From the NCBI RefSeq assembly GCF_000197735.1, contig NC_014550.1, positions 372,001 through 436,000 of the forward strand: a stretch of 64,000 nt of DNA. The letters run 5' to 3'. A model generated the notes under the pieces. The model did no database searches and was not told the DNA's origin. It saw only the letters and a list, made by a program, of their open reading frames with translations. A program made the translations under genes and the position numbers. The stretch comes from Glutamicibacter arilaitensis Re117. GTDB lineage: Bacteria; Actinomycetota; Actinomycetes; Actinomycetales; Micrococcaceae. Below, piece after piece: positions 1-64,000 of this stretch. Numbering within the stretch: position 1 is the stretch's first letter; every line of letters begins with the position of its first letter.

Positions 1-276
1 GCCAAGCTGTTCGCCCAAAATGCTGGGGTCCAAGGTTTTGACGTCAACGCTCTTGCGCAGCTGGGCATGTACCGTCAGCAAAGTAGTCAGTCCCTCAAGT
101 GCTGCGCGGGTCTCGCTGGCTGCTTGTCCTTCTTCGTGGAAATGGCGGAAAAGCGAGGACTTGAAAGGCTGAAGAGCTTGGCGTACTTCGGATTCGAAGG
201 GCACGTTACTGGCGCCTGAACGGCGGGCTGGGTGGCCCTGGGCTGGCTTCTTCTTGGCTGGTTTACGTGAGGCCAT
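1..276 (-). CDS. Hypothetical protein, N-terminal 92 residues, runs off the left edge
   Basis: An ATG at 276 opens a leftward frame that stays open to the window edge. The first 25 residues are basic and rich in Lys, Pro and Arg (KPAKKKPAQGH). The rest is hydrophilic and mixed alpha-helical in character, with no signal peptide or membrane segment. I do not recognise a family. It could be a small cytoplasmic or nucleic-acid-associated protein, but the only support is the basic N-terminus. It is divergent from the DadA-like gene at 600, with about 320 bases between them. Confidence 0.6.
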   Translation of the reverse strand, partial: MASRKPAKKKPAQGHPARRSGASNVPFESEVRQALQPFKSSLFRHFHEEGQAASETRAALEGLTTLLTVHAQLRKSVDVKTLDPSILGEQLG

Positions 277-599
277 ATGAGTGAGGCAGTTCCTTAGAAA
301 TGACTGATCGCTGGGTTTGGCAATTCGCTTCCTTCCAGTTTACGCAGGACGCGCATATCGGGTTGATAGCTTCCAAGAATAGTGACGCCACCTATGGGGA
401 AAGTTCCCATGTATCTCAAAGTATCTGTTGGAAGTTCGGTGGGATTGGATATTTTCTGCAGAAAACACAAAAGTTCCGGTGGTGTGGTGACGCTCACCGT
501 GGAATCATCAGAACGCGTTGATTTTCGACGCAGATCGCGCGACAGTGATCACATACGGGCTCGTGTGGAGAGGCCGTCAAAATGCTTGGAGGTTGGATT
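277..599. other. Divergent intergenic region, no convincing gene
   Basis: This 323-base stretch separates two divergent genes and should hold both promoters. A 67-codon leftward frame crosses it (294-497) but lacks a ribosome binding site and uses many AT-ending codons unlike the neighbours. The only clear signal is GGAGG at 588-592, which sets the start of the downstream gene at 600. I see no clear -35/-10 pair, hairpin or RNA gene. Confidence 0.5.
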
Positions 600-1877
600 G
601 TGGCTGGAGTAACCGTGCCAGATCATGTCGTTGTTGTTGGTGCTGGCTTTGTTGGCTTGTCAACCGCTTGGTACCTGCAGGAAGCTGGTGTTAAAGTCAC
701 CGTCGTGGACCGTGGTGGTGTAGCTGCCGGCTCTTCATGGGGCAATGCTGGCTGGCTGACGCCGGCATTGACTTTGCCTATCGCAGAGCCTGCAATTTTC
801 AAGAACGGCCTGAAGATGATGCTCGACCCGGCATCTCCGCTCTACATCCCGTTGAAGGCGGATGCCAAGCTGCTGCGCTTCCTCATCGGCTTTGCTTGGC
901 ACTCGACCCCGAGGAAATGGGAAGAAGCCATGCGCGTCTACTCCGAAATCGGAGCAACCGGGCTGGATGCTTTTGACGAAATTGCTCAGGCAACCACTGC
1001 AGGGCCGGGTGTGCAAGAGCTAACCAAGCCAGCAGATCCTTTCTTGACCGGCTTTACCTCCTTGAAGGATCGTGACGGGTTGCTGCACGAGTTCGAGATG
1101 ATTGAGAAGACCGGAGGCGAGGTCGACTACGAATTGCTCACCGGTGATGAACTGCGCGGCATTGAGCCGACCTTGTCCAACAAGGTTGCTGCCGGCGTAG
1201 CCATCAAGAACCAGCGCTACCTCAACCCACCAAAGTTCATGGAATCGCTGGCCGAATCCGTAGTCGCCCGCGGAGGTGACATCATCGGCAACTTCAACGT
1301 CACCGATGTGCGTGATAACGGAAAATCGGTAACCATCATCGGATCTGAAGGACGCTCGATCACTGCTGATCACGTCGTGCTGGCTACCGGCGCATGGATG
1401 ACCGACATGGCCAACAAGTTCGGTGTGAATGTCGTGGTCCAGGCGGGTCGCGGCTATTCGTTCACCGTTGAGCCTGAGGACATGCCAACGCACCCGATCT
1501 ACTTCCCGGCGCAGCGCGTAGCCTGCACCCCGCTGGGTGATCGCTTCCGCATCGCTGGCACCATGGAGTTCCGCGACGTCAACCACAAGCTGGAGCCCAA
1601 GCGTATTGAGGCCATCGTCGCCGCTGCGACCCCGGTCTACAAGGGCATCAACTGGGAAAACCGCAAGGAAGAGTGGGTTGGTGGACGGCCATGCACCGCC
1701 GATGGCATGCCACTGGTCGGCCAGACTGGCTCTGCGCGCGTCTCAGTCGGTGGCGGCCATGGCATGTGGGGCGTTGCGCTCGGTCCATTGACCGGCAAGA
1801 TCCTCGCTGCCCAGATCACCGGCCAGCAGGCCCCTTCCATTGCTCGGCACTTCAACCCGCTGCGTAAGGGTTTCTAG
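600..1877 (+). CDS. FAD-dependent D-amino-acid dehydrogenase-like oxidoreductase (DadA family)
   Basis: Predicted DAO-family flavoprotein of 425 residues. The N-terminal dinucleotide-binding motif GAGFVG (about residues 14-19) is followed by an acidic beta-2 end (VVDRG) that would hold the FAD ribose. Further on are the C-terminal GHGMWG segment and a G-rich tail typical of DadA and glycine-oxidase relatives. The family deaminates D-amino acids or small amines to 2-oxo acids, passing electrons to the respiratory chain or oxygen; the substrate cannot be read here. GTG 600 is preferred over ATG 582 because GGAGG at 588-592 lies 7 bases upstream of it. The gene stands alone and ends at a strong hairpin. 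No alanine racemase or Lrp-type regulator is visible nearby. Confidence 0.85.
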   Translation: MAGVTVPDHVVVVGAGFVGLSTAWYLQEAGVKVTVVDRGGVAAGSSWGNAGWLTPALTLPIAEPAIFKNGLKMMLDPASPLYIPLKADAKLLRFLIGFAWHSTPRKWEEAMRVYSEIGATGLDAFDEIAQATTAGPGVQELTKPADPFLTGFTSLKDRDGLLHEFEMIEKTGGEVDYELLTGDELRGIEPTLSNKVAAGVAIKNQRYLNPPKFMESLAESVVARGGDIIGNFNVTDVRDNGKSVTIIGSEGRSITADHVVLATGAWMTDMANKFGVNVVVQAGRGYSFTVEPEDMPTHPIYFPAQRVACTPLGDRFRIAGTMEFRDVNHKLEPKRIEAIVAAATPVYKGINWENRKEEWVGGRPCTADGMPLVGQTGSARVSVGGGHGMWGVALGPLTGKILAAQITGQQAPSIARHFNPLRKGF

Positions 1878-1909
1878 GCGTTTCGGTCCACACCCGGAAC
1901 GAAAAAGAG

Positions 1910-1960
1910 AACCGGCTTGCGGTGCATCATTTCGATGCACCGCAAGCCGGTTTGTCTTTT
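1910..1960 (+). terminator. Rho-independent terminator of the DadA-like gene
   Basis: A perfect 19-bp inverted repeat (1910-1928 with 1934-1952) encloses a 5-base loop and runs into TTTGTCTTTT. It begins about 30 bases after the stop codon. This is one of the strongest terminators in the window. Confidence 0.9.
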
Positions 1961-2060
1961 GGGGATTCAGGACCACAATTCGCACAAGCGCTTTCGCGCC
2001 TCTCTCTGTCGTGAACGAAGGGCAGTGCCACGGGGTATCCCGGCTTGATGGCTGGGGTGC

Positions 2061-2092
2061 CCTTAAGAGGCTCTTCAGGATTGAGAGTGTAG
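2061..2092. repeat. Left target duplication and terminal inverted repeat of first ISL3 element
   Basis: CCTTAAGA (2061-2068) is the target duplication. The 24-bp inverted repeat follows at 2069-2092 and pairs with 3494-3517 with three mismatches. Confidence 0.9.
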
Positions 2093-2144
2093 CCACCTAA
2101 ACCCAACACCCCGGATCCCGGGCATGTCGTCAATGCATTAAAAA

Positions 2145-2202
2145 GTCGAGGCCTTCCAGAAGAATGGAAGTTACCACACTAACCATTTCTAGAGACCTCG
2201 AC
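2145..2202 (+). promoter_or_regulatory. Hairpins covering the transposase translation start
   Basis: GTCGAGGCCT at 2145-2154 pairs with 2193-2202, one mismatch in ten, ending one base before the GTG start at 2204. Inside it CTTCCA (2153-2158) and TGGAAG (2165-2170) form a smaller perfect stem. Such structures in IS elements often hide the start from read-through transcripts; that role is inferred. Confidence 0.4.
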
Positions 2203-2203
2203 T

Positions 2204-3511
2204 GTGCACCATTCTATCTATACCCCCGCAAATCTCACGACTTTCACCAACCTTGACGGACTGGGACTCACCGCCATCGGGCAGCGCCTCACGCCGAAGA
2301 AAGCTGAGATCCTCTGCCAAGTGACCAACCCTGACCCATGGTGCCAAACGTGCGGAACGCCCGGAAATCCACGCGATACCGTCACCCGGCGCCTGGCCCA
2401 CGAACCGTTCGGATGGCGGCCCACCGTCCTGGTGATCAAGCACCGCCGCTACCGCTGCAACCACTGCCAACGAGTCTGGCGTGAAGACCTCAGCCAAGCG
2501 GTAGCGCCACGACAGAAAATCAGCCGGACCGGGCTACGCTGGGCTTTGGCCGGGCTAGTCACCCAGCACCTGTCAGTCTCACGGATTGCCGAAGGGCTCG
2601 GTGTCACCTGGAATACCGCCAACGAAGCAGTGCTGGCCGAAGGCCAGCGCCTGCTGATAGATGACCCAACCCGGTTCAACGGAGTCAAAGTGTTGGGAGT
2701 TGATGAGCACGTGTGGCGGCATACCAAAAGTGGAGACAAGTACGTGACGGTCATTGTTGACCTCACCCCGGTGAAGGCTGGCACTGGCACCGCACGATTG
2801 CTCGACATGATTCCCGGACGTTCCAAGGCCGTGTTCAAGACCTGGCTTGCTGAACGCGGTGAAGCATGGAAAAACAATGTTGAGGTGGTCGCGATGGACG
2901 GGTTCACCGGCTTCAAAAGCGCTGCTGCTGAGGAACTGCCCCAAGCCGTAGAAGTCTTGGACCCTTTTCATGTGGTCAAGCTCGGCTCCGAGGCGTTGGA
3001 CCAGGCCAGACAACGAGTTCAGCGTGAACAATATGGGCGGCGTGGCCGGAAAGATGATCCGCTGTATAAGTGCCGGCGTACGCTGACTACAGGTTTATCG
3101 CTGGCCACAGAGAAACAGAAACAGCGCGTTGAAGACCTGTTCAACGTTGCGAAGCACGAGCCTGTGCAATTGGTCTGGAGCGTTTACCAGAGGATGGTTG
3201 ATGCCTACCGGCAGAAGAAGCCCGAGATCGGGCGGTGGGCCATGGAGCAACTGATCAACGAGATCGGTACGAAGGTGCCCAAGGGTTTACCGGAGTTGAA
3301 GAAGCTCGGTGGTACGCTGCGCAGGCGGAAACCGGATGTCCTCGCGTACTTTGATCACGTTGGCAGTTCCAATGGGCCTACTGAAGCGCTCAATGGGCGG
3401 TTGGAGCACCTGCGGGGTATCGCTTTGGGGTTCAAGAATTTGGCGCACTATATTGCACGGTCATTGTTGGAAACCGGTGGCTTTAGATCGCGTTTACACC
3501 CTGAATCCTGA
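2204..3511 (+). CDS. ISL3-family transposase
   Basis: Transposase of 435 residues that would excise and insert the surrounding IS. The N-terminus holds a zinc-finger-like module (CQTCG near residue 48, then CNHCQ near residue 86) as in ISL3 proteins, followed by a helix-turn-helix-like region. The DDE catalytic domain includes GVDEH in the first strand and the MDGFTGF and DPFHVVKL segments. The C-terminus carries the NGPTEALNGRLEHLRG block characteristic of this family. It starts at GTG 2204. Its length is normal for the family and the frame is intact, so the element could be active. Confidence 0.93.
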   Translation: MHHSIYTPANLTTFTNLDGLGLTAIGQRLTPKKAEILCQVTNPDPWCQTCGTPGNPRDTVTRRLAHEPFGWRPTVLVIKHRRYRCNHCQRVWREDLSQAVAPRQKISRTGLRWALAGLVTQHLSVSRIAEGLGVTWNTANEAVLAEGQRLLIDDPTRFNGVKVLGVDEHVWRHTKSGDKYVTVIVDLTPVKAGTGTARLLDMIPGRSKAVFKTWLAERGEAWKNNVEVVAMDGFTGFKSAAAEELPQAVEVLDPFHVVKLGSEALDQARQRVQREQYGRRGRKDDPLYKCRRTLTTGLSLATEKQKQRVEDLFNVAKHEPVQLVWSVYQRMVDAYRQKKPEIGRWAMEQLINEIGTKVPKGLPELKKLGGTLRRRKPDVLAYFDHVGSSNGPTEALNGRLEHLRGIALGFKNLAHYIARSLLETGGFRSRLHPES

Positions 3512-3525
3512 AGAGCCCCTTAAGA
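3494..3525. repeat. Right terminal inverted repeat and target duplication of first ISL3 element
   Basis: The inverted repeat occupies 3494-3517 and contains the transposase stop codon. CCTTAAGA at 3518-3525 exactly repeats 2061-2068. Confidence 0.9.
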
Positions 3526-3570
3526 TACTCGGTGCGGATCCGAATTTCAGTTCATCGGCAACCAGCCAAT

Positions 3571-4425
3571 TTACTGGTGGCGAGTGGAAGTTCCTTCGAG
3601 GATGTGGCGATATCCCTGGGCATAGCTGGGATATTCGAGCTGTAATCCGCTAGCTAACAGTCGAGCATTATCCAGCCGCCGGTCCGCAGCACTACGTGTC
3701 GGCGCTTCGGAGGCACCTGGCGGTACGGGTAGGTCGAGTTGCTTGGCAAGGAACTCGTAGACCTCGCCGAGCTGAGCCGGGGCGCTGTCGCTGGCCAGAT
3801 ACAGTTCCGCTGCCTGCTCGCCAAGAGCGGCGACATGGACTATGGCTTGGGCCAGATCATCGCGGTGGATGCGATTGGTCCAGTGCGACTGTATTGGCAG
3901 CTGCGCAGTGCCTGAGCGAACTATGTCGACCAGGCGGGTGCGTCCCGGTCCGTAAATTCCAGAGGCTCGCAAAATGGTCACTGGCAATCCGCTGCCGGCG
4001 AGCGCGATTTCGGTCTGCGCCAAGACCTTCGAAGTCTCGCGGGTTGGAGCCAACGGCGCGGATTCATCGACCCATTGACCTGCTTCACCGCCCATGACGG
4101 CGCTGGAGGAGACGTAGATGAAACGTCGCAGCTTCGGGCAGTCCGCCGCGACGCGGGTAGCCAGCTCCTTGGCCACGTTCAAGTAGCTGCGTTGGTAGCC
4201 TTCAGCGTCGCGCGTGACCGGAACGGGGGTCAGTACCACGATGTCGGTTTCCGGGTCGATGGCCGGCCACTTAGCAGGCACGAGCAAGTCCACGCTGTGG
4301 CCTGTGAATAGGCCAGGGAGCTTGTCTGCCTGGCGGCGCCAGGCAGTGACCTCATGGCCATGGGCGTGGAAACGCAGTCCGGCTTCGGTAGCGACATCTC
4401 CGCAGCTGACCAGTAATACCTTCAC
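3571..4425 (-). CDS. NAD(P)-binding epimerase/reductase of the atypical SDR (YeeZ-like) type
   Basis: A 284-residue Rossmann protein. It starts VKVLLVSCGDVATEAG, a degenerate glycine-rich loop, then continues with a YVSSSAVMG strand, an ILRASGIYGPGR segment and a C-terminal substrate-binding half, as in extended or atypical SDRs related to YeeZ. The canonical YxxxK pair is not evident; the corresponding region reads SSAVMGGEAGQW. The substrate is unknown. I start at GTG 4425 because AAGGAG lies 5 bases upstream; an upstream extension to 4512 would run into the divergent promoter region. It is divergent from the MFS gene at 4541 and its 3' end is 46 bases from the IS duplication. Confidence 0.75.
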   Translation of the reverse strand: MKVLLVSCGDVATEAGLRFHAHGHEVTAWRRQADKLPGLFTGHSVDLLVPAKWPAIDPETDIVVLTPVPVTRDAEGYQRSYLNVAKELATRVAADCPKLRRFIYVSSSAVMGGEAGQWVDESAPLAPTRETSKVLAQTEIALAGSGLPVTILRASGIYGPGRTRLVDIVRSGTAQLPIQSHWTNRIHRDDLAQAIVHVAALGEQAAELYLASDSAPAQLGEVYEFLAKQLDLPVPPGASEAPTRSAADRRLDNARLLASGLQLEYPSYAQGYRHILEGTSTRHQ

Positions 4426-4540
4426 GAGACTCCTTGGGTGCGTTGCAGTAGGTGGCGTGAATTCTTCTGCCTCTAGACTAGGACTTTGGCGGGAGTCGAT
4501 CGAGTTGGCCAACCGTCAAGTGGTCAAAGGCAGGAGGAGC

Positions 4541-5746
4541 ATGGGTGCGTCAGCGCGTTGCGTGATCTTTGCTGCCGTGGCCTTCTTCTCCATGCTCGGC
4601 GAGGGCATGGCCGTTTTCGCTTTGACCCTTGCAACGGCAGACGAACTGGGGTCATGGGGCGTCACCGCATTATTCTTGGCAGGGCTGGTGCCTCCGGTGG
4701 TCTTTGCTCCTTGGGTGGGGCGCTGGGTGGACGGTTCTGCGCTTTGGCGCGTATGGATCATCAATCTAGGTCTGCACGTGCTGGTATTTGCAGCCATGGC
4801 GCTGGCCGGAAGCATCATTGCCAGCTTGGCTTTGTTGTCCGTGGCCAGCGTTTGCGCAGTCGTCAACGGTGCAGTGATCTTCAAACTCATCCCACGAATC
4901 CGCGGGGGATTCAGCGTCGCCCGGGCCAGCAGCTTTCTTGTGGTGGCGACCTCGCTGGCCGGCATCATTGCCCCTGCCGTTGCTTCCTTCGTTTTTGCAG
5001 CACGTGGCCTGGGTGTTGTGCTGTGGTGCGCGGCGTTAGGTTTCGTGATCCTCGCCGTGGCGGCGGTGCTGCTCTTTTCTTCGCAGCGCTCGAATCCGGA
5101 TGAAACTGCTGCTTCCGCCGCGCCTACCGCGCCGCATGCGGCCGCTGCTGCACGAAGCACCGCGGTCTTGCTGCACGACTGGCGTCTGCGTGTGCTGTTG
5201 CTTCCAATGGCGGCCATTGTGTTGTTCACGGCTGCCGAGGGGGTGGCCGGGGTGTTCTATCTGCGTGAAGTGACCGCCACGGACACCGGGTACGCGGTAC
5301 TGCTGGGGGCTTGGTCGCTGGGAGCTGTGGCCGGTTCGCTGGTTGGCGGCAACCAGCGGTTTGGCGCGCGCAGCGCGCTGCCGATCCTGCTCGGTGGTGC
5401 TGGAGTCGGAGCCGCAATTCTGGTTGAGGGGCTTTGGGCTAATCCTGCGGGTCTGGCTGTGGTCTTCTTACTGGGCGGAGTGGGCAACGGGCTGCATAAT
5501 ACTGGGGTGCGAACGGCGATCTACGACTACGTGCCAGAATCCCGGCATGGTGCGGCGTGGGCCCAGCTTCGGATGATGATCAACATCATGGTTGCGCTGG
5601 GATATCTTGTCGGGACCCCGGGGTTGTTTGTTGAGCCTGCCCAGCTGGTTATCGTCTTTTCCGGTGCCGGGACGCTACTGGCTATCGCCCTGAGCCTTGT
5701 ATTGCTCAAGCGCAGGAACGGACAAAGTCCTATCTCGAATCGATGA
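4541..5746 (+). CDS. MFS transporter, probable exporter
   Basis: A 401-residue polytopic membrane protein with about 10-12 hydrophobic segments and the MFS motif-A-like loop WVGRWVDGS between the second and third. A second half begins near residue 215 after a short Ala-rich cytoplasmic linker. It most resembles the MFS_3/EntS-like group of 12-TM exporters. The start at ATG 4541 is set by GGAGGAG immediately upstream; the longer frame from 4214 crosses the divergent gene and is not credible. The substrate cannot be inferred. Confidence 0.82.
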   Translation: MGASARCVIFAAVAFFSMLGEGMAVFALTLATADELGSWGVTALFLAGLVPPVVFAPWVGRWVDGSALWRVWIINLGLHVLVFAAMALAGSIIASLALLSVASVCAVVNGAVIFKLIPRIRGGFSVARASSFLVVATSLAGIIAPAVASFVFAARGLGVVLWCAALGFVILAVAAVLLFSSQRSNPDETAASAAPTAPHAAAAARSTAVLLHDWRLRVLLLPMAAIVLFTAAEGVAGVFYLREVTATDTGYAVLLGAWSLGAVAGSLVGGNQRFGARSALPILLGGAGVGAAILVEGLWANPAGLAVVFLLGGVGNGLHNTGVRTAIYDYVPESRHGAAWAQLRMMINIMVALGYLVGTPGLFVEPAQLVIVFSGAGTLLAIALSLVLLKRRNGQSPISNR

Positions 5747-5964
5747 GTCGCCGCTACGCAGCATTTCACTCCGGGCTGTTGCCTGAACCGAGCTCAGATC
5801 ACTGAAATCATGGCTCAGCGCGCGAGCCAGGCATCAGGTAAAGGAGATCCTTCCTTCAACGGTTCCAATAATTTCTGCCACCTCTGACCCGTGGTGTTGA
5901 AGTACTGTCTTGCCGAACGCAAACGGGGAGTCCGCTGGAGGTGAAGTGCTGCGCCGCAACACGA

Positions 5965-5993
5965 TACAATCAAGTATTCGAATATTTGTACTA
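5965..5993 (+). promoter_or_regulatory. Probable SOS (LexA) box and -10 element of the umuDC operon
   Basis: TACAAT at 5965-5970 is a good -10 hexamer. TCGAATATTTGTACTA at 5978-5993 matches 11 of the 14 defined positions of the actinobacterial LexA site as I recall it (TCGAAM-A-NN-TGTTCGA). LexA bound here would cover the transcription start. The two genes downstream are classical SOS functions, which supports the assignment. The -35 region (5942-5947) is weak. Confidence 0.6.
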
Positions 5994-6016
5994 GCTTTCA
6001 GCAGGGAGTGGTGGGT

Positions 6017-6433
6017 GTGGCTGACGAACAAGAAATGATGCCTCCGGGTGCCAGCCATGGACCGGTCCAAGCGGTCTCTGCAATGGGATTCCCCTCGCCA
6101 GCCCGCGATTATTTCGACGGCGGCCTGGATCTGAACCGTTTGCTGGTGCGTGACCGGGTTTCCACCTTCATCATGCGCGTCTCCGGCAACGCCATGCAAT
6201 CAGCAGGAATCCATGACGGCGATGAAGTAATCGTGGACCGTTCGCTCTCCGTGCGCCATGGCTCTGTGGTGATCGTGAACCTCAACGGGCAGATGCTGGT
6301 GCGCCGCTGGCAGATCGATGGCCAAGAAGTCGGGCTGCTCAGCGATGAATCGCCGCTGCCTGTGGTGCTGACCGAAGGCGATGAAGTCAACGTTTTCGGC
6401 GTGATTACCAGGTGCCTGCATCATGTCCGCTGA
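6017..6433 (+). CDS. umuD: UmuD-like S24 family protein lacking the Ser-Lys catalytic dyad
   Basis: Homologue of the UmuD subunit of DNA polymerase V, 138 residues from GTG 6017 (AGGGAG 8 bases upstream; GTG 6008 also possible). The cleavage-site block GFPSPARDY (residues 24-32) and the S24 fold are clear. However, the residue at the catalytic serine of E. coli UmuD (Ser60, in GDSM) is Ala59 (SGNAM, codon GCC at 6191-6193). The residue at Lys97 is Arg96 (LVRR, codon at 6302-6304). The frame is otherwise intact and overlaps umuC by 11 bases, so it is unlikely to be a decaying gene. It should be unable to cleave itself and may act only as a polymerase partner. Confidence 0.85.
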
Positions 6434-7715
6434 TCACGTGGCCCTGGTGGACGTGAATAACTTCTACGTCTCCTGCGAGCGGGCCTTCGACTATTCGCTG
6501 CGCAATCGCCCGGTTGTGGTGCTATCGAACAATGACGGCTGCGTGGTCGCTCGTTCCCAGGAAGCCAAGGATCTGGGTATTCCTACGGGGGAGCCGTTCT
6601 TCAAGGTCCAGCGCTATATGGACTCCCATAACCTTGCGGTGCGTTCGAGCAACTATGAGCTGTACGGCGACATGTCCGCCCGCGTCATGGAATTGCTAGG
6701 CCGTTATGGAACCTGGCACGAGGTGTACTCCATCGACGAGTCCTTCGTCGGGCTGGAAGGCAATCTGGAACAGGTGCGCAGTGTTGCCGCCCAAATCCGT
6801 GCTGCCATTGACCAGAGCATTGGCTTGCCGGTGTGTGTTGGCGTCTCATCAACCAAGACCCTGGCGAAGCTGGCCAACCATATCGCCAAACACAATCCGG
6901 GACTTGGCGGAGTTTGCGTCCAGCAGCTCATGGACCCCGAAGTGCTGGAGAATATTCTGCACCGAGTGCCGGTGACCGATGTCTGGGGAGTGGGCCGCAA
7001 GACCGGTGCCAAGCTGGCAGCGATGGGTATTGAATCCATCGCGGACCTGCAGGCAGCTGATCCGCTGGCGATCCGCAAGAAGTTTTCGGTCGTCTTGCAG
7101 CGAACGGTCTTCGAACTCAATGGGCAACGTTGCATCGGACCGGTGGAAGAACGAGCGGACCGCGGCCAAGTCATGTTCACCCGTTCCTTCTCCACTCCGG
7201 TACGAACCCATGAGGCAATGGAAGAAGTCATGTCGATCTATGCGCAAAAGGCCGCCAGCCGGCTGGCTCGCGAAGGCCGATATGCAGCACTGCTCACCGT
7301 GACCGCGGGAACGAGCCGATTCGCCCGGGGAGAAGCGTCCTTCCCGAGCGCACAGGTGCGCCTGCCCCGGCCGACACGGGATCCCATTCTGCTCAGCAAG
7401 CTGGCCATTGCTGCGATGCGCGACCTGATGCAGCCGGGAATTGACTACGTCCGCGGGGGAGTGATCCTTTCAGGGCTTAGTGATTCACCCGGAGAACAAC
7501 AGCTGGATCTCTTTGGACAGAGCACGGATCCGGCTGCCGAAGAACAAGAAAATGTCTCCTCGGTAGTTCAAGATATTTCCGTTCGCTTCGGAGCCAAGTC
7601 CATCGGCCTGGGGCATGCAGGAATGGCTAAGAGCCCTGAATGGTCGATGAAACGTGAACACATTTCACAGCGCTACACCACGGACTGGGACGAGCTCTTG
7701 GTGGTTCAGGCCTAG
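6423..7715 (+). CDS. umuC: UmuC-like Y-family translesion DNA polymerase
   Basis: A 430-residue Y-family polymerase, normal length for UmuC. The palm contains Asp10 in ALVDVNNFY and the Ser-x-Asp-Glu pair at 103-106 (YSIDES), which bind the catalytic metals. The helix-hairpin-helix region ([10 protein letters not shown]) and little-finger domain follow. QLDLF at about 360-364 matches the sliding-clamp binding motif. It would copy damaged DNA in an error-prone way with the product of the overlapping umuD gene. The ATG lies inside the end of umuD, indicating coupled translation and shared SOS control. Confidence 0.93.
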
Positions 7716-7787
7716 GTCCAGCCAAAGGACAGCGCATCGTCGAGTCTTCTTCGGGAACCTCGCAGATTTCGATGGGAAGATGATCGC

Positions 7788-9107
7788 ATGACAACACGTG
7801 CCAAGCAGCTCTTGTCAGCCGGAATGCTGATGACGCTGATGCTCGCTAGCTGCAGTGCGCCGAATGCAGGAAAACCGGCTCCGAGCACGCCAACGACCAG
7901 TGTCAACATCTCCAGTGGTCCGACGGCTCCTGCGCAGCCAACTGCTCCCAGCCAGACCAGCGCATCTAGCAGCCACCTCGACACGATGCCCACGCAGAGC
8001 CAGCAACCTTCACCGCGTGAGCAAGCCGAAGCATTGGCAAACGAACTAAGCGTCAGCGAACAGGCTTCCAGCCTCGTGATGGCTGGTGTCCCGGCGACGG
8101 GAGCGAGTGCAGCTGAAATTTCTGCGCTGAAGAAACAGGGAATTTCCAATGTGTTCCTGCGCGGGCGCTCGCAGTTGTCTGTGAAACAGACTTCCGTCAA
8201 GGTTCAGCAAATTACGCAGAGCTTGGAAGCCAACGTGCCGGCGGACTTGCCGGTATGGGTGGCTACCGACCAAGAAGGTGGTTTTGTTCGGGTGCAGCAG
8301 GGCCCGGGTTTCACCGAACTGCCAACCGCGTTGACGCAGGGAGGCTGGTCCCCCTCGAAGCTGAAACGTGAGCTCGGCGCAGTGGGCAAGCAGCTGGTTG
8401 AGGCGGGCATTAACGTGAACCTGGCTCCGGTGGCTGATGTGGTTCCTGCCGAACTCGGCACCGGCAATGCGCCTATCGGCTACTTTGGCCGCGAATACGC
8501 CCACGGTGCCACCGCGGTTGCCAAAACGATGGCAACAGTGAATGAAGCGCTTCATTCCCAAGGAGTGCAGCCGGTGGTCAAGCACTTCCCCGGGCTGGGC
8601 CGTGTCGCCAAAAACACCGATACCAATAGCGGGGTGGCCGATACGAAAATTGATGCGAACTCCAGTGATCTGCAGCCCTTCGAACGGGCTATCGAGCAGG
8701 ACAAATCGTGGGTCATGGTTTCCAACGCCCGCTATGCCAAATTAGATGCGAAAAACGATGCACCGTTTTCATCGAAGATCATTACCGGCTTGCTGCGCGA
8801 GCAAATGGGATACGAGGGAATCGTGATTTCTGATGACCTCTGTGAAGCCAAGCAGGTGAGTTATCTTCAGGTGGGCGAGCGTGCAGTGAAGTTCGTTGCC
8901 GCTGGCGGAACCTTGCCTTTATGCGTGGAATCAGCTCCGGCGATCACCATGGCGAAGGCTCTGGCTGCCGAGGCTAAAGCAGATGGGAAATTCGCGGCCA
9001 AGGTAAAAGAAGCCGCCGTGAAGATCCTCGAGGAGAAGCTCAGCGCACGCCAAGCCGCACGGAGACAAATTAAAAGAGTAGGCCCGGGATGCTTCCTTAC
9101 TCGCTAG
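7788..9107 (+). CDS. Glycoside hydrolase family 3 lipoprotein (beta-N-acetylhexosaminidase-like)
   Basis: Secreted lipoprotein of 439 residues. A signal peptide ends in the lipobox LASC (Cys near residue 22), followed by a Ser/Thr/Pro-rich linker to about residue 75 and a GH3 barrel. The barrel contains ATDQEGG, the KHFPGLGR strand and VISDDL, whose first Asp is the expected nucleophile. NagZ enzymes carry a catalytic Asp-His pair after KHFPGHG; here the loop reads NTDTNSG with no histidine. It therefore belongs to the actinobacterial lipoprotein branch, and peptidoglycan GlcNAc hydrolysis is only likely. The stop codon lies inside the downstream terminator hairpin. Confidence 0.85.
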   Translation: MTTRAKQLLSAGMLMTLMLASCSAPNAGKPAPSTPTTSVNISSGPTAPAQPTAPSQTSASSSHLDTMPTQSQQPSPREQAEALANELSVSEQASSLVMAGVPATGASAAEISALKKQGISNVFLRGRSQLSVKQTSVKVQQITQSLEANVPADLPVWVATDQEGGFVRVQQGPGFTELPTALTQGGWSPSKLKRELGAVGKQLVEAGINVNLAPVADVVPAELGTGNAPIGYFGREYAHGATAVAKTMATVNEALHSQGVQPVVKHFPGLGRVAKNTDTNSGVADTKIDANSSDLQPFERAIEQDKSWVMVSNARYAKLDAKNDAPFSSKIITGLLREQMGYEGIVISDDLCEAKQVSYLQVGERAVKFVAAGGTLPLCVESAPAITMAKALAAEAKADGKFAAKVKEAAVKILEEKLSARQAARRQIKRVGPGCFLTR

Positions 9108-9122
9108 GAAGCGTCCCGGGCC
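9081..9122. terminator. Bidirectional terminator between GH3 and subtilase genes
   Basis: GGCCCGGGATGCTTCC at 9081-9096 pairs with 9107-9122 (one mismatch) around a 10-base loop. It lies between converging genes and overlaps the last codons of the GH3 gene. Confidence 0.75.
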
Positions 9123-9144
9123 TGGTCTTGAGAGGTCGAGAGGC

Positions 9145-12100
9145 CTACTTCTTGCCCTTCACCTTTCCATCGGTTACTTCCAGCACCTGTGCACGATCGC
9201 CACTGGCGTTGTGCATGTGAAGCAGCAGGGCCTTGGAGGCCTTGCTGGAATCAGCAACGGTTACTGGAATCTTGGTGCCCTTCAGATCAGTGAACAGGCT
9301 GCCTTCCGCGCCGAAATCAACCTGTGGCTCAGCCACGTTGAACTCGATCCAGTCGGTCTGGTCAACTGGGATCATCGCACCGTTGTCATCGGTGTTGTAC
9401 CAGGAGTAGCCAAGGACACGGTAGGAGATTTCCTTGGAGTCTTCATCCAGGCCCAGGGCCGAGAGGGAAACTGGCAGGATCGCCACGTTGGTGTCGTAGG
9501 TGTTGGTATCGACATCGCCGAGGACACCGTTCACCGGCTGCAGGTCGACCTGTTCTCCGGTAGCCAGGTTGAAGGTCGCAGCCAAATCGAGGTCTACTTC
9601 GTCGAATGCCGTGTTGAAGGTGACAAAGTCAGCCTCGCCGTCGCCATTGGTATCGATCTCGACATCCAGCTCGGTACCGCCAGCCAGGTGGGCCCAATTG
9701 TCCCAAGTGGAAATGCCGATGTTCAGCTGGCCGTCAGCAATGCCGGTTCGCGGAGCGGTGCTCGATGCGCCAACGTGCTTCAGGTCCATGGAACGGGCAG
9801 CAGGGATGTTGTCCAGCGAATCATCGCCGCGTTCGCTTGAAGCGCCCAGCTCGAATGCTCCGAGCAGGGAAGTGACCGAAGTGGCGCCTGCACCAGCGGT
9901 GATGTCATTGCCCTTCAGGCTCAGGGTGGTGGTATCCGCGCCCTTCTTCAGCTTCTTGAGCTTGCCTTCCATGTCTGCGCTAAGCTTTGGTGCTGCCTGG
10001 ACTGGAATGCGCAGGGTAGGAACATCGCTTGCGCTCAGTTCCACGCGGCCGCTAACGTCGGCAACCCAAGCGCGAGCCAGACCCGACTGGGTGGTAGCCA
10101 TGGTTGGATCGATGGTCTTGGCCCACTGCTGCGGGTCGACGCTCAAAGTGACGTTCAGCTTGGCGCTACCGCCAGCTGGAACCGTAACGCTGTTGCGATC
10201 CAGGGTGAAAGTCGCACCTGGGATCGTGGTCGCAGCGACGTAGTTGGCGTCGTAGGTCTGCGCCTTGTCGCTGGTGTTCTCGACGGTGATTTCACGCTTG
10301 GCACTGAAGTTCTTCTTGCCATCGACTTCGATGACACCGAAGACCACGCTGGTCAGATCCGCTGCTTCAGAATCGTACGCGAAGGCAGGGGTCTCAAGCG
10401 CTGCATCAGCCATGACACGGCCGGAACCAACACGGTTCGGGCCATAGGCGTTCCCGTTGGCATCCTTGATATCGGTTGCGGCGGTGTTCATGATGACGCT
10501 CTTAGCCTCGTATGGGCTGTAGTCGCTGTCCTCCAGAACCAATGCCGCGATACCTGCAACCAGCGGGGTTGCCATCGACGTACCGGTCATTACGGCAGTG
10601 CCCGTACCGGTACCAACGCCAACCGAACCGATCTGGGTGCCTGGAGCAGCCACATCTGGCTTGACCACGCCATTGGAACCGTGGACGCCACGTGAAGACG
10701 AGGAATTCAGCGTATCGGCAACGCCTGATTCGCTGGAGGATCCACCGACGAAATCAGGTGACAAGGTGACCTTCAAGGTGCCAGCTTCAGCTGCCGGACG
10801 CAGCTTGTTGGACTCATCCAGGGTGAACTGCGCACCTGGGATGGTCGCGTTGCCAGCGATACCTGCATCGAACAGGTTTAATTCTGCATCCAGCAGGACA
10901 CCGGTGGCACCGGCGGCTTCAGCATTGTTGAAGCGAACGCCGGAACCACAAGGGAACTCGCCGTTTTCGCTCCACTGCAGCCAAACCCACTTGCCTTCCA
11001 ATGAACCTGGTTCAAATGCGTCGCAACCGAAAGCGTTATCGGCAGGGGCCATGACGGCCTCGCCGGACAGCGCAGCTGGATCCGCGTTGGTGTAGTTGAA
11101 GTTAGCCGAGTACTGGCCCGAGGCTGCTCCGGCAACGTCTTCTGGACCATCGATCTGGATCTTCTCCAAGGTGACATGCGATCCAATGGAGTTGGCCACG
11201 GTCAGCGAGGAACGGGAGTTGCCTGGCGAACCGCCGACATCGGTGACATCGCCGGCGTTGCCGGAGGCGACAACCGAAAGGATGCCGGCCGCGCTCAAGG
11301 CATCGACAATGTCGTTTTCAGGGTCTTCCGTAGGGGAATGATCGGAACCAAGAGACATGTTGACCACGTCTGCACGGTCGGAGAAATCGCCGTCGCCGTT
11401 TGGATCCAGCACGTAGTCCAGTGCCTGGCCCACGACCGAGGAAGAACCGCCGCAACCGAAGACGCGGATGCCGATTAGCTGAGCGTTAGGAGCCGAGCCC
11501 GGGCCGACCTTCATCTCTGACAATGCATCGGCATCCAGCGAGGAGTAATCCCCGGTGAAAGTCGATCCATCGGCATTGACGCCGTAGCCTGCGGTGGTGC
11601 CGGCAACGTGGGAACCGTGTCCGGCAGCCTGGCAGTCCAGCGGGTTAGAGTCTGGATGAGGGATTGGCTGGTAGGTATCGGCCGAGGAATCAGCGTTGTA
11701 GTCATCGCCAACCAAGTCCCAGCCGCCAATGAACTTGTTGCTATCGATCAGACCGGAGTCTGCGCTTGGCAGTTCTTCAGAAGCCTGCGCTTCCTTGTAG
11801 CCTTCCAAGGTGCCTGGGCCGCCGAAGCTTGCGTGGGTGTAGTCCACGCCGGTATCCAAGACAGCTACCTTCACGCCGTCGCCGGTCTTGTCCAGGGACT
11901 TCCACGATTCCAGAGCACCGGTATCAACTACCGAGCTGCGGTTTGAAGGCTTCTTGGGAACAATGGAGCTGATCTTGGCAACGTCGCTACGCTGTGCAAG
12001 CTTTCGCAGGTCAGCGGCATCACCGGTCAGGGCTACACCCTTCAGTGCATTGTGCGTGGTGTAGATGACCTTGGAGTTGGCCTCGGCCGCCAGCTGCTTG

Positions 12101-12426
12101 CCCTTGGCCTTGACCTCCTTGCCGATCTTCTTGACCTTGGCGGCGTCCTTCTTCTTGCCTGACTTCTCTACAGTCTCGAAGGCGCCATCGCCTTGGAGCT
12201 GGACGTAGACAGAGACTTCACCGGTGGCTTTGGCCAGCGGTCCGGAGACTTTCAGGTTGGAAAGTGCTGATGAGCTGGTGATTGGCAAAGATGCGGCGTT
12301 TTCACCGTCACCTGGTTGGGGGATTCCTGCTGCGCTTGCCGGTCCTGACAAGGTAACAGCCAATGCAAGTGCAGTGGCTGATCCCAAAATCAGGTGCGGC
12401 ACCTTCTGCGTGCGGCGAGTGACCAT
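9145..12426 (-). CDS. Large secreted subtilisin-like serine protease (S8 family)
   Basis: A 1093-residue exported protease. The Sec signal peptide spans about residues 1-33 (TLSGPASAAG). An I9-like propeptide precedes the S8 catalytic domain with Asp191 (VAVLDTGVDYT), His273 (GHGSHVAGT), oxyanion Asn390 (ASGNAG) and Ser617 (GTSMATPLVAG). A protease-associated (PA) domain is inserted between His and Ser at about 430-560. After the catalytic domain come an Fn3-like domain (about 690-800) and a further beta-rich region to a basic KGKK end. The architecture matches lactocepin/C5a-peptidase-type enzymes that degrade proteins outside the cell. ATG 12426 is chosen because AGGAG precedes it by 5 bases. 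No LPxTG anchor is present. Confidence 0.92.
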   Translation of the reverse strand: MVTRRTQKVPHLILGSATALALAVTLSGPASAAGIPQPGDGENAASLPITSSSALSNLKVSGPLAKATGEVSVYVQLQGDGAFETVEKSGKKKDAAKVKKIGKEVKAKGKQLAAEANSKVIYTTHNALKGVALTGDAADLRKLAQRSDVAKISSIVPKKPSNRSSVVDTGALESWKSLDKTGDGVKVAVLDTGVDYTHASFGGPGTLEGYKEAQASEELPSADSGLIDSNKFIGGWDLVGDDYNADSSADTYQPIPHPDSNPLDCQAAGHGSHVAGTTAGYGVNADGSTFTGDYSSLDADALSEMKVGPGSAPNAQLIGIRVFGCGGSSSVVGQALDYVLDPNGDGDFSDRADVVNMSLGSDHSPTEDPENDIVDALSAAGILSVVASGNAGDVTDVGGSPGNSRSSLTVANSIGSHVTLEKIQIDGPEDVAGAASGQYSANFNYTNADPAALSGEAVMAPADNAFGCDAFEPGSLEGKWVWLQWSENGEFPCGSGVRFNNAEAAGATGVLLDAELNLFDAGIAGNATIPGAQFTLDESNKLRPAAEAGTLKVTLSPDFVGGSSSESGVADTLNSSSSRGVHGSNGVVKPDVAAPGTQIGSVGVGTGTGTAVMTGTSMATPLVAGIAALVLEDSDYSPYEAKSVIMNTAATDIKDANGNAYGPNRVGSGRVMADAALETPAFAYDSEAADLTSVVFGVIEVDGKKNFSAKREITVENTSDKAQTYDANYVAATTIPGATFTLDRNSVTVPAGGSAKLNVTLSVDPQQWAKTIDPTMATTQSGLARAWVADVSGRVELSASDVPTLRIPVQAAPKLSADMEGKLKKLKKGADTTTLSLKGNDITAGAGATSVTSLLGAFELGASSERGDDSLDNIPAARSMDLKHVGASSTAPRTGIADGQLNIGISTWDNWAHLAGGTELDVEIDTNGDGEADFVTFNTAFDEVDLDLAATFNLATGEQVDLQPVNGVLGDVDTNTYDTNVAILPVSLSALGLDEDSKEISYRVLGYSWYNTDDNGAMIPVDQTDWIEFNVAEPQVDFGAEGSLFTDLKGTKIPVTVADSSKASKALLLHMHNASGDRAQVLEVTDGKVKGKK

Positions 12427-12779
12427 GATTCTCCTAGCTGGGCTGGATAGCGGTACTGCTCCCGTCATGGGCGGCCGATATTAAAGCGGTGCGAGCTTTG
12501 AAGATCGTCCGGGGTAAACCTCCGCTGGTGCGTATACCTCTAGCTGGAATCTTAGGTGACCTAGCTCATATATCAAGGGGTTATTGAACAGTTATCTTTG
12601 ATTAGATACCGTGCTGGCTTGGGTGTTTCACAATAAATTCCGCGCACCACCGCAACAAACCCGCCCAGCAAGGCCTGGTGGGGGTGCATAATTTTTAGAA
12701 AAATTAAACACTTTGTTACTCACCAGTTCACTATTTGCTGGGCGGGTCGCAAGGAAATCAGGTTGCTCGAATTATCCGC
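12427..12779. other. Intergenic region between subtilase start and FBP gene end
   Basis: This 353-base stretch holds the subtilase promoter candidate and leader. Nearer the FBP gene is a widely spaced inverted repeat: ACCCGCCCAGCAA at 12659-12671 pairs exactly with 12735-12747 across 63 bases. A smaller imperfect palindrome, CCCAGCAAGGCCTGGTGGG, lies at the left arm. The left arm with its adjacent AACAAAC could act as a terminator for the leftward FBP gene. No gene is seen. Confidence 0.45.
12549..12576 (-). promoter_or_regulatory. Candidate subtilase promoter with palindrome in the spacer
   Basis: On the minus strand TTGATA (12571-12576) and TAAGAT (12549-12554) are 16 bases apart, a fair sigma-70-type pair about 120 bases upstream of the start. 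The spacer contains TAGGTCACCTA (about 12553-12563), a perfect odd-centred dyad that could be an operator. Both calls rest on eye inspection. Confidence 0.35.
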
Positions 12780-13268
12780 TTAGAGTCGGCTCAAGAAGCT
12801 CTGCACTCGCTCGTCGAGCAGCTCAATGCGCTGGGCAACGACCACCATCGGATCCGGATAGATCGGATTCTTCGGAGGCGGAATGCGCACATTTCGCGAG
12901 CACTCGAAGTTCAAGCAGATCAGCGTTCCCAGCGTGTCGCCGTCACGTCCGGCTTGGCCGGCGCGCTTGGTCGTCCACATTCCTACGGCGCAAGGTATGT
13001 TCACGTCACGGCACATTTCGCACATGGCGGCGTTGGTCGGCTTGCGGCCGCCATCGGTGGGACGCAGCAGGATGCCGCGGGTTCGGCCAGAGTCATCGGT
13101 GTGGAAAAGATAGCCGCGCTGCATCATCTTCGGATCCCGCCAGCCCAGGTACTCCAAGGAGTCCCAGTCGAGGGAGTCGAAGTTTTCGGGCAACGTCAGT
13201 TTCTTGGCTTCCTGACGGCTGGCGTTGACGAAGGAAGAGCGAATGGTTTTTTCGGTTAATGGCTGCAT
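12780..13268 (-). CDS. FBP-type treble-clef zinc-finger protein (FusB/FusC-like, elongation-factor-G binding)
   Basis: A 162-residue protein whose C-terminal half carries zinc ligands in CEMC (about 82-85) and CLNFEC (about 118-123). This is the layout of the FBP C-terminal treble clef of the FusB family, which binds EF-G and can confer fusidic acid tolerance. In environmental actinobacteria such proteins are common, and a housekeeping or ribosome-rescue role is as likely as resistance. The start ATG 13268 has GAGGA six bases upstream. The leader contains a GCGCG/CGCGC hairpin at 13289-13308. Confidence 0.75.
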   Translation of the reverse strand: MQPLTEKTIRSSFVNASRQEAKKLTLPENFDSLDWDSLEYLGWRDPKMMQRGYLFHTDDSGRTRGILLRPTDGGRKPTNAAMCEMCRDVNIPCAVGMWTTKRAGQAGRDGDTLGTLICLNFECSRNVRIPPPKNPIYPDPMVVVAQRIELLDERVQSFLSRL

Positions 13269-13574
13269 GGAAAATCCTCAAATAGTCCGCGCGAACTTTC
13301 GGGCGCGCAGAATCATTAGTTTTCAAAAAGAGATGAGGTCTGCAGTGAGTCGAGGAATTAGTGGGTGCAGAAGAATTGCCCAGGGTACAGACCCTAAGCC
13401 GAGATTCCGGTTCCAACCCCGTTCGATACGCAGACGAACGGGCAGAGCGTCAAAGTGGCTTGCATAGCCGGCCGCCCTTCCCCGTGGATGTCCACGCATT
13501 AATTCTGGATAATTCCAGAACAACCATAACAAGTGCGCTTGGCTTGGGCCAATGGCTTAGCCCACAGTTAAAGC
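13269..13574. other. Intergenic region with three unexplained dyads
   Basis: No gene is seen. Notable structures are GCGCG/CGCGC (13289-13293 with 13304-13308) in the FBP leader, a perfect 8-bp hairpin CCCGTTCG/CGAACGGG (13418-13425 with 13435-13442), and a perfect operator-like palindrome TTCTGGA-TAAT-TCCAGAA (13503-13520). The region ends at the target duplication of the second IS (13567-13574). Confidence 0.5.
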
Positions 13575-13598
13575 GGCTCTTCAAGTTTTAGCGTGGTG
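13567..13598. repeat. Left target duplication and inverted repeat of second ISL3 element
   Basis: GTTAAAGC (13567-13574) is followed by the 24-bp inverted repeat at 13575-13598, which pairs with 14967-14990 with two mismatches. Confidence 0.9.
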
Positions 13599-14990
13599 AG
13601 CCCGAAAAATAAGTAAGGCCCGCAGTCCTCTGCGAAAATGGATGTTGTCTAGACAAACCATCAGCAAGGAACTACGAGCCGTGTTTAAGGATACCGGTGG
13701 AAACGACGCTGCGTCGATTCTTCTCAACCTCACTGACTACCGCGTCATCGACGCAACCCAAGAACCAGCCGGACGACAAGTCCTTATCGAGCCCAAAGCC
13801 ACAGAGGCAGCCTGTCCAACTTGTGGGGTGATCACCACCCGCATCCACGCCAGACCAGTGCACCGGGTCAAAGACCTCCCAACCGGTGGCAACGACATTA
13901 AGGTCCTGGTGCGCAAACGCCGGATGGCCTGCCAAGAGACCGCCTGCGAACGCCGCTCGTTCGTGCAAACCACCGAACAGCTACCGTTGAGGGCCAGAAT
14001 CACTACCAGGCTCTCTCAAAAGCTCGTGGACGAGATGAGCTGCGAACTGCGAGCCGTGTCCAGGGTCGCTTCTGCGTACCAAGTTTCCTGGCCAACCGTG
14101 ATGGCAAGAGCGAACATGGTCGGTGAGCTTGTAGGCAACGTGGACCGCATGTTCATCCGCCGCCTCGGTATTGATGAGCACCGTTTTCGTAAGGTCCGCT
14201 ACGCACGCGGCCGCACCGGGAAAGTGGTCCGTATTGAGCCGTGGTCTATTGTCTTCACCGACCTGGATACCGGAAAAATTCTAGATATTGTGGACGGACG
14301 ACGCTGTGCAGCGGTGAAGAAGTGGTTGAAGTCCCGGCCACGGTACTGGCGTCAACGAGTACAGTACGTGGCCATTGACATGTCTGCTGAGTTCCGCAAA
14401 GCGGTGCGGGAGAACCTGCCGAAAGCAAAGATCAGCGTGGACCATTTTCATGTCATTCAGCGGGCGAATCTCATGATTACTCAGGTGCGCCGGCGTCGCT
14501 CCCACGAGGTGCTCCAGCGCCGAGGAAGGGCCGCTGATCCGGCCTACAAGTATCGGAAACTGTTGACCTGCAATTTGGAGAACTTGTCGATTAGGCAAGT
14601 TGAGCGGCTGAAGTTGATCCTTGAAGCAGATCCTGAGCTGGGCGTGATTTATGGGATTAAGGAACACGTGCGGGAGCTGTTGAAAACCAGGGATATCCAT
14701 GATTTTCAATCGAGGTGGGCGGTGCTGGAGAAATCGGTGAAGACAACGAAAATGGTGGAAGCGAAGTCGTTGTTCCGGACGCTGACTGCGTGGAGGCGCG
14801 AGTTGCTGGTGTTCATTCGTACGCGGTTGACGAATGCTCGGAGCGAGGCGGCGAACCTGACGGCGAAGAACTTGAAACGGATCGGTCGGGGTTATCGGAA
14901 TCATGGTCATTACCGGGTCAGGATATTGTTATACACGGCGGGGCTACGGCCGTGCTGAGCATCCTGCACCACGCTTAAACTCGAAGAGCC
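13575..14990 (+). mobile_element. Second complete ISL3-family insertion sequence, 1416 bp
   Basis: Ends begin GGCTCTTC and match at 22 of 24 positions. An exact 8-bp duplication GTTAAAGC flanks it (13567-13574 and 14991-14998). The transposase differs clearly from that of the first element, so these are two distinct ISL3 elements rather than copies. The right duplication overlaps the base of the terminator stem of the leftward kinase gene, so it landed in the run of T residues of that terminator. Confidence 0.95.
13642..14958 (+). CDS. ISL3-family transposase
   Basis: A 438-residue intact transposase. The N-terminal zinc-binding part has CPTCG near residue 59 and CQETACERR near residue 98. 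The DDE core includes RLGIDEHRF, VAIDMSAEF and ISVDHFHVIQRAN. The C-terminus has the RSEAANLTAKNLKRIGRG block that corresponds to the NGxxEALN region of the other ISL3 protein. The start is ATG 13642; a small CGCAG-TCCT-CTGCG hairpin (13621-13634) lies just upstream. It would mobilise only its own element. Confidence 0.92.
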   Translation: MLSRQTISKELRAVFKDTGGNDAASILLNLTDYRVIDATQEPAGRQVLIEPKATEAACPTCGVITTRIHARPVHRVKDLPTGGNDIKVLVRKRRMACQETACERRSFVQTTEQLPLRARITTRLSQKLVDEMSCELRAVSRVASAYQVSWPTVMARANMVGELVGNVDRMFIRRLGIDEHRFRKVRYARGRTGKVVRIEPWSIVFTDLDTGKILDIVDGRRCAAVKKWLKSRPRYWRQRVQYVAIDMSAEFRKAVRENLPKAKISVDHFHVIQRANLMITQVRRRRSHEVLQRRGRAADPAYKYRKLLTCNLENLSIRQVERLKLILEADPELGVIYGIKEHVRELLKTRDIHDFQSRWAVLEKSVKTTKMVEAKSLFRTLTAWRRELLVFIRTRLTNARSEAANLTAKNLKRIGRGYRNHGHYRVRILLYTAGLRPC

Positions 14991-14998
14991 GTTAAAGC
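14967..14998. repeat. Right inverted repeat and target duplication of second ISL3 element
   Basis: Inverted repeat 14967-14990, followed by GTTAAAGC at 14991-14998, an exact copy of 13567-13574. Confidence 0.9.
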
Positions 14999-15040
14999 AG
15001 TTTGCTGGCCAATTCCCAACGAAATTGGCCAGCAAACTGC
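14997..15040 (-). terminator. Terminator of the PdxK/ThiD-like gene, abutting the IS
   Basis: GCAGTTTGCTGGCCAATT (14997-15014) pairs with 15023-15040 as an 18-bp stem. Reading leftward it ends in CTTTAAC, a short T-rich tail that now forms the IS target duplication. Confidence 0.85.
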
Positions 15041-15054
15041 GCAACCGCGAACGC

Positions 15055-15876
15055 TTAGCGGCGTCCGCCCTGCCAGAGCGCATCAAACGGGGTATTGCCA
15101 GAAACGCGATTTCGGATGCCTTCAGTAACAAAAGCCTTGGCAGTGCGGGCAGCCTCCAATGGGGTAGCTCCCTTGGCCAGCTCTGCAGTTACTGCAGCAG
15201 CTAGCGAACAACCTGCACCTGAGACCGCGACTTCGCCGATCTTCTTTTCACGCAGAACTTCCAAGGTGGTGCCATCGTAGAAGACATCGATGGCATCTTC
15301 GCCCGCGATACGAACCCCGCCCTTGGCCAGGACAGCTGCGCCGGAGACCTCATGGATCTTCTTGGCAGCCTCGATCAGATCACTTTCGGTGGTGATCTTG
15401 ATTCCCGAAAGCTGTTCCGCTTCGAAGTGGTTTGGGGTGACGAAGGTAGCCAGCGGCAACAGGTTTGCCTTGAGCGCTTCGTCGGTATCCAGTGCGTGGC
15501 CTGGTTCCTGGCCCTTGCAAATCAGCACGGGATCGAGCAGGACGTTATCCCATTTCTGGGATTTCAGTGCGGTAGCAACGGTATTAATCGTTGCGGGCGA
15601 GCCCATCATGCCCAACTTTACGGTCCCCAACTTGTCTTCGTAGCAGGTCTGGATAGCTTCCAGCTGGTCTGCGATGACCTGCTGCTCAACAGGGACGAAG
15701 CGATGGTTCCACGAATCCTTAGGGTCAAAGGAGACGATGCAGGTTAAGGCCACGATGCCGTAGGTTCCCAGTTCCTGGAATGTCTTCAAGTCGGCCTGGG
15801 CGCCTGCGCCGCCGGTGGCTTCGGACCCAGCGATAGTCAAGGTCATGGCTGGGGAGGCAGTGTTTGTATTAGTCAT
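15055..15876 (-). CDS. Hydroxymethylpyrimidine/pyridoxal kinase (ThiD/PdxK family)
   Basis: A ribokinase-superfamily enzyme of 273 residues. The N-terminal LTIAGSEATGGAGAQADLKTF region binds substrate, LDPVLICKG contains the central strand, and VSGAGCSLAAAV supplies the anion hole and catalytic position near the C-terminus. In ThiD the last motif is normally GTGC with a catalytic Cys; here GAGC is close to it. The family phosphorylates HMP for thiamine synthesis or pyridoxal for vitamin B6 salvage, and the sequence does not decide between them. ATG 15876 is preferred to TTG 15924, which would overlap the gene upstream. Confidence 0.8.
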   Translation of the reverse strand: MTNTNTASPAMTLTIAGSEATGGAGAQADLKTFQELGTYGIVALTCIVSFDPKDSWNHRFVPVEQQVIADQLEAIQTCYEDKLGTVKLGMMGSPATINTVATALKSQKWDNVLLDPVLICKGQEPGHALDTDEALKANLLPLATFVTPNHFEAEQLSGIKITTESDLIEAAKKIHEVSGAAVLAKGGVRIAGEDAIDVFYDGTTLEVLREKKIGEVAVSGAGCSLAAAVTAELAKGATPLEAARTAKAFVTEGIRNRVSGNTPFDALWQGGRR

Positions 15877-15917
15877 AGTCTCAATTGTGGATAGTGCGGG
15901 TAGGGGAAGGGGCGGGG

Positions 15918-16532
15918 TTAGCAATGTTGCCAGAAGCTGAGCATGGTTGCTTTGGACCAGCCTTCAGGAAGCTGGTCGGCATGTTCGGCATTGGCTACTA
16001 ACAGTAGCCAAGGAAGTCCGTGGCCAAAAGCGGCACCCGCGAAGTTAGCGAGAACTGCGCGGCGTGCGGTATCGGGGTCGGCAGGAGCGAAAAGGTCCGG
16101 GTCGGTGAGTAGCGCGTAGTTTTCACCGTAATGCATGCGGCCTCGGGCTACCGGGCGGTCGAAGTCAGTGACTTCAACGACGTCATAATTATCCATCGGC
16201 GCTTCAAAGAGCCCGGATGTATCTGCGAGCTTGACGACCTGTTCAACGTCATCTGGTTTTCCTGCCAGCAGATGCATGGTGGTCACCGGCTGCCAGCCGG
16301 ACTCGGATAATGCCGCAGCGGTACTGTCGTTCGGTGCGCCCAAGAAGATCAGCCGCTGAGCGTCGGCCGGTGCGGTCCATGACGCCTCAGGCCAGTAGCG
16401 CAATATTTCCACGTCGTCGCCGTCCTGATTGACCGAACGAATCTCATATTGATTCGGAAAGGAAGCAAGACGATCACGCACGGTGGCGTAGTCGTGGGTC
16501 CAGCTAGGCAGTTCTCGCGCCATTGGGCTCAT
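15918..16532 (-). CDS. Hypothetical cytoplasmic protein, possibly GNAT-like
   Basis: A soluble 204-residue protein with no signal peptide or membrane segment. The C-terminal half (FGHGLPWLLLVANAEHADQL) resembles the end of a GNAT acetyltransferase, where a strand and helix follow the acetyl-CoA site, but the (R/Q)xxGxG/A loop is not seen. It lies directly upstream of the kinase gene and in the same direction, 41 bases apart, and may share its transcript. ATG 16532 is used, with GGAGA about 12 bases upstream; ATG 16523 is an alternative. Confidence 0.6.
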   Translation of the reverse strand: MSPMARELPSWTHDYATVRDRLASFPNQYEIRSVNQDGDDVEILRYWPEASWTAPADAQRLIFLGAPNDSTAAALSESGWQPVTTMHLLAGKPDDVEQVVKLADTSGLFEAPMDNYDVVEVTDFDRPVARGRMHYGENYALLTDPDLFAPADPDTARRAVLANFAGAAFGHGLPWLLLVANAEHADQLPEGWSKATMLSFWQHC

Positions 16533-16665
16533 AGTGCTGCGTTCTCCTTTTGGTTCGCTAAGTGACCTTCTAGTGGCTATCGGCACCTTCGACTTTACGC
16601 CTTAAAACACTGTGATACGGAACTCTGTGTCCGGGGGTCATTCAGTAAGCAGGACGCACTGATTC

Positions 16666-17373
16666 CTAAGAGGCTTTTTGCTTTCTCAGCGGTACCGGTT
16701 TCGGGACCGCAGCTTCAGCAATTTCTGCAGGTCCAGGGTCCATGAGTGCCAGGACATCTTCAAAAAGGGAACGCACTACTGGTAAGCGGCAGAGCACCGC
16801 AAACTTGGCCACCACTGGAGCCATGTTCTTCATGAGAAGTCTGGAACGTCGTTGCTGTGGGGACTGGTCGAAGGCCCACGCTGAAAAGACCTGGCGGGAG
16901 ACCAGTAACAAGAACTTTGGCAAGTCACGGCGGATGCCCAACGGGGGCAGCGGGCGGGACCCGGACACAACCTTCTCCCATAGTTCTAATTCAATGCTTG
17001 AAATTTCGTCATTGCTGAGATCGCGTGAGAGCAACAGGCGCAGGAATGGCGGGCCGAAATCGTGGTAGCCGGAAAGTGTTCGTACACCGGCGTCGAGTAC
17101 TGTGCGGATGTTGGTTTCGAGGGTGTTTCCCTCATCGAGGATTCCAGAGCATTGGTCGTATTGCTCCTTGCGCAGGTTCAGCAGCAGCTGAGCCACAATG
17201 TCCTCTTTGGACTTGAAGTAGTAGTACGCATGGGACAGGGAAACCCCTGCGTTTGAGGCAATGGCGCGCATGCTCGAAGCTTTGTAGCCGTCCTGGGCGA
17301 AGCACTCCAGAGCGGTCGCTAAAAGCTTGGCTTGGGTCTGACGACCTTTTTCGGTGCGAGGTTGCGTGGTCAT
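16666..17373 (-). CDS. TetR-family transcriptional regulator
   Basis: A 235-residue repressor-type protein. Residues about 10-60 form the TetR DNA-binding domain, with ALECFAQDGYKASSMRAIA, then NAGVSLSHAYYYFKSKEDI as the recognition helix. The C-terminal ligand domain is unlike families I can name and ends in a basic KPVPLRKQKAS tail. It is divergent from the YhhQ-type gene, and a perfect 16-bp palindrome lies 45-60 bases upstream of its own start. It probably represses itself, and possibly the transporter. The ligand is unknown. Confidence 0.85.
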   Translation of the reverse strand: MTTQPRTEKGRQTQAKLLATALECFAQDGYKASSMRAIASNAGVSLSHAYYYFKSKEDIVAQLLLNLRKEQYDQCSGILDEGNTLETNIRTVLDAGVRTLSGYHDFGPPFLRLLLSRDLSNDEISSIELELWEKVVSGSRPLPPLGIRRDLPKFLLLVSRQVFSAWAFDQSPQQRRSRLLMKNMAPVVAKFAVLCRLPVVRSLFEDVLALMDPGPAEIAEAAVPKPVPLRKQKAS

Positions 17374-17417
17374 GTGGCCTTTTGGACAGGAGAACTTGAA
17401 TTCGATTCTAGCAATAA

Positions 17418-17433
17418 TTTGAACGCGTTCAAA
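17418..17433. promoter_or_regulatory. Perfect palindromic operator, likely for the adjacent TetR regulator
   Basis: TTTGAACGCGTTCAAA is a perfect 16-bp palindrome 45 bases upstream of the TetR start codon. Size, symmetry and position fit an autoregulatory TetR operator. Confidence 0.6.
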
Positions 17434-17731
17434 AAATGAAAAAATTCATGCTGAAGTATGGGAGAGCAGTCACTGTATTATTTGTTTCCTCGATTTTATG
17501 GTTCGAAGATTCACAAGTGAGATACCAATTTAACAATTATTTGATTTCTGAAACATGATTGACGGATAAAGGTCAGATCTGTGTACATAGTGATGCATGG
17601 GATACTTGTTGCGTAAGTGCTAATACAGCGGGACAGCGCGTAGGCATAGCACCCTCACCCCTTTTAAAACTTGGGCTGGGTTGTGCCCCTTTAGCGACGT
17701 TCTGGCGAACCACTTTGACAAGGAAAAATTC
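17434..17731 (+). other. Promoter and long leader of the YhhQ-type gene
   Basis: TTGACG (17559-17564) and TGTACA (17582-17587) are 17 bases apart, giving a start near 17594 and a leader of about 138 bases. The leader contains a CACCCCTTTTAAAACTTGGG stretch (about 17655-17674) and a GGGC/GCCC hairpin (17673-17688). This is vaguely like the tail of a preQ1 aptamer but does not fold convincingly as one. No coding frame is supported before ATG 17732. Confidence 0.35.
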
Positions 17732-18442
17732 ATGGGCGACTCCAACGCCGACAACAAACTGATCCGAACCAAGAGTGCGGTATTCGCTTCTGCCGGTTCT
17801 CCCTACTTCTCCACGGTCCTCACCATGATGGGTGCGGTCGTGATTCTTTCGAATATTGGCGCTTCGAAAGGCGTCAGCTTCGGACCACTCATTACTGACG
17901 GCGGGTTCTTCCTCTTCCCGCTGGCCTACATTCTGGGCGACGTCATTTCCGAAGTCTATGGATTGAAGGCAGCGCGCCGCTCAATTCTGGTGACTTTTGC
18001 TTTGGCGTTCTTCGCCGTGTTCTGTTTCTGGGTCATGATCCAGCTGCCCTCGGCTGAGTTCTATGACGGGCAAGAAGCCCTGGAACGGACCCTTGGCCCA
18101 ATCTGGCAAATTGTCGTTGCCTCCGCTTGCGGATTCCTGGTGGGCCAGCTTGCCAACTCCTGGGTGCTGGTTAAACTCAAGGAACGCTCGGGGGAGCGCG
18201 GACTGATTCTCCGATTGATCGGATCCAGCGGCGTGGGAGAATTCCTCGACACCCTGATTTTCTGCGCTATTGCTGCGCCGGTAATCGGCATCGCCGACGC
18301 ACCCAGCTTCATTAACTATGTCGCGGTGGGCTTTGTCTATAAGACCGCCGTGGAGATTATATTTGTGCCGGTGACGTCAGTAGTCATCAGATGGTTCAAA
18401 AAGCGTGAACCAAGCTATGGCGAAACGGTAGCCACCAGCTAA
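17732..18442 (+). CDS. yhhQ: Queuosine precursor transporter (YhhQ family)
   Basis: A 236-residue inner-membrane protein of the YhhQ/DUF165 family with six or so hydrophobic segments. The family hallmarks LAYILGDVISEVYG and GEFLDTLIFCAIA are both present. Members import queuine or 7-deazaguanine precursors for queuosine in tRNA. ATG 17732 is chosen because AAGGA lies 8 bases upstream. A tRNA-guanine transglycosylase is encoded 3 kb downstream (21333-22631), which supports a queuine-salvage role. Confidence 0.88.
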   Translation: MGDSNADNKLIRTKSAVFASAGSPYFSTVLTMMGAVVILSNIGASKGVSFGPLITDGGFFLFPLAYILGDVISEVYGLKAARRSILVTFALAFFAVFCFWVMIQLPSAEFYDGQEALERTLGPIWQIVVASACGFLVGQLANSWVLVKLKERSGERGLILRLIGSSGVGEFLDTLIFCAIAAPVIGIADAPSFINYVAVGFVYKTAVEIIFVPVTSVVIRWFKKREPSYGETVATS

Positions 18443-18447
18443 TTTTC

Positions 18448-18481
18448 CAGTGGGCATCATCCGTAAGGGTGATGCCCACTG
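18448..18481 (+). terminator. Hairpin after the YhhQ-type gene
   Basis: CAGTGGGCATCATCC pairs with GGGTGATGCCCACTG (one mismatch) around a short loop, five bases after the stop codon. There is no T-run, so termination is plausible but not certain. Confidence 0.55.
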
Positions 18482-18508
18482 CTGTACCCAGCGAATAAAG
18501 TTAGCGAT

Positions 18509-19204
18509 ATGCAGATGGGTCAACGCGCTAAAGGGCAATTAGAAGTACACAGCTTGACCATCGGCTATCCCAACCGCGTGATTTGCAGGCCGATAAACCT
18601 GCAACTGGCTCGGGGCACCGGTTTGGGAATTATTGGTGCAAACGGCAGCGGCAAGTCGACTTTGGTGCGCACGATCCTGGGACACCTTCCCCCGATTGAA
18701 GGCACCGTCGAATTCCAAGGGCTTCCGGTGGATGACAGCTCGGCACATTTTCGACGTACAGTCGCAGTACAAGTCACCGACGGCGCGTTCTTTGAAGAAC
18801 TCACAGTGCGCGAACACCTCGAAATGGTGGCCCGCGGACATGGTGTTGCCGAATGGGGCCAAGCGGTCCAAAACGAACTCGACTTTTTCGAATTTTCTAC
18901 CGTATCCGACCACCTGCCCAATGAGTTGTCCTCTGGTCAACGACGCAAGGTATTGCTGGCGGCCTGCCTGATCAGACCAGCAGAACTGGTGATTTTAGAC
19001 GAACCGGAACAGCGTCTGGACCTGCGTATCAGGAATAAGCTGTATCAGCGGCTCGCTGCCATCCGCGCAAACGGGACAAGCGTTTTTGCAGTCACCCACG
19101 ATCCGCTGATGCTGCGAAGCTGCATGGAGCAGGTGCTACTTCTGGATGAAGATGAGGGCCAGCTACTTGATCCGGACTCTGGAGCGCAGTGGCTTGAACG
19201 CTGA
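18509..19204 (+). CDS. ABC transporter ATP-binding protein
   Basis: A 231-residue ATPase. Walker A GANGSGKST is at about 43-51, the signature LSSGQRRKV near 137-145 and Walker B LVILDEP near 155-161, with the switch His in TVFAVTHD-like FAVTHD near 196. The signature has SSG instead of SGG, a tolerated change. It is followed within 8 bases by a membrane protein gene, so the two probably form one transporter. The substrate is unknown; bacterial pairs of this shape are often exporters. Confidence 0.85.
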   Translation: MQMGQRAKGQLEVHSLTIGYPNRVICRPINLQLARGTGLGIIGANGSGKSTLVRTILGHLPPIEGTVEFQGLPVDDSSAHFRRTVAVQVTDGAFFEELTVREHLEMVARGHGVAEWGQAVQNELDFFEFSTVSDHLPNELSSGQRRKVLLAACLIRPAELVILDEPEQRLDLRIRNKLYQRLAAIRANGTSVFAVTHDPLMLRSCMEQVLLLDEDEGQLLDPDSGAQWLER

Positions 19205-19211
19205 GAAGGAC

Positions 19212-20777
19212 ATGCCCCAGCTCATTGAATTCAACCCCAAGGAACTGCTCGCTCGGGCTAGGAGCCGAAGGAATTTCTCCGAACGCTTCGACAGCTTTTC
19301 CGACGCCTATATCTGGGTGCTCAGCGCGCTGGTTGCTCTCGCATATCTATTCAGTGCACTCTTTGGTGTCTTGTTCGTGCTTCTGGGCGAAGGGGTGCCG
19401 CACCAAGAACTGCCGACGGCTGTTTGGGGCATGCGGGATCTGTCGCTGGTGCTCTTAGTTCTTGCGGCCTTGGCGATATTCAGGGTCATGCTCTTCATCG
19501 GGCCATGCGGGCTCAGCGCCGCTAAAGCCCACTGGTGGTTGCCTTTGCCGATTAGGCTGCGAAACATCCGCAGGTCAACATGGCGCAACGCGGTGCTCGC
19601 AGGGCTTTTTGCCAGCAGTTTTCTCGGAGCACTGTGGCTGATCATCATGTTGGGTTTGGCCGGTTCTCTTCAATTGCCAGTAGCGGGCTTGGCGCTGGGT
19701 AGCTTTGCGGTGATGGGAATTGGCATTGCCAATGTGGCTACCGTGATTCAAAGCCTGAATATGCACGCTACGGCTCGACGAATCAGCGGTTGGGCGATGT
19801 CCACTATTGCGCTGGTCTTGGTCGTGTTGTGGCTGCTGATGATGGGAAAGGCTCAATGGGCGCAGGCACTGGTCGAAGAACTATCGTCCGCGACCTTGAA
19901 TCAGCAAGTTTGGCTCAACGTGCTTCTGGTCCTTGTAGTGCTCTGTGTTGCGAGCAGCTACTGGGCCTATCGCCAATTTGAGCAGATCACAGGCCAAGCG
20001 TTGCGCGCTGCCGGCCAGCAGCAGCAATTCGCCATGGGCACCTTGATGCAGTTAGATTCCCGAGGCCTAGCTGCGCCGGCGCAAACTGCGATTCATCGAC
20101 GACGTGCACACGGAGCAAGGCTCACGGCCAAACTGCCGGTCGCCTGGCGCATCCTTATACTGCGGTTGCTGCGCGGCGGCCGGTGGCAAGCGACGGCGCT
20201 TTGCCTGACTCTGATGCTGCTCCTGGCCGCTGCGGTCCAGCAAATCGCCAACCCGCTCAGCGCCGCGGCTTTCTACTTGCTTTTGTGCGTGGTGCTGCCG
20301 CTGAGCATTTCCCGGATTGTTGCACCGCTTTTGGGCGAACAGCAGCTAACCCAGATGCTAGGACTCTCTGAATCGCAACTCGCGCGAGCAGCGACCTGTT
20401 TTGCGCTCCTCTTCGCAGCAACAGCACTTGTCTTCCTCACCGGCGGACTGGGAATTCTGGACATGATCCAGATAGTCCATCCCTGGCAATGGGGTGCCGC
20501 GCTTTCTATTGCATCCTTGGGCTGTGCAGCAGCGAGCAGCGCACATGCCCAGCGTGGAGAACGCGATTGGGGAACATTGCTTGGCTCAGCATCCAACGAG
20601 ATGACGATTGCCACCGTACTTTTCTTGGAAGCGGTGACCTACATCCGAGTGGCCGCTACGTTCTCGCCGCTCGTCGTTCTGGTTTTGAATCCGGCGGCAA
20701 CGATCTCATGGGTGTTGTGGGCCTGCGCGCTGCTCTTGGGCGGAAGCGCACTGCTTCAGATATTCCGAAAGAACTGA
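19212..20777 (+). CDS. ABC transporter membrane subunit (predicted permease)
   Basis: A 521-residue hydrophobic protein with an estimated 10-12 membrane segments and a central cytoplasmic loop at roughly residues 270-330 (rich in Gln, Arg and Ala). It partners the ATPase encoded just upstream. I start at ATG 19212, although its GAGAAGGA sequence is only one base away. ATG 19146, inside the ATPase gene, would add 22 residues and is possible with translational coupling. The general fold resembles large permeases of ABC exporters, but no named family is recognised. Confidence 0.65.
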   Translation: MPQLIEFNPKELLARARSRRNFSERFDSFSDAYIWVLSALVALAYLFSALFGVLFVLLGEGVPHQELPTAVWGMRDLSLVLLVLAALAIFRVMLFIGPCGLSAAKAHWWLPLPIRLRNIRRSTWRNAVLAGLFASSFLGALWLIIMLGLAGSLQLPVAGLALGSFAVMGIGIANVATVIQSLNMHATARRISGWAMSTIALVLVVLWLLMMGKAQWAQALVEELSSATLNQQVWLNVLLVLVVLCVASSYWAYRQFEQITGQALRAAGQQQQFAMGTLMQLDSRGLAAPAQTAIHRRRAHGARLTAKLPVAWRILILRLLRGGRWQATALCLTLMLLLAAAVQQIANPLSAAAFYLLLCVVLPLSISRIVAPLLGEQQLTQMLGLSESQLARAATCFALLFAATALVFLTGGLGILDMIQIVHPWQWGAALSIASLGCAAASSAHAQRGERDWGTLLGSASNEMTIATVLFLEAVTYIRVAATFSPLVVLVLNPAATISWVLWACALLLGGSALLQIFRKN

Positions 20778-20805
20778 CGAGTCAGACGGTAGGTAGGCTT
20801 GGAAC

Positions 20806-21261
20806 ATGACCGTCTCGATTTCCATATTCAAACCCGCCGAGCTGCCGCAACAGCTGTTCTATGCCGTGCTGAAATTACGTGCCGATGTCTTCATTGTGGA
20901 ACAGCAGTCCTGCTATCCGGACATCGACGGGCATGATCTAGATGAGGACACGGTCCACCTGTGCGCGTTGGAAGACGGAAAAGTGCTGTGCACGGTACGG
21001 ATCATGGAAATCGGCAGCCCGAGTCCGCGGATTGGGCGAGTTGCCACAGCCAGCAGTGCCAGAGGGCGTGGGCTAGCCGGAGAATTGATGAAACAAGCGG
21101 TAGGGCTCTGCCAGCCCCACGCTCAAATCCAGCTCAGCGCACAGACCCAGCTCGAAAGCTGGTACGGGAAATTTGGGTTCCAGCGCTCCGGAGCCGACTA
21201 TGACGATGACGGGATCATGCATCTGCCGATGATTCGCGACGGCGGAAAAGCCGCGCTCTAA
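20806..21261 (+). CDS. elaA: ElaA-like GNAT acetyltransferase
   Basis: A 151-residue GNAT enzyme. The N-terminal block LYAVLKLRADVFIVEQ-like (FYAVLKLRADVFIVEQQ), YPDIDGHDLD and the acetyl-CoA loop VATASSARGRGLAGEL (about 80-95) match the ElaA family. The YGKFGFQRSG segment follows. The acetyl acceptor is not established for the family. It is 28 bases downstream of the ABC permease and ends at a bidirectional terminator. Confidence 0.85.
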   Translation: MTVSISIFKPAELPQQLFYAVLKLRADVFIVEQQSCYPDIDGHDLDEDTVHLCALEDGKVLCTVRIMEIGSPSPRIGRVATASSARGRGLAGELMKQAVGLCQPHAQIQLSAQTQLESWYGKFGFQRSGADYDDDGIMHLPMIRDGGKAAL

Positions 21262-21268
21262 GACAAAG

Positions 21269-21312
21269 CAAGGCCTCGATTCTGCACCTGGCGGTGACGA
21301 ATCGAGGCCTTG
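21269..21312. terminator. Bidirectional terminator between elaA and tgt
   Basis: CAAGGCCTCGATTC (21269-21282) pairs perfectly with 21299-21312 around a 16-base loop, midway between two converging stop codons. Confidence 0.8.
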
Positions 21313-21332
21313 AACGCTTTATGCCCTGAAGC

Positions 21333-22631
21333 TTATGCGGTTGCCGGCTTGCCCTGTGGATCTGGCGTGCCAGCGTAGTAGCTGGAAAGCACCTTGTCCT
21401 TGAGCTCGAAGAACGTACCGTCTTCGATCGCCTGACGTGCCGACTCAACCAGCGAAACAGTGAAATGTTCGTTGTGAATTGAGATCAGGGTGTGGCTGAG
21501 CAATTCTTTGGCCTTGTACAAGTGGTGAATGTAGGCACGGCTGAAGTTCTCGCAGGCATAGCACGGGCAACCTTCCACCAGCGGGGTGAAGTCGCGCTTG
21601 TAGCGTGCACCAGAAAGGTTGAAACGGCCCCATGGGGTGTAGAACGCCGAATTGCGTGCCACGCGGGTAGGCGAAACGCAGTCAAAGGTATCTGCGCCAT
21701 TCTCAATTGCGGTGAAGATATCGTCTGGCTCGGAAATGCCTAGCAGGTGACGTGGCTTGTTCTCAGGCAACTCCTCGGAGCACCAGCCGACGATGGTGCC
21801 CAGATTTTCCTTTTCCAGTGCACCGCCAATACCGAAACCGTCAAACGCCATGGCACCAAGATCCTGGCAGGCCTTGCGGCGCAGATCTTCATACTGGGCA
21901 CCCTGGATGACGCCGAACAGTGCCTGGTAGTCCTTGCCTACGCGCGAATCAGTCAGCGAGAAATGCTCGGCAATGCACCGCTCAGCCCAACGGCGAGTAC
22001 GTTCAAGGGACTCGACCTGGTAGCCGCGCGAGTTCTGCAAGGTGGTCAGCTCGTCAAAGGCGAACATGACGTCCGCGCCAATCTGGTGCTGCACGCCCAT
22101 GGAGATTTCGGGGGAGAAACGGTGCTTGTTGCCATCGAGATGGGACTTGAACCAAACGCCGTCTTCATCCACGTTAGCCAGACGCTCCTTGCCCGGAGCA
22201 ACTGCATCATCGGGGCCGGACTGGTCAACCGATTTCATGTCGATGACCTTCTTGAATCCCGAACCCAAGCTCATGACCTGGAATCCGCCGGAATCGGTGA
22301 AGGTAGGGCCCCGCCAGCCCATGAACTTGCCCAAGCCACCAGCCTCATCGAGGATATCGGCGCCTGGCTGAAGGTACAGGTGATAAGCATTGGAAAGTAC
22401 CGCTTGGGCACCGAGCTGCTCTACCTGCACTGGGGTGACAGCCTTCACCGTTGCTTTGGTGCCAACGGCGATGAACGCAGGAGTCTTGATCTCTCCGTGA
22501 GGAGTTCGGATAACGCCAGTGCGTCCTAGCATTGGTGAACCGTCGGTAGCGGTGAGGCGGGTTCCTACTTCAAAACCGAATTCATCCTGGCGGGCATGCG
22601 GGGCACTGGGGTCAAAGTTCTTTTCAGGCAC
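21333..22631 (-). CDS. tgt: tRNA-guanine transglycosylase
   Basis: A 432-residue enzyme that swaps guanine 34 of tRNA(Asp, Asn, His, Tyr) for queuine or preQ1. The general-base Asp lies in TFTDSGGFQVMSL (about 110-122) and the nucleophile Asp in DTFDCVSPTR (about 315). Zinc ligands are in GCPCYACENF with a later His in LISIHNEH. The extended N-terminus before VGTRL (about 20 residues) is common in actinobacteria. With no QueA or QueC-E genes in view and a YhhQ transporter nearby, salvage of queuine is inferred. Confidence 0.93.
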   Translation of the reverse strand: MPEKNFDPSAPHARQDEFGFEVGTRLTATDGSPMLGRTGVIRTPHGEIKTPAFIAVGTKATVKAVTPVQVEQLGAQAVLSNAYHLYLQPGADILDEAGGLGKFMGWRGPTFTDSGGFQVMSLGSGFKKVIDMKSVDQSGPDDAVAPGKERLANVDEDGVWFKSHLDGNKHRFSPEISMGVQHQIGADVMFAFDELTTLQNSRGYQVESLERTRRWAERCIAEHFSLTDSRVGKDYQALFGVIQGAQYEDLRRKACQDLGAMAFDGFGIGGALEKENLGTIVGWCSEELPENKPRHLLGISEPDDIFTAIENGADTFDCVSPTRVARNSAFYTPWGRFNLSGARYKRDFTPLVEGCPCYACENFSRAYIHHLYKAKELLSHTLISIHNEHFTVSLVESARQAIEDGTFFELKDKVLSSYYAGTPDPQGKPATA

Positions 22632-22764
22632 GTACCAAGTGTGCCGTATTAACAGCTCGGTGAGGAAAACGACAGCCCTAATGTGCGCCGAAACCTAACG
22701 CTTCACAAGGCAAAGCGCGAATAATGAACAGTACGTGTTGTGTCCAACGCGACGAAAGGAAAAC

Positions 22765-23862
22765 GTGGGCCTGGAAAAACTGAAGGACTCGGTTGCGGCA
22801 CTGGTTAAGCTGGGGCCGGCTCGCAAGGACCACTGGATTGGGCTGCGCACCGGTGTTGGTGTCTTCGCACCGCTGATCACGCTATTCGCGGTTGACCGGT
22901 TAGACCTTGTTGTCTTCGCGGTTTTCGGCGCTTTTACCGGGGTCTATGGCCGTGTGGATGGCTATTGGAACCGACTGCGCATGCAGGTTCGTTCCGGAGC
23001 CCTGTTCTTCGTAGTGATCGCGCTGGCGTTGGCTGCTTCCTACTGGTGGATTGACCATGCAAACCCCGAGGTCAAGCAGTGGCAGATCGTTGGCGCCACC
23101 ACGCTGGTCGCCGGAGCATGCTCGGTGCTGGTGGGCTTCATGCGGTTGCGTCCTGGCGGCTCGCTGTTCCACATCTTCGCCTTTGCCGCGATCGCTTCGA
23201 TCCCTGAACCGGCTCCCTTCGGGGAGGCCTTGTTGGTTTCCGCGCTGACAGTCCTGCTTTCCATCGCCATTGGAGCTGCCGGAGCGCTAGGCCAGTGGGC
23301 AAACGTTTGGAAACGAACCCCGTTGCCGCCGCTTTCCGATAACGTCCGCAGAGCGATCTGGTGGGAAGGGCTGTTCTACATCCTGTCTGCCGGCGTGGCA
23401 GGCGCCTTGGCCAATACCGTGGGCAGCCGCTTGGAAGCAGGGCACAACTACTGGGCCATGGTGGCAGCGGTAGTGCCACTGGTCGGGCACACCACGACCT
23501 TGCGCATCCGCCGCGGCATGCATCGAATGCTGGGCACACTGGCAGGCATGATCTTGATGGCGATCTTGATCTTCCTGAACCCGCAGGTGTGGGTCTTGCT
23601 CGCCTTCAACGCACTGTGCCAATTCATGGCAGAGATGCTGGTCATGCGCAATTACTTCTTGGCGCAGATATTCATTACCCCGATGGCGTTGGTCGGCGTC
23701 TCGCTGGTCACCGGCCTCAGCGGTGCCGTCATGTACGACCGCGTCATCGAGACGTTGATCGGCTGTGCGGTGGGCATGCTCGGCGTGCTGCTCGGAAGCT
23801 GGGTCGGAACGATCCTCAAACGTCGGCGGGGGATTGTTCCAAAACGCGAAACTGAAATTTAG
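22765..23862 (+). CDS. FUSC-family membrane protein
   Basis: A 365-residue protein with two blocks of hydrophobic helices. The first (about 30-200) has the FGAFTGVYGR loop; the second (about 215-345) repeats it as MVAAVVPLVG, then TTTLRIRRGMHRMLGT. This duplicated layout is that of FUSC/aromatic-acid exporter proteins (YccS, AaeB). The substrate is unknown. GTG 22765 is selected for the AAAGGA four bases upstream. The stop overlaps that of the converging Nudix-like gene by four bases. Confidence 0.8.
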   Translation: MGLEKLKDSVAALVKLGPARKDHWIGLRTGVGVFAPLITLFAVDRLDLVVFAVFGAFTGVYGRVDGYWNRLRMQVRSGALFFVVIALALAASYWWIDHANPEVKQWQIVGATTLVAGACSVLVGFMRLRPGGSLFHIFAFAAIASIPEPAPFGEALLVSALTVLLSIAIGAAGALGQWANVWKRTPLPPLSDNVRRAIWWEGLFYILSAGVAGALANTVGSRLEAGHNYWAMVAAVVPLVGHTTTLRIRRGMHRMLGTLAGMILMAILIFLNPQVWVLLAFNALCQFMAEMLVMRNYFLAQIFITPMALVGVSLVTGLSGAVMYDRVIETLIGCAVGMLGVLLGSWVGTILKRRRGIVPKRETEI

Positions 23863-24398
23863 ATATTCAGTCCGACATGGGCTAATGCCTGTCGGAGAAT
23901 ATTTTCACGTCCGCCAGCGAACTCGCCCTGGATGTCTGAGCTCAAAGCCTCGCTTGGCGAGAGCCAGGTCAGCTCCAAAGCATCCGAACGCGGGCTGGAT
24001 TCGCCACGCACCGGCACGATGTAGCACATGGAAACGGCGTGCTGGCGGTCATCGGTCAGACCTGTTTCGCTTGGCGCAGGGAAGTATTCAGCCACAGTGA
24101 AAGGCACTGGGGACGCGGGCAGCTGCGGGAGCACCATGGTGCCCAGATCCTTTTCGATATGGCGGATCAAGGCAGCTCGAATGGTTTCCCGGTACATGAC
24201 TCGGCCAGAGACGAAGGTCCGCAGCATCTGCCCGTCATCATCGCCGGTCAGCAGCAGCCCTACTTCATTGACATAGCCCAGCGGGTCCAAGCGCACGGGA
24301 ATAGCTTCAACGTAAAGGATCGGCAGGCGCTGTCGCGCCTCGTAGAGGTCCTCTTCGGAGAGCCATCCAGGATATGGGTCAGGAGTGCGCACGTTCAT
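23859..24398 (-). CDS. Nudix-hydrolase-like protein (DUF4916 type)
   Basis: A 179-residue soluble protein beginning NVRTPDPYPGWLSEEDL and containing the segments VEAIPVRLDPLGYVNEVGLL and LTWLSPSEAL, typical of actinobacterial DUF4916 proteins, which adopt a Nudix fold. The canonical Nudix box GX5EX7REUXEEXGU is not present; the equivalent helix reads RETIRAALIRHIEKDLG. Pyrophosphohydrolase activity is therefore doubtful. ATG 24398 is preferred over 24434, though neither has a strong ribosome site. Confidence 0.7.
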   Translation of the reverse strand: MNVRTPDPYPGWLSEEDLYEARQRLPILYVEAIPVRLDPLGYVNEVGLLLTGDDDGQMLRTFVSGRVMYRETIRAALIRHIEKDLGTMVLPQLPASPVPFTVAEYFPAPSETGLTDDRQHAVSMCYIVPVRGESSPRSDALELTWLSPSEALSSDIQGEFAGGRENILRQALAHVGLNI

Positions 24399-24606
24399 GG
24401 TTCTATCTTGGTACACAAACCTCCGACATTCCATGAAGCTGAATCTGTGTTGCGGAACTCACCTCGCAGCCTAGCTGCGACTCTAGTGCGCAACAGCCGT
24501 AGGAGATAAAATTGGTTGAGCTATTTCAAGTTTTGTCTGGCAAGATCCTGCGGGCATTCGGATAGCATTTCCTTTTCCCAAATCCTCATGGAAGCAGATT
24601 CCTGCC

Positions 24607-26055
24607 GTGACGAACGCTCCAGAACGATTGAGCAAGCAAAACTTCACCACAATTGCGGTGCTGATTGTTTCCAGCTTTGTAGTGATCTTGAATGAAACCA
24701 TCATGAACGTGGCCTTGCCAGTCTTGATGAACGAATTCAATGTCACCGCTGATGCAATTCAGTGGCTGTCGACTATCTTCATGCTGACCATGGCCGTCGT
24801 TATTCCAATGACTGGCTTCCTGCTGCAGCGAATGAGCATCCACAAGGTCTTCATCCTGGCCATGGGACTGTTTACCGTGGGCACCATCCTGGCAGCGGCC
24901 GCTCCGGGCTTGACCGTTTTGCTGGTCGCCCGAGTTATCCAGGCCAGCGGCACAGCCATCATGATGCCACTGCTGATGACTACCATCTTGCACCTGGTGC
25001 CGCCAGCACGCCGCGGCGTGCTGATGGGCAACGTATCCATCGTGATCTCTGTTGCTCCGGCTATCGGCCCCACCCTGTCTGGCCTGATCCTGCAGTACCT
25101 GTCGTGGCGCTTCATGTTCATCGTGATCGTTCCGATCGCTGTCGTGGCGCTGCTGGTTGGTTCACCGCGCCTGCCTAGGGACGTCGAAGGCGTGTCGACC
25201 CCGCTGTCCGTTCCTTCCTTGATTCTGGCAATCCCGGGCTTCGGCGGCCTGGTGTACGCACTGAGCGGCCTGTCGGCCGGGGTGACCCCATTGAACTTGG
25301 GCATCCTCATTGGCGCGGTGCTCTGCCTGCTGGCATTCGTCTTCCTGCAGCTGAACCTGCAGAAGGAAGACAAGGCTCTGCTGGACCTGCGTCCACTGGG
25401 CTACAAGAGCTTCAGCCTGTCGCTGGTGCTGATGATGTTCTCGATGATCGCCTTGTTCGGCGTGATCATCTTGCTGCCAATGTTCTTCACCAACGTGCTG
25501 GGTATTGAAACTTTGACCACCGGCCTGATCATGCTTCCTGGCGGACTGCTGATGGGTATCTTGGCCCCAATGGTCGGCAAGCTCTACGACAAGGTCGGTG
25601 CCCGCCCGCTGATCGTCCCTGGCGCTTTGGTGCTGCTGGCTTCGTTGCTGGGCTACGCGATGATCCTTGACGCGGACACCCCGATCTGGCTGCTGGTCGT
25701 GCTGCATCTGGTGATGAGCTTGGGATTGGCGTTCATCTTCACCCCTGCTTTCACCACCGCGCTGAATCCACTGCCCCACCACCTGCACTCGCACGGTTCG
25801 GCGTTGCTGTCCACCTTGCAGCAGTTGGCAGGAGCCATGGGCACCGCGCTGCTCGTTGGCGTCGTTGCTTCTGCTACCGCCGCGAAGATTGCAGCGGGAA
25901 CCGATGAGCTCACGGCCATGGTTGAAGGCTTCCAGCCAGGCTTCCTGATTGGCGCTGCCTGCAGTGTCGGCATCGTTGTGATCGGTTTCCTGCTCGGAGG
26001 CCGGAAGCAAGCTGTGGCCGCAGAAGCTGAACCTTCAAAGGTTCCAAGCCACTAG
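24607..26055 (+). CDS. DHA2-family MFS multidrug transporter (EmrB/QacA type)
   Basis: A 482-residue, 14-segment drug:proton antiporter. Motif D1 is NETIMNVALPVLMNEF (about 29-44), motif C-like APAIGPTLSGLI lies near 150, and a motif-A-like loop LLQRMSIHKVF lies near 75. It starts at GTG 24607 with an N-terminal tail of about 15 residues. The gene is single and ends at a clear terminator. No local regulator is evident. The substrate range cannot be predicted. Confidence 0.88.
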   Translation: MTNAPERLSKQNFTTIAVLIVSSFVVILNETIMNVALPVLMNEFNVTADAIQWLSTIFMLTMAVVIPMTGFLLQRMSIHKVFILAMGLFTVGTILAAAAPGLTVLLVARVIQASGTAIMMPLLMTTILHLVPPARRGVLMGNVSIVISVAPAIGPTLSGLILQYLSWRFMFIVIVPIAVVALLVGSPRLPRDVEGVSTPLSVPSLILAIPGFGGLVYALSGLSAGVTPLNLGILIGAVLCLLAFVFLQLNLQKEDKALLDLRPLGYKSFSLSLVLMMFSMIALFGVIILLPMFFTNVLGIETLTTGLIMLPGGLLMGILAPMVGKLYDKVGARPLIVPGALVLLASLLGYAMILDADTPIWLLVVLHLVMSLGLAFIFTPAFTTALNPLPHHLHSHGSALLSTLQQLAGAMGTALLVGVVASATAAKIAAGTDELTAMVEGFQPGFLIGAACSVGIVVIGFLLGGRKQAVAAEAEPSKVPSH

Positions 26056-26081
26056 GCACTAGCCGCTAGGCACTGAAGAAC

Positions 26082-26125
26082 AAAGACGCCGTTGGACGCT
26101 CCCCAGAGCATCCAACGGCGTCTTT
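26082..26125 (+). terminator. Terminator of the DHA2 transporter gene
   Basis: AAAGACGCCGTTGGA (26082-26096) pairs perfectly with 26111-26125, 14-base loop, and the right arm ends in TCTTT. It lies 26 bases after the stop. Confidence 0.85.
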
Positions 26126-26203
26126 GCCTCCAGCGGTTACTTCTGCAGAAAGCAACTGGCCAGTAATGTAGGTCACAAGATTGTTTTCTATAAGGGAGTA
26201 CAC

Positions 26204-26980
26204 ATGCAGTTGCAGGATTCAGTCGCCCTGGTTACCGGTGGACTGTCAGGTCTGGGCCGAGCCACCGCACAGAAATTAGCCAGTCAGGCTAAACATGTAC
26301 TGGTCCTGGACTTGCCACGGGATGACGGCGATGAAATTTCCGCTCAGATCGGGGCGAATGTCCGTTTCGTGCCAGCCGACGTCACCGACGCTCAGCAGGT
26401 TGCCACCGCCATTGAACGCGCCAAGGAACTAGGAACCCTGCGGGTGCTGGTCAATTGTGCCGGCGTGGCAACCCCGGGCAAGGTGCTGGGCCGTGAAGGC
26501 GTGCTGCCGTTGGAGCGCTTCTCGAAGGTGCTGGAGATCAACGTCAACGGAACGTTCAACGTCATCCGCTTGGCTGCTGAAGCCATGGCGCACAGCGAGG
26601 CGGAAGTCGATGAGCACGGAACTTCCGAGCGTGGTGTCATTATCAATACCGCATCCGTGGCTGCCTTTGACGGCCAGATCGGACAGCCTGCCTATGCGGC
26701 GTCCAAGGGCGCAGTAGCTGCCATGACCCTGCCGCTGGCACGCGAACTGGCAAGCCACCAGATCCGCGTCATGACCATCGCTCCTGGCATCTTCCACACC
26801 CCGATGATGGCTGGCCTGCCGCAGGCTGCCCAGGATTCCCTGGGTGCCCAGGTGCCGCATCCATCGCGTCTGGGACGTCCGGAGGAGTACGCGGCATTGG
26901 TAGAGCACATCGTGGCTAACCCGATGCTCAATGGTGAGACCATTCGCCTTGATGGCGCCATTCGCATGGCTCCGCGCTAG
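26204..26980 (+). CDS. Short-chain dehydrogenase, HSD10-like (3-hydroxy-2-methylacyl-CoA dehydrogenase type)
   Basis: A 258-residue classical SDR. The cofactor loop TGGLSGLG (about 11-18) and Asp in LVLDLP point to NAD(H). Catalytic Ser lies in NTASVAAFDGQIGQ and Tyr/Lys in YAASK (about 165-169). The FDGQIGQPAYAASKGAV region and APGIFHTPMM are close to HSD17B10/FadB2-like enzymes that oxidise 3-hydroxyacyl-CoA in isoleucine or fatty-acid breakdown. The ribosome site AAGGGAG is 5 bases before ATG 26204. It stands alone, converging on the gene at 27005. Confidence 0.85.
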   Translation: MQLQDSVALVTGGLSGLGRATAQKLASQAKHVLVLDLPRDDGDEISAQIGANVRFVPADVTDAQQVATAIERAKELGTLRVLVNCAGVATPGKVLGREGVLPLERFSKVLEINVNGTFNVIRLAAEAMAHSEAEVDEHGTSERGVIINTASVAAFDGQIGQPAYAASKGAVAAMTLPLARELASHQIRVMTIAPGIFHTPMMAGLPQAAQDSLGAQVPHPSRLGRPEEYAALVEHIVANPMLNGETIRLDGAIRMAPR

Positions 26981-27004
26981 ACACCAGCTGCCGGTGCGGC
27001 GAGC

Positions 27005-27421
27005 CTAGAATTCGATGGGCTTGCCGCGCTGCGCGCGGTGTTCTGCATGGCTGATCTGGAAGCGGCGATTCTCAGCCAGGAGGAATACCAGCAAGGCCAT
27101 GAAGATCCAGACCGCCGAAACCCAAAGCGGGGTCGACTCATGGAACCACCCCTGGATGGCGGCGGCAACCATGCTGATGCCGAAGCCGCTTGCCAGGGCA
27201 TGGCGGCCACGCTCGGTATGGGCGAAGCCGGCAGCAATCAGGGATACTCCCACCGCCACCAACGCAACTTGCATGGCATGTTCACGGCCGGTCCACCCCG
27301 CTGTGGCGAACCACAGCTGCAAAGCGTAAACCATGCTGAATCCAGCGAAGAAACCCAAGGGCGCATCGGTAGCCCAACGCTCGAACTTGGTTCGTGCGGT
27401 GTGCTGATTCAGCTGAGGCAC
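27005..27421 (-). CDS. Hypothetical membrane protein, probably 5'-truncated at the element junction
   Basis: About 139 residues from GTG 27421 with four hydrophobic segments (ALQLWFATAGW, ALVAVGVSLIAAGF, a central helix, WVSAVWIFMALLVFLLA) and a hydrophilic C-terminus. No ATG precedes the conserved-looking part, and the frame stays open into the integrase region, which is only a shadow there. The nearest ribosome-like site, AAGGAGG (27438-27444 on the minus strand), is about 15 bases from the GTG. The likely reading is that the integrative element inserted within or just upstream of the 5' end of this gene. The family was not recognised. Confidence 0.5.
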   Translation of the reverse strand: MPQLNQHTARTKFERWATDAPLGFFAGFSMVYALQLWFATAGWTGREHAMQVALVAVGVSLIAAGFAHTERGRHALASGFGISMVAAAIQGWFHESTPLWVSAVWIFMALLVFLLAENRRFQISHAEHRAQRGKPIEF

Positions 27422-27460
27422 GGGATGGAAAGTGCACCTCCTTGAACAAGGAGGAAGCAC
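27422..27460. other. Candidate left attachment region with a ribosome-site palindrome
   Basis: The 39 bases between the broken host gene and the integrase hold CCTCCTTG-AA-CAAGGAGG (27437-27454), a perfect palindrome. Its right arm is the integrase ribosome site (6 bases before ATG 27461), and its left arm is the mirror-image site for the leftward gene. Serine-integrase attachment sites are short imperfect palindromes beside the integrase gene, so this is the place to look for the crossover. Exact core bases cannot be set from one junction. Confidence 0.4.
27432..27440 (+). repeat. GTGCACCTG-type upstream motif, copy 1 (integrase)
   Basis: GTGCACCTC, 20 bases before the integrase start, in sense orientation. 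Part of a set of six (see 30375, 35119, 41483, 44760, 46757). Confidence 0.4.
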
Positions 27461-29104
27461 ATGAACACATCGCGACACCAGCCAGGCGTCAATGCTCGTC
27501 CAGGCCGGACAGGCCGTTCGACGGTTTACCCGGCCTACGCGCAGACCGGTCCTGAGTCCCCGACCCCGGGGACGAAGCCGATTTTTCTGTATCTGCGGTT
27601 GTCGAAGTACCACAAGGACAAGGCCGACGCGATCGAGCGGCAGAGGATCGACTTGACGCGCATGCTCACGGCCGAGGGCGGCTGGACGATCATGGGCGAG
27701 TACATCGACAACGACTCTGCAAGCTCCGCAGCGATCAAGACTCGAAAAGGGTGGCGTCAGCTCAACGCTGACATCAAGGCAGAAAAAATAGGGGCCGTTG
27801 CATTCTGGAAACTTGATCGAACGAACCGGATCGCTTCGCAGTGCATCGAATGGATCGGCGACTGTCAACGGGCAGGTGTTCAGCTGCGATCGCATCAGGA
27901 CTCCACAGATGAACTGAACACTGCAACTGCCGGTGCCAAACTGGTGACGGGCATCAAGGCATTGCTTGCCGAAGTCGAGACAGACTCGATGAGTGAACGC
28001 CAACTGGCATCAAAGCGGCACCTTGCCGAGGCCGGATTCCATCATGGCGGAATGCGCCCATTTGGGTGGATGCAGGGCCCACGAGTGACGGACGCGATGG
28101 GGCGCACTGGCATCAGGTTGATACCTCACCCAGTGGAGCATCAGGCGTTGAAGGATGCGGTAGATCTCGTCCTAGCAGGCAAGAGCCTGGCGCAGATTGG
28201 CCGGTATTGGAAGGAGCAGTACGGAATCACCACAGCTTCGGGCGCGTACGTGTACGAGGCAACGATTTACCGATCGCTGGTCTCGCCGCGCATGATTGGG
28301 TATCGGATGCGTCAGGTTCCAGAACATCAACGCGGTGTGAAGATCGATCTCCTCGATTACATCGCTCGCGACGCCAGCGGAGAACCGGTGATCTCTCAGG
28401 AACCAGTCTGTGACCGAGCAACGTGGTTACGTGTACGGAGACTGCTTGAAGAAGCAAAAACTTCCAAGGCTCGTAAGCCTTGGGGTTCGCACGAGTGGTT
28501 GCTGACAGGGCTGATCTACTGCCAGTGCGGTGGGCGGCTGTATGGCCACCAGAAAACCCGCCATCGTGCCAGCGGGGAAAAGCAGGTTGAGTATGTGTAT
28601 CGATGTTTGACGAATCGGCATCGTGGGGCGGGGAATTGTCCGGGCAGCTGCACGATCAATGCCAACAAGGCCGAAGCATATGTGTTGGGATGGTTCTTCT
28701 CACAAATCACCGATGAGGCTCTGGCGAAAGCTCGGGCGAGGCGACGAGCCGCCCGATCTGATGCTGCGGTTGATGATCTTCTCGCCCAACTTGATGAAGC
28801 CACGGCAGAGAAGAACGCGTTACTTGCAAAACAAGGCACGAGCGCCTATAAGGGTGCGATGGTGACTGTGCTCTTGGGCCTCATCGAGGATGCGCAGAAC
28901 CGAATCGACGTACTGCAACGACGCGTCGATGCGGTCGAACTCGATCATCTGGTGATAACGGACGGTCCAGAGGTGATCCGTTCATGGGAGAGCAAGGGAA
29001 TCAAAGAGAAGCGCAACTTCCTGCGACGCATGATCCAGCAGATCGATGCCCTCCCCGGTCGAGGCACGATTGACCAGCGCATCCAGATCACTCCGGTGGC
29101 GTGA
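27461..29104 (+). CDS. Large serine recombinase (site-specific integrase)
   Basis: A 547-residue integrase, in the usual range for large serine recombinases. The resolvase domain begins after a 38-residue Pro/Arg-rich tail; Ser48 in LYLRLSKYHKD is the nucleophile, and VAFWKLDRTNR and the EVETDSMSERQ helix complete the core. The recombinase domain (GFHHGGMRPFGWM) and zinc ribbon (CQCGG near 351, then CLTNRHRGAGNCPGSC) follow, then a coiled-coil-like Ala/Leu region near 430-500. It should catalyse attP x attB recombination and, with a directionality factor, excision. The ribosome site AAGGAGG is 6 bases before ATG 27461. Confidence 0.92.
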   Translation: MNTSRHQPGVNARPGRTGRSTVYPAYAQTGPESPTPGTKPIFLYLRLSKYHKDKADAIERQRIDLTRMLTAEGGWTIMGEYIDNDSASSAAIKTRKGWRQLNADIKAEKIGAVAFWKLDRTNRIASQCIEWIGDCQRAGVQLRSHQDSTDELNTATAGAKLVTGIKALLAEVETDSMSERQLASKRHLAEAGFHHGGMRPFGWMQGPRVTDAMGRTGIRLIPHPVEHQALKDAVDLVLAGKSLAQIGRYWKEQYGITTASGAYVYEATIYRSLVSPRMIGYRMRQVPEHQRGVKIDLLDYIARDASGEPVISQEPVCDRATWLRVRRLLEEAKTSKARKPWGSHEWLLTGLIYCQCGGRLYGHQKTRHRASGEKQVEYVYRCLTNRHRGAGNCPGSCTINANKAEAYVLGWFFSQITDEALAKARARRRAARSDAAVDDLLAQLDEATAEKNALLAKQGTSAYKGAMVTVLLGLIEDAQNRIDVLQRRVDAVELDHLVITDGPEVIRSWESKGIKEKRNFLRRMIQQIDALPGRGTIDQRIQITPVA

Positions 29105-29288
29105 TCCGCTCAACCAAGGTCGAAGAGTCTAACAACAGAGCGAGATCCTCGATGACCTCGCTCGCTATCGGGTCGGTGGCGCGATGCACCTCACCATCGC
29201 GCCACCCAACCCGAAACGCTTCATAGTCGCTTGGTCGGATCATCCCGCGCACCGTGTCAATCGACGGGTAGTCGCTCGATTCAGTCAT
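29088..29288 (-). CDS. Small hypothetical acidic protein of the element
   Basis: A 66-residue protein starting at ATG 29288, inside the end of the DUF4913-like gene (8-base overlap, ATGACTGA), so translation is probably coupled. The sequence has many acidic residues and a PSDYEAFRVGWRDGEVHR centre, without membrane segments. Its end overlaps the converging integrase gene by 17 bases. No family is recognised. Its place next to the integrase would fit an accessory or directionality factor, but nothing in the sequence shows that. Confidence 0.55.
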   Translation of the reverse strand: MTESSDYPSIDTVRGMIRPSDYEAFRVGWRDGEVHRATDPIASEVIEDLALLLDSSTLVERITPPE

Positions 29289-29850
29289 GATCGTCACCTG
29301 CAACATGTCGATAGAACGCTTCTTCTTCGGCTCGTCGCTGCGCGACCTCTGCCAGTACGAAATCCGTGAACTCGTCATCGCGGTCCTCGATGACGATGTC
29401 TTCGATTTGCGGTGCCGGTTCTTCGCCAGGCCAGGTGGTCTGCCGTGTCGGGCGATCTCGGTCGAGTCGGGTGCCGGAGGCTGCGACCCAGTCGCGAAGG
29501 CGTTGGCGGGCGTCCACGAAATCACGGTGCCATCCCAACGGCGCTGACCCGTTTTGTTCCGGATCGTAGGCACAGAGCCAGTGTAAGTGCAGTGCGGACA
29601 GTTCCCACACAAGTTCAGGGTGGTGGTGCCAGAACGGTGGAATCACGCTTGCCGGGAGGCCATAAGTTTTGCGGAGCCAGTCAACCCACCGGTTGAGTTC
29701 GAGCCATTCGGCTTCCAAGTCATCGGCACTAAGAAGGTTCCAGTTCACTGGATGCGGCGGACCCGCGGCCTCCAAGTCAGTAGCGGTCAGTTCGAAGTCC
29801 TCAATGGTGCTCTCATCCGGATCAATTTCAGGCAAAGGGTGATCGTTCAT
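29281..29850 (-). CDS. DUF4913-like hypothetical protein
   Basis: A 189-residue soluble acidic protein. The core (about 35-120) is built of Trp-rich repeats: WLELNRWVDWLRKTYG, IPPFWHHHPELVWELSALH and LGWHRDFVDARQRL. This matches my recollection of DUF4913, a family found on actinobacterial plasmids and integrative elements. The N- and C-terminal tails are acidic and probably disordered. Function is unknown; location between SSB and the small gene suggests a role in element maintenance or transfer. Confidence 0.6.
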   Translation of the reverse strand: MNDHPLPEIDPDESTIEDFELTATDLEAAGPPHPVNWNLLSADDLEAEWLELNRWVDWLRKTYGLPASVIPPFWHHHPELVWELSALHLHWLCAYDPEQNGSAPLGWHRDFVDARQRLRDWVAASGTRLDRDRPTRQTTWPGEEPAPQIEDIVIEDRDDEFTDFVLAEVAQRRAEEEAFYRHVAGDDHD

Positions 29851-29859
29851 GGCTGTCTC

Positions 29860-30321
29860 TCACATCCCCATCGCCGGAGCACCCTGTGACCGGTCCGTTT
29901 GTTGCGGAGACTTGAACCCAGGCGTCTCACGGCTTGAACCTTCACGATCGACTGCTTGCGCTCGTGGAGAACGATCGACGTCGTAGCGTGTGCGGGCGGT
30001 GTCGTGACCGATCTTTTTGACGACAAATTCGGTGCCTGTGATTTGTTGCCCGTCGCGCTCGTACTCGTAGTCGTGGGTGTAGCCCTCAGCTACGAACTGA
30101 TCGCCCTTGCTGAAGCGCTCGTAGGCGCGTTCGGCAGTGGCGCGGTACATGACGAGGTTGCCGAAATCCGGCTCCAGCTTGGTGAACGTGCCGTCCTGTT
30201 CCCGGCGGTAGTTCTCCTGCCCGAACCGAGCATAGAAACGTGCTTCGCCACGCTCGGTATAGGTGAGTTGCGGGTCTGTCGCAATAAACCCAGAAAGTGA
30301 TTCTTGGGTACGAATAGCCAT
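29860..30321 (-). CDS. ssb: Single-stranded DNA-binding protein of the element
   Basis: A 153-residue OB-fold protein. The N-terminal 105 residues carry SLSGFIATDPQLTYTERGEARFYARFG and the later strands GDQFVAEGYTHDYEYERDGQ, as in phage and plasmid SSBs. The tail is Gln/Pro/Arg-rich and ends GAPAMGM rather than the acidic DDDIPF of chromosomal SSB, so it probably does not recruit the same partners. It would coat single-stranded DNA during transfer or replication. It lies 9 bases upstream of the DUF4913-like gene, in one operon. Confidence 0.8.
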   Translation of the reverse strand: MAIRTQESLSGFIATDPQLTYTERGEARFYARFGQENYRREQDGTFTKLEPDFGNLVMYRATAERAYERFSKGDQFVAEGYTHDYEYERDGQQITGTEFVVKKIGHDTARTRYDVDRSPRAQAVDREGSSRETPGFKSPQQTDRSQGAPAMGM

Positions 30322-30374
30322 GAGAATGCTCCTGTCAGCTCCGGTGACTGCCTGGTGCAGTCGGCCTCAACAGA

Positions 30375-30383
30375 CAGGTGCAC
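30375..30383 (-). repeat. GTGCACCTG upstream motif, copy 2 (ssb)
   Basis: On the minus strand GTGCACCTG followed by TCTG, about 55 bases before the ssb start. Confidence 0.45.
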
Positions 30384-30406
30384 GCCTGCTCCCGGTAATT
30401 TGCGGG

Positions 30407-32173
30407 TTATGGGCGTTGTTGGAGGAGGGTTTCGATCTCGGTGCGGTCGGCGCGTAGTGTTTTCGCGTCGTCACGTGTGACCCATGATCGGAGGTTGGTG
30501 ACGATGGGTGGGGCGCTTCGGAGCATGGTGATTCCGGTACCAAACGGCAGGGTGCGGAGCCGGTCGGGTGGCAGGATCGGGACGCGGCGGATGGAGCGCT
30601 GGTTCGAGCGGGTGCCGTGATCTCCGATGGTGATGGAGTCAGTGTATTCGTCGCGCTCACCGATCAGCGTGGAGAGGTCTTGAAGATCACGGGAGTTGGA
30701 AGCACCGCCGAGGATGATTTTCACGATCGCGGCATCCCAGATCGCGTTCGCCGCGTTCTCACCCCACTTATCACGTGCCTGCGCCAACGACTGGAGCACC
30801 GGCATCGTGGTGATGCCCGTGCCGCCACCTTCGGCCATGAGTGTCGGCAGCGACGGGAGGGGTGCGAGGTTCCCGATCTCATCCAATGCGAGCAGCACGG
30901 GCGGGTCGAGACGCGCACCCGCGGAGCGCGCAGCCATGCGCCGTGCGGTCTCGATGAGGTCTTCCACGAGCGCTGCCACCAGCGCCGAGGACGCGCCTGC
31001 TCCTGCACCGGTTGCCAGCAAATACAGGGTGCCGGATTCAGTGAGAAACGCCTCGGGATCGAAGTGTTCACCCGCTCGTGGTGTGACGGCGTCGAGCACG
31101 CGTGGGTCAGCAAGCGCGGCAAGTGCGAGGGAGACGCCTTGCCAGATGGAGTCGCGGGTGCGCGGGTCGGCGTCGATCATCGCTTCCAGCGATTCGGCCC
31201 ACCCGGCGGCAGCTTGGCTGCTGTTGGTGAGGATTGCGACGGCTTCGGCCGCAGCGGTGGGGTCGAGCGTCCAGCGGAACAATTCGGCCGGTGGCCGGTT
31301 GTCGAGGGCTGCGGCATGGAGGAGGGCTTGGAGGGCGGTGCGGGTTTTCCCTTCCCAGAACCCGCCCCCTTCAACTCCACCTGCCGACAGTCCAGTGCCG
31401 GATGCAAGGCCGGTGGCGCGGATCATCGCCGTTAGTGGGTCCTCGCACCCGCGTACCGGTGACCAGCGCAGCCCTGCTGGGAGGCCTTCGGCGAGATGTT
31501 GCGGATCGAACACCGCCACAGGGCCGATGCGTTGACGTGCCCTGAGTGTCGCGGTGAGGTTATCTGGACGGGTCGAGGTGGTCACGACCGCGCCGGGAGC
31601 ATCCAAGATCGCGTTGATCACCACATGCAGGCCTTTGCCGGAGCGGGGTGGGCCGACGAGCAGGATCGAGTCTTCCACGCTCGCCCACACCCGTTTCCCG
31701 CGTGAGCGGCCGAGCAAGTATCCGACATCGGAGGGCTTCGGGGCACCTAGGGAGGGGCGCAGGGTACCTGCCCGCTTGATCAGTGCCGTGTCGGAGGCAA
31801 CGCGAGAGACTTCGCCACTGGTGGCGATGCCTTGCAGTCGTCTCGGGTCAGTCTGCACACTCTGCGAGTGGTGACGCACCTTCGTCCACCCCCACCACAC
31901 CCCAGCACCGAGAACGACGATCAGGAGTGTGGTGGTGATCCAGTACGCGATGGAGTTGAGCCCGTCAGCCTCTAGCGCAGGTGCTGGGTCGGCTGGATTC
32001 AGGAGCACCATGAGGCCTGCGGTGATGCCTGCTTGTGGTTGCGGGGTGCCGGTGAGGAACGCGGCGATCGTGCCCGCGACACGGAGGATCGCGGCGAGGC
32101 CTGCCGCCGCGATGAGCAGTCCGATGCCGAGGTTCGCGAGCCCGTCACTCATCGACGCTGCTTGCCGGTTCAT
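30407..32173 (-). CDS. VirD4/TraG-like type IV coupling protein
   Basis: A 588-residue membrane ATPase that would link transferred DNA to the T4SS channel. Two hydrophobic segments lie at about 13-40 and 75-95. Walker A GPPRSGKG is at 174-181, Walker B LLALDEIGNLAPL is near 395, and the region around VLQSLAQARDKWG is typical of TraG/TraD-type proteins. The start overlaps the preceding gene by four bases (ATGA). A homologue is present in most actinobacterial elements with an SCO6880-type T4SS. Confidence 0.88.
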   Translation of the reverse strand: MNRQAASMSDGLANLGIGLLIAAAGLAAILRVAGTIAAFLTGTPQPQAGITAGLMVLLNPADPAPALEADGLNSIAYWITTTLLIVVLGAGVWWGWTKVRHHSQSVQTDPRRLQGIATSGEVSRVASDTALIKRAGTLRPSLGAPKPSDVGYLLGRSRGKRVWASVEDSILLVGPPRSGKGLHVVINAILDAPGAVVTTSTRPDNLTATLRARQRIGPVAVFDPQHLAEGLPAGLRWSPVRGCEDPLTAMIRATGLASGTGLSAGGVEGGGFWEGKTRTALQALLHAAALDNRPPAELFRWTLDPTAAAEAVAILTNSSQAAAGWAESLEAMIDADPRTRDSIWQGVSLALAALADPRVLDAVTPRAGEHFDPEAFLTESGTLYLLATGAGAGASSALVAALVEDLIETARRMAARSAGARLDPPVLLALDEIGNLAPLPSLPTLMAEGGGTGITTMPVLQSLAQARDKWGENAANAIWDAAIVKIILGGASNSRDLQDLSTLIGERDEYTDSITIGDHGTRSNQRSIRRVPILPPDRLRTLPFGTGITMLRSAPPIVTNLRSWVTRDDAKTLRADRTEIETLLQQRP

Positions 32174-32709
32174 GGGTGTCTCACGATCTCGTAGTTCCCG
32201 GAGACGCGACCGATCAGTACGACCTCTCCAGTGGGTGACGCATCGAATTGGGCTGTCTCAAGGAGCGCACGAGCATGCCCAGTGTGGGAGGCATCGGTGT
32301 GGGTGACGATGATCGCGACGCCGATGTCTTCACCCGGGATGAACCCTTCCGCGGCGACTTCCACAAGCTGTGGGGCGGCCGGAGTCTCAAGCGCTGTTTC
32401 TGTGTTCGCAGTTTCGGGTTCGGGGCGGGTGCGGCGGCTTGGGCTGGGGGTGATGATGTCGGTGAATGAGGTCCCGTCAGATTCGTGCACCTCCACTCGC
32501 ACCGGGGTGCGGCGTTGATCGGTGATGCGGTCCATGATGCGTCCGAAGTCGCTGCGCCGCCACGCAGGCGCAAACGCCTCAGGTGCGAAAAGGGAACCGT
32601 CAACCGTGACGATTAACGTGCCTCCTTTTTCCACGGTCACGACCACGAGCGGAAGCGTCACCGGCGGCTGGCCCTGTTGCTGTTGGGCACGAATTTCTCG
32701 ACGGCTCAT
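32170..32709 (-). CDS. Hypothetical element protein between VirB4-like and VirD4-like genes
   Basis: A 179-residue soluble protein, no signal peptide. The N-terminal 80 residues (LPLVVVTVEKGGTLIVTVDG, AWRRSDFGRIMDRITDQ) look like a small alpha/beta domain, followed by a Pro/Glu/Thr-rich linker and a second beta-rich part. It overlaps both neighbours by four bases, so it is translated with them. The family is not recognised; its position suggests an accessory to the coupling machinery. Confidence 0.65.
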   Translation of the reverse strand: MSRREIRAQQQQGQPPVTLPLVVVTVEKGGTLIVTVDGSLFAPEAFAPAWRRSDFGRIMDRITDQRRTPVRVEVHESDGTSFTDIITPSPSRRTRPEPETANTETALETPAAPQLVEVAAEGFIPGEDIGVAIIVTHTDASHTGHARALLETAQFDASPTGEVVLIGRVSGNYEIVRHP

Positions 32710-34262
32710 ACTCCCTCACCACCCCTGTTCAGGCTCAGCGAGGGCGAGGTTTCGTCAGCGTCGATGGACTTCTCACTTTTGGTGATCATGCGGGTGGTGG
32801 TGTCGAAGGCGTCGAGTTCTGCCGGGTGGAGCTGATGCTGGATCACGAACGAGCGGTCCTTGATCCGCCACAACCCCTGCCCAGTGCCAAGCCCGGGAAG
32901 TAGTTTCTGTTCAGTACCCGTTAAACCCAACGTGCGCGCGGTGATGCCGAGTTGGTCGGATTCTTGCCGGTAGATGATCCGCGTCTCCGCGTTCGCAAGC
33001 AGGCTGCTGGCGAGGGCGCGCATGGCGGAGCCGTGGTCGCCGACGTTGTCGAGGTCGGTGAGTTTGTGAAAGATCAGCATGTTCGCGATCCCGTAATGAC
33101 GGGCGAGCCGCCACTGGGCATCCATGCGTTTCAGCAGTGCTGGGTGGGACATGAGTCGCCAGGCTTCGTCGTAGATCACCCACCGCTGCCCACCATTGGG
33201 GTCCATGAGCGCAGATTCCATCCACGCACTGGAGCAGGTCATCAGCACCGAGATCAGCGTGCTGTTTTCTGCGACCCGTGAGAGGTCCAGGCTGATCATC
33301 GGTAGCGACGGGTCAAAGGCCACCGTCGATGGCCCATCGAAGAGGCCCTGGAGGTCGCCTGCAACGAGGCGGCGCAGGGCGTGACCGACCATGCGGCCAT
33401 CTTCAGCGAGCCGCCCATCTTCGTTATCTGCCGGGTCGGGCGTGAGAATCAGGTCAACCACCATGGGCAGGATTGGCACATCGTTACCTGCGACGACGGC
33501 GGTCAAGGCAACATCGATCGCGGTGTGCTCCAACGGGGTCAGCGAGCGTTCCAGCACGGTGGCGGCGAGAGCACCGATGAGATCACGACGACGAGAAGCA
33601 ACCTGGGTGGCCCATTCATGATCCGACAATCCTGAGGGGCGATGGCCTTCATCAAGCGGGTTCAACCGATTCCGCAGCCCGTGGCCCAGAACGATGGCTT
33701 GCCCGCCGACCATTTCCGCAACCGGCGTATGCTCACCCTTCGGGTCCCCAGGGACGTAAACGCGGCGACCAAACGGGATCGACCGGGTGTAGAGGCTTTT
33801 CGCGAGGGAGGATTTACCGGAGCCGACAATGCCTGCGAGCACCACATTCGGTGCGGTGATCAGGCCGCGCTGGTACAGCACCCACGGGTCATACACGAAG
33901 CTGCCGCCCGAGTAGAGATCCTGACCCACAAACACGCCGTCAGAGCCGAGCCCACCTTCGGCAAGGAACGGATACGCACCCGCCAACGCAGCGGAGGTGT
34001 CTTGGTGGCGTGGAAGGCGGAACCTGCCCGGCGTGGCCAGCGCCGCGCGGCCAGGTTCACCCGCGGCCGGGAGGTAGCGGGTGCCACGACGTTCAGCACG
34101 TTCAACATCTGCGCGCGCTTTGGCTTCGGCAGCCCGTGCCCGGCGTTCTTCGGCGTGGAGAGCCGCGGCGGCATTCCGGCGGGCTTTGCGGTGCTTACGG
34201 CGTTCCCCGTCGGGGCCGACGAGCACGGACGTGTGCAGGCGTTCATCAGCGTGACGGTTCAC
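32706..34262 (-). CDS. VirB4-like conjugation ATPase
   Basis: A 518-residue cytoplasmic ATPase. A highly charged Arg/Ala/Glu helix fills residues 18-60. Walker A GIVGSGKSS is at about 144-152, Walker B WVIYDEAW near 360, and the VirB4-type C-terminal block ANAETRIIYRQESDQLG follows. The N-terminal VirB4 domain is missing here and probably resides in the separate SCO6880-like protein encoded at 38151-39626, a division known in actinobacterial T4SS. It should power assembly and transfer. It overlaps the genes on either side by four bases. Confidence 0.87.
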   Translation of the reverse strand: MNRHADERLHTSVLVGPDGERRKHRKARRNAAAALHAEERRARAAEAKARADVERAERRGTRYLPAAGEPGRAALATPGRFRLPRHQDTSAALAGAYPFLAEGGLGSDGVFVGQDLYSGGSFVYDPWVLYQRGLITAPNVVLAGIVGSGKSSLAKSLYTRSIPFGRRVYVPGDPKGEHTPVAEMVGGQAIVLGHGLRNRLNPLDEGHRPSGLSDHEWATQVASRRRDLIGALAATVLERSLTPLEHTAIDVALTAVVAGNDVPILPMVVDLILTPDPADNEDGRLAEDGRMVGHALRRLVAGDLQGLFDGPSTVAFDPSLPMISLDLSRVAENSTLISVLMTCSSAWMESALMDPNGGQRWVIYDEAWRLMSHPALLKRMDAQWRLARHYGIANMLIFHKLTDLDNVGDHGSAMRALASSLLANAETRIIYRQESDQLGITARTLGLTGTEQKLLPGLGTGQGLWRIKDRSFVIQHQLHPAELDAFDTTTRMITKSEKSIDADETSPSLSLNRGGEGV

Positions 34263-35074
34263 AGCCCCAGCCCCCGACCCTGAATCACAGCACTGATATG
34301 CGCGGGGCGGAAGGGGTGGCCGAACGCATCCTCCCGCGCAGACGGCGCACCCGGAGCGTGACGGGCTGGAGGATCGTCAGGCCGTGCCGGTGCAATGTCG
34401 GTGGACACACCATCGGGTGTGGCCAGGACGTTGGTGTCGAACGCGGTTTTGCGGAGCAGGCTGACGTGGCCGAGGTGACGGTTTGCGACGAGCACATAGT
34501 CGCCGTGTTCAGCAGTCCAATCCAGTGCACCGGTCGGCACGGCGTCGTAGACGTGCCCGTGTGCGAGCGCCGTGTCGGTGGTTTCGTTCCCGTAGTCCCA
34601 CCCCTGGAGGTGTTGAATGCCTGCGGTGATCCCGTCCGTCTCGATCTGGTCGAGCACCCGGTCGGCGTCCTCGCCTTGGAGGAACACCACACTCACATAC
34701 CGCTGCACCGTTTCGGCCACCGAAGTAGCGGGGTGCCAGGCGATCCGCCCGGAGGCTTGCGACGCGGCATCGAGTCGGTCATTCGCCGCATCCAGTAGTG
34801 ACCCGGCGTGATGGAGTTCATCGGAGGCCGCCAACGCGTCCCCGGCACCGATCTTGTGGTCGCCCGCGTCGTTGAAGGCACGGTTTCGGTGCGTGAGGTG
34901 GGTGGTGGCGAGCTGGTCGAACACTTGCCGGAGGGAGCGGAGCCCGGAGAGGAGGTCACCGATCACCGCATACGTGTCGGCCGGGTTGTCAAATGTGCGG
35001 GTCGCGTGGGCGAGGCCGCGCAACGCTTCGGATGCTTCGGCAGCATCACTGAGGGGGTTATCAAAAGTGGGCAT
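34259..35074 (-). CDS. Hypothetical element protein upstream of VirB4-like gene
   Basis: A 271-residue soluble protein. The first 120 residues are helical and Ala/Asp-rich (ALRGLAHATRTFDN, SLLDAANDRLDAASQAS). The second part contains the segments VQRYVSVVFLQGEDADRVL and GDYVLVANRHLGHVSLLRK. I do not recognise a family. It is the first gene of the four-gene VirB4-VirD4 group and follows a GTGCACCTG-type motif. Its ATG 35074 lacks a strong ribosome site. Confidence 0.65.
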   Translation of the reverse strand: MPTFDNPLSDAAEASEALRGLAHATRTFDNPADTYAVIGDLLSGLRSLRQVFDQLATTHLTHRNRAFNDAGDHKIGAGDALAASDELHHAGSLLDAANDRLDAASQASGRIAWHPATSVAETVQRYVSVVFLQGEDADRVLDQIETDGITAGIQHLQGWDYGNETTDTALAHGHVYDAVPTGALDWTAEHGDYVLVANRHLGHVSLLRKTAFDTNVLATPDGVSTDIAPARPDDPPARHAPGAPSAREDAFGHPFRPAHISAVIQGRGLGL

Positions 35075-35118
35075 GAGTCTGAACGCCTTTCACAGAACAG
35101 TGTCGGAGGGGCGTCAAA

Positions 35119-35127
35119 CAGGTGCGC
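35119..35127 (-). repeat. GTGCACCTG-type upstream motif, copy 3
   Basis: On the minus strand GCGCACCTG followed by TTTG, about 45 bases before ATG 35074. Confidence 0.4.
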
Positions 35128-35219
35128 CAGCTCGCCCCGATCGTCAGTAGACGGCGGGTGTGACGAAGGTGATAGCGGCCTTTCGTGCCGCGTTCTAGAT
35201 CACCTCTGATTCGTTCGAC

Positions 35220-35265
35220 TTGAGCATGTGAGGAGTCTTGATAGGGTGGAGTCGTGAGCATCTGA
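35220..35265 (+). promoter_or_regulatory. Promoter and three-codon leaderless upstream frame for the ABC-F gene
   Basis: TTGAGC (35220-35225) and TAGGGT (35242-35247) are 16 bases apart. Seven bases past the -10 is GTG AGC ATC TGA (35254-35265), so the transcript could begin at the start codon of this tiny frame. The ABC-F start is 67 bases further. Short upstream frames that sense ribosome stalling control many resistance genes, including WhiB7-linked ones in actinobacteria. Only the arrangement is visible here. Confidence 0.4.
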
Positions 35266-35332
35266 ACGTTTCCAGACCTGCGTCCGAGGCCGTCTGCCCG
35301 GCAGGTTTCGTCACGTCTTCAGGATTCTCTTC

Positions 35333-37069
35333 ATGCCTCACCTACTTCCGACATCTTCGTTCACCGCTACCGGTTCACACTTACGAGTCGACGGCATCTC
35401 GTTCTCATACCCAGATCGGCGAGTCCTCACGGATGTGTCGTTTGTCGTATCTGCTGGCGACCGGGTTGGTCTGATCGGTGAGAACGGATCAGGCAAATCC
35501 ACTCTGCTTCGAGTGATTGCCGGAGCCCTGGAACCAGCGACAGGCGCGGTCACGGTGAACGCGCCAGATAGTCATATGCCCAAGATCGGGCTCCTCCACC
35601 AGGAACCGCCGTTCTCAACGAGCGCCACTATTGCCGAAGCGCTTGAGCAAGCGGTCGCCCCCTTGCGTCGGGTAGTGGAAGAGGTGAGCGCGCTCGGAGT
35701 TGCCCTTTCATCCAGGCCCGAGGATCAGGCCGCCAGCGACGCGTACGCACACGCCCTGGATACTGCTGAGCGTCTTGGGGCATGGGACGTCGATGCGCGA
35801 ATCTCGGCGATGCTGACTGGGCTTGGGCTCGATGGCATCGACCGCAACAGGCTCACCGGTTCTCTTTCGGGTGGGCAGCGTGCCCGGCTTGCCCTTGCGT
35901 GGCTGCTGTTGAAGGCTCCGGATGTACTGCTGCTTGATGAACCGACAAATCATCTTGACGATGCCGCCACCGCTTATCTTGTCGGCGTGCTGTCCTCGTG
36001 GCGCGGACCATTGCTCGTCGCTAGCCACGATCGCACATTCCTTGATGAGGTGGTCACATCACTGCTCGATCTCGACCCCTCACCGATTCCTCACGCAGTC
36101 GCAGGCCCGCTGGTTCAAGATGGCACCGGCACCGCCATTGGGGCCACCCGCTTCACCGGTAACTACACTGACTACCTCATCGTCAGCGCCGATGTGCGAA
36201 GAGGGTGGGAGCGACAGTATCGAGACGAGCAGGCCGAACTGTCCCGGCTCCGTGCGACCGTCAAGGATCAACAGACGGTAGGCCATGCTGACTGGAAACC
36301 ACGATCCGAAGTTCGCATGGCACAAAAATTCTACGCCGACCGCAACGCGCAGGTCGTTGCCCGCCGTGTCAATGATGCTCGCGCACGCCTGGAAGAACTC
36401 GAAGACCGACAAATTCGGAAACCGCCACAAGAACTCGAATTCATGGGTCTCACCGCTGCCGGGGAACCACACATCGTGGGAGCGCTCGAACCCGTTTTTA
36501 CCACCGCGAACGTGACGGTGCGGAATCGGCTCACAGCCACCTCGCTGAGCATCAGTCGAGGTGAGAAATGGCTCATCACCGGCCCGAACGGGTCAGGCAA
36601 ATCAACCCTGCTGAGCCTACTCGCCGGAACCTTGGAACCCAGCGCTGGACAGGTGACCCGCTCCCCAAACGACCGCATACGTTTACTCGCGCAGGAGACC
36701 ACCCTGCCCGACCCTCACAACCGCGGGCCCGGGCGCACAACGGGACAGACTTATGTGGACCTTGTCGGTGCTGAGCTGGCTGCGAAGGTGCCGCTGAGCA
36801 CCTTCGGTTTGATTCCCGCCCGTGATCTGAACCGATCCGTGGTCGAACTCAGCGTCGGACAGCAGCGTCGCCTTGCTCTCGCCGCGCTTCTGGCCGACCC
36901 ACCCGAAATCCTGCTCCTTGACGAACCCACGAACCACTTCTCGCTCAGCCTCGTCACGGCTCTCGAAAACGCGCTCACCGACTATCCCGGAACCATCGTG
37001 ATTGCTTCGCACGATCGGTGGCTTCGCCGACGATGGACAGGGCGTCAATTCGAGATTCCGGCTCGATAG
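35333..37069 (+). CDS. ABC-F family ATPase, probable ribosome-protection (antibiotic resistance) protein
   Basis: A 578-residue soluble protein with two ABC modules and no membrane segments. Walker A motifs are GENGSGKST (about 49-57) and GPNGSGKST (about 419-427). Signatures are LSGGQRARL (about 182) and LSVGQQRRL, and both Walker B strands read LLLDEPTNH. A charged interdomain linker (about 300-370) is the part that reaches the ribosome in this family. It resembles actinobacterial macrolide/lincosamide-type ABC-F proteins more than EttA, which is an impression rather than a computed match. It lies opposite to the transfer genes, as cargo. Confidence 0.82.
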   Translation: MPHLLPTSSFTATGSHLRVDGISFSYPDRRVLTDVSFVVSAGDRVGLIGENGSGKSTLLRVIAGALEPATGAVTVNAPDSHMPKIGLLHQEPPFSTSATIAEALEQAVAPLRRVVEEVSALGVALSSRPEDQAASDAYAHALDTAERLGAWDVDARISAMLTGLGLDGIDRNRLTGSLSGGQRARLALAWLLLKAPDVLLLDEPTNHLDDAATAYLVGVLSSWRGPLLVASHDRTFLDEVVTSLLDLDPSPIPHAVAGPLVQDGTGTAIGATRFTGNYTDYLIVSADVRRGWERQYRDEQAELSRLRATVKDQQTVGHADWKPRSEVRMAQKFYADRNAQVVARRVNDARARLEELEDRQIRKPPQELEFMGLTAAGEPHIVGALEPVFTTANVTVRNRLTATSLSISRGEKWLITGPNGSGKSTLLSLLAGTLEPSAGQVTRSPNDRIRLLAQETTLPDPHNRGPGRTTGQTYVDLVGAELAAKVPLSTFGLIPARDLNRSVVELSVGQQRRLALAALLADPPEILLLDEPTNHFSLSLVTALENALTDYPGTIVIASHDRWLRRRWTGRQFEIPAR

Positions 37070-37104
37070 ATGGGCTCCAATAGCGATCGGTCAGCAACGA
37101 ACTG

Positions 37105-38085
37105 TTAAGCGTATGAAATCAGCACTTTCCCTGGAGTGACGCCGGACTGATCTGTGAGCATGGCCGGAAGCCCAGACAACGGAACGCTTGCGGCAATTTC
37201 GGTATGTAAACGTCCGGCCCGCATGTGCTCAAACACAGGTGTGAACAACGCAGGAAGGCGCTCTCGGGCGTGTGAGTGGATCGTGTCACGCAAACGAAAC
37301 ATCTCCACTCGCTTGCTTTCACCACTGGTAAAGCACTCAGAAGGTAGTGGTTCTCCCGACAATAGACCATAGTGAACGAGTACACCGCCAGGAGCCAGAT
37401 GTCGCATGAGCGTCGCGCCGAGTTGTCCTCCTACGCAGTCAAAAATGAGATCGAACTTCTTCCCGTTATGTTTCTGTAACTGTTTCGCCCAGTTTGCATG
37501 ACTGGTTTCGATGACATCGCTCCAGTGGTCACGATTGGCGACGGTGCTTCCGGGTGTGCCGCGGATGATGCCCACTGGTTGGATGCCACGGATGTAAAGA
37601 AATTCAGCGAGGTGGCTTGCAATCGTTGTCGTTGCACCAGTAATCGCTACTTGACCTGTTTGATCCGAGCAGTGTTGCTCAACCATGAGCCATGCTGTGA
37701 GCGGATTAATATAGGCGAAGCAAGCCTTGGTGTCGGGAATGTCATCGGGCACTGGAACGCACCACGAGTAGGCAGTCAATTTGACTTCTTGCCAGTTCCC
37801 AGCAGAACCAATCGGGAGTACTCGTTTTCCCAGAGCCTCAACGGGAACGCCAGGCCCGACGCTTTCGATAATGCCGACACCTTCAAACCCGGGGATGAAG
37901 GGGAACTGGGTGCGCGAACCGTACGCGCCAGAAACAGTGACCGCGTCTGAGGGATTTATCGTGCTGGCAATCATCCGAACAGTGACTTCTCCCTCGCCTG
38001 GCACGCCAGGATCTGGGATATTGTGCAAGGCTAAGACGTCGCTGAGTATTCCTGGTCTCTCCGCGAGAACCGCCTGCATCAGCAC
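37105..38085 (-). CDS. MDR-superfamily oxidoreductase (zinc-independent, enoyl-reductase/quinone-reductase type)
   Basis: A 326-residue medium-chain dehydrogenase. The N-terminal GroES-like domain (VRMIASTINPSDAVTVSGAYG, PGFEGVG) resembles MECR/2-enoyl thioester reductases. The cofactor loop is unusual: the expected GxGxxG reads TGATTTIASHLAE. Zinc ligands of alcohol dehydrogenases are absent. It probably uses NADPH on an unsaturated or quinone substrate. It starts at GTG 38085, with AGGAGG 5 bases upstream. It sits between the T4SS gene at 38151 and the ABC-F gene; the ABC-F and this gene together look like an inserted cargo block. Confidence 0.75.
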   Translation of the reverse strand: MLMQAVLAERPGILSDVLALHNIPDPGVPGEGEVTVRMIASTINPSDAVTVSGAYGSRTQFPFIPGFEGVGIIESVGPGVPVEALGKRVLPIGSAGNWQEVKLTAYSWCVPVPDDIPDTKACFAYINPLTAWLMVEQHCSDQTGQVAITGATTTIASHLAEFLYIRGIQPVGIIRGTPGSTVANRDHWSDVIETSHANWAKQLQKHNGKKFDLIFDCVGGQLGATLMRHLAPGGVLVHYGLLSGEPLPSECFTSGESKRVEMFRLRDTIHSHARERLPALFTPVFEHMRAGRLHTEIAASVPLSGLPAMLTDQSGVTPGKVLISYA

Positions 38086-38150
38086 CGTCGCCTCCTACTC
38101 AGTTGCCACTCCCCAAATTCTAGTTCAGCACGTCTGAGACTGAGCCTTGG

Positions 38151-39626
38151 TTAGACGGTGCGCGCGAGCGGGAGGGCTGCGACGGTGAAGGCTTGGGCCT
38201 GATGCCCGACAAGGCGACGGGTCTCACACGATGCTTGGATTGCGGCCTGCTCGACGGCTGCGACCGCGGCTTCGAGGTCATCTTGTGAGGGGGCGGAGAT
38301 GTTGATGAGGCCGGTGTAGCGCAGGATGCCGTGCCCGGAGGTGAGGTCGGCTTCTTGTTGGAGCACGTCCTGGTATTCAGCAGTTTGTCCGGCGTCTTCG
38401 ATCTGCCCGATCTTCTGCCGCTGCGCCGCGTCACTGATGTATTCGGTCTTCTTCTTCCGAATATCCCGTGCCGCCTGATCCGACCTGATCGGTGTACACA
38501 CCAGCGAGAACGAGCGCTGAATCCCCGTCGAGAGCAGTATCGGGGCGAGGAACCCCGGATAGACAAGTGAGCGTGGCCATTCGCTGATCCACAACACCGC
38601 ATGATGCGCCGAGTCCGACCGCAGCTGGTCCCAGGTTTCGGTGACCGCGACCGGACCCGCGGTGGCAAGATCACGGCCCAGGTCACCATGACGTTCCAGC
38701 GTCGCGGCGATAGCCGGGTCATAGGCGCTGCGCAGGATGACGGCGATCTCACCGGGGGTGAGCCATTCCGAGGGGGTGAGGTCTGCTGCGCGCAGCGCGG
38801 CGACGAGGGTGGTCATTTCCTGCCGAAGCACTGCGGCAGCGCCGCGTAGGCCGCCGCCTGCGGTGCGGATTTGCCGGGCCGCGGTGCGCATATCGAGCGC
38901 GAGCGACAACGTGGTGGCATGGCGTTCCCCGGCGGGGCCTGCCCGTTCGATGAGTTCGGCATACGTAGTCGCCGTCCACGAATCGTCGTGGTGGCCGTGG
39001 GAGGCCCACCATTCGGCAAGCCCCGACCCGGAATCTGGGAGGGTGCGTTCGAGCACCTGCAAACGCGCGATCCGCCCGGAACGGCAAGTGGTAGCGAGGA
39101 CGCGGCCCCAGGCGGTGACGCGGCGTTCTTGTTCACCGGGGTCGAGGAGCACGAACGCGGGATGCGAGAGGCCGATGATCGCGGTGAGGGTGTGTTGGTG
39201 CGGGTCGTGAATCATCGCTGCCCCCGTTTCTGGGTCCACATACTCCCGCAGCGCGGCGGCGTCACCGGGGAGGGCGAGTGTGCCCGCTGGGCGCGGTTTG
39301 ACGATACGGCGGCGATACAACAGCTGCCCGATGCTGACCCGCCATACCCATCTGAATCCGACCGGCACCCACTCGATGAGTTTCCGGCCCCCAGCGGGCA
39401 CCCACGTGAGCACGGCTGCAAGCAGCCAGATCGGTGCGGCGTACGCGATGAGGAGGCCGCCACCGGCATACAGCGCCGCGACGATCGAGAGGATACCGAT
39501 GGCGAGGGTGATCAGTTGCGGCAGCGACAGGCCAAGGAGGATGCCGCGGCGGGTGAGCCGGGAGAATTTCACCGCCGACAACTCGTAGTCATCGCGGCGA
39601 CGGTCGTGTTCGTGTTTGCGTGCCAT
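38151..39626 (-). CDS. SCO6880-like T4SS protein (PrgI/VirB3-VirB4 N-domain type)
   Basis: A 491-residue protein. Two hydrophobic segments at about 30-50 and 55-75 (LSLPQLITLAIGILSIVAALY) form a PrgI/VirB3-like membrane part. A long cytoplasmic region follows, with RSFSLVCTPIRSDQAARDIRKKKTEY near 390, resembling the N-terminal domain of VirB4. This is the layout of the SCO6880 family in actinobacterial elements. It likely works with the separate VirB4-like ATPase (32706-34262). ATG 39626 lies 6 bases after the stop of the VirB6-like gene. Confidence 0.8.
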   Translation of the reverse strand: MARKHEHDRRRDDYELSAVKFSRLTRRGILLGLSLPQLITLAIGILSIVAALYAGGGLLIAYAAPIWLLAAVLTWVPAGGRKLIEWVPVGFRWVWRVSIGQLLYRRRIVKPRPAGTLALPGDAAALREYVDPETGAAMIHDPHQHTLTAIIGLSHPAFVLLDPGEQERRVTAWGRVLATTCRSGRIARLQVLERTLPDSGSGLAEWWASHGHHDDSWTATTYAELIERAGPAGERHATTLSLALDMRTAARQIRTAGGGLRGAAAVLRQEMTTLVAALRAADLTPSEWLTPGEIAVILRSAYDPAIAATLERHGDLGRDLATAGPVAVTETWDQLRSDSAHHAVLWISEWPRSLVYPGFLAPILLSTGIQRSFSLVCTPIRSDQAARDIRKKKTEYISDAAQRQKIGQIEDAGQTAEYQDVLQQEADLTSGHGILRYTGLINISAPSQDDLEAAVAAVEQAAIQASCETRRLVGHQAQAFTVAALPLARTV

Positions 39627-39632
39627 AACGGG

Positions 39633-41063
39633 TTACTCCTTCGGTTTCGGGGACGACGGCGGTGCCGGTGGTGGTGTCGCCTTCGCAGGTGGCGCGGGCG
39701 GCGCAGGTGATGCTGAACGCGCCGTACCAGGTGTTGGCTGTGCCGGGGCATTCGGTGCGGGAGGCGGTGCCGTGTCTTGTGCTGCACCTGCGTGGGCCTC
39801 TGCTTGTCCACCGACCGCGGACCCGGCTTTGGGACCAGCGGTGGCGGCTCCCTTGACCACCTGCGCGCCGATCACTGCGGCTGCGGCAGGGCCAGCCGCA
39901 GCCGCCCCTGCGCCAGCACTGGCTCCCGCGCCTCCGGCTCCTGCACCCGCGCTTCCAGCTGACGCACCCGCCGAGGTGCCACCGGCGGCAGCGCCCTTCC
40001 CAGCCCCAGCGGCCGTACCCGAAGACGAACCACCACCACCGGTCCTTGCTGATGCCGATGATCCACCCCCAGACTTTCCGCCGGAGCTGCCAGCGTCATC
40101 AAGAACTTTCTTCGGCCCGTCCCCGGCCGGTTTCGCGACGGTTGGGACGGGACGGTTCATCGCCGATTTCGCTTCCTGCTCACTCGACATCGCGTGGTAC
40201 ATATCAAAGCCGACAAAGGAGATGAACTTGTACGCCATATAGGGTGCGAACGCGGCAATCAGCATGAGCACGATTCCCGCTATCGGGTCCGCAATGGACG
40301 CCAAGTCGAGGTCGATGGGGGCAGAGACTTGGGTGATCGCGACGAGGAAGATCACCACCAGCACAAGCTTCGAGGCAATCAGGGCGATGACGAAAGCTGC
40401 CCATTTGGTGAACCATCCCTTGGTGGCATCCCAGGATGCTCCGGCCAGGGCAATGGGGGCGAATACGATCGCCACCAATAGGAGCGCTTTGCGGATGAGC
40501 AGGCTGAACCAGACGATCGCCGCGGCACTGATCGCAAGCCCTGCGAGGAAGATCGTGATGATCGCCCCCACCCCTGGGGCGGCGATATTGATACCGACAA
40601 GCCCCGCGGCAAGCAGGGCGATACGGTCACCCATACCTTCCATCGTGTTGCCAGTGGCCTGCACGATCCCGATCGTGAGCTGATCGGTGATCTCCAACAG
40701 CAGTCCGGTGATGCTGATAGCGACAAACGATCCGAGGACGGCTTTGGCGAGCCCGAGGGCGGCGCGGCTGAGGGCGGTGGGATCGCGGCGGATGAGTCCG
40801 GTGATCAGTTGCAGACAGAAGAAGATGAGCATGATGAACACCGCCACACCGAAGAGCACGTTGTACACCCCGATATAGCCGGGGTCAGACACGTCCACCA
40901 GGGTGGTGGTGTCAAACACGCTCCAGACGGCCTCGAACAGCCATCCGGCGGCTTGGCCCATGGCTTGGGCGAGCCAGTCGAATGGTGCAGAGACGAGGGT
41001 GGCGGCCGCTTCACCGGCCACGTCGCACACGTTGGAGATGACGGGGATGTCGCAGATCGCCAC
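39633..41063 (-). CDS. VirB6/TrbL-like conjugation membrane protein with Ala/Gly/Pro-rich tail
   Basis: A 476-residue inner-membrane protein. A periplasmic-looking N-terminus (about 1-65) precedes six or so hydrophobic segments between about 65 and 280, the typical VirB6/TrbL core. From about 300 to the end the sequence is almost only Ala, Gly, Ser and Pro, interrupted by short charged spots, and is probably disordered. Such tails occur in VirB6-like proteins of Gram-positive T4SS. It would form part of the channel. It starts at GTG 41063. Confidence 0.8.
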   Translation of the reverse strand: MAICDIPVISNVCDVAGEAAATLVSAPFDWLAQAMGQAAGWLFEAVWSVFDTTTLVDVSDPGYIGVYNVLFGVAVFIMLIFFCLQLITGLIRRDPTALSRAALGLAKAVLGSFVAISITGLLLEITDQLTIGIVQATGNTMEGMGDRIALLAAGLVGINIAAPGVGAIITIFLAGLAISAAAIVWFSLLIRKALLLVAIVFAPIALAGASWDATKGWFTKWAAFVIALIASKLVLVVIFLVAITQVSAPIDLDLASIADPIAGIVLMLIAAFAPYMAYKFISFVGFDMYHAMSSEQEAKSAMNRPVPTVAKPAGDGPKKVLDDAGSSGGKSGGGSSASARTGGGGSSSGTAAGAGKGAAAGGTSAGASAGSAGAGAGGAGASAGAGAAAAGPAAAAVIGAQVVKGAATAGPKAGSAVGGQAEAHAGAAQDTAPPPAPNAPAQPTPGTARSASPAPPAPPAKATPPPAPPSSPKPKE

Positions 41064-41106
41064 CGCACATCACACCCTTCCTAAAAACAGTTGCTCGTGC
41101 TGGGGG

Positions 41107-41436
41107 TTAGACGGACTGGCCGACGTTCCAGAAGAAATTGATCAGCGTCACCGATGCGCCGCAGATGATCGCCGCCCCACAAGAGACGAGGACACCGATC
41201 TTCCCGCGACCAGCCAGGTGCGGGTTGCTGCTGTTTGCGCCGAATCCCCACACGATCGCCGACACAATCAGCGCCAACACGCTGAGGATGAGGCCAACGG
41301 TCATGACCGCGCCAACGATGGTGCGCAACTGGTTAATGCCCGGAAGCCCGGAACTGTTGGGATCGATATCGATCTGCATCGGCAACAGAGCCGAGAGGAC
41401 CGGTGTGGCTTCTGCCAGGACGGTGAGGGTGTTCAC
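41107..41436 (-). CDS. DUF6112-type pilin-like membrane protein, copy A
   Basis: A 109-residue protein with two hydrophobic helices: AVMTGLILSVLALIVSAIVWGFGAN-like at about 45-68 and VLVSCGAAIICGASVTLINFFW at about 82-103. The layout is that of VirB2/TrbC-like small T4SS subunits, named DUF6112 in actinobacteria. GTG 41436 is selected, with GGAG 8 bases before it. It is related to the protein encoded at 42175-42441 (shared AGRGKIG/ASKARIG and NxxWN...GS ends), from which it is now separated by an oppositely directed methyltransferase gene. Confidence 0.72.
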   Translation of the reverse strand: MNTLTVLAEATPVLSALLPMQIDIDPNSSGLPGINQLRTIVGAVMTVGLILSVLALIVSAIVWGFGANSSNPHLAGRGKIGVLVSCGAAIICGASVTLINFFWNVGQSV

Positions 41437-41482
41437 GATGGAGGCTCCTTCAATCAGGGGAAGCACAGTGCTTCTCCCAAAG

Positions 41483-41491
41483 CAGGTGCAC
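41483..41491 (-). repeat. GTGCACCTG upstream motif, copy 4
   Basis: On the minus strand GTGCACCTG followed by CTTTG, about 47 bases before GTG 41436. Confidence 0.45.
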
Positions 41492-41532
41492 ACCCGTCGC
41501 CCGCTGCACGTTCGGGTTTCTCCGTGTGGGAA

Positions 41533-41568
41533 TGAGACGAGAAGGTTCAGGGTTCGTATGCTGAGGAG
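41533..41568 (+). promoter_or_regulatory. Promoter placing the methyltransferase start at +1 (leaderless)
   Basis: TATGCT (41557-41562) is a good -10, and GTG 41569 follows exactly seven bases later, so the transcript would have no leader. The GAGGAG next to the GTG is too close to act as a normal ribosome site. A weak TGAGAC (41533-41538) could be the -35. Confidence 0.4.
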
Positions 41569-42174
41569 GTGACCGTAGACCGAGTTCGAGATGCTTACGC
41601 CTATAGGGCGAGTGAGTACATTGATCTGCTCGGCTCTATCGATGCCACCGCTACCGAGGATCAGGAACTGGTCGGCGCGTGGTCACAAAAGCGTGATGGA
41701 CTCATTTTGGACGTGGGGTGCGGCCCTGGGCAGTGGACGAACTTCCTTCATGCCACCGGCGCAGAAGTAGTTGGCATCGACCCCGTGCACGAGTTTGTTG
41801 TGGATGCACAGGCCCGTTACCCGCAGGTGGACTACCGGCTCGGTCAGGCCGAAAACCTCGATGTGCCCGATGCGAGTGTCGCAGGGATTCTAGCTTGGTA
41901 CTCCCTGATCCACACCAACCCAAGCGACCTCGGTGCAGTACTAGACGAGTTTGCCCGGGTATTGCGCCCAGGCGGGAGTCTGCTGCTCGGCTTCTTTGAA
42001 GGACCGGAACTCATGCCATTCGACCACGCGGTAACTACGGCGTATTTCTGGCCGATACCCGAACTGACACACCGGCTCGATCAGGCAAGATTCACCGTTA
42101 CCGAGACACAGACGCGCACTGACGAAGGATCACGCCCTCACGGCGCAATCATTGCCCGAAGGGAACACGTTTAG
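41569..42174 (+). CDS. Class I SAM-dependent methyltransferase, cargo gene
   Basis: A 201-residue Methyltransf_11-type enzyme. Motif I is LDVGCGPGQWT (about 47-57), the acidic end of beta-2 is in GIDPV (about 70) and motif post-III PGGSLLLGFFEG lies near 139-150. The substrate is unknown; it may be a small molecule. It lies against the transfer genes, between the two DUF6112 genes. Its stop codon at 42172-42174 directly abuts the stop of the following converging gene, with no base between them, so the insertion is very compact. Confidence 0.8.
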   Translation: MTVDRVRDAYAYRASEYIDLLGSIDATATEDQELVGAWSQKRDGLILDVGCGPGQWTNFLHATGAEVVGIDPVHEFVVDAQARYPQVDYRLGQAENLDVPDASVAGILAWYSLIHTNPSDLGAVLDEFARVLRPGGSLLLGFFEGPELMPFDHAVTTAYFWPIPELTHRLDQARFTVTETQTRTDEGSRPHGAIIARREHV

Positions 42175-42441
42175 CTACAAGGTGGAGCCGAGGTTGATGA
42201 GCCAATTCACCCAGGTCACTGCGCCACCGGCGAGGACCGCAGCACCCAGCGCAGTCCAGGCCCCGATACGGGCTTTCGATGCTGCACCGTGGTGACCGTT
42301 CGCGGTCGCGATCGCCCACGTGACGCCGCAGATGATGAGCATGAGCACGGCGATGATGAGTACAAACGTCAGCAGCGCACCGATCACTGCTGTGAGGCCG
42401 CCTGCACCGCCGACGCCACCGAAATCGGGAAACACATCCAT
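42175..42441 (-). CDS. DUF6112-type pilin-like membrane protein, copy B
   Basis: An 88-residue protein with two hydrophobic helices (VIGALLTFVLIIAVLMLIICGV and WTALGAAVLAGGAVTWVNW). ATG 42441 is used because it begins 2 bases after the M23 gene stop, consistent with coupled translation; the longer frame to 42642 is a shadow of that gene. A small subunit of VirB2/TrbC type is the likely role, related to the protein at 41107-41436. Confidence 0.7.
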   Translation of the reverse strand: MDVFPDFGGVGGAGGLTAVIGALLTFVLIIAVLMLIICGVTWAIATANGHHGAASKARIGAWTALGAAVLAGGAVTWVNWLINLGSTL

Positions 42442-42443
42442 GG

Positions 42444-44066
42444 TCAGGCTCCTTCTTTGACGGTGATGTGGAGGTGGTCGAAATGGCCCCCGGTGATATC
42501 GGCGGGGTCGTGCATGCCGCCACCGTGATAGGGCCGCCACCCTTCGACGTCTTGGGCGAGGGACCAGATGCGTCCCTGCCAGATCAGATACTCCACCCCG
42601 AGCGTTTCGGCGTGAGTTTTGAGCCAGTTGGTGACCGCCCACCCACTCTCGAGTGACGCCCCGGTAGCGGCTTGGCCGATGCGGTTGCCGAATGTCACAT
42701 CACAGGCCCGTCCGAGCGGATGCTCGGATCGTGTGCCGGGGCGTGGCGAGTAGCAACCCCAGCCGGTGCCCGCGAAAGCGATTCGGGTGTGGGTCATGAC
42801 GTGCAGCATCCGGGCCGTGATCTGCCCGCCACTGGTGGGATCATCCACCATGACATCCGGCTCACCGGCCATCCCGCCGGGTGCGGGGGCGTCTCCGCCT
42901 GCGGCGCAACCAGGGCCAGGGGTCTGGCCGCCGCCTGTTTCGGTTGCGCCGTGTTCTGACAGCCAGGCGTCCGCGTCAATGGTGTCGCTGCCCGTGCTGC
43001 CGGGACGAACCTCGAAATGCAGGTGCGCCCCCGTGGAGCGGCCAGACGATCCGACATCGCCGATGTGGGTGCCTGCGGTGACAGTCTGCCCGGGCGTGAC
43101 GTGGATGCCGTGCTGCCACATGTGCGCATACGCGGTACGCAGCGCCTGCCCGCTGACGGTGTGCTCGATGATGATCAGTCCGCCGTACCCGCCAGTGAAT
43201 TCTGCGACCGTGACCCGCCCGTCGGCGGCGGCATAGATCGGGGTGCCGTCGGCCGCGCCGTAGTCGGAACCGGAATGGAAGGAACGCTCTCCGGTGAAGG
43301 GGTCTGACCGCCACCCCCACGCACTGGTTCTCGTCCACGTTCCTGCCGGGAGCGGAAACACGATCCGGCTCGTCTCCGGCACCGACCCTGCCTCACCACC
43401 AGCACCTGGCGCAGGGCGCGTCAGTGCGGTGAGGATCGCTTCGGCGACCGGCTGATAGTTCTGGTACCGGTCCGGGTAGGCGGACACTTCGACGGCTTGG
43501 GCGGCTGCGCCCATATCCATCTGCTGCCAACCGGGAATATCGAGCAGCCCCCGCGGGGAGGGATAGTTCGGCCCCGTAGGCCCGCCATAGAAGGCGCGGG
43601 CCTGGTAGGTGGTGTCCATGAGGTCCGCGACCGTGCCCCATCCGGCCTGCGGGCGCATTTGAAACAATCCCAGCGAGTCGTGGTCGGAGCCGTTGCCGTC
43701 GTTCGGATAGTCCCCGGATTCGGGGTAGGTGCCGGTGTTCGCCAGTTGCCGGAGCGTGGACTCCGTGAGCGCTGCCATGAGTGCGATGGTCACCCCACGG
43801 GTGTCGATCCCGTCGGTTTGCCCGCCGACGGTGTTGATCGTTGCCGCATGGGTGAGCTGTTTCCGGTTCAGGGTGTACCGTTCACCGTTCTTTGTCGTCA
43901 CGTCGAGCGAGTCCGGGATGGGTCCGACAGTTAAGGACATGCCGGGAAGACACGAGGCTTGCGCGGCGGGGTTCATCACCAGCCCAATGCCTAAGAGCAC
44001 GACGGTGGGACCAAAGCACACGGCCGCAATGACGAGAGCGGCAAGGATTTTGCGCATACCGGACAC
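42444..44066 (-). CDS. M23 peptidase/lytic-transglycosylase-like conjugation cell-wall hydrolase
   Basis: A 540-residue exported protein. One N-terminal membrane segment (about 6-30) is followed by a lysozyme-like region with ESTLRQLANT and LGLFQMRPQAGWG (about 100-140). The M23 endopeptidase domain follows, with zinc ligands in FHSGSDYG (about 267) and HLHFE (about 350). The C-terminal part, with HPLGRACDVTF and GHFDHLHITV, resembles a D-alanyl-D-alanine carboxypeptidase-like fold. It would open peptidoglycan for the T4SS. The Gln of LGLFQM marks the transglycosylase-like module, whose activity is not assured. Confidence 0.83.
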   Translation of the reverse strand: MSGMRKILAALVIAAVCFGPTVVLLGIGLVMNPAAQASCLPGMSLTVGPIPDSLDVTTKNGERYTLNRKQLTHAATINTVGGQTDGIDTRGVTIALMAALTESTLRQLANTGTYPESGDYPNDGNGSDHDSLGLFQMRPQAGWGTVADLMDTTYQARAFYGGPTGPNYPSPRGLLDIPGWQQMDMGAAAQAVEVSAYPDRYQNYQPVAEAILTALTRPAPGAGGEAGSVPETSRIVFPLPAGTWTRTSAWGWRSDPFTGERSFHSGSDYGAADGTPIYAAADGRVTVAEFTGGYGGLIIIEHTVSGQALRTAYAHMWQHGIHVTPGQTVTAGTHIGDVGSSGRSTGAHLHFEVRPGSTGSDTIDADAWLSEHGATETGGGQTPGPGCAAGGDAPAPGGMAGEPDVMVDDPTSGGQITARMLHVMTHTRIAFAGTGWGCYSPRPGTRSEHPLGRACDVTFGNRIGQAATGASLESGWAVTNWLKTHAETLGVEYLIWQGRIWSLAQDVEGWRPYHGGGMHDPADITGGHFDHLHITVKEGA

Positions 44067-44072
44067 CAGCCT

Positions 44073-44768
44073 TTACGTCAGGGGCTCGTCGACGCGGGAC
44101 AAGCGCAGCAGACGGCAGTGATCGAAGGTCGGCTGGCAGGTGATGAACATCGTGAACGCCACTGGCCGCGAGGACTCCACCGGCTCCGTACCCCAGATGC
44201 CTTCACGGTGACGAGTGCCCGTCACGGTGTACGCAGTCGTGCCCGGGAGGAGCTGGCCGGGTGCGGCTTGGGCTTCGGCATCCGCCCACGCGGCGGGTAT
44301 GTAGAGGTCGTCAATGGTCAGCCATTGGGACGTCTGATGGGTGCGCAGCTGTGCCCACTGCTCTGGGGAGGGCAGGTAGGTGCGCACGTCAGCGGCAAGC
44401 CCTGCGGTCTCGGTCCCGGTGGGATCCCCGACATCGACAATGACCTGCGCATATTCCGAGGACTGGTAACCACTGGCCGTATCCCACGTGAACAGTGCCA
44501 GTGCCACGTCACGCGCGAAATCCTCAGCACGGGTGGTGTCGCGAATCTCGTTCGGCCCAGTCTTCGTCGCCGGATGCCGTGGCGACGGGGCCACTGTGTC
44601 AGTCTGGCCGCTGGGTTCGGGGTCGAGGCTGCTGGTGTGGGGGCCGCGGATCAGGCCGTAGACGCCGATGCCTGCAAGCACCACGACGGCAAGGGCACCT
44701 GCGATGGCCGCGATGAGCACGCGGCGATGCTTCAAAACAGTGGAAGAGTTCATACCTCCCAGGTGCAC
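44073..44768 (-). CDS. Membrane-anchored conjugation protein, possible VirB8/TcpC-like
   Basis: A 231-residue protein with a short cytoplasmic N-terminus, one membrane helix (about 17-38, VLIAAIAGALAVVVLAGIGVYG), a Ser/Thr/Pro spacer and an extracellular domain of about 150 residues. Topology and place in the operon fit a VirB8/TcpC-type scaffold, but sequence motifs are not decisive. It starts at GTG 44768 or ATG 44753 (GGGAGG adjacent). The GTGCACCTG motif coincides with the upstream start codon. Confidence 0.62.
   Translation of the reverse strand: MHLGGMNSSTVLKHRRVLIAAIAGALAVVVLAGIGVYGLIRGPHTSSLDPEPSGQTDTVAPSPRHPATKTGPNEIRDTTRAEDFARDVALALFTWDTASGYQSSEYAQVIVDVGDPTGTETAGLAADVRTYLPSPEQWAQLRTHQTSQWLTIDDLYIPAAWADAEAQAAPGQLLPGTTAYTVTGTRHREGIWGTEPVESSRPVAFTMFITCQPTFDHCRLLRLSRVDEPLT
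44760..44768 (-). repeat. GTGCACCTG upstream motif, copy 5
   Basis: On the minus strand GTGCACCTG followed by GGAGG; it overlaps the possible GTG start of the gene ending at 44073. Confidence 0.4.
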
Positions 44769-44795
44769 TACCCGCCCACGAGCGATGGGTTTCAG

Positions 44796-45893
44796 CTAGG
44801 CGATGACCCTCGCCGCAGCATCCTGGGCGACGCGTGCTGTGGTGCGGTGTTCCGCGATCTGGCGGGCGAAGTTCACGGTGCCCTCGATCGTTTCTTGAAA
44901 CGCCTCGTGTTCCTCATCCGTGAGAGCGTGCGCGATGTCGGCGACGTCGTAGTGCAGCCACCAGGCAGCCATTTCAGACCACATGACCCGGAATGCCCGC
45001 ACCGGAAACTGCGGCACCGTTCCCTCATCGGGTTTGGGGGCGGGGCGAAGCGGCCTCGGCTTCTGTGTCTTGGTTTGTTCTTTCACCCGGCGCAAAGCTT
45101 CTACGGCCAGCCGTTCCAATTCGGCGGCCTTCACATCGGCGGGCGTCTCCCGAAGACTGTGGGCGGCAACCTGCGCGTGATGTCGCACGATCTCATCGAC
45201 ATCGGTGTCGTTGGCGATCCGTTCCAACTCCGCCACCGAAGTATGGGCATTGAGGCGTTGGAATGCTGGGGAGACCGGGGAGCCAGTATCGATGGCGGCA
45301 AGCTCGGCACGTGCCCGCTGCCGCACTTCCTCACTCTGATCGGGGTTCTCGGCCAGAGTCTGGAGATGGGCGATGCGTTCCAGCCGCTGCGAAGAGTCCG
45401 TCCCGGTGATCAGGCGGGCGGCCTGTTCCCGCGCATCACCCTTCATCCCGTACGGTCCCGGTGACTCACCGGCACCGGCCTGCCCAGGCTGTTTCCCGCC
45501 TGTGCCGAACTGCGTCGCTGCCTGTCGTTGTGCGGCTTCTTCAGCCATGATTTCTTTGAGTTCCCGATACAAGGTGGCTTGCTCGGTCGGGGTCAGCGGT
45601 TTATGCAGCAGGTTGTCGTCCTGCTCGGCAAGTAGTGCACCGAGCCGGTCCGTTATCCCCGAACGCACCCACACGTTCACGGTCCGCCAACCCAACTGTT
45701 TGATCGCCGCCAGCCGCCGCGCCCCGCACACGAGCACCCCGTCGGGGGTGATTGTCACCGGCTGTAAGAGCCCGTCACGCTTAATGGATGCGATCAGTTG
45801 CGCGAGATCGCCGTAGTCGGTGCGGTGCCGGGTACCGATGGTGATGGAATCGACGGTGCGTTCCAGGCCGATGAAACCGTTGCGTTCACTCAC
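44796..45893 (-). CDS. ParB/Srx-domain protein of the element
   Basis: About 365 residues. The ParB N-terminal domain covers about 15-100, with SITIGTRHRTDYGDLAQLIASI, then LLQPVTITPDGVLVCGARRLAAI, where GARR is the ParB box II. The rest is Gln/Arg/Glu-rich and helical, without a clear ParB helix-turn-helix. It may bind DNA or nucleotide for element partitioning or transfer. GTG 45893 has AGGGG at a suitable distance; GTG 45902 is the longest option. It overlaps the upstream gene's end. Confidence 0.72.
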   Translation of the reverse strand: MSERNGFIGLERTVDSITIGTRHRTDYGDLAQLIASIKRDGLLQPVTITPDGVLVCGARRLAAIKQLGWRTVNVWVRSGITDRLGALLAEQDDNLLHKPLTPTEQATLYRELKEIMAEEAAQRQAATQFGTGGKQPGQAGAGESPGPYGMKGDAREQAARLITGTDSSQRLERIAHLQTLAENPDQSEEVRQRARAELAAIDTGSPVSPAFQRLNAHTSVAELERIANDTDVDEIVRHHAQVAAHSLRETPADVKAAELERLAVEALRRVKEQTKTQKPRPLRPAPKPDEGTVPQFPVRAFRVMWSEMAAWWLHYDVADIAHALTDEEHEAFQETIEGTVNFARQIAEHRTTARVAQDAAARVIA

Positions 45894-46734
45894 GACCACC
45901 ACCCCTGACCGGGATAGACGCCGTGATCGTCAGCACCAGATCGTCATCCCGCAGCAGAACGGGCACTGGTTCACCGATGAGTAGCCGCAGCAACACCCCG
46001 CGCCCGTGGGAGGTACCGACATAGACAGGTTCGGGGTTCCCGAGCACCGTGCGCAGCAGCCCGTGCCAAGACGAGGCGGGAAGATCAAGGAGTGCACGAG
46101 CGTGTTTGTCACGGCGTAGCGCTTCAAACGCGGTGGCGCGGTTTCCGGCGCGGGCGAGCCGTTCACAGATGTAGTCGATGCTGGCTTTGACGGTGGGTTC
46201 GGGCCAGCCAAGCGCGGTGAACAGGGCGACCGTGTCACTTACCGCCGAGACGGCGAGCACCTGCTCACTTTCCGGGGAAACCGGATCATGACCGACCTCA
46301 CTGTCGTGGTCGTGGTGGTGGAACGCGGGATGGTAATCGGTGAGTGGGTTCTCCCGGTCGCTGAATCGTTCGGCATCATGAAACACCGAAAACTGCGGGC
46401 GGCGAGCCTGGTGGGTGGAGCAGAGCATCCCGTTCGCGCGGGCTTCGGCAATGCAGGTGATCTGCACCGCCCGAGTGACCACACCCCAAGGGTCATTAGC
46501 CCGCAACACTGAGGGGGTGCGCATCACGTCGAATGCCGCTGAGGCTGCCTCCCACGCATCCAAGCCGTGCTTCCTGGCGAGGGGTGCGTATTTGGTGGCG
46601 GTGTAGTCCATGAGCGCAGGAACGTCACGGTCACTGCGCCAGGCGGCCTTACCTGCGTCGTGGATTCGTGTGAGAAGGCTGCGCAGGCCTTCTCCGGTAG
46701 TGAAATCTATATGTGCCGCTGCGGTTGTGGTCAT
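45886..46734 (-). CDS. Hypothetical element protein upstream of ParB-domain gene
   Basis: A 282-residue soluble protein. It contains an acidic and His-rich middle (HHHDHDSEVGHDP) and helical segments AFEALRRDKHARALLDLPASS and VKASIDYICERLARAG. ATG 46734 is chosen because AGGAGGTG lies 7-8 bases upstream; the frame to 46812 would run through the upstream motif. I recognise no family. Homologues would be expected in related elements, as the gene is tightly packed with its neighbours. Confidence 0.62.
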   Translation of the reverse strand: MTTTAAAHIDFTTGEGLRSLLTRIHDAGKAAWRSDRDVPALMDYTATKYAPLARKHGLDAWEAASAAFDVMRTPSVLRANDPWGVVTRAVQITCIAEARANGMLCSTHQARRPQFSVFHDAERFSDRENPLTDYHPAFHHHDHDSEVGHDPVSPESEQVLAVSAVSDTVALFTALGWPEPTVKASIDYICERLARAGNRATAFEALRRDKHARALLDLPASSWHGLLRTVLGNPEPVYVGTSHGRGVLLRLLIGEPVPVLLRDDDLVLTITASIPVRGGGRE

Positions 46735-46756
46735 GATGGTGGCACCTCCTGACAGA

Positions 46757-46765
46757 CAGGTGCGC
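46757..46765 (-). repeat. GTGCACCTG-type upstream motif, copy 6
   Basis: On the minus strand GCGCACCTG followed by TCTG, about 25 bases before ATG 46734. The TCTGT extension is shared with the ssb copy. Confidence 0.45.
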
Positions 46766-46818
46766 ACCACCTCCCACAGATCCTGGTCCAGCACGATTGC
46801 GGTGCTCGTCATAACGCA

Positions 46819-47253
46819 TCACCGGGCCATCCCCACACCCGACCGCTGTGGTGCCGATACTCCGTGGGGACGGGGGCGACCGAACGCCGATAGTGGTGGA
46901 AGCTTGCTGACACGGTTCGAGATCGCCGTTCGTGACGCTGCGACGGTCTGCACCGGGAATCGTCTGATCCGGCGGTGCAGTTCCGCTTCAAAACTGATCC
47001 CACGCCCCGCCAGCTGCGCAGTCGATGCCGACAACGCGTCGGACAGGCGCATCCAGGCGACGCTGCGCGGATCGAACCGATCCACACCACGCGCCGTGAC
47101 CGTTCTGCTCTTCAGAGAAGGATCATTTCGGCGGGCCAGCTCCGACACATCCTCGTGCGGCGACCCTCCAGCCGTACCGGGTTCTGTTGCGCGCGATGTG
47201 GTTTGCGGGGGCTCGGTCTCATAAGTGACGTGGGCAGGTTGCTTGGTATTCAT
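46819..47253 (-). CDS. Hypothetical element protein
   Basis: A 144-residue hydrophilic protein. The N-terminal 60 residues are Pro/Thr/Glu-rich and probably disordered. The second half (VAWMRLSDALSASTAQLAGR, FEAELHRRIRRFPV) is basic and helical. No signal peptide or membrane segment, and no family recognised. The start overlaps the DUF2637 gene by four bases, so it is co-translated with it. Confidence 0.58.
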   Translation of the reverse strand: MNTKQPAHVTYETEPPQTTSRATEPGTAGGSPHEDVSELARRNDPSLKSRTVTARGVDRFDPRSVAWMRLSDALSASTAQLAGRGISFEAELHRRIRRFPVQTVAASRTAISNRVSKLPPLSAFGRPRPHGVSAPQRSGVGMAR

Positions 47254-47981
47254 GGTGATGTCTCCTGTTCATTCGTGATGGAAAGCTGTTGGGGCAGCCA
47301 ACGCCCCACAGTCGAGGGGTGCACCCCGAAATGTGTGGCGATGCGCTTGTTAGACCAGCCCTGCTCGCGCAGCCCAGCCGCAACCGCACGCCGGTCCAGC
47401 TCACCCGGATCGGGGCTGACTGCCGAGGCCTCATCAGTGGACGGCGGCGTCGCAGCGCTACAAGAGTCAGGAACGGGAAGCCACGCGGCATCCTCCTGGT
47501 CGTTATCGCTATCTGCTTCGTCGACGAGTTCCAGGGTGGTCGCGGCGGTGGACGGGAAATTGTTCGGGGCGATCGGGCGCGTGAGGATGACGGTCAGATG
47601 CGTGATCGCAAGGAGCACCAGTGGCGGCACTGCGGCAACAGCGGCGGCCAGTAGCCCTGGTACGCCGGCGTCGGCGGCGATGACAGCGTGCAACGCATTC
47701 GCGGTCACGGATACGAGCGCACCTGCGGCCAGTAGCATCCACGGATACCAGGCCGCACGGTGACCAGCTAAAGCAACGACGGAGACGGTGGCGACGACGA
47801 TAATGCCGTCCACGATCAACGGCCACGCCCACGCTTGATCTTCACTAATCCCAGACCTGCGTGCGAGGTCTGCCAGTGCGGTGAATGACAACCAGAACGC
47901 GCCAAGGGCGATCAGCACGGTTCCTGCCACGGCGGTGCTCACCGCGAGCCGCCCACCACGCCGCAACATCGGGGTCGTCAT
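47250..47981 (-). CDS. DUF2637 (SpdB-like) membrane protein with C-terminal helix-turn-helix
   Basis: A 243-residue protein. Four hydrophobic segments between about 15 and 135 (ALGAFWLSFTALADLA, WPLIVDGIIVVATVSVVALAGHR) match DUF2637, the family of Streptomyces plasmid spread proteins. A Ser/Pro/Asp linker leads to a C-terminal HTH (about 190-225), with LREQGWSNKRIATHFGVHPSTVGRWL being a clear helix-turn-helix. The role would be element spread or regulation. It overlaps both neighbouring genes by four bases. Confidence 0.8.
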   Translation of the reverse strand: MTTPMLRRGGRLAVSTAVAGTVLIALGAFWLSFTALADLARRSGISEDQAWAWPLIVDGIIVVATVSVVALAGHRAAWYPWMLLAAGALVSVTANALHAVIAADAGVPGLLAAAVAAVPPLVLLAITHLTVILTRPIAPNNFPSTAATTLELVDEADSDNDQEDAAWLPVPDSCSAATPPSTDEASAVSPDPGELDRRAVAAGLREQGWSNKRIATHFGVHPSTVGRWLPQQLSITNEQETSP

Positions 47982-48883
47982 GCAATCACCCGGCCCACAG
48001 CGGGTTGCGGTGGAGAACGACGCGGTGCCGGTTCATCGCTTGTTGATCGGTGATATGCGGGGTCGGTGGTGCGGTATGCGGAGCGGATCGTGGTGGTGAT
48101 CTCTCGCGCTCCCAGTCCTGCGTGTGCCGCCGCAGGTCCCAGCACCGCGAGCGTGTCACCAACGGCAGTGTTGTTTTCGGCGAGACGGCACGCAGCCCAG
48201 AACAAGCCCAGGTTGCGTTCGCCCTCACCCAGGGCTGCGACCCACTGTCCGAGACGCTGCACATCTAGACCCCGACGCGTTGTCATCTGATCTCGGTGGG
48301 TAAGTGCGGGGCGTGGGTCAAGGAAGTTCCGCAGGCGAGACGCATCTACCGGCGAAGGCTCGACCAGGCCGGTGCTTTGCAGTTCATACGGTCTCAAGTG
48401 TCCATCGGGCTGGCGCACTTGTGACGGCGGGGCGAGAACATAGCCGCCGGTGCCGCGAAAATCGATATGCGCCATGGGTGCCTGCCACGAAGGCTGCTCC
48501 CGCGAGGTACCGGCGGGAAAATAGACGTGTAACCCGCCCGACGGGGTGCGCACCAGAGCCGCCCACCCGTGCACGAGTCCTTCGCGGCGTGCCCGCTGGA
48601 ACGCCGGGACCCCAGAACCGGTTGAACCGATATCAATGTCTACGACATCGATGCCTGAGGCGGGCCCGGTGGGGATCGCGAGATTCGCGCTCGGCCACCG
48701 ATCCCACCACGCCGATACCTGGTCCAGATCGTTGGCCGCGTCGTGGAAGCCACGTCTGGTCAGGGGACGTTTTTCACCTGGCACGCATGGAAACACCGGC
48801 ACCCCGGCAGACGCGAGCGATCGCGCAGCATCCGGCAGCCGCAAATGCTGAATGCGGGCGAGAGCATTGAACACGGTCGCCAT
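47978..48883 (-). CDS. Bifunctional primase-polymerase domain protein
   Basis: A 301-residue protein. The first 200 residues form a prim-pol domain with GVPVFPCVPGEKRPL, the metal-binding IDVVDIDIG and the strand AHIDFRGTGGYVLAPPS. The C-terminal part (about 215-290) is helical, with GEGERNLGLFWAACRLAE, as in replication proteins of actinobacterial plasmids and elements. It would start DNA synthesis during element replication or after transfer. No helicase domain is fused, so replication probably uses host or other element functions. Confidence 0.85.
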   Translation of the reverse strand: MATVFNALARIQHLRLPDAARSLASAGVPVFPCVPGEKRPLTRRGFHDAANDLDQVSAWWDRWPSANLAIPTGPASGIDVVDIDIGSTGSGVPAFQRARREGLVHGWAALVRTPSGGLHVYFPAGTSREQPSWQAPMAHIDFRGTGGYVLAPPSQVRQPDGHLRPYELQSTGLVEPSPVDASRLRNFLDPRPALTHRDQMTTRRGLDVQRLGQWVAALGEGERNLGLFWAACRLAENNTAVGDTLAVLGPAAAHAGLGAREITTTIRSAYRTTDPAYHRSTSDEPAPRRSPPQPAVGRVIA

Positions 48884-48884
48884 G

Positions 48885-49976
48885 TCACAGCCCCCTCACC
48901 GGTTCACGGCTACCTACAGCCGAAGACGGTGACGGTGACGGCTCAGGCAATGGTTGAGGGGCGAATCGCTGACGCGCTTCGCGTCGCGATGTATCCCGCA
49001 CCAGGCCGGGTGGATCACCAGCGCCGACCTGTGCGGTGTTGAGCTGATCGAGAATCTCGGTCGCGGCCTTCCGCACCCGTTCACCGGCAGCCTGTACGAC
49101 TTCGACCGGGGAGGAGTCCTTCACGGTGCTGGCCCAACCGGTCACGTACGGGATCGTGTAACCAGTGGTGTCCATTCCATGCGCGGCACCCACCATGAGG
49201 GCAACCGATTCGGCCTCCACCTCACCAACCCCGCGATGCCCGGACGCGTCAGGATTATTCGGCCCGTGGAGCATCACATGCGCCAACTCATGCGCCAGCG
49301 TCTTCACCTGCGCCGCGGGCGGCATGTTCTCCCGCACCGCGACGGTGTTCGCACCGTAGTCGGTGACCCCGTTCGCGCCGTGGATCATGCCCTCATGCGG
49401 CACCCGCAGAACGGTGAATCCGCGCGCCTCAATCTGCGCGGCAATGCCTTCCCAGAGTCCAGCGGGGGCTTCGCCTTCCAACAGCACCGGCATCGGGCGT
49501 TCGGGAATCGGCTCACCCGAGGTCTGCGAGACATCCCACACATAAGCGGGTTTCACCCCAACGATCTTCGAACGGGCGACCTCACCCGCTCGCGGTTTCT
49601 CACCGCGTTCCAACCTGCGCCACGACGCCGCATCGGCAGGAGTTGCCGAAGCGAATCGGGCGGTGACCGGGGCGAAGATCATGTACCCCGACTGGCCCTT
49701 ATCCACCTGACGACCCAGAGTTTGCCACTGCCGGAACCCCGCCACATACGACGGCTCAGTAACCTGCACCCGGCCAGCCTCGAACGCACCGAGATGCTGG
49801 GACCAGATCAGCAAAATGTTATTGAACGACCGCGACCGAAACCTCGCAGCGAAAGCCATCGCACGCTGCCAATCCTCACCAGTCACGAGGCCATCAACCG
49901 CACTGGCCAAGCGCTCCTGCAAACCGTCGAGCTTCGCCTCACGCGCTACTCGTGCTTCCTCCCAGTTCTTCGCCAT
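48885..49976 (-). CDS. ArdC-like antirestriction protein with zinc-metallopeptidase motif
   Basis: About 363 residues. An N-terminal ArdC-like ssDNA-binding domain (about 1-120, with RSFNNILLIWSQ and GYMIFAPV) is followed by a metallopeptidase-like domain with LAHELAHVML (HExxH) near 240 and a third acidic ligand likely in VEAESVALMVG. Conjugative elements use such proteins to protect incoming DNA from restriction. ATG 49976 is preferred, with GGAGAGG 8 bases before it. It is the first gene of the leftward transfer/maintenance series and is probably among the first expressed after entry. Confidence 0.82.
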   Translation of the reverse strand: MAKNWEEARVAREAKLDGLQERLASAVDGLVTGEDWQRAMAFAARFRSRSFNNILLIWSQHLGAFEAGRVQVTEPSYVAGFRQWQTLGRQVDKGQSGYMIFAPVTARFASATPADAASWRRLERGEKPRAGEVARSKIVGVKPAYVWDVSQTSGEPIPERPMPVLLEGEAPAGLWEGIAAQIEARGFTVLRVPHEGMIHGANGVTDYGANTVAVRENMPPAAQVKTLAHELAHVMLHGPNNPDASGHRGVGEVEAESVALMVGAAHGMDTTGYTIPYVTGWASTVKDSSPVEVVQAAGERVRKAATEILDQLNTAQVGAGDPPGLVRDTSRREARQRFAPQPLPEPSPSPSSAVGSREPVRGL

Positions 49977-50210
49977 CGCGTCCGCCTCTCCCAGAAACCT
50001 GTAGTCACCAGCCACTGCTGTGAGCAGGGCCTGCGACTACCAGGTACGCCGGGAACACATAAGCGACGAGACGGAAGTCAAAGTACGGGACGACCGCCAG
50101 GAACAACACTGAACCCGACAGTCCTTACCGTCCTACCAGCCAAAAACCTGCGCCAGACGGCGGTGTCGAAGAAGACGTCCCGAAGGACACCGGAGATGTC
50201 CCGTTCCCGG
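49977..50210. other. Junction between the transfer module and the iron-uptake module
   Basis: About 230 bases without a supported gene. It should contain the promoter for the leftward transfer genes. Visible structure is limited to a GTCC-CGAA-GGAC hairpin (50177-50188) and a GCGTACCTG (minus strand, about 50040) that is a weaker relative of the GTGCACCTG motif. No attachment-site-like or origin-of-transfer repeats are obvious. Confidence 0.4.
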
Positions 50211-51167
50211 TCATTTCTCGGAGCGGTGCATCCGGCGATATTCGCTCGGCGTCATACCCACACACTGTTGGAATGCCTCATTGGCGCGGCTCCGACTCGC
50301 CCAACCAACCCTGCGGGCGGAGGCATCGATCGTCAAGTGAGTTTCACGCAGGAGGTGGGCCATCTCCTCGACCCGCAGCATCGTCAAATATGCCAACGGG
50401 GTCTTGCCGTAGGCCTCGGTGAACACGCGCGAGAGTTGTTTCGGGGATAGATGCACCCGAGCTGACAAGACATCCAGGGTCCAGTTCGTGGCGATGTCAC
50501 TGGCCAGAGTTGCGCGGGTTTGGTGGGCCTCATCTCTGGCCGGTGCGAAATTTCGGCACCTGGGTAGCGTCGGGCGGGAGTGAGCGCGCTGCGTGCGGCT
50601 TTGCCGTATCGGCGTGACCTTCACGAACGGAGTGACCACGTCAGCGATAGCGAACCACAGTGCCTGCATGCGATGGAAATGATGCGCGAATCCGCCATCG
50701 ATGCTGCGCGCGACGAGTTCGTCCAGCCACGGCATCAACATGCCGGTGCGGTCTTCGCCAAGCCGGAGCACTTGCGAGGGTTCGCTGTAGAGAGCCTTAG
50801 TGAACCGCTGCGCATCTAAGCGATCGTGCAGCAGCCAGGCGTGTTGCCAGAACACCTGGTCGATCACATAGTCAGTGTCGAGGTAGATCGTGGTGGCGGT
50901 GATGTGACCTTCCGGTTCACTGCCACAGAGCACGTTCGCGCCGAGCACCACGACGTCACCGGCCGTGACGATCCGTTGCCCGAACTCACTGAACAGTAGT
51001 GCGCTGCCGTCCCGCACTATGATGACTTTCACGCAGTCGTAGGCGATAGGCCCGATTGGGCGATGCAAGGTGCGAGTTCTCGCCAGAACCGGATGGAATC
51101 CATGAGCTGACTCGCCTTGCCTGAACTCATACTGCGCCTTGGCAGACCAGGAGCATGCTGGGTCCAT
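50211..51167 (-). CDS. AraC-family transcriptional regulator (downstream end of iron locus)
   Basis: A 318-residue regulator. The N-terminal part (about 1-140) is a cupin-like sensing domain, and the C-terminal 100 residues are an AraC HTH pair with LASDIATNWTLDVLSARVHLSPKQLSRVF and ASARRVGWASRSRANEAFQQCVG, ending TPSEYRR. The middle (HSRPTLPRCRNF) is basic and unstructured. As the last gene of the iron operon it probably regulates this locus with bound ferric siderophore as signal; that role is inferred by analogy with AraC-type siderophore regulators. Confidence 0.82.
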   Translation of the reverse strand: MDPACSWSAKAQYEFRQGESAHGFHPVLARTRTLHRPIGPIAYDCVKVIIVRDGSALLFSEFGQRIVTAGDVVVLGANVLCGSEPEGHITATTIYLDTDYVIDQVFWQHAWLLHDRLDAQRFTKALYSEPSQVLRLGEDRTGMLMPWLDELVARSIDGGFAHHFHRMQALWFAIADVVTPFVKVTPIRQSRTQRAHSRPTLPRCRNFAPARDEAHQTRATLASDIATNWTLDVLSARVHLSPKQLSRVFTEAYGKTPLAYLTMLRVEEMAHLLRETHLTIDASARRVGWASRSRANEAFQQCVGMTPSEYRRMHRSEK

Positions 51168-51171
51168 ACCA

Positions 51172-52533
51172 TCAAATACGCGCTTCGTCGTCGTGAACGG
51201 ACTCGGGGGTGACGGCCAGCCGCCTATTTGTGGGACTAAACGTCATCACCAGCACAGTCGCAATAGCGGTGGCAATCAGCGGAACGAGGGGCGATAGCGC
51301 ATACAAGGCAGTCGCGGCAGTGGGCGCAATGATGAACGTGAGCGCATTGGTGGCGGCGACGAGACCTGCCACGCTGCCTTGTTCTGAGGAACCAACTGCA
51401 AGCGACACCCCCGCAGCGACACCAGGGATGGCCATCCCAATGCCCACCCCTGTGATGAACATCGCCACCAGCACCGAGGAGGCACCCCAGTCTGGGACCA
51501 GGAATAGGATTCCGATGGCGCTGATGACAGCTCCGACACGGATATACCGAACTGGTTGCCACCGCAGGCGCGTCACAGCGATCGCCTGGCTGAGCAAAAG
51601 CCCCACCCCCGCGCATACGAATGCGATCCCCGTGACGAGCACTGCCTGTTCGGTGCCCAGGAATAACCGGTCCTGAACCAGGAACCCGACGAGGATCTGG
51701 ATGAAGCCCAAAGCGGTGTATAGGCCGAAAGAAACAATCAGATACGGCCGCACCCGCGAATCCGTTGCGGAGACCTTCCGGGGTGGTTTTTCTTGAACAG
51801 GTACGGAGGTGCGCTTCATCCAGATAGTGACTATGGCGAGAGTCAGCACTAAGAGGATCGGGACTGCCCACAGCGCGACGGGCAGAGAAAATCCGCCGAG
51901 CAGGCCACCGATGATGGCACCTGCGATAGATGATGCGCCGACACCCGCACCGATCGCGGCCATGCCACGCACTCGTTCGGTGGGGTCTGGGGTTATGGAG
52001 GCAACATAGGCTTGTGCGGTCGGGAGGACGGCCGCTTCGGAAAGACCGAACCACACCCCTCGGACCAGCAGTAGAACCACGAAAACGACCCCAGCGGAAG
52101 CAATCCCAAGAAAACGTGCGTGTGCGACAGCTGCGAAGACCACCATCGCCAGGGTCGCGCTACAGATCGTCGAGGTCAAGATCAGTCGTGCACCGACCCG
52201 TTGGGATAGCCGCCCCCAAAACGGGCTGGCGACGGCAACGCACAAAGCCGCAACCGATACCCCGACCCCGATCTGCCATTCAGGCATACCGATGACCCGT
52301 GACAACGGTGCGATCAGCGGGTTCATGACCGTCATCGCGGTATATGTCAAGAAGACCGTGACAAAGATGATCGGTATCTGGGATGCTGATCGCCCGCGGG
52401 TCTTCATTATGGAATCCGGTTCAGCCGAAACGACCGCGTCGTAACCTGCCGCGGAATCACGGTCTTCAGGTTTCTGCATATCCAGCTCACCATCCGCCCA
52501 TAACTTCAGCGAACTTTTCCGCGCACCATTCAC
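51172..52533 (-). CDS. MFS transporter in iron locus
   Basis: A 453-residue, 12-segment MFS protein. A 50-residue hydrophilic N-terminus precedes the first helix; shorter starts (for example at the Met of MKTRGRSAS) are possible. FWGRLSQRVGARL is the motif-A loop near 106, and ALWAVPILLVLTLAIV is in the central part. It lies 4 bases upstream of the AraC gene. The role could be export of the desferri-siderophore after iron release or of another solute. It is unrelated in detail to the second MFS of the locus (61038-62225). Confidence 0.78.
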   Translation of the reverse strand: MNGARKSSLKLWADGELDMQKPEDRDSAAGYDAVVSAEPDSIMKTRGRSASQIPIIFVTVFLTYTAMTVMNPLIAPLSRVIGMPEWQIGVGVSVAALCVAVASPFWGRLSQRVGARLILTSTICSATLAMVVFAAVAHARFLGIASAGVVFVVLLLVRGVWFGLSEAAVLPTAQAYVASITPDPTERVRGMAAIGAGVGASSIAGAIIGGLLGGFSLPVALWAVPILLVLTLAIVTIWMKRTSVPVQEKPPRKVSATDSRVRPYLIVSFGLYTALGFIQILVGFLVQDRLFLGTEQAVLVTGIAFVCAGVGLLLSQAIAVTRLRWQPVRYIRVGAVISAIGILFLVPDWGASSVLVAMFITGVGIGMAIPGVAAGVSLAVGSSEQGSVAGLVAATNALTFIIAPTAATALYALSPLVPLIATAIATVLVMTFSPTNRRLAVTPESVHDDEARI

Positions 52534-52557
52534 TGCGGCTCAACAGCGGAAGGGATT

Positions 52558-54144
52558 TCATTTATTTGTGCCACTGGACTCTCCGAGTGCTATGCGAATC
52601 GTCGGCTGCCAGGTTGTCTCGGCATCGCGGTGGGTGACGACGATCTTCGTGCATGGAAGCGCGCGGATCGCCTTGGCGATCTTCGCTTCCGTGGCGGTAT
52701 CGAGGGCGGAGGTCGCCTCGTCGAGAATGAGGATCGGTGCCTGCTTGAGGAGGGCTCGGGCGATCGCGACTCGTTGACGCTCACCGCCTGACAGTGCGTT
52801 TCCGTGGTGGCCTACTGATTGCTGAATCCCGAGCGGTGATTGTTCGATGACTTGACCGAGTGCGGCTTGTTTTGCCGCATGGATGATCTCTTCATCGGTG
52901 GCCGATGGGTCGCCGAGACGGATGTTGTCGGCCAGTGTTCCGTCGAACACGACGGGATCCTGCGGCACGTAGCCGATCTGTTTCGCGAGATCTTCGTATC
53001 GCATGTCTGTGAGGTCGACCCCGCCGAGTTCGATACGCCCATTGTCAGGATCATCGAACCGCATCAGCAGGGAAAGCAGGGTGCTCTTGCCGCTTCCGGT
53101 CGGACCAGTGATGATCGTCGTAGAGCCCTCGGGCACCTCGGTAGAGACCCCTTGCAGCACGGTAATGTGCGAGACATCATTCACTGTCATCGCATGGCCG
53201 ACGCTCTGGACAGATTTGGTCGGCTCGGGTAAGACCGGGGCCGAGAGCACCGCACGGTACCGGTTGATCGTGGTGCGCAATTCGTTGATCGAGACCCCCG
53301 CCAGGGCGAGAGCATCCAAAGGTGCAGATGCACGGGCGGTGAGGATGATGAGCGCCAGTGCGGTAGCCGGGTTCTCCATGGCTGTGGACGCGATGAAGAG
53401 GAGGAGACCAGCGAGCGGCAGAATGCTCGCGAGACTAGAAACGAAGGTCGCGGGAGTCGATACTTGATTCGTACGCGCGAGCGCAGCCTCATGCGTGTCC
53501 CATGTGTCTTCCAGGCGTGACACCGCACGATCTGGCCCTGCGGCGGTCCGCAACAGTTCGAGATGATCGATGAATTCCAGGGATGCCTCCGTTGCGGCCT
53601 GCTCGACAGTGTTTCGGCCTGCGTCTGCACGGCTGAGGGCCCGTTGAGCGAACAGCTGCGCGACGAACGCGATGATCACAAGGCCTGCCACCAGAAGCAT
53701 GGTGAGAGGGCCAGCGACGATCGCGATACCGACAAGCAAGAGAAGCGGGATGAGCGGCGAGAGAATGAACGTCTGCAGCTGATGGGCGGGAACGCTCATC
53801 AGGGCGGGGATTGATTGTCCGGCGACCGTGCCGACAAGAGTTCGGTTCTTCTCGGTGAACCACGAGAGTTTGGCGTGGGAGAAGGCCGCGCCAACTCCTT
53901 GGAAGAGATCTCCGGCCAGCCTTGCCCCGGTGAGGTAGCCGCTGCGCGAGACGAGCACGGTGATAAACAGGGCGACGGCCGCAGTCGCGATCACCATTCC
54001 CGGTGGCTGGTGCTTTGCGATCGCAAGGGCGAGCACGGTGTAGGCCGTCGCCTCGGCCAGCGCGACGAGTGCCCAGCCAAGTGATATGAGTACCAGTCTG
54101 CGGCGAGCCGCTGCAGGAAGGGTCTGGGTGTGCTGCGTGTTCAT
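52558..54144 (-). CDS. ABC transporter with fused membrane and ATPase domains, IrtB/YbtQ-like
   Basis: A 528-residue half transporter of exporter fold. Six membrane helices occupy about 15-290. The ATPase domain has Walker A GPTGSGKST (about 346-354), signature LSGGERQRV near 449-457 and Walker B ILILDEATSALD near 471-482. The IrtAB and YbtPQ pairs share this architecture yet import ferric siderophores. Its pairing by a four-base overlap with the gene at 54141-55748, within a siderophore locus, supports import as a heterodimer. Export of siderophore is the alternative. Confidence 0.82.
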   Translation of the reverse strand: MNTQHTQTLPAAARRRLVLISLGWALVALAEATAYTVLALAIAKHQPPGMVIATAAVALFITVLVSRSGYLTGARLAGDLFQGVGAAFSHAKLSWFTEKNRTLVGTVAGQSIPALMSVPAHQLQTFILSPLIPLLLLVGIAIVAGPLTMLLVAGLVIIAFVAQLFAQRALSRADAGRNTVEQAATEASLEFIDHLELLRTAAGPDRAVSRLEDTWDTHEAALARTNQVSTPATFVSSLASILPLAGLLLFIASTAMENPATALALIILTARASAPLDALALAGVSINELRTTINRYRAVLSAPVLPEPTKSVQSVGHAMTVNDVSHITVLQGVSTEVPEGSTTIITGPTGSGKSTLLSLLMRFDDPDNGRIELGGVDLTDMRYEDLAKQIGYVPQDPVVFDGTLADNIRLGDPSATDEEIIHAAKQAALGQVIEQSPLGIQQSVGHHGNALSGGERQRVAIARALLKQAPILILDEATSALDTATEAKIAKAIRALPCTKIVVTHRDAETTWQPTIRIALGESSGTNK

Positions 54145-55748
54145 CGGGTTCCTCCGGCTACCGTGACCGAGTTGCCGGTGAGCTTGAGCTGTGCTGTGGC
54201 GCCCTCGGCCAGTCCATGATCGTGGGTGACAATCAAGAGCGTCTTCGATTCCTCCATGACGAATGTGTGTAGCTCGCTGACGAGCCGCCCGCTCGTGTCC
54301 TTATCCAGCGCGCTGGTGGGTTCATCGAGCAGGATCACACGGGCATCGGTGAGGAACGCGCGGGCGAGTCCGACTCGTTGACGTTCACCGCCCGACAGGG
54401 TGGTCGTCGCGGTATCCAGGGGGAGGTCGAGTTGCGCACGTCGAAGCGCGGTGCTGATCTCATCATCGGTGGCCTCTGGGGTCGAGAGCGCGATATTTTC
54501 GCGGATCGTCCCGGAGAGCACATCCCCACCTTGTGGAATGAGTAACACCGAGTCGGGTGACGTCTTCTCGCTGTTCGTCTCCCTGTGGGGGTACCGGATC
54601 ACGCCGCTTTCGAGCGTTTCCAGCCCGGCAATAGTACGTAGCAGCGTGGTCTTGCCGCTGCCACTGGGGCCGGTTATCGCGGTGACTAATCCTGGTGAGA
54701 ATGTGTGGGAAAGACTGTGGATGAGTGTGCGGTCGTCCTGACCGATCCGCACGTCGACGAGTTCAAGTCCAGGGTCGTCACTGTGATCGGTTGATCCCGT
54801 GACGGTCGGTTCGCGGAGTACCGCTGCGATGCGTTCGGCCGCGGCGCTGCCCGCTCGTACATAGTCCAGGCCATGCCCAAGGCGCAGCGCCGGGGTGACC
54901 ACGGCGAGCCCGAACAGCAGCATGGCGGCGAGCACTGCCGGCTCTTGGTCGTAGCCGATGGCGTAGGCGATCGCATAGGTTGCGACGGCCTGGAGCAGCG
55001 CCACCGCTACGGAAGAGAGTGTCGCGACCCGTCGCACCCAGGCGACCATGTTCTCGGTGAACCGGCGTGCTGCGTCGGCATAGTTGGCGGTTGCCCCGGC
55101 CTGTGCGCTGTAAATGCGGGACACGCGAATGCCGCGTGCGTAGTCGTCGACAGCGGTCCTGATGTCCGTCATCACACGGACCGTTTCGGTTCCGTGTTTC
55201 GCTGAGCTTCGCGGCACGATGAACAGATAGTAGGCTGCGGCCAGCAGGCCAGGGATCAGCGCAATCAGGGTAAGGGGACCCGCCACTGCGACCAGCAGAG
55301 TTACTGTCGCGAGGGGCACCACCGCAAGGGTCGCGATTTCCGCGGGCAGATGTGCGACGGTGTGGTGTAGCGCGGCAATGTCTTCGCCTACCAGACGACG
55401 CAGCGCGTCAGCGCCATACCGTGAGACCGTGCTCATCGGCATGTGCGCGAGATGGCGAGCGGTATCGCGCCGTAGCCGTGCGGAGAATCTTGCCTCCCCG
55501 TGATGTGCGAGCCACGACGAGACGGACAGGAGCAGGCCTCCAATGAGCCAGCAGACACACGCCGAAATCGCATGCGTCAGTGTCACCGCAGCGACGACCT
55601 GCACGGTGAACCATAAGGCTCCGACCATCGTGAGGCCACCAAGCGCGGCGGCGGTAACCGCTGCTGTAAGCACAGGGATCGCGGGGCGCAGTGCGGCCGC
55701 AATGGGTGAGGCCGGTGCGGCCGCAGGGTCATTGTTGAGTGCGGGCAC
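54141..55748 (-). CDS. ABC transporter with fused membrane and ATPase domains, IrtA/YbtP-like
   Basis: A 535-residue partner of the preceding half transporter. Membrane helices cover about 20-310. Walker A GPSGSGKTT is near 373-381, signature LSGGERQRVG near 460 and Walker B VILLDEPTSALD near 482. Unlike mycobacterial IrtA it carries no N-terminal siderophore-interacting (FAD) domain; that activity is encoded separately at 62316-63137. Its GTG/ATG start overlaps the FepC-like gene at one base (55748). Confidence 0.82.
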   Translation of the reverse strand: MPALNNDPAAAPASPIAAALRPAIPVLTAAVTAAALGGLTMVGALWFTVQVVAAVTLTHAISACVCWLIGGLLLSVSSWLAHHGEARFSARLRRDTARHLAHMPMSTVSRYGADALRRLVGEDIAALHHTVAHLPAEIATLAVVPLATVTLLVAVAGPLTLIALIPGLLAAAYYLFIVPRSSAKHGTETVRVMTDIRTAVDDYARGIRVSRIYSAQAGATANYADAARRFTENMVAWVRRVATLSSVAVALLQAVATYAIAYAIGYDQEPAVLAAMLLFGLAVVTPALRLGHGLDYVRAGSAAAERIAAVLREPTVTGSTDHSDDPGLELVDVRIGQDDRTLIHSLSHTFSPGLVTAITGPSGSGKTTLLRTIAGLETLESGVIRYPHRETNSEKTSPDSVLLIPQGGDVLSGTIRENIALSTPEATDDEISTALRRAQLDLPLDTATTTLSGGERQRVGLARAFLTDARVILLDEPTSALDKDTSGRLVSELHTFVMEESKTLLIVTHDHGLAEGATAQLKLTGNSVTVAGGTR

Positions 55749-56632
55749 TATTCGGTGCCTCCTTCCTTGATCGGAGTTTCCTTGTTCCGATGCCGGTCTC
55801 GTCCGAGCGGCACCACCTGCGGGGTTCCTGCGACGGGATCAGGAACGACGAGACAGCGCAGACCGAACACCTGCTCGACCAGGTCGGAGGTCAGTACCTC
55901 AGCCGGTGGGCCCTCGGCGACGACACCTCCGTCCTTCATCGCGACGAGATGCGTTGCGTAGCGGGCAGCCTGGTTGAGGTCGTGAAGAACGGCGACAAGG
56001 GTGTGCCCGGCAAGGTGGAGGTCGGTGAATAGTTCCATCAGCTCGATCTGATGGGTCAGGTCAAGGAACGTCGTCGGCTCGTCCAGCAACAGGATTTCGG
56101 TCTGCTGTGCCAGCGCCATCGCGACCCAGACTCGCTGTCGTTGCCCGCCGGAGAGTTCGTCGACGAGCCGGTCTGAGAGTTCATGGATGCCAGTTGCTGC
56201 CATCGCGGTAGAGACCGCCTGCTCATCGTCCGGTGTCCACTGTCGGATCAGTTTCTGGTACGGATACCGGCCGCGAGCGACCAGATCAGCGACTCTGATC
56301 CCATCGGGAGCGAGCGAGGTCTGCGGTAGCAGTCCCAACTTGCGCGCAACCTCTTTGGCCTTGTAGGAATGGATGTCTTGTCCGTCAAGTACCACCCGCC
56401 CTGATCCTGGTTTCAGGAGCCTGGATAGCCCGCGCAGAAGGGTCGACTTGCCGCATGCATTCGGCCCGACGATCACGGTGAAAGACTCATCGGGAATCGA
56501 CACCGACAGGTTCTCGTTGATGACGCGCTTGTCATAGCCGATCGTGGCATTCACCGTCCACAGTCGACTTGTCGGTACGGTCAACTCGGCGGTGTTAGCA
56601 GTGGCGAGGGGGTGAGTGTCCACTCGTGTCAT
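55748..56632 (-). CDS. Ferric-siderophore ABC transporter ATP-binding protein (FepC/FecE type)
   Basis: A 294-residue ATPase. Walker A GPNACGKST (about 56-64), signature LSGGQRQRV (about 160) and Walker B ILLLDEPTTFLDL (about 178) match the Fe-siderophore class, where ACGKST and TTFLD are typical. The switch His follows in VLHDLNQAARYA. It would energise the FepD/FepG-like permease pair encoded just upstream. The start overlaps the permease gene by four bases. The N-terminal 25 residues are a variable extension. Confidence 0.9.
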   Translation of the reverse strand: MTRVDTHPLATANTAELTVPTSRLWTVNATIGYDKRVINENLSVSIPDESFTVIVGPNACGKSTLLRGLSRLLKPGSGRVVLDGQDIHSYKAKEVARKLGLLPQTSLAPDGIRVADLVARGRYPYQKLIRQWTPDDEQAVSTAMAATGIHELSDRLVDELSGGQRQRVWVAMALAQQTEILLLDEPTTFLDLTHQIELMELFTDLHLAGHTLVAVLHDLNQAARYATHLVAMKDGGVVAEGPPAEVLTSDLVEQVFGLRCLVVPDPVAGTPQVVPLGRDRHRNKETPIKEGGTE

Positions 56633-57708
56633 ATGCTTCTCCTTGTTTCACGAATAAGGAGCCAGATTAGGTAGAGACCACCCAGGCTCACGGTGATGAG
56701 GCCAACCGGAACAGGCCGGTAGACCTGCGCGATCACGAGCGACAGCAACTGCGCGAGAGACAAGAGCGCGGCTCCCATGAACGCGGACGCAGCCACGGTT
56801 ACCCCGGGTGTCCGTGTCAATCGCCTCGCGAGCTGTGGCGCGGACAGTGCGACGAACCCGATCGGACCGGCAGCAGCTGTCACCAACGCGGTCGTCGCAA
56901 CTCCCAGGATCAGCAGCAGCGGGCGAGCAACGGAAGCGTTCACCCCCTGAGCGAGTGCCGCGTCGTCACCAAGTTCCAGTTGTCGCAGAGCGGGAGCCAA
57001 CATCGTCACTCCGATGAAGACAATCAGGCCCCCGATGATGACGGGGACAAGCGAGTGCCATCCGACGCGACTGAGCGACCCGGCCGCCCAGAAACCGACG
57101 CTCATCGCATCGGTGATCTCGGCGCGAGTGATGAGGTACGCGTTGATCGATCCCAGCATCGCGGAAACTCCGATGCCGACGATGATGAGGCGGAAACCCT
57201 GCACGCCTCCTCGATAGGAGAGCAGATACACCACGATTGCGGTGAGCAGCCCGCCGACCAGAGCTGCTGCGGCGATGTACCAGTACTGATTCGCGCCGAT
57301 GACAAGGATTGTGAGCACCACGGCCGTGTACGATCCTGCGTCGAAGCCGATTACATCCGGAGATCCCAGGGGGTTGCGGGTCAGCGATTGGAAGATTGCA
57401 CCGCCGATCCCCAGTAGCGCTCCGAACAGGATTGCCGCGATCGCGATGGGCAGACGCCATTCCGTCACGATCAGGCGATGGAAGTCATCGCCCTGGCCGA
57501 AGAGCGACTGGACAACCTGGGCAGTTGTCAGTGGATAGTCACCGATTCCGAGGGACATCACCGCAACGGTCACCGCAACTACGGCGAGGATCGAGTTGAT
57601 CGCAATGCTCCGTGCGCTGAATCTCAGCGCGACGGCGCGCTGAGTACGGATTGTGCGGTTCCGGTAACCGAAATCGATCTGTCGTGGGATTTGAATAGTG
57701 GATTTCAT
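56629..57708 (-). CDS. Ferric-siderophore ABC permease (FepG/FecD type)
   Basis: A 359-residue FecCD-family permease with about ten membrane helices. The family blocks WRLPIAIAAILFGALLGIGGAIFQ, TRNPLGSPDVIGFDAG and AAGPIGFVALSAPQLAR are all present. It should pair with the product of the adjacent gene as a heterodimeric channel. ATG 57708 is used; the longer frame to 57876 runs through the end of that gene. It overlaps the neighbouring genes on both sides by four bases. Confidence 0.9.
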   Translation of the reverse strand: MKSTIQIPRQIDFGYRNRTIRTQRAVALRFSARSIAINSILAVVAVTVAVMSLGIGDYPLTTAQVVQSLFGQGDDFHRLIVTEWRLPIAIAAILFGALLGIGGAIFQSLTRNPLGSPDVIGFDAGSYTAVVLTILVIGANQYWYIAAAALVGGLLTAIVVYLLSYRGGVQGFRLIIVGIGVSAMLGSINAYLITRAEITDAMSVGFWAAGSLSRVGWHSLVPVIIGGLIVFIGVTMLAPALRQLELGDDAALAQGVNASVARPLLLILGVATTALVTAAAGPIGFVALSAPQLARRLTRTPGVTVAASAFMGAALLSLAQLLSLVIAQVYRPVPVGLITVSLGGLYLIWLLIRETRRSI

Positions 57709-58763
57709 AGCCCGGATGCCTTTCGCCGGCGCACAAGTGCGATGAGGACGGGGGCACCGATGAGTGCGGTGAGCACGCCGGCCTCGATCTCGCCGGGGCG
57801 GGTGATCACTCGTCCCAGCACGTCTGCGATGAGCACGATGGAGGGTGCCGCGAGGGCGGTGTAGGCGATGATCCATCGCTGGTCGGGTCCGGTGAACCAG
57901 CGCACGATGTGCGGGACCATGAGACCTACGAACGCGATACCTCCGGTGAGCGCTGTTCCGCCACCTGCGAGGAGCGTCACGGCAATGATCCCCAAAATAC
58001 GAGTGCGGGTGACGCTTGCTCCGAGTGCGGTCGCTTGGTCGTCTCCCAGCGCGACCGCGTTCAAGGAGCTGCTGATCAGTGCGGCTAACAGGATTCCTAC
58101 CGCCAGAAACGGGGCAACCGAAGCGGTGTCATCGAGTGAGGCGCGCGAGAGGGAACCCAACCCCCAAGCCCGGAAGGAACGGAACGTCTCCTGATCCATC
58201 AGTGTCAGAAACGTTGAGAAAGCTGAGAGGACAGCGGCAAGTGCGATGCCTGCGAGCACGAGTGTGACGGGAGATGAGGCGCCTCGTCCCGCTGACCCGA
58301 TCAGGTAGACGAGCACCGTGGCAAGGATCGCACCGATGAACGAAAACCAGATGTACCCGGTGATTCCTCCGACTCCGAACAACGTCACGCCAACGACAAT
58401 GGCGAACCCCGCTCCGGCATTTACGCCGAGAATACCGGGATCGGCAAGCGGGTTGCGTGTGATCGCCTGGATGAGCGCGCCCGAAACACCGAATGCCACA
58501 CCAGCAGCAATCCCCACAACCGTGCGAGGTACTCGTAATGTCCAGACAATGGAGCTTGCCTCGGAGCTATCTGGGGAGAGTACGACCCGCCAGATCTCGC
58601 TGATGGGTAACGGGTTCGCGCCGAATGACAGGCTTGCTGCCAGAACCACCACAAGCAACGCGAGCAGCACAATCACACCCGATATTCGACGGTTGCTTGT
58701 TGGGAGGTGCCCTTCTCCCAGCGCACTGCACGCCTCGCGCGCACCTACTAACGAAACAGTCAT
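57705..58763 (-). CDS. Ferric-siderophore ABC permease (FepD/FecC type)
   Basis: A 352-residue FecCD permease with about ten helices. WTLRVPRTVVGIAAGVAFG, TRNPLADPGILGVNAGAGFA and LTGGIAFVGLMVPHIVRW are the family blocks. ATG 58763 is selected; in-frame sequence beyond it contains the intercistronic hairpin and is not protein-like. It is separated from the binding-protein gene by 80 bases holding a strong stem-loop, the only sizeable gap within this part of the operon. Confidence 0.9.
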   Translation of the reverse strand: MTVSLVGAREACSALGEGHLPTSNRRISGVIVLLALLVVVLAASLSFGANPLPISEIWRVVLSPDSSEASSIVWTLRVPRTVVGIAAGVAFGVSGALIQAITRNPLADPGILGVNAGAGFAIVVGVTLFGVGGITGYIWFSFIGAILATVLVYLIGSAGRGASSPVTLVLAGIALAAVLSAFSTFLTLMDQETFRSFRAWGLGSLSRASLDDTASVAPFLAVGILLAALISSSLNAVALGDDQATALGASVTRTRILGIIAVTLLAGGGTALTGGIAFVGLMVPHIVRWFTGPDQRWIIAYTALAAPSIVLIADVLGRVITRPGEIEAGVLTALIGAPVLIALVRRRKASGL

Positions 58764-58786
58764 GACCGATCTTTCGTGTTGTTCAG

Positions 58787-58830
58787 CTATCGCGGCACCA
58801 CGGACTGCTAGACCCGTGGTGCCGCGATAG
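58787..58830 (-). promoter_or_regulatory. Strong intercistronic hairpin between binding-protein and permease genes
   Basis: CTATCGCGGCACCACG (58787-58802) pairs perfectly with 58815-58830 around a 12-base loop. There is no T-run after it on the minus strand, so it more likely stabilises the upstream mRNA or partly terminates than fully terminates. The effect would be more binding protein than permease. Confidence 0.7.
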
Positions 58831-58843
58831 TCCGTGACCCGAG

Positions 58844-59908
58844 TTAGAACACGTCCGCAATCTGGGGAACGACGCGTTCGACCGCCCAAGCATTGCCGAT
58901 GGGTCCGCCGCTGGTGATTGCCCACAAGAGATCGCCGCCGTCGTCAGTTTTCGGCGGCAGCTGGACAAACTGACCGGACGATACCGCTCCCAGGTTTTGG
59001 AACAGGTCGCGACCTGTCAACTCCTGCATTTCGGCTTCGCTCGCGGCTGCGCTCTGTCCAAGGATGAGGACGTCGGCGTCAATCTTCGATAGAAGTTCAT
59101 CACTAACCTTGGTATCCGTCACGAATTCCGTGGCGTTCGGGTTCTCGCTGAAACCGAGGTCGGCCAGGAATGCAGCGGGCGCGGAGCCAGGCTGTGAGAA
59201 GTACTGCAGTCCGTTTGTTGGGCCGTAGTAGATCGCCCAGGTCGCGGTGAGCCCGTCGAACTCGGGATGATCTGCACGCACTTGCGCGAAGCGTTCATCG
59301 TGTTCCGCAATGACAGCTTCGGCCGCGCCGCTAAGGTCTAGCGTCTCACCTAGGACGCGGATCGAGTCCTGCCAGGGAATGATGCGTTGAGACGATTCCG
59401 GGCTTGTCACCACCGGGGCTATCTTGGAGAGTTGCTGGTAGTAGTCACGCAGTTCGCCGTAACCGGGCACCCAGCCTACGGTGACGATGAGGTCGGGGTT
59501 GCTCGCTGCGATGGCCTCGATGGGGATGTCTTCGCCCATCATGAACTCGTAGGTGTCCAGCTCGGCTGACCCATGCTCTTCGAGGTAGCCGCCCTCGCTT
59601 ACGAAGTTCGAGGTCAACACAGGCGTGACCCCTAAGGAAAGCAGCAACTCGGTGTCGATCGCGTTCGGGACGATCGCTGCGATCCGCTCAGGGCGCTCCT
59701 CGAGGATCGTCTCTCCGTACGGTGATTCGAGCGTCAGAGGGTAACTGGTCTTGCCTTCAGCGGCAGGGAGCAGGCTTGATTCGCTTGCGCCGGGCTCTTC
59801 AGGACTGCCGTTGGAGTCCGGACTGGTAGAACAGCCCGCGATGAGCAGTATTGTCGCAAGGGTCGCCCCGATACTGGCAATGACGCGGGAGCGTCTGGTC
59901 TTCTTCAT
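58844..59908 (-). CDS. Siderophore-binding lipoprotein 1
   Basis: A 354-residue lipoprotein. The signal peptide ends in LIAGC (Cys near 26). A short Ser/Pro/Glu linker leads to a type III substrate-binding fold, with RPERIAAIVPNAIDTELLLSLGV at about 75-97 and DADVLILGQSAA near 280. It would capture ferric siderophore at the cell surface and hand it to the FepDG-like permease. It is clearly paralogous to lipoprotein 2 immediately upstream. Confidence 0.9.
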   Translation of the reverse strand: MKKTRRSRVIASIGATLATILLIAGCSTSPDSNGSPEEPGASESSLLPAAEGKTSYPLTLESPYGETILEERPERIAAIVPNAIDTELLLSLGVTPVLTSNFVSEGGYLEEHGSAELDTYEFMMGEDIPIEAIAASNPDLIVTVGWVPGYGELRDYYQQLSKIAPVVTSPESSQRIIPWQDSIRVLGETLDLSGAAEAVIAEHDERFAQVRADHPEFDGLTATWAIYYGPTNGLQYFSQPGSAPAAFLADLGFSENPNATEFVTDTKVSDELLSKIDADVLILGQSAAASEAEMQELTGRDLFQNLGAVSSGQFVQLPPKTDDGGDLLWAITSGGPIGNAWAVERVVPQIADVF

Positions 59909-59952
59909 TCGTGTTCGCCTTTCTATAGTTCGGAATGTTCATTGGTGGGTGG

Positions 59953-61041
59953 TCACGAAGTCTTCGTGAGGACATCGGCGATGCGCGGAACGAGATAATC
60001 TGCTGCCCATTCCTGTCCGATCGGCCCGCCTACCGTGACCGTCCAAAGTAGGTCTCGGTCGTCTTCGGTCTTCGGTGCCAGCTGGACGAGATGTCCGGAC
60101 ATCACAGCGCCCAGATTCATGAAGAGGTCGTTCTCGGTGACAAGCTCGTGCATCTCTTCGTCACTCGCGTTTACGGTCTGGCCGAGCAAAAGCACATCCG
60201 CATCAATTTGCGTCAGCAGTTCATTGCTGACCCACGGGTCACCTACGAACTGTTCCGCTTTTGGGTTGGGAATGAACCCAAGCTCGCTGAGGAAGAGTTC
60301 TGTACCCGATCCCGATGGAGACATATAGCGGAGGTTATTTGCGGCCCCGAAGTGGAGAACCCAGCTGGCGGTGAGACCCGCGAATTCCGGGTGTTCATTC
60401 CGTATCTCCGCGAAATGTTCTTGGTGATGTGCGATGACTTGTGTTGCTGCGTCTTCGAGGTCGAGCGTCGATCCCAGGAGGCGAAGAGAGTCTTGCCAAG
60501 GGATGAGCTGTTGCGACGACGTGTCGGGACTGGTCAGCACTGGGGCGATTGATGTCAATCGGTCGTAGTAGTCGCCAAGGTTGACGCCACTCAACCCGTC
60601 TGTCCATCCCACCGCTACGATAAGGTCAGGGTCGCTAGCTGCGATGGTTTCTATCGGAATGTCTTCACCGGATATGAACTCGTAGGTTTCGATTTCTGCT
60701 GCCCCGTGATCGTCGAGATAACCGCCTTCACTCACGAGACTTGACGTGAGAATGGGGGTCACCCCGAGGGCGAGAAGCAACTCAGTGTCGATCGCAGTCG
60801 GGGCGACCGCTGCAATGCGTTCAGGACGTTCCGGCAGAACAGTCTCACCGAAAGGTGATTCGAGTGTGAGCGGATAGCTTGTTGTCTGCTCGGCCGCTGG
60901 CAGTAAAGATGCTTGTTCAGAGGGTCTCGTTGCGGCATCAGATTCGGGCTTTGCCGAGCAACCTGCAGCGAACAAGGAAATGGTGAATACAACACAGATG
61001 CTGCTGAGGATGCGAGAATGCTTAGCTTTCGAACGGCTCAT
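59953..61041 (-). CDS. Siderophore-binding lipoprotein 2
   Basis: A 362-residue lipoprotein with lipobox FAAGC (Cys near 26) and the same fold as lipoprotein 1. The two share long blocks such as PERIAA, DTELLL, LGVTP, VSEGGYL and GEDIPIE, and differ most in the signal peptide and loop regions. The ATG 61041 start overlaps the MFS gene by four bases (ATGA). Two binding proteins serving one permease suggest two ligand specificities, or dosage; only the duplication is certain. Confidence 0.9.
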   Translation of the reverse strand: MSRSKAKHSRILSSICVVFTISLFAAGCSAKPESDAATRPSEQASLLPAAEQTTSYPLTLESPFGETVLPERPERIAAVAPTAIDTELLLALGVTPILTSSLVSEGGYLDDHGAAEIETYEFISGEDIPIETIAASDPDLIVAVGWTDGLSGVNLGDYYDRLTSIAPVLTSPDTSSQQLIPWQDSLRLLGSTLDLEDAATQVIAHHQEHFAEIRNEHPEFAGLTASWVLHFGAANNLRYMSPSGSGTELFLSELGFIPNPKAEQFVGDPWVSNELLTQIDADVLLLGQTVNASDEEMHELVTENDLFMNLGAVMSGHLVQLAPKTEDDRDLLWTVTVGGPIGQEWAADYLVPRIADVLTKTS

Positions 61042-62225
61042 GGTGTCCCTATCTGGATTGAGGATGGTCGCGTTCGGGCGACCGGGCTGAGGAAGATGGA
61101 AACGAAGAGCACGAGGAGGGGAATGATGAGCGCTCCGCGTAGCCCGGCACGTTCGCCGATGAAACCAAGTAGGGGTGGAGCAACGAGAAACGCGACATAT
61201 CCGATGACGGTCACGAAAGCAACACGCGTTGCCGGGTTCTCTCCTGACGCCCCAGCCGAGGAGATCGCTACAGGGAACCCGAGAGACGCGCCTAGCCCCC
61301 ACAACACGACTGCAAATCCCGCCACGAGCGAATTGTCAACAAAAGCAACGAGCGAGATGCCAATAACGGCGCTCAGAGCGCTCGCTCCGAGCACCCAGGC
61401 GCGCCCGAACCGTTGAACAACCGGTCCTCCCAAGAACCGTCCGAGCGTCATTGCTGCCGCGAAGACCGCGAAGACCGTCGAGCTGAGCGTCGGATTCAGA
61501 CCATGCCCGTCGACCATGATGAGGGGTAGCCAGTCGTTTGCCGTACCCTCAGCAAATGCCATTGCCAGAACGATGACTCCGATGAACCAAACAGAAGAGT
61601 CGCGCCATACGGCTCGCTCAGCACGGTAAACAGGACTCTTCGGTTTCTGTCGGCGACCAGTCGCGGGTGGTAGGAAGCGTATGCAAACTATCAGGATCAG
61701 AACGCCGCATAGCCCGACCGTCAGCAGATGCACGATAACTGAGAAGTCCGCAGCGGTAGCAACAATTCCGAGTATCGCGCCGATAAGGGTGCCCAAGCTA
61801 AACGAGCCATGTAGCGCTGGCAGGAATGGTCTGCCAGTGATGGCTTCGACATCAGCGCCCTCTACGTTCATTGCGATCTCGCTACCGCCCATGCTCAGGC
61901 CGAACAACCCCAACGCTGCGATGACGACCCCATCGATCTGAGCTGCCGCACCAAGAGCGATGAGGGGCACGCTCACGGCGACGCCCAACGTGCCGAATGC
62001 GATCAGTGGCTTCGCGCCAAGTCGTGCCAACAACGGCCCTGAACCGAGAATCCCCACCATCGCTCCGAGCGCCAGGCCGAAAATCACGAGCCCCATCTGC
62101 GCGGTCGAAGCTCCGAGCAAGTCGCGAATTGCTGGCGTGCGCGTGACCCAGGAAGACATGGCCAGACCCGGCAACAGGAACAATGCACAAAGCGCCAAGC
62201 GGCGTGCCGTGAGGGTGTTTGACAT
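61038..62225 (-). CDS. MFS transporter in iron locus, YbjJ-like
   Basis: A 395-residue, 12-segment MFS protein with very short termini. The first helices (LALCALFLLPGLAMSSWVTRTPAI) and GSGPLLARLGAKPL (motif A region) resemble the YbjJ/FucP-like group. A central SPVYRAERAVW loop precedes the second half. Its place between the siderophore-interacting protein and the binding proteins suggests a role in siderophore handling, perhaps release of the stripped siderophore. It is co-translated with lipoprotein 2. Confidence 0.8.
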   Translation of the reverse strand: MSNTLTARRLALCALFLLPGLAMSSWVTRTPAIRDLLGASTAQMGLVIFGLALGAMVGILGSGPLLARLGAKPLIAFGTLGVAVSVPLIALGAAAQIDGVVIAALGLFGLSMGGSEIAMNVEGADVEAITGRPFLPALHGSFSLGTLIGAILGIVATAADFSVIVHLLTVGLCGVLILIVCIRFLPPATGRRQKPKSPVYRAERAVWRDSSVWFIGVIVLAMAFAEGTANDWLPLIMVDGHGLNPTLSSTVFAVFAAAMTLGRFLGGPVVQRFGRAWVLGASALSAVIGISLVAFVDNSLVAGFAVVLWGLGASLGFPVAISSAGASGENPATRVAFVTVIGYVAFLVAPPLLGFIGERAGLRGALIIPLLVLFVSIFLSPVARTRPSSIQIGTP

Positions 62226-62315
62226 TGACTGCCTTTCTCTTGATTGCTGGGGTGTGTCCGAAAATGACTGAGCGGGTGGGTAGATCGTGGGTGAGGGAAG
62301 CGTGTTCGCCCCGAC

Positions 62316-63137
62316 TCAGCTGCCGACGAGTCCTGCCGCACCCCGCTTCCAGTAGCCCGTGAAATCGATATCGGACTTTGGAACAGCGCGTTCTTTGACC
62401 AAGAAGCGGCGCATCTTCTGCACCTCGGCCTGTTCGCCAGCGAGCCATGCAAACGGCTCACCTTCTGGCCACCTCAAGTTTTGTATCGCGTTGAGCAACG
62501 GGTGCCGCGTGCCAGCATGGCGAGGAATCCAGGAGATCTCGATTCCCTCAGGGGCAATGAGTTCCTGCCGATGATCGTCGTCCGCCACATCAATAAGGAC
62601 CTGACCACGCGTATCGTGGGGTAGTTCTTCGAGGAGCCGCGAAATAGCAGGAATCGCAGTATCATCACCCGCTACCAGAAACCAATCTCGACCGGTAGGT
62701 AGGCTCTGGGTCTTGCCCGGTCCCGCGATATGGATCGGGTCGCCTGGCCGTGTCCGCCGTGCCCAGTCGGCTGCAACGCCGTGCCCATGCAGCACGAAAT
62801 CAACATCCAGCTCACGCGATTGCGAGTCGTATCGGCGCACCGAGTATGCCCGTGCGAGGGGACGTCTTCCCTCAGCGAACGTTACGCGGCCATCCTCAAT
62901 CACAGGCAACACAGGCTCGATCTCACCCGGATAAGGGAACAGCAAACGGATATCGTCATCGAACCCCGGTGAAGCAAAAGCGGGCTGTGGTTCCCCCGCG
63001 GGCGAGGTGAACTCTCCCAACTGGCCGCCCGAGAGCGTGATCCTTTTCATCCCCGTAGTCACGTCCACCACGCGGCCTACAACAAGCTGACGTAACGCTA
63101 CTGGAACCAAGCGCAACGTGCGCGCAGACACACTCAT
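62316..63137 (-). CDS. Siderophore-interacting protein (FAD-dependent ferric-siderophore reductase)
   Basis: A 273-residue cytoplasmic flavoprotein of the ViuB/SIP family. The FAD-binding barrel has RAYSVRRYD (about 88-96, the RxYSxR motif), followed by DFVLHGHGVAADWA and PGDPIHIAGPGKTQSLP. The NAD-binding half has WFLVAGDDTAIPAISRLLEEL (about 149-169) and ends FTGYWKRG. It releases iron by reducing the imported complex. ATG 63137 has AAGGAG 7 bases upstream. As the first gene of the leftward operon it faces the divergent AraC regulator. Confidence 0.92.
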   Translation of the reverse strand: MSVSARTLRLVPVALRQLVVGRVVDVTTGMKRITLSGGQLGEFTSPAGEPQPAFASPGFDDDIRLLFPYPGEIEPVLPVIEDGRVTFAEGRRPLARAYSVRRYDSQSRELDVDFVLHGHGVAADWARRTRPGDPIHIAGPGKTQSLPTGRDWFLVAGDDTAIPAISRLLEELPHDTRGQVLIDVADDDHRQELIAPEGIEISWIPRHAGTRHPLLNAIQNLRWPEGEPFAWLAGEQAEVQKMRRFLVKERAVPKSDIDFTGYWKRGAAGLVGS

Positions 63138-63204
63138 AGACGATCTCCTTACAGACCGGGAACAGATCACCCCCACAAGCCTCGATACACATGGGTTCAC
63201 TAAC

Positions 63205-63222
63205 TAAGTGTATCCTTACTTA
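63205..63222. promoter_or_regulatory. Dyad in the divergent promoter of the iron locus
   Basis: TAAGT (63205-63209) and ACTTA (63218-63222) form an interrupted dyad between the siderophore operon and the AraC gene. It matches a DtxR/IdeR iron box poorly (about 10 of 19), so it could equally be an AraC site. Confidence 0.3.
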
Positions 63223-63301
63223 TGTCCGATGTTTTATCCGTGAGCGCAGAGTTCGCACACTCCGACGCTGGCGCGCGACTTGTGAACGGAGGAACAAGCC
63301 C

Positions 63302-64000
63302 GTGCTGTTCGACCCGCCCCCAGTTCCCGCTTCCCAAACAGTGGCTGTACGCAACACGCGTGACCCCTCCCTCTTATGGGTGCACGCGGGAACCGCCGAG
63401 GTTCGTGCAGCGCAACAGCAATACCCGCTGTCTTCTGGGCAGGGCATATGGTTGCCTGCTGGCATCCCTTACACCTTGGAGGTGGGCGCTGACTCAGTCG
63501 CATTCCCGATCTTTCCGGCCGCAGGGACTCGCGCACCGACCCTCGACCGGCCACAGCGCATCGACCTACCAAGCAGCTGGTCCGAGTGGCTGATCTACCA
63601 GTTCGCACGGAGCATCGGCTATCTTCGTGGCGCGACCTCTGACACCAGCCTCCTTGATCTGGTTGCCGGGTCCCATTACTCGACCCCGAGGGAGGCCGAT
63701 CGGCCTTTTGAGCAGGTACCACTGCCTCCGATGCCCCGCTCACTTGAGGCTGTGACAGTCGGGCGCTCTCTGCTCCAGAGACCTGATGATCCCGCCGACA
63801 CCGCAGACCACGCACGGTCGGTCAATAACAGCGTGCGAACCCTGCAGCTTCAGTTTCTGCAAGAAACCGGCCTTCCATTCGTGCGGTGGCGCACGGCTGT
63901 ACGTGTAGCCGCCTCAGCCGCCTTGATGGATGCTGGCCACACGATCGGCCAGGCAGGCAGGCAGGTCGGCTTTTCCACTCCTGCTGGCTTCACGAGAGCA
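63302..64000 (+). CDS. AraC-family regulator, divergent from the iron operon, cut by the window edge
   Basis: The visible 233 codons run open from GTG 63302 (GGAGG 9 bases upstream) to the edge. The N-terminal cupin-like part includes LWVHAGTAEV, then GQGIWLPAGIPYTLE, as in AraC regulators with a small-ligand pocket. The HTH begins near residue 205 with FVRWRTAVRVAASAAL and continues AGRQVGFSTPAGFTRA, where the window ends. A frame from ATG 63222 in another phase gives non-homologous protein and is rejected. Its divergent position suggests direct control of the siderophore operon. It is a different protein from the AraC regulator at 50211. Confidence 0.82.
   Translation, partial: MLFDPPPVPASQTVAVRNTRDPSLLWVHAGTAEVRAAQQQYPLSSGQGIWLPAGIPYTLEVGADSVAFPIFPAAGTRAPTLDRPQRIDLPSSWSEWLIYQFARSIGYLRGATSDTSLLDLVAGSHYSTPREADRPFEQVPLPPMPRSLEAVTVGRSLLQRPDDPADTADHARSVNNSVRTLQLQFLQETGLPFVRWRTAVRVAASAALMDAGHTIGQAGRQVGFSTPAGFTRA

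Follow-up and report, generated by a model that had tools for sequence, protein, structure and literature searches.

The UmuD homologue encoded in the window (the whole stretch of 64,000 nucleotides of Glutamicibacter arilaitensis Re117 analysed here) has almost certainly lost self-cleavage. It belongs to a group of UmuD proteins with Arg at position 97 of the E. coli protein (R97-type, as opposed to the Lys97-type), and across the R97-type sequences sampled the fold, the GFPSPA..DY motif, the SOS box and the catalytic residues of UmuC are retained. Standard teaching makes RecA-driven self-cleavage of UmuD an obligatory step, which delays and licenses mutagenic pol V. Since the helper UmuD appears unable to cut itself in the soil bacteria that carry the R97-type, they probably control pol V by another route.

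The umuDC locus of the window

The locus comprises the following features (window coordinates).

5978..5994, + strand: SOS (LexA) box TCGAATATTTGTACTAG, from the sequence; its form is conserved upstream of R97-type umuD
6003..6008, + strand: Shine-Dalgarno-like AGGGAG, 8 bases 5′ of the GTG start, from the sequence by eye
6017..6433, + strand: umuD homologue, 138 aa, R97-type, S24 fold without catalytic dyad (NCBIfam NF007621, Pfam PF00717, PDB matches)
6059..6082, + strand: arm segment GPVQAVSA, codons 15-22, just 5′ of the former cleavage site (dN/dS)
6083..6085, + strand: Met23 (ATG), P1 of the former cleavage site, Cys24 in E. coli (alignment)
6191..6193, + strand: Ala59 (GCC) in place of the nucleophile Ser60 (sequence, alignment, PDB matches)
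6302..6304, + strand: Arg96 (CGC) in place of the general base Lys97 (sequence, alignment, PDB matches)
6341..6355, + strand: degenerated Omega loop SDESP; Lys97-type UmuD have Asn111 and an aromatic residue at 114 (alignment)
6423..7715, + strand: umuC, 430 aa, IMS domains and DUF4113 tail (Pfam IMS, IMS_C, DUF4113)

The window UmuD scores 117 bits against the NCBIfam profile NF007621 (cut-off 110). PDB matches assign it to the S24 / LexA C-domain fold, the nearest structure being that of UmuD′, and it carries the UmuD′ N-terminal motif GFPSPA..DY. Its gene forms an operon with an intact umuC through an 11-base overlap. A preliminary description had placed Ala59 and Arg96 at Ser60 and Lys97 of E. 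coli UmuD, and both the alignment and the PDB matches agree. It had also reported that GFPSPA is kept with Met before the scissile Gly, as the alignment confirms, and that the frame, the overlap with umuC and the SOS box are intact, which sequence and Pfam bear out. The Ser-Lys dyad is thus absent, and the cleavage site reads Met23-Gly24, neither the Ala-Gly nor the Cys-Gly given as the rule for self-cleaving S24 peptidases (PMC8565304). As for the degenerated Omega loop, the AlphaFold model has a strand at 112-117.

An alternative active-site Lys is ruled out, the protein having no lysine at all. Sequencing error at the two codons is excluded as well: 18/18 Glutamicibacter genomes searched have a umuD with Arg at 97 and Met at P1, position 60 being Ala in 12 and Ser in 6. 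Upstream of umuDC, a transposase-like ORF lies at window 2204-3511, with the look of the ISL3 family by eye. Rfam gave no match above gathering scores at window 5500-8500.

Peptidase, cleavage site and arm in the R97-type

UmuD sequences were taken from protein clusters, named genomes, viral contigs and genomes of Micrococcaceae. These are best-scoring samples and no census: the best 120 of 136 proteins, the best 80 of 370 genome hits and the best 80 of at least 505 confirmed viral hits. A family search of 295 genomes gave 30 loci and 60 fetched regions among the matches listed. Body-sequence duplicates, 8 LexA rows and one truncated protein (P0078) were removed before counting. The resulting non-redundant sample holds 169 R97-type and 156 Lys97-type sequences, counts which exclude loci from a later search of the order (297 genomes).

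The named R97-type sequences are nearly all from Micrococcaceae; outside the family, the type appears by name in a Cellulosimicrobium funkei entry (P0096) and in a Sporosarcina record (L122) whose name is doubtful. In that sample of the order (297 genomes), 24 had a match at 1e-20; those 8 that lie outside the family of the window all have Ser/Lys. No plasmid record at least 60% identical to the window UmuD was found among the best 5000 matches, and the 33 phage records which match it are all below 60% identity.

All 156 Lys97-type sequences have Ser60, and their P1 residue is Ala (124), Cys (31) or Val (1). Position 60 of the R97-type is Ser in 109, Ala in 51, Gly in 8 and Leu in 1, and P1 is occupied by Met (63), Ser (41), Thr (20), His (17), Arg (13), Ala (10), Ile (2), Gln (2) or Phe (1). 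The reciprocal combination, Lys97 without Ser60, is absent from the non-redundant sample (156 Lys97-type, 169 R97-type). Asn111 together with an aromatic residue at 114 is found in 156/156 Lys97-type; Asn111 persists in 6/169 R97-type, where position 114 is mostly Ala, Leu, Val, Pro or Ser. The arm has changed as well: large hydrophobic residues among the 13 preceding P1 average 5.8 in the Lys97-type (88 cellular, 68 viral) versus 1.5 in the R97-type (n=165, maximum 4). Taken together, these residue and arm counts indicate that peptidase, substrate site and hydrophobic arm were lost together.

Of 21 positions conserved at 98.5% or more in the Lys97-type (157 rows with E. coli), 13 are still at 95% or more in the R97-type, among them G25, S28, P29, D32 and Y33 of the arm. 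The eight relaxed positions are P27 (85% kept), S60, A88, D91, T95 (11%), K97 (0), L99 and N111 (4%); the window UmuD is altered at seven of them and retains P27. Overall variability is equal between the two types (mean entropy 1.15 for Lys97-type and 1.18 for R97-type). S60, A88, T95, K97 and N111 are listed as part of the structural catalytic core of UmuD (PMC12984324 Table 1), and V86, L107 and G129 of the core published there are retained in the R97-type. One R97-type umuD, in Arthrobacter sp. GMC3 (L139, 3066 onward), is without the GFPS part of the arm; its protein is MFGLDNPARDYF.

LexA retains its Ser and Lys in 8 Glutamicibacter loci, which serves as a control of the alignment and suggests that these bacteria possess the cleavage pathway. 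The earlier inference that activation of the window UmuD by self-cleavage is impossible is strongly supported, and it extends far beyond this one protein. The proposal that the Ala/Arg pair might mark a conserved clade in a Micrococcaceae alignment holds for the Arg, which is fixed; the Ala is just one among the states between which position 60 drifts.

The order of losses was approached with a tree of 93 representatives over 112 columns, from which the columns concerned were left out. With its bootstrap unsettled, this tree requires 2 changes between Lys and Arg, 1 of them forced by well supported branches, and 16 between Ser and non-Ser, 12 of them so forced and all among R97-type rows. A quicker method with 265 rows gave 2 and 18 changes, respectively. 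The test does not reject a single R97 clade (p-AU 0.383); the best tree groups two R97 rows with one Lys97 row. The simplest reading of these sequences would put loss of the base first, as one event or a few, with the nucleophile drifting ever since. Lys97 would have changed to Arg once or very few times in a lineage centred on Micrococcaceae. The Omega loop, Thr95, the hydrophobic arm docking in the cleft and the cleavage dipeptide would then have decayed, and the nucleophile many times over.

Retention of Ser60 in 109 of the 169 R97-type leaves some room for another view, in which Arg97 is a weak base supporting slow cutting, so that only the members without Ser are dead. A Lys-to-Arg mutant of LexA reportedly cleaves slowly at high pH, although no paper on it turned up in the open-access literature. 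We give this very little credence: the Ser keepers have lost the hydrophobic arm equally (1.56 of 13 residues, n=108), and the R97-type keeps Asn111 in 4% and Thr95 in 11%. In any case, it is inapplicable to the window protein.

Maintenance and interruption of the operon

An SOS box of the same form, as judged by consensus and conservation, lies 5′ of 62/80 non-redundant R97-type umuD, where 2.4 would be expected from shuffled sequences. The same pattern is found in 52/73 Lys97-type promoters, many of these in repeated sequence unlike a box, and for this reason only the R97-type result is used.

Among R97-type loci, 94 have an adjoining UmuC ORF; 83 of these were taken as full length and 60 are non-redundant, broken copies being excluded. 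D6, D101 and E102 are present in 60/60 of these non-redundant full-length R97-partner UmuC. Purifying selection acts alike on umuC and on the umuD body, with dN/dS of 0.086 and 0.093, respectively, over nine loci; the caveat is that pairs are non-independent and synonymous sites near saturation. Just two UmuC columns (E. coli 230 and 349) separate partners of R97-type from those of Lys97-type UmuD, and nothing clear emerges from them.

Within umuD, selection is uneven along the arm. From 153 pairs of 18 Glutamicibacter genomes, dN/dS is 0.29 over codons 2-14, 0.08 over the body and 0.04 at arm codons 15-23, where it falls to 0 among eight close genomes and synonymous sites are free to change. 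Being conserved as protein, the arm near the former cleavage site seems to be part of the working product. The constraint on GPVQAVSA indicates a role for the arm, and occupation of the dead cleft is another candidate for it. An already short N-terminus, one of the ways out offered in the preliminary description, does not fit: the conserved start is followed by a 22-residue arm, whose last 8 residues show purifying selection no weaker than that on the body.

These codons also bear on the idea, unlikely in our view, that the arm is still removed by other means, either another protease or a start at the internal ATG of Met23. A product begun at Met23 would, after Met removal, start exactly at Gly24, the end of UmuD′ in E. 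coli. Met23 is present in 18/18 Glutamicibacter, P1 is Met in 63/169 R97-type, and four database proteins (P0016, P0019, P0022, P0090) begin at this position. GFPSPA is retained, as though the UmuD′ end still mattered, in keeping with removal by another route. However, codons 15-23, with their dN/dS of 0.04 and free synonymous change, are apparently translated and important as protein. Moreover, no Shine-Dalgarno-like sequence is seen by eye 5′ of Met23 in the listed codons, and P1 is not Met in 106/169 R97-type. As the start of the main product, Met23 is disfavoured by the dN/dS of the codons upstream of it.

A further alternative is that uncleaved UmuD is a permanent brake, which holds UmuC inactive or slows replication, mutagenic pol V remaining unused. 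Non-cleavable UmuD is described as restraining UmuC in E. coli (PMC4552617), umuC is split or interrupted beside an intact umuD in 3/18 genomes (G001, G002, G006), and the conserved Glutamicibacter arm segment near the former cleavage site could fill the dead cleft. Against this, intact umuC is strongly constrained (0.086, nine loci) and keeps its catalytic residues in 60/60, which is unexpected of a polymerase never used; in addition, the hydrophobic residues of a docking arm are mostly gone. We consider a permanent brake improbable.

In 2 more of the 18 genomes (G004, G013), umuC lies several kb from umuD, and such broken or distant umuC indicate that some species can do without the operon. 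The interruptions are of different kinds. In G006 (L282, G006:C1:2145300-2159400), an element of ~12 kb interrupts umuC near codon 11, the preceding umuD being intact; by eye from the ORF list, it carries mercury-resistance-like genes and three recombinase-like ORFs. G002 has the same insert of ~120 bases at the homologous codon (~66) of two diverged umuC genes (L285, L286), containing an inverted repeat and stop codons. Some 20 kb split umuC in G001 (G001:C11:63858-85731). The gap between umuD and umuC is ~6.5 kb in G013 (G013:C3:126057-134266) and ~4.5 kb in G004 (L284, G004:C1:2265736-2271913). The umuDC locus looks like an insertion hot spot in Glutamicibacter.

Probable control of pol V without cleavage, and known relatives

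It is rather likely, by analogy with E. coli, that uncleaved R97-type UmuD acts like UmuD′, the full-length subunit being constitutively UmuD′-like. The analogy is with UmuD 3A (T14A L17A F18A), a full-length, non-cleavable E. coli protein called structurally similar to UmuD′ (PMC5342242): the R97-type, like UmuD 3A, has lost the docking residues. The segment which a published model inserts into the UmuC cleft (PMC11791011) is kept in the R97-type. In the R97-type, the arm would no longer dock on the globular domain and the conserved GFPSPA..DY segment would be free to enter this cleft. LexA would govern pol V at the level of transcription and RecA at that of its assembly, with no proteolytic delay. 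We infer in this way the support of pol V by the full-length protein, the free arm, the order of losses and the new control of timing.

Several points temper this reading. In the published model, the N-terminal end of UmuD′ lies at the active site of UmuC (PMC11791011), and the 22 extra arm residues might clash there. In E. coli, non-cleavable UmuD(K97A) is described as keeping UmuC at the membrane and strongly inhibiting pol V mutagenesis (PMC4552617), and UmuD 18, also uncleaved, as weakly mutable (PMC5342242), so that a free arm alone may not suffice. In the AlphaFold models the arm is of low confidence both in the window protein (pLDDT below 50, residues 1-33) and in a Lys97-type control (blocks 48-60), and the models do not tell a free arm from a docked one. 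The retention of V86, L107 and G129 of the core and the umuC genes broken or displaced in some genomes also count against the reading.

Beside cleavage-independent activation, the preliminary description had proposed activation in trans. A Lys97-type UmuD encoded elsewhere in the genome might act in this way, by cleavage or otherwise. The window genome does have a second UmuD of this type (L002, G000:C2:4550-4897, on a 50-kb contig), with Ser, Lys and Ala-Gly, and E. coli UmuD is reported to be capable of cleavage in trans (PMC5342242). As a general answer this fails, because 13/18 Glutamicibacter genomes are without a Lys97-type copy, a weak LexA-like sequence being their only other match; further UmuD matches occur in only 5/18. 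The P1 residue and the hydrophobic arm of the R97-type are also mostly no longer substrate-like. We regard trans cleavage as highly improbable, and cleavage-independent activity is the best supported of the ways out that had been offered.

The R97-type is also poor in lysine: 0.41% in UmuD (81 loci), compared with 3.46% in the partner UmuC (57) and 2.53% in Lys97-type UmuD (73), 92/169 R97-type bodies having none. As background, within the window 5/54 proxy ORFs are below 0.5% Lys and the median is 1.79%. A Pup-ligase family is present in 56/58 relatives. The switch could have moved to protein stability: the change of Lys97 may have belonged to a general purge of lysines that shields an uncleavable UmuD from pupylation, self-cleavage being the price; we find this quite doubtful. 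Pupylation alone does not force a purge, because the window genome has both the Pup-ligase family and a Lys97-type UmuD.

A naturally peptidase-dead UmuD lineage was not found in the open-access literature by titles and abstract openings. With an SOS box, a conserved umuC and a GFPSPA arm but no peptidase, the lineage makes the purpose of cleavage testable in natural non-cleavable variants. Some genomes, that of the window among them, have a dead UmuD beside a Lys97-type one and provide paired material. For part of the family, of which P0021 (Ala60/Arg97) is an example, the public name 'autoproteolytic subunit' is a misnomer.

Compared with E. coli UmuD/UmuD′ (NF007621, PF00717), the window protein is without the Ser-Lys dyad, the hydrophobic arm motif, Asn111 and lysine, and has Met-Gly instead of Cys-Gly at the site. 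HumD of phage P1 is a naturally short UmuD′ homologue which would act without cleavage. The window UmuD would likewise act without cleavage; however, it scores 63.6 bits against the HumD profile (NCBIfam NF051876), below the cut-off of 120, and whereas HumD is pre-shortened, it keeps a 22-residue arm that begins at a start codon found in 18/18 genomes. UmuD 3A and UmuD 18 are likewise uncleaved, with an arm thought to be free of the globular domain, but they are engineered, UmuD 18 being weakly mutable (PMC5342242), whereas the R97-type is a natural, conserved lineage. The superfamily has other members described as dyad-less, the CI repressor of phage 186, with Arg at the position of the base, and SipA of S. 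pyogenes; one is a repressor and the other a pilus protein, neither being a polymerase subunit (PMC12984324). Dyad-less members of the superfamily and short UmuD′ were thus already known, and a cellular UmuD lineage without the self-cleavage switch is apparently new.
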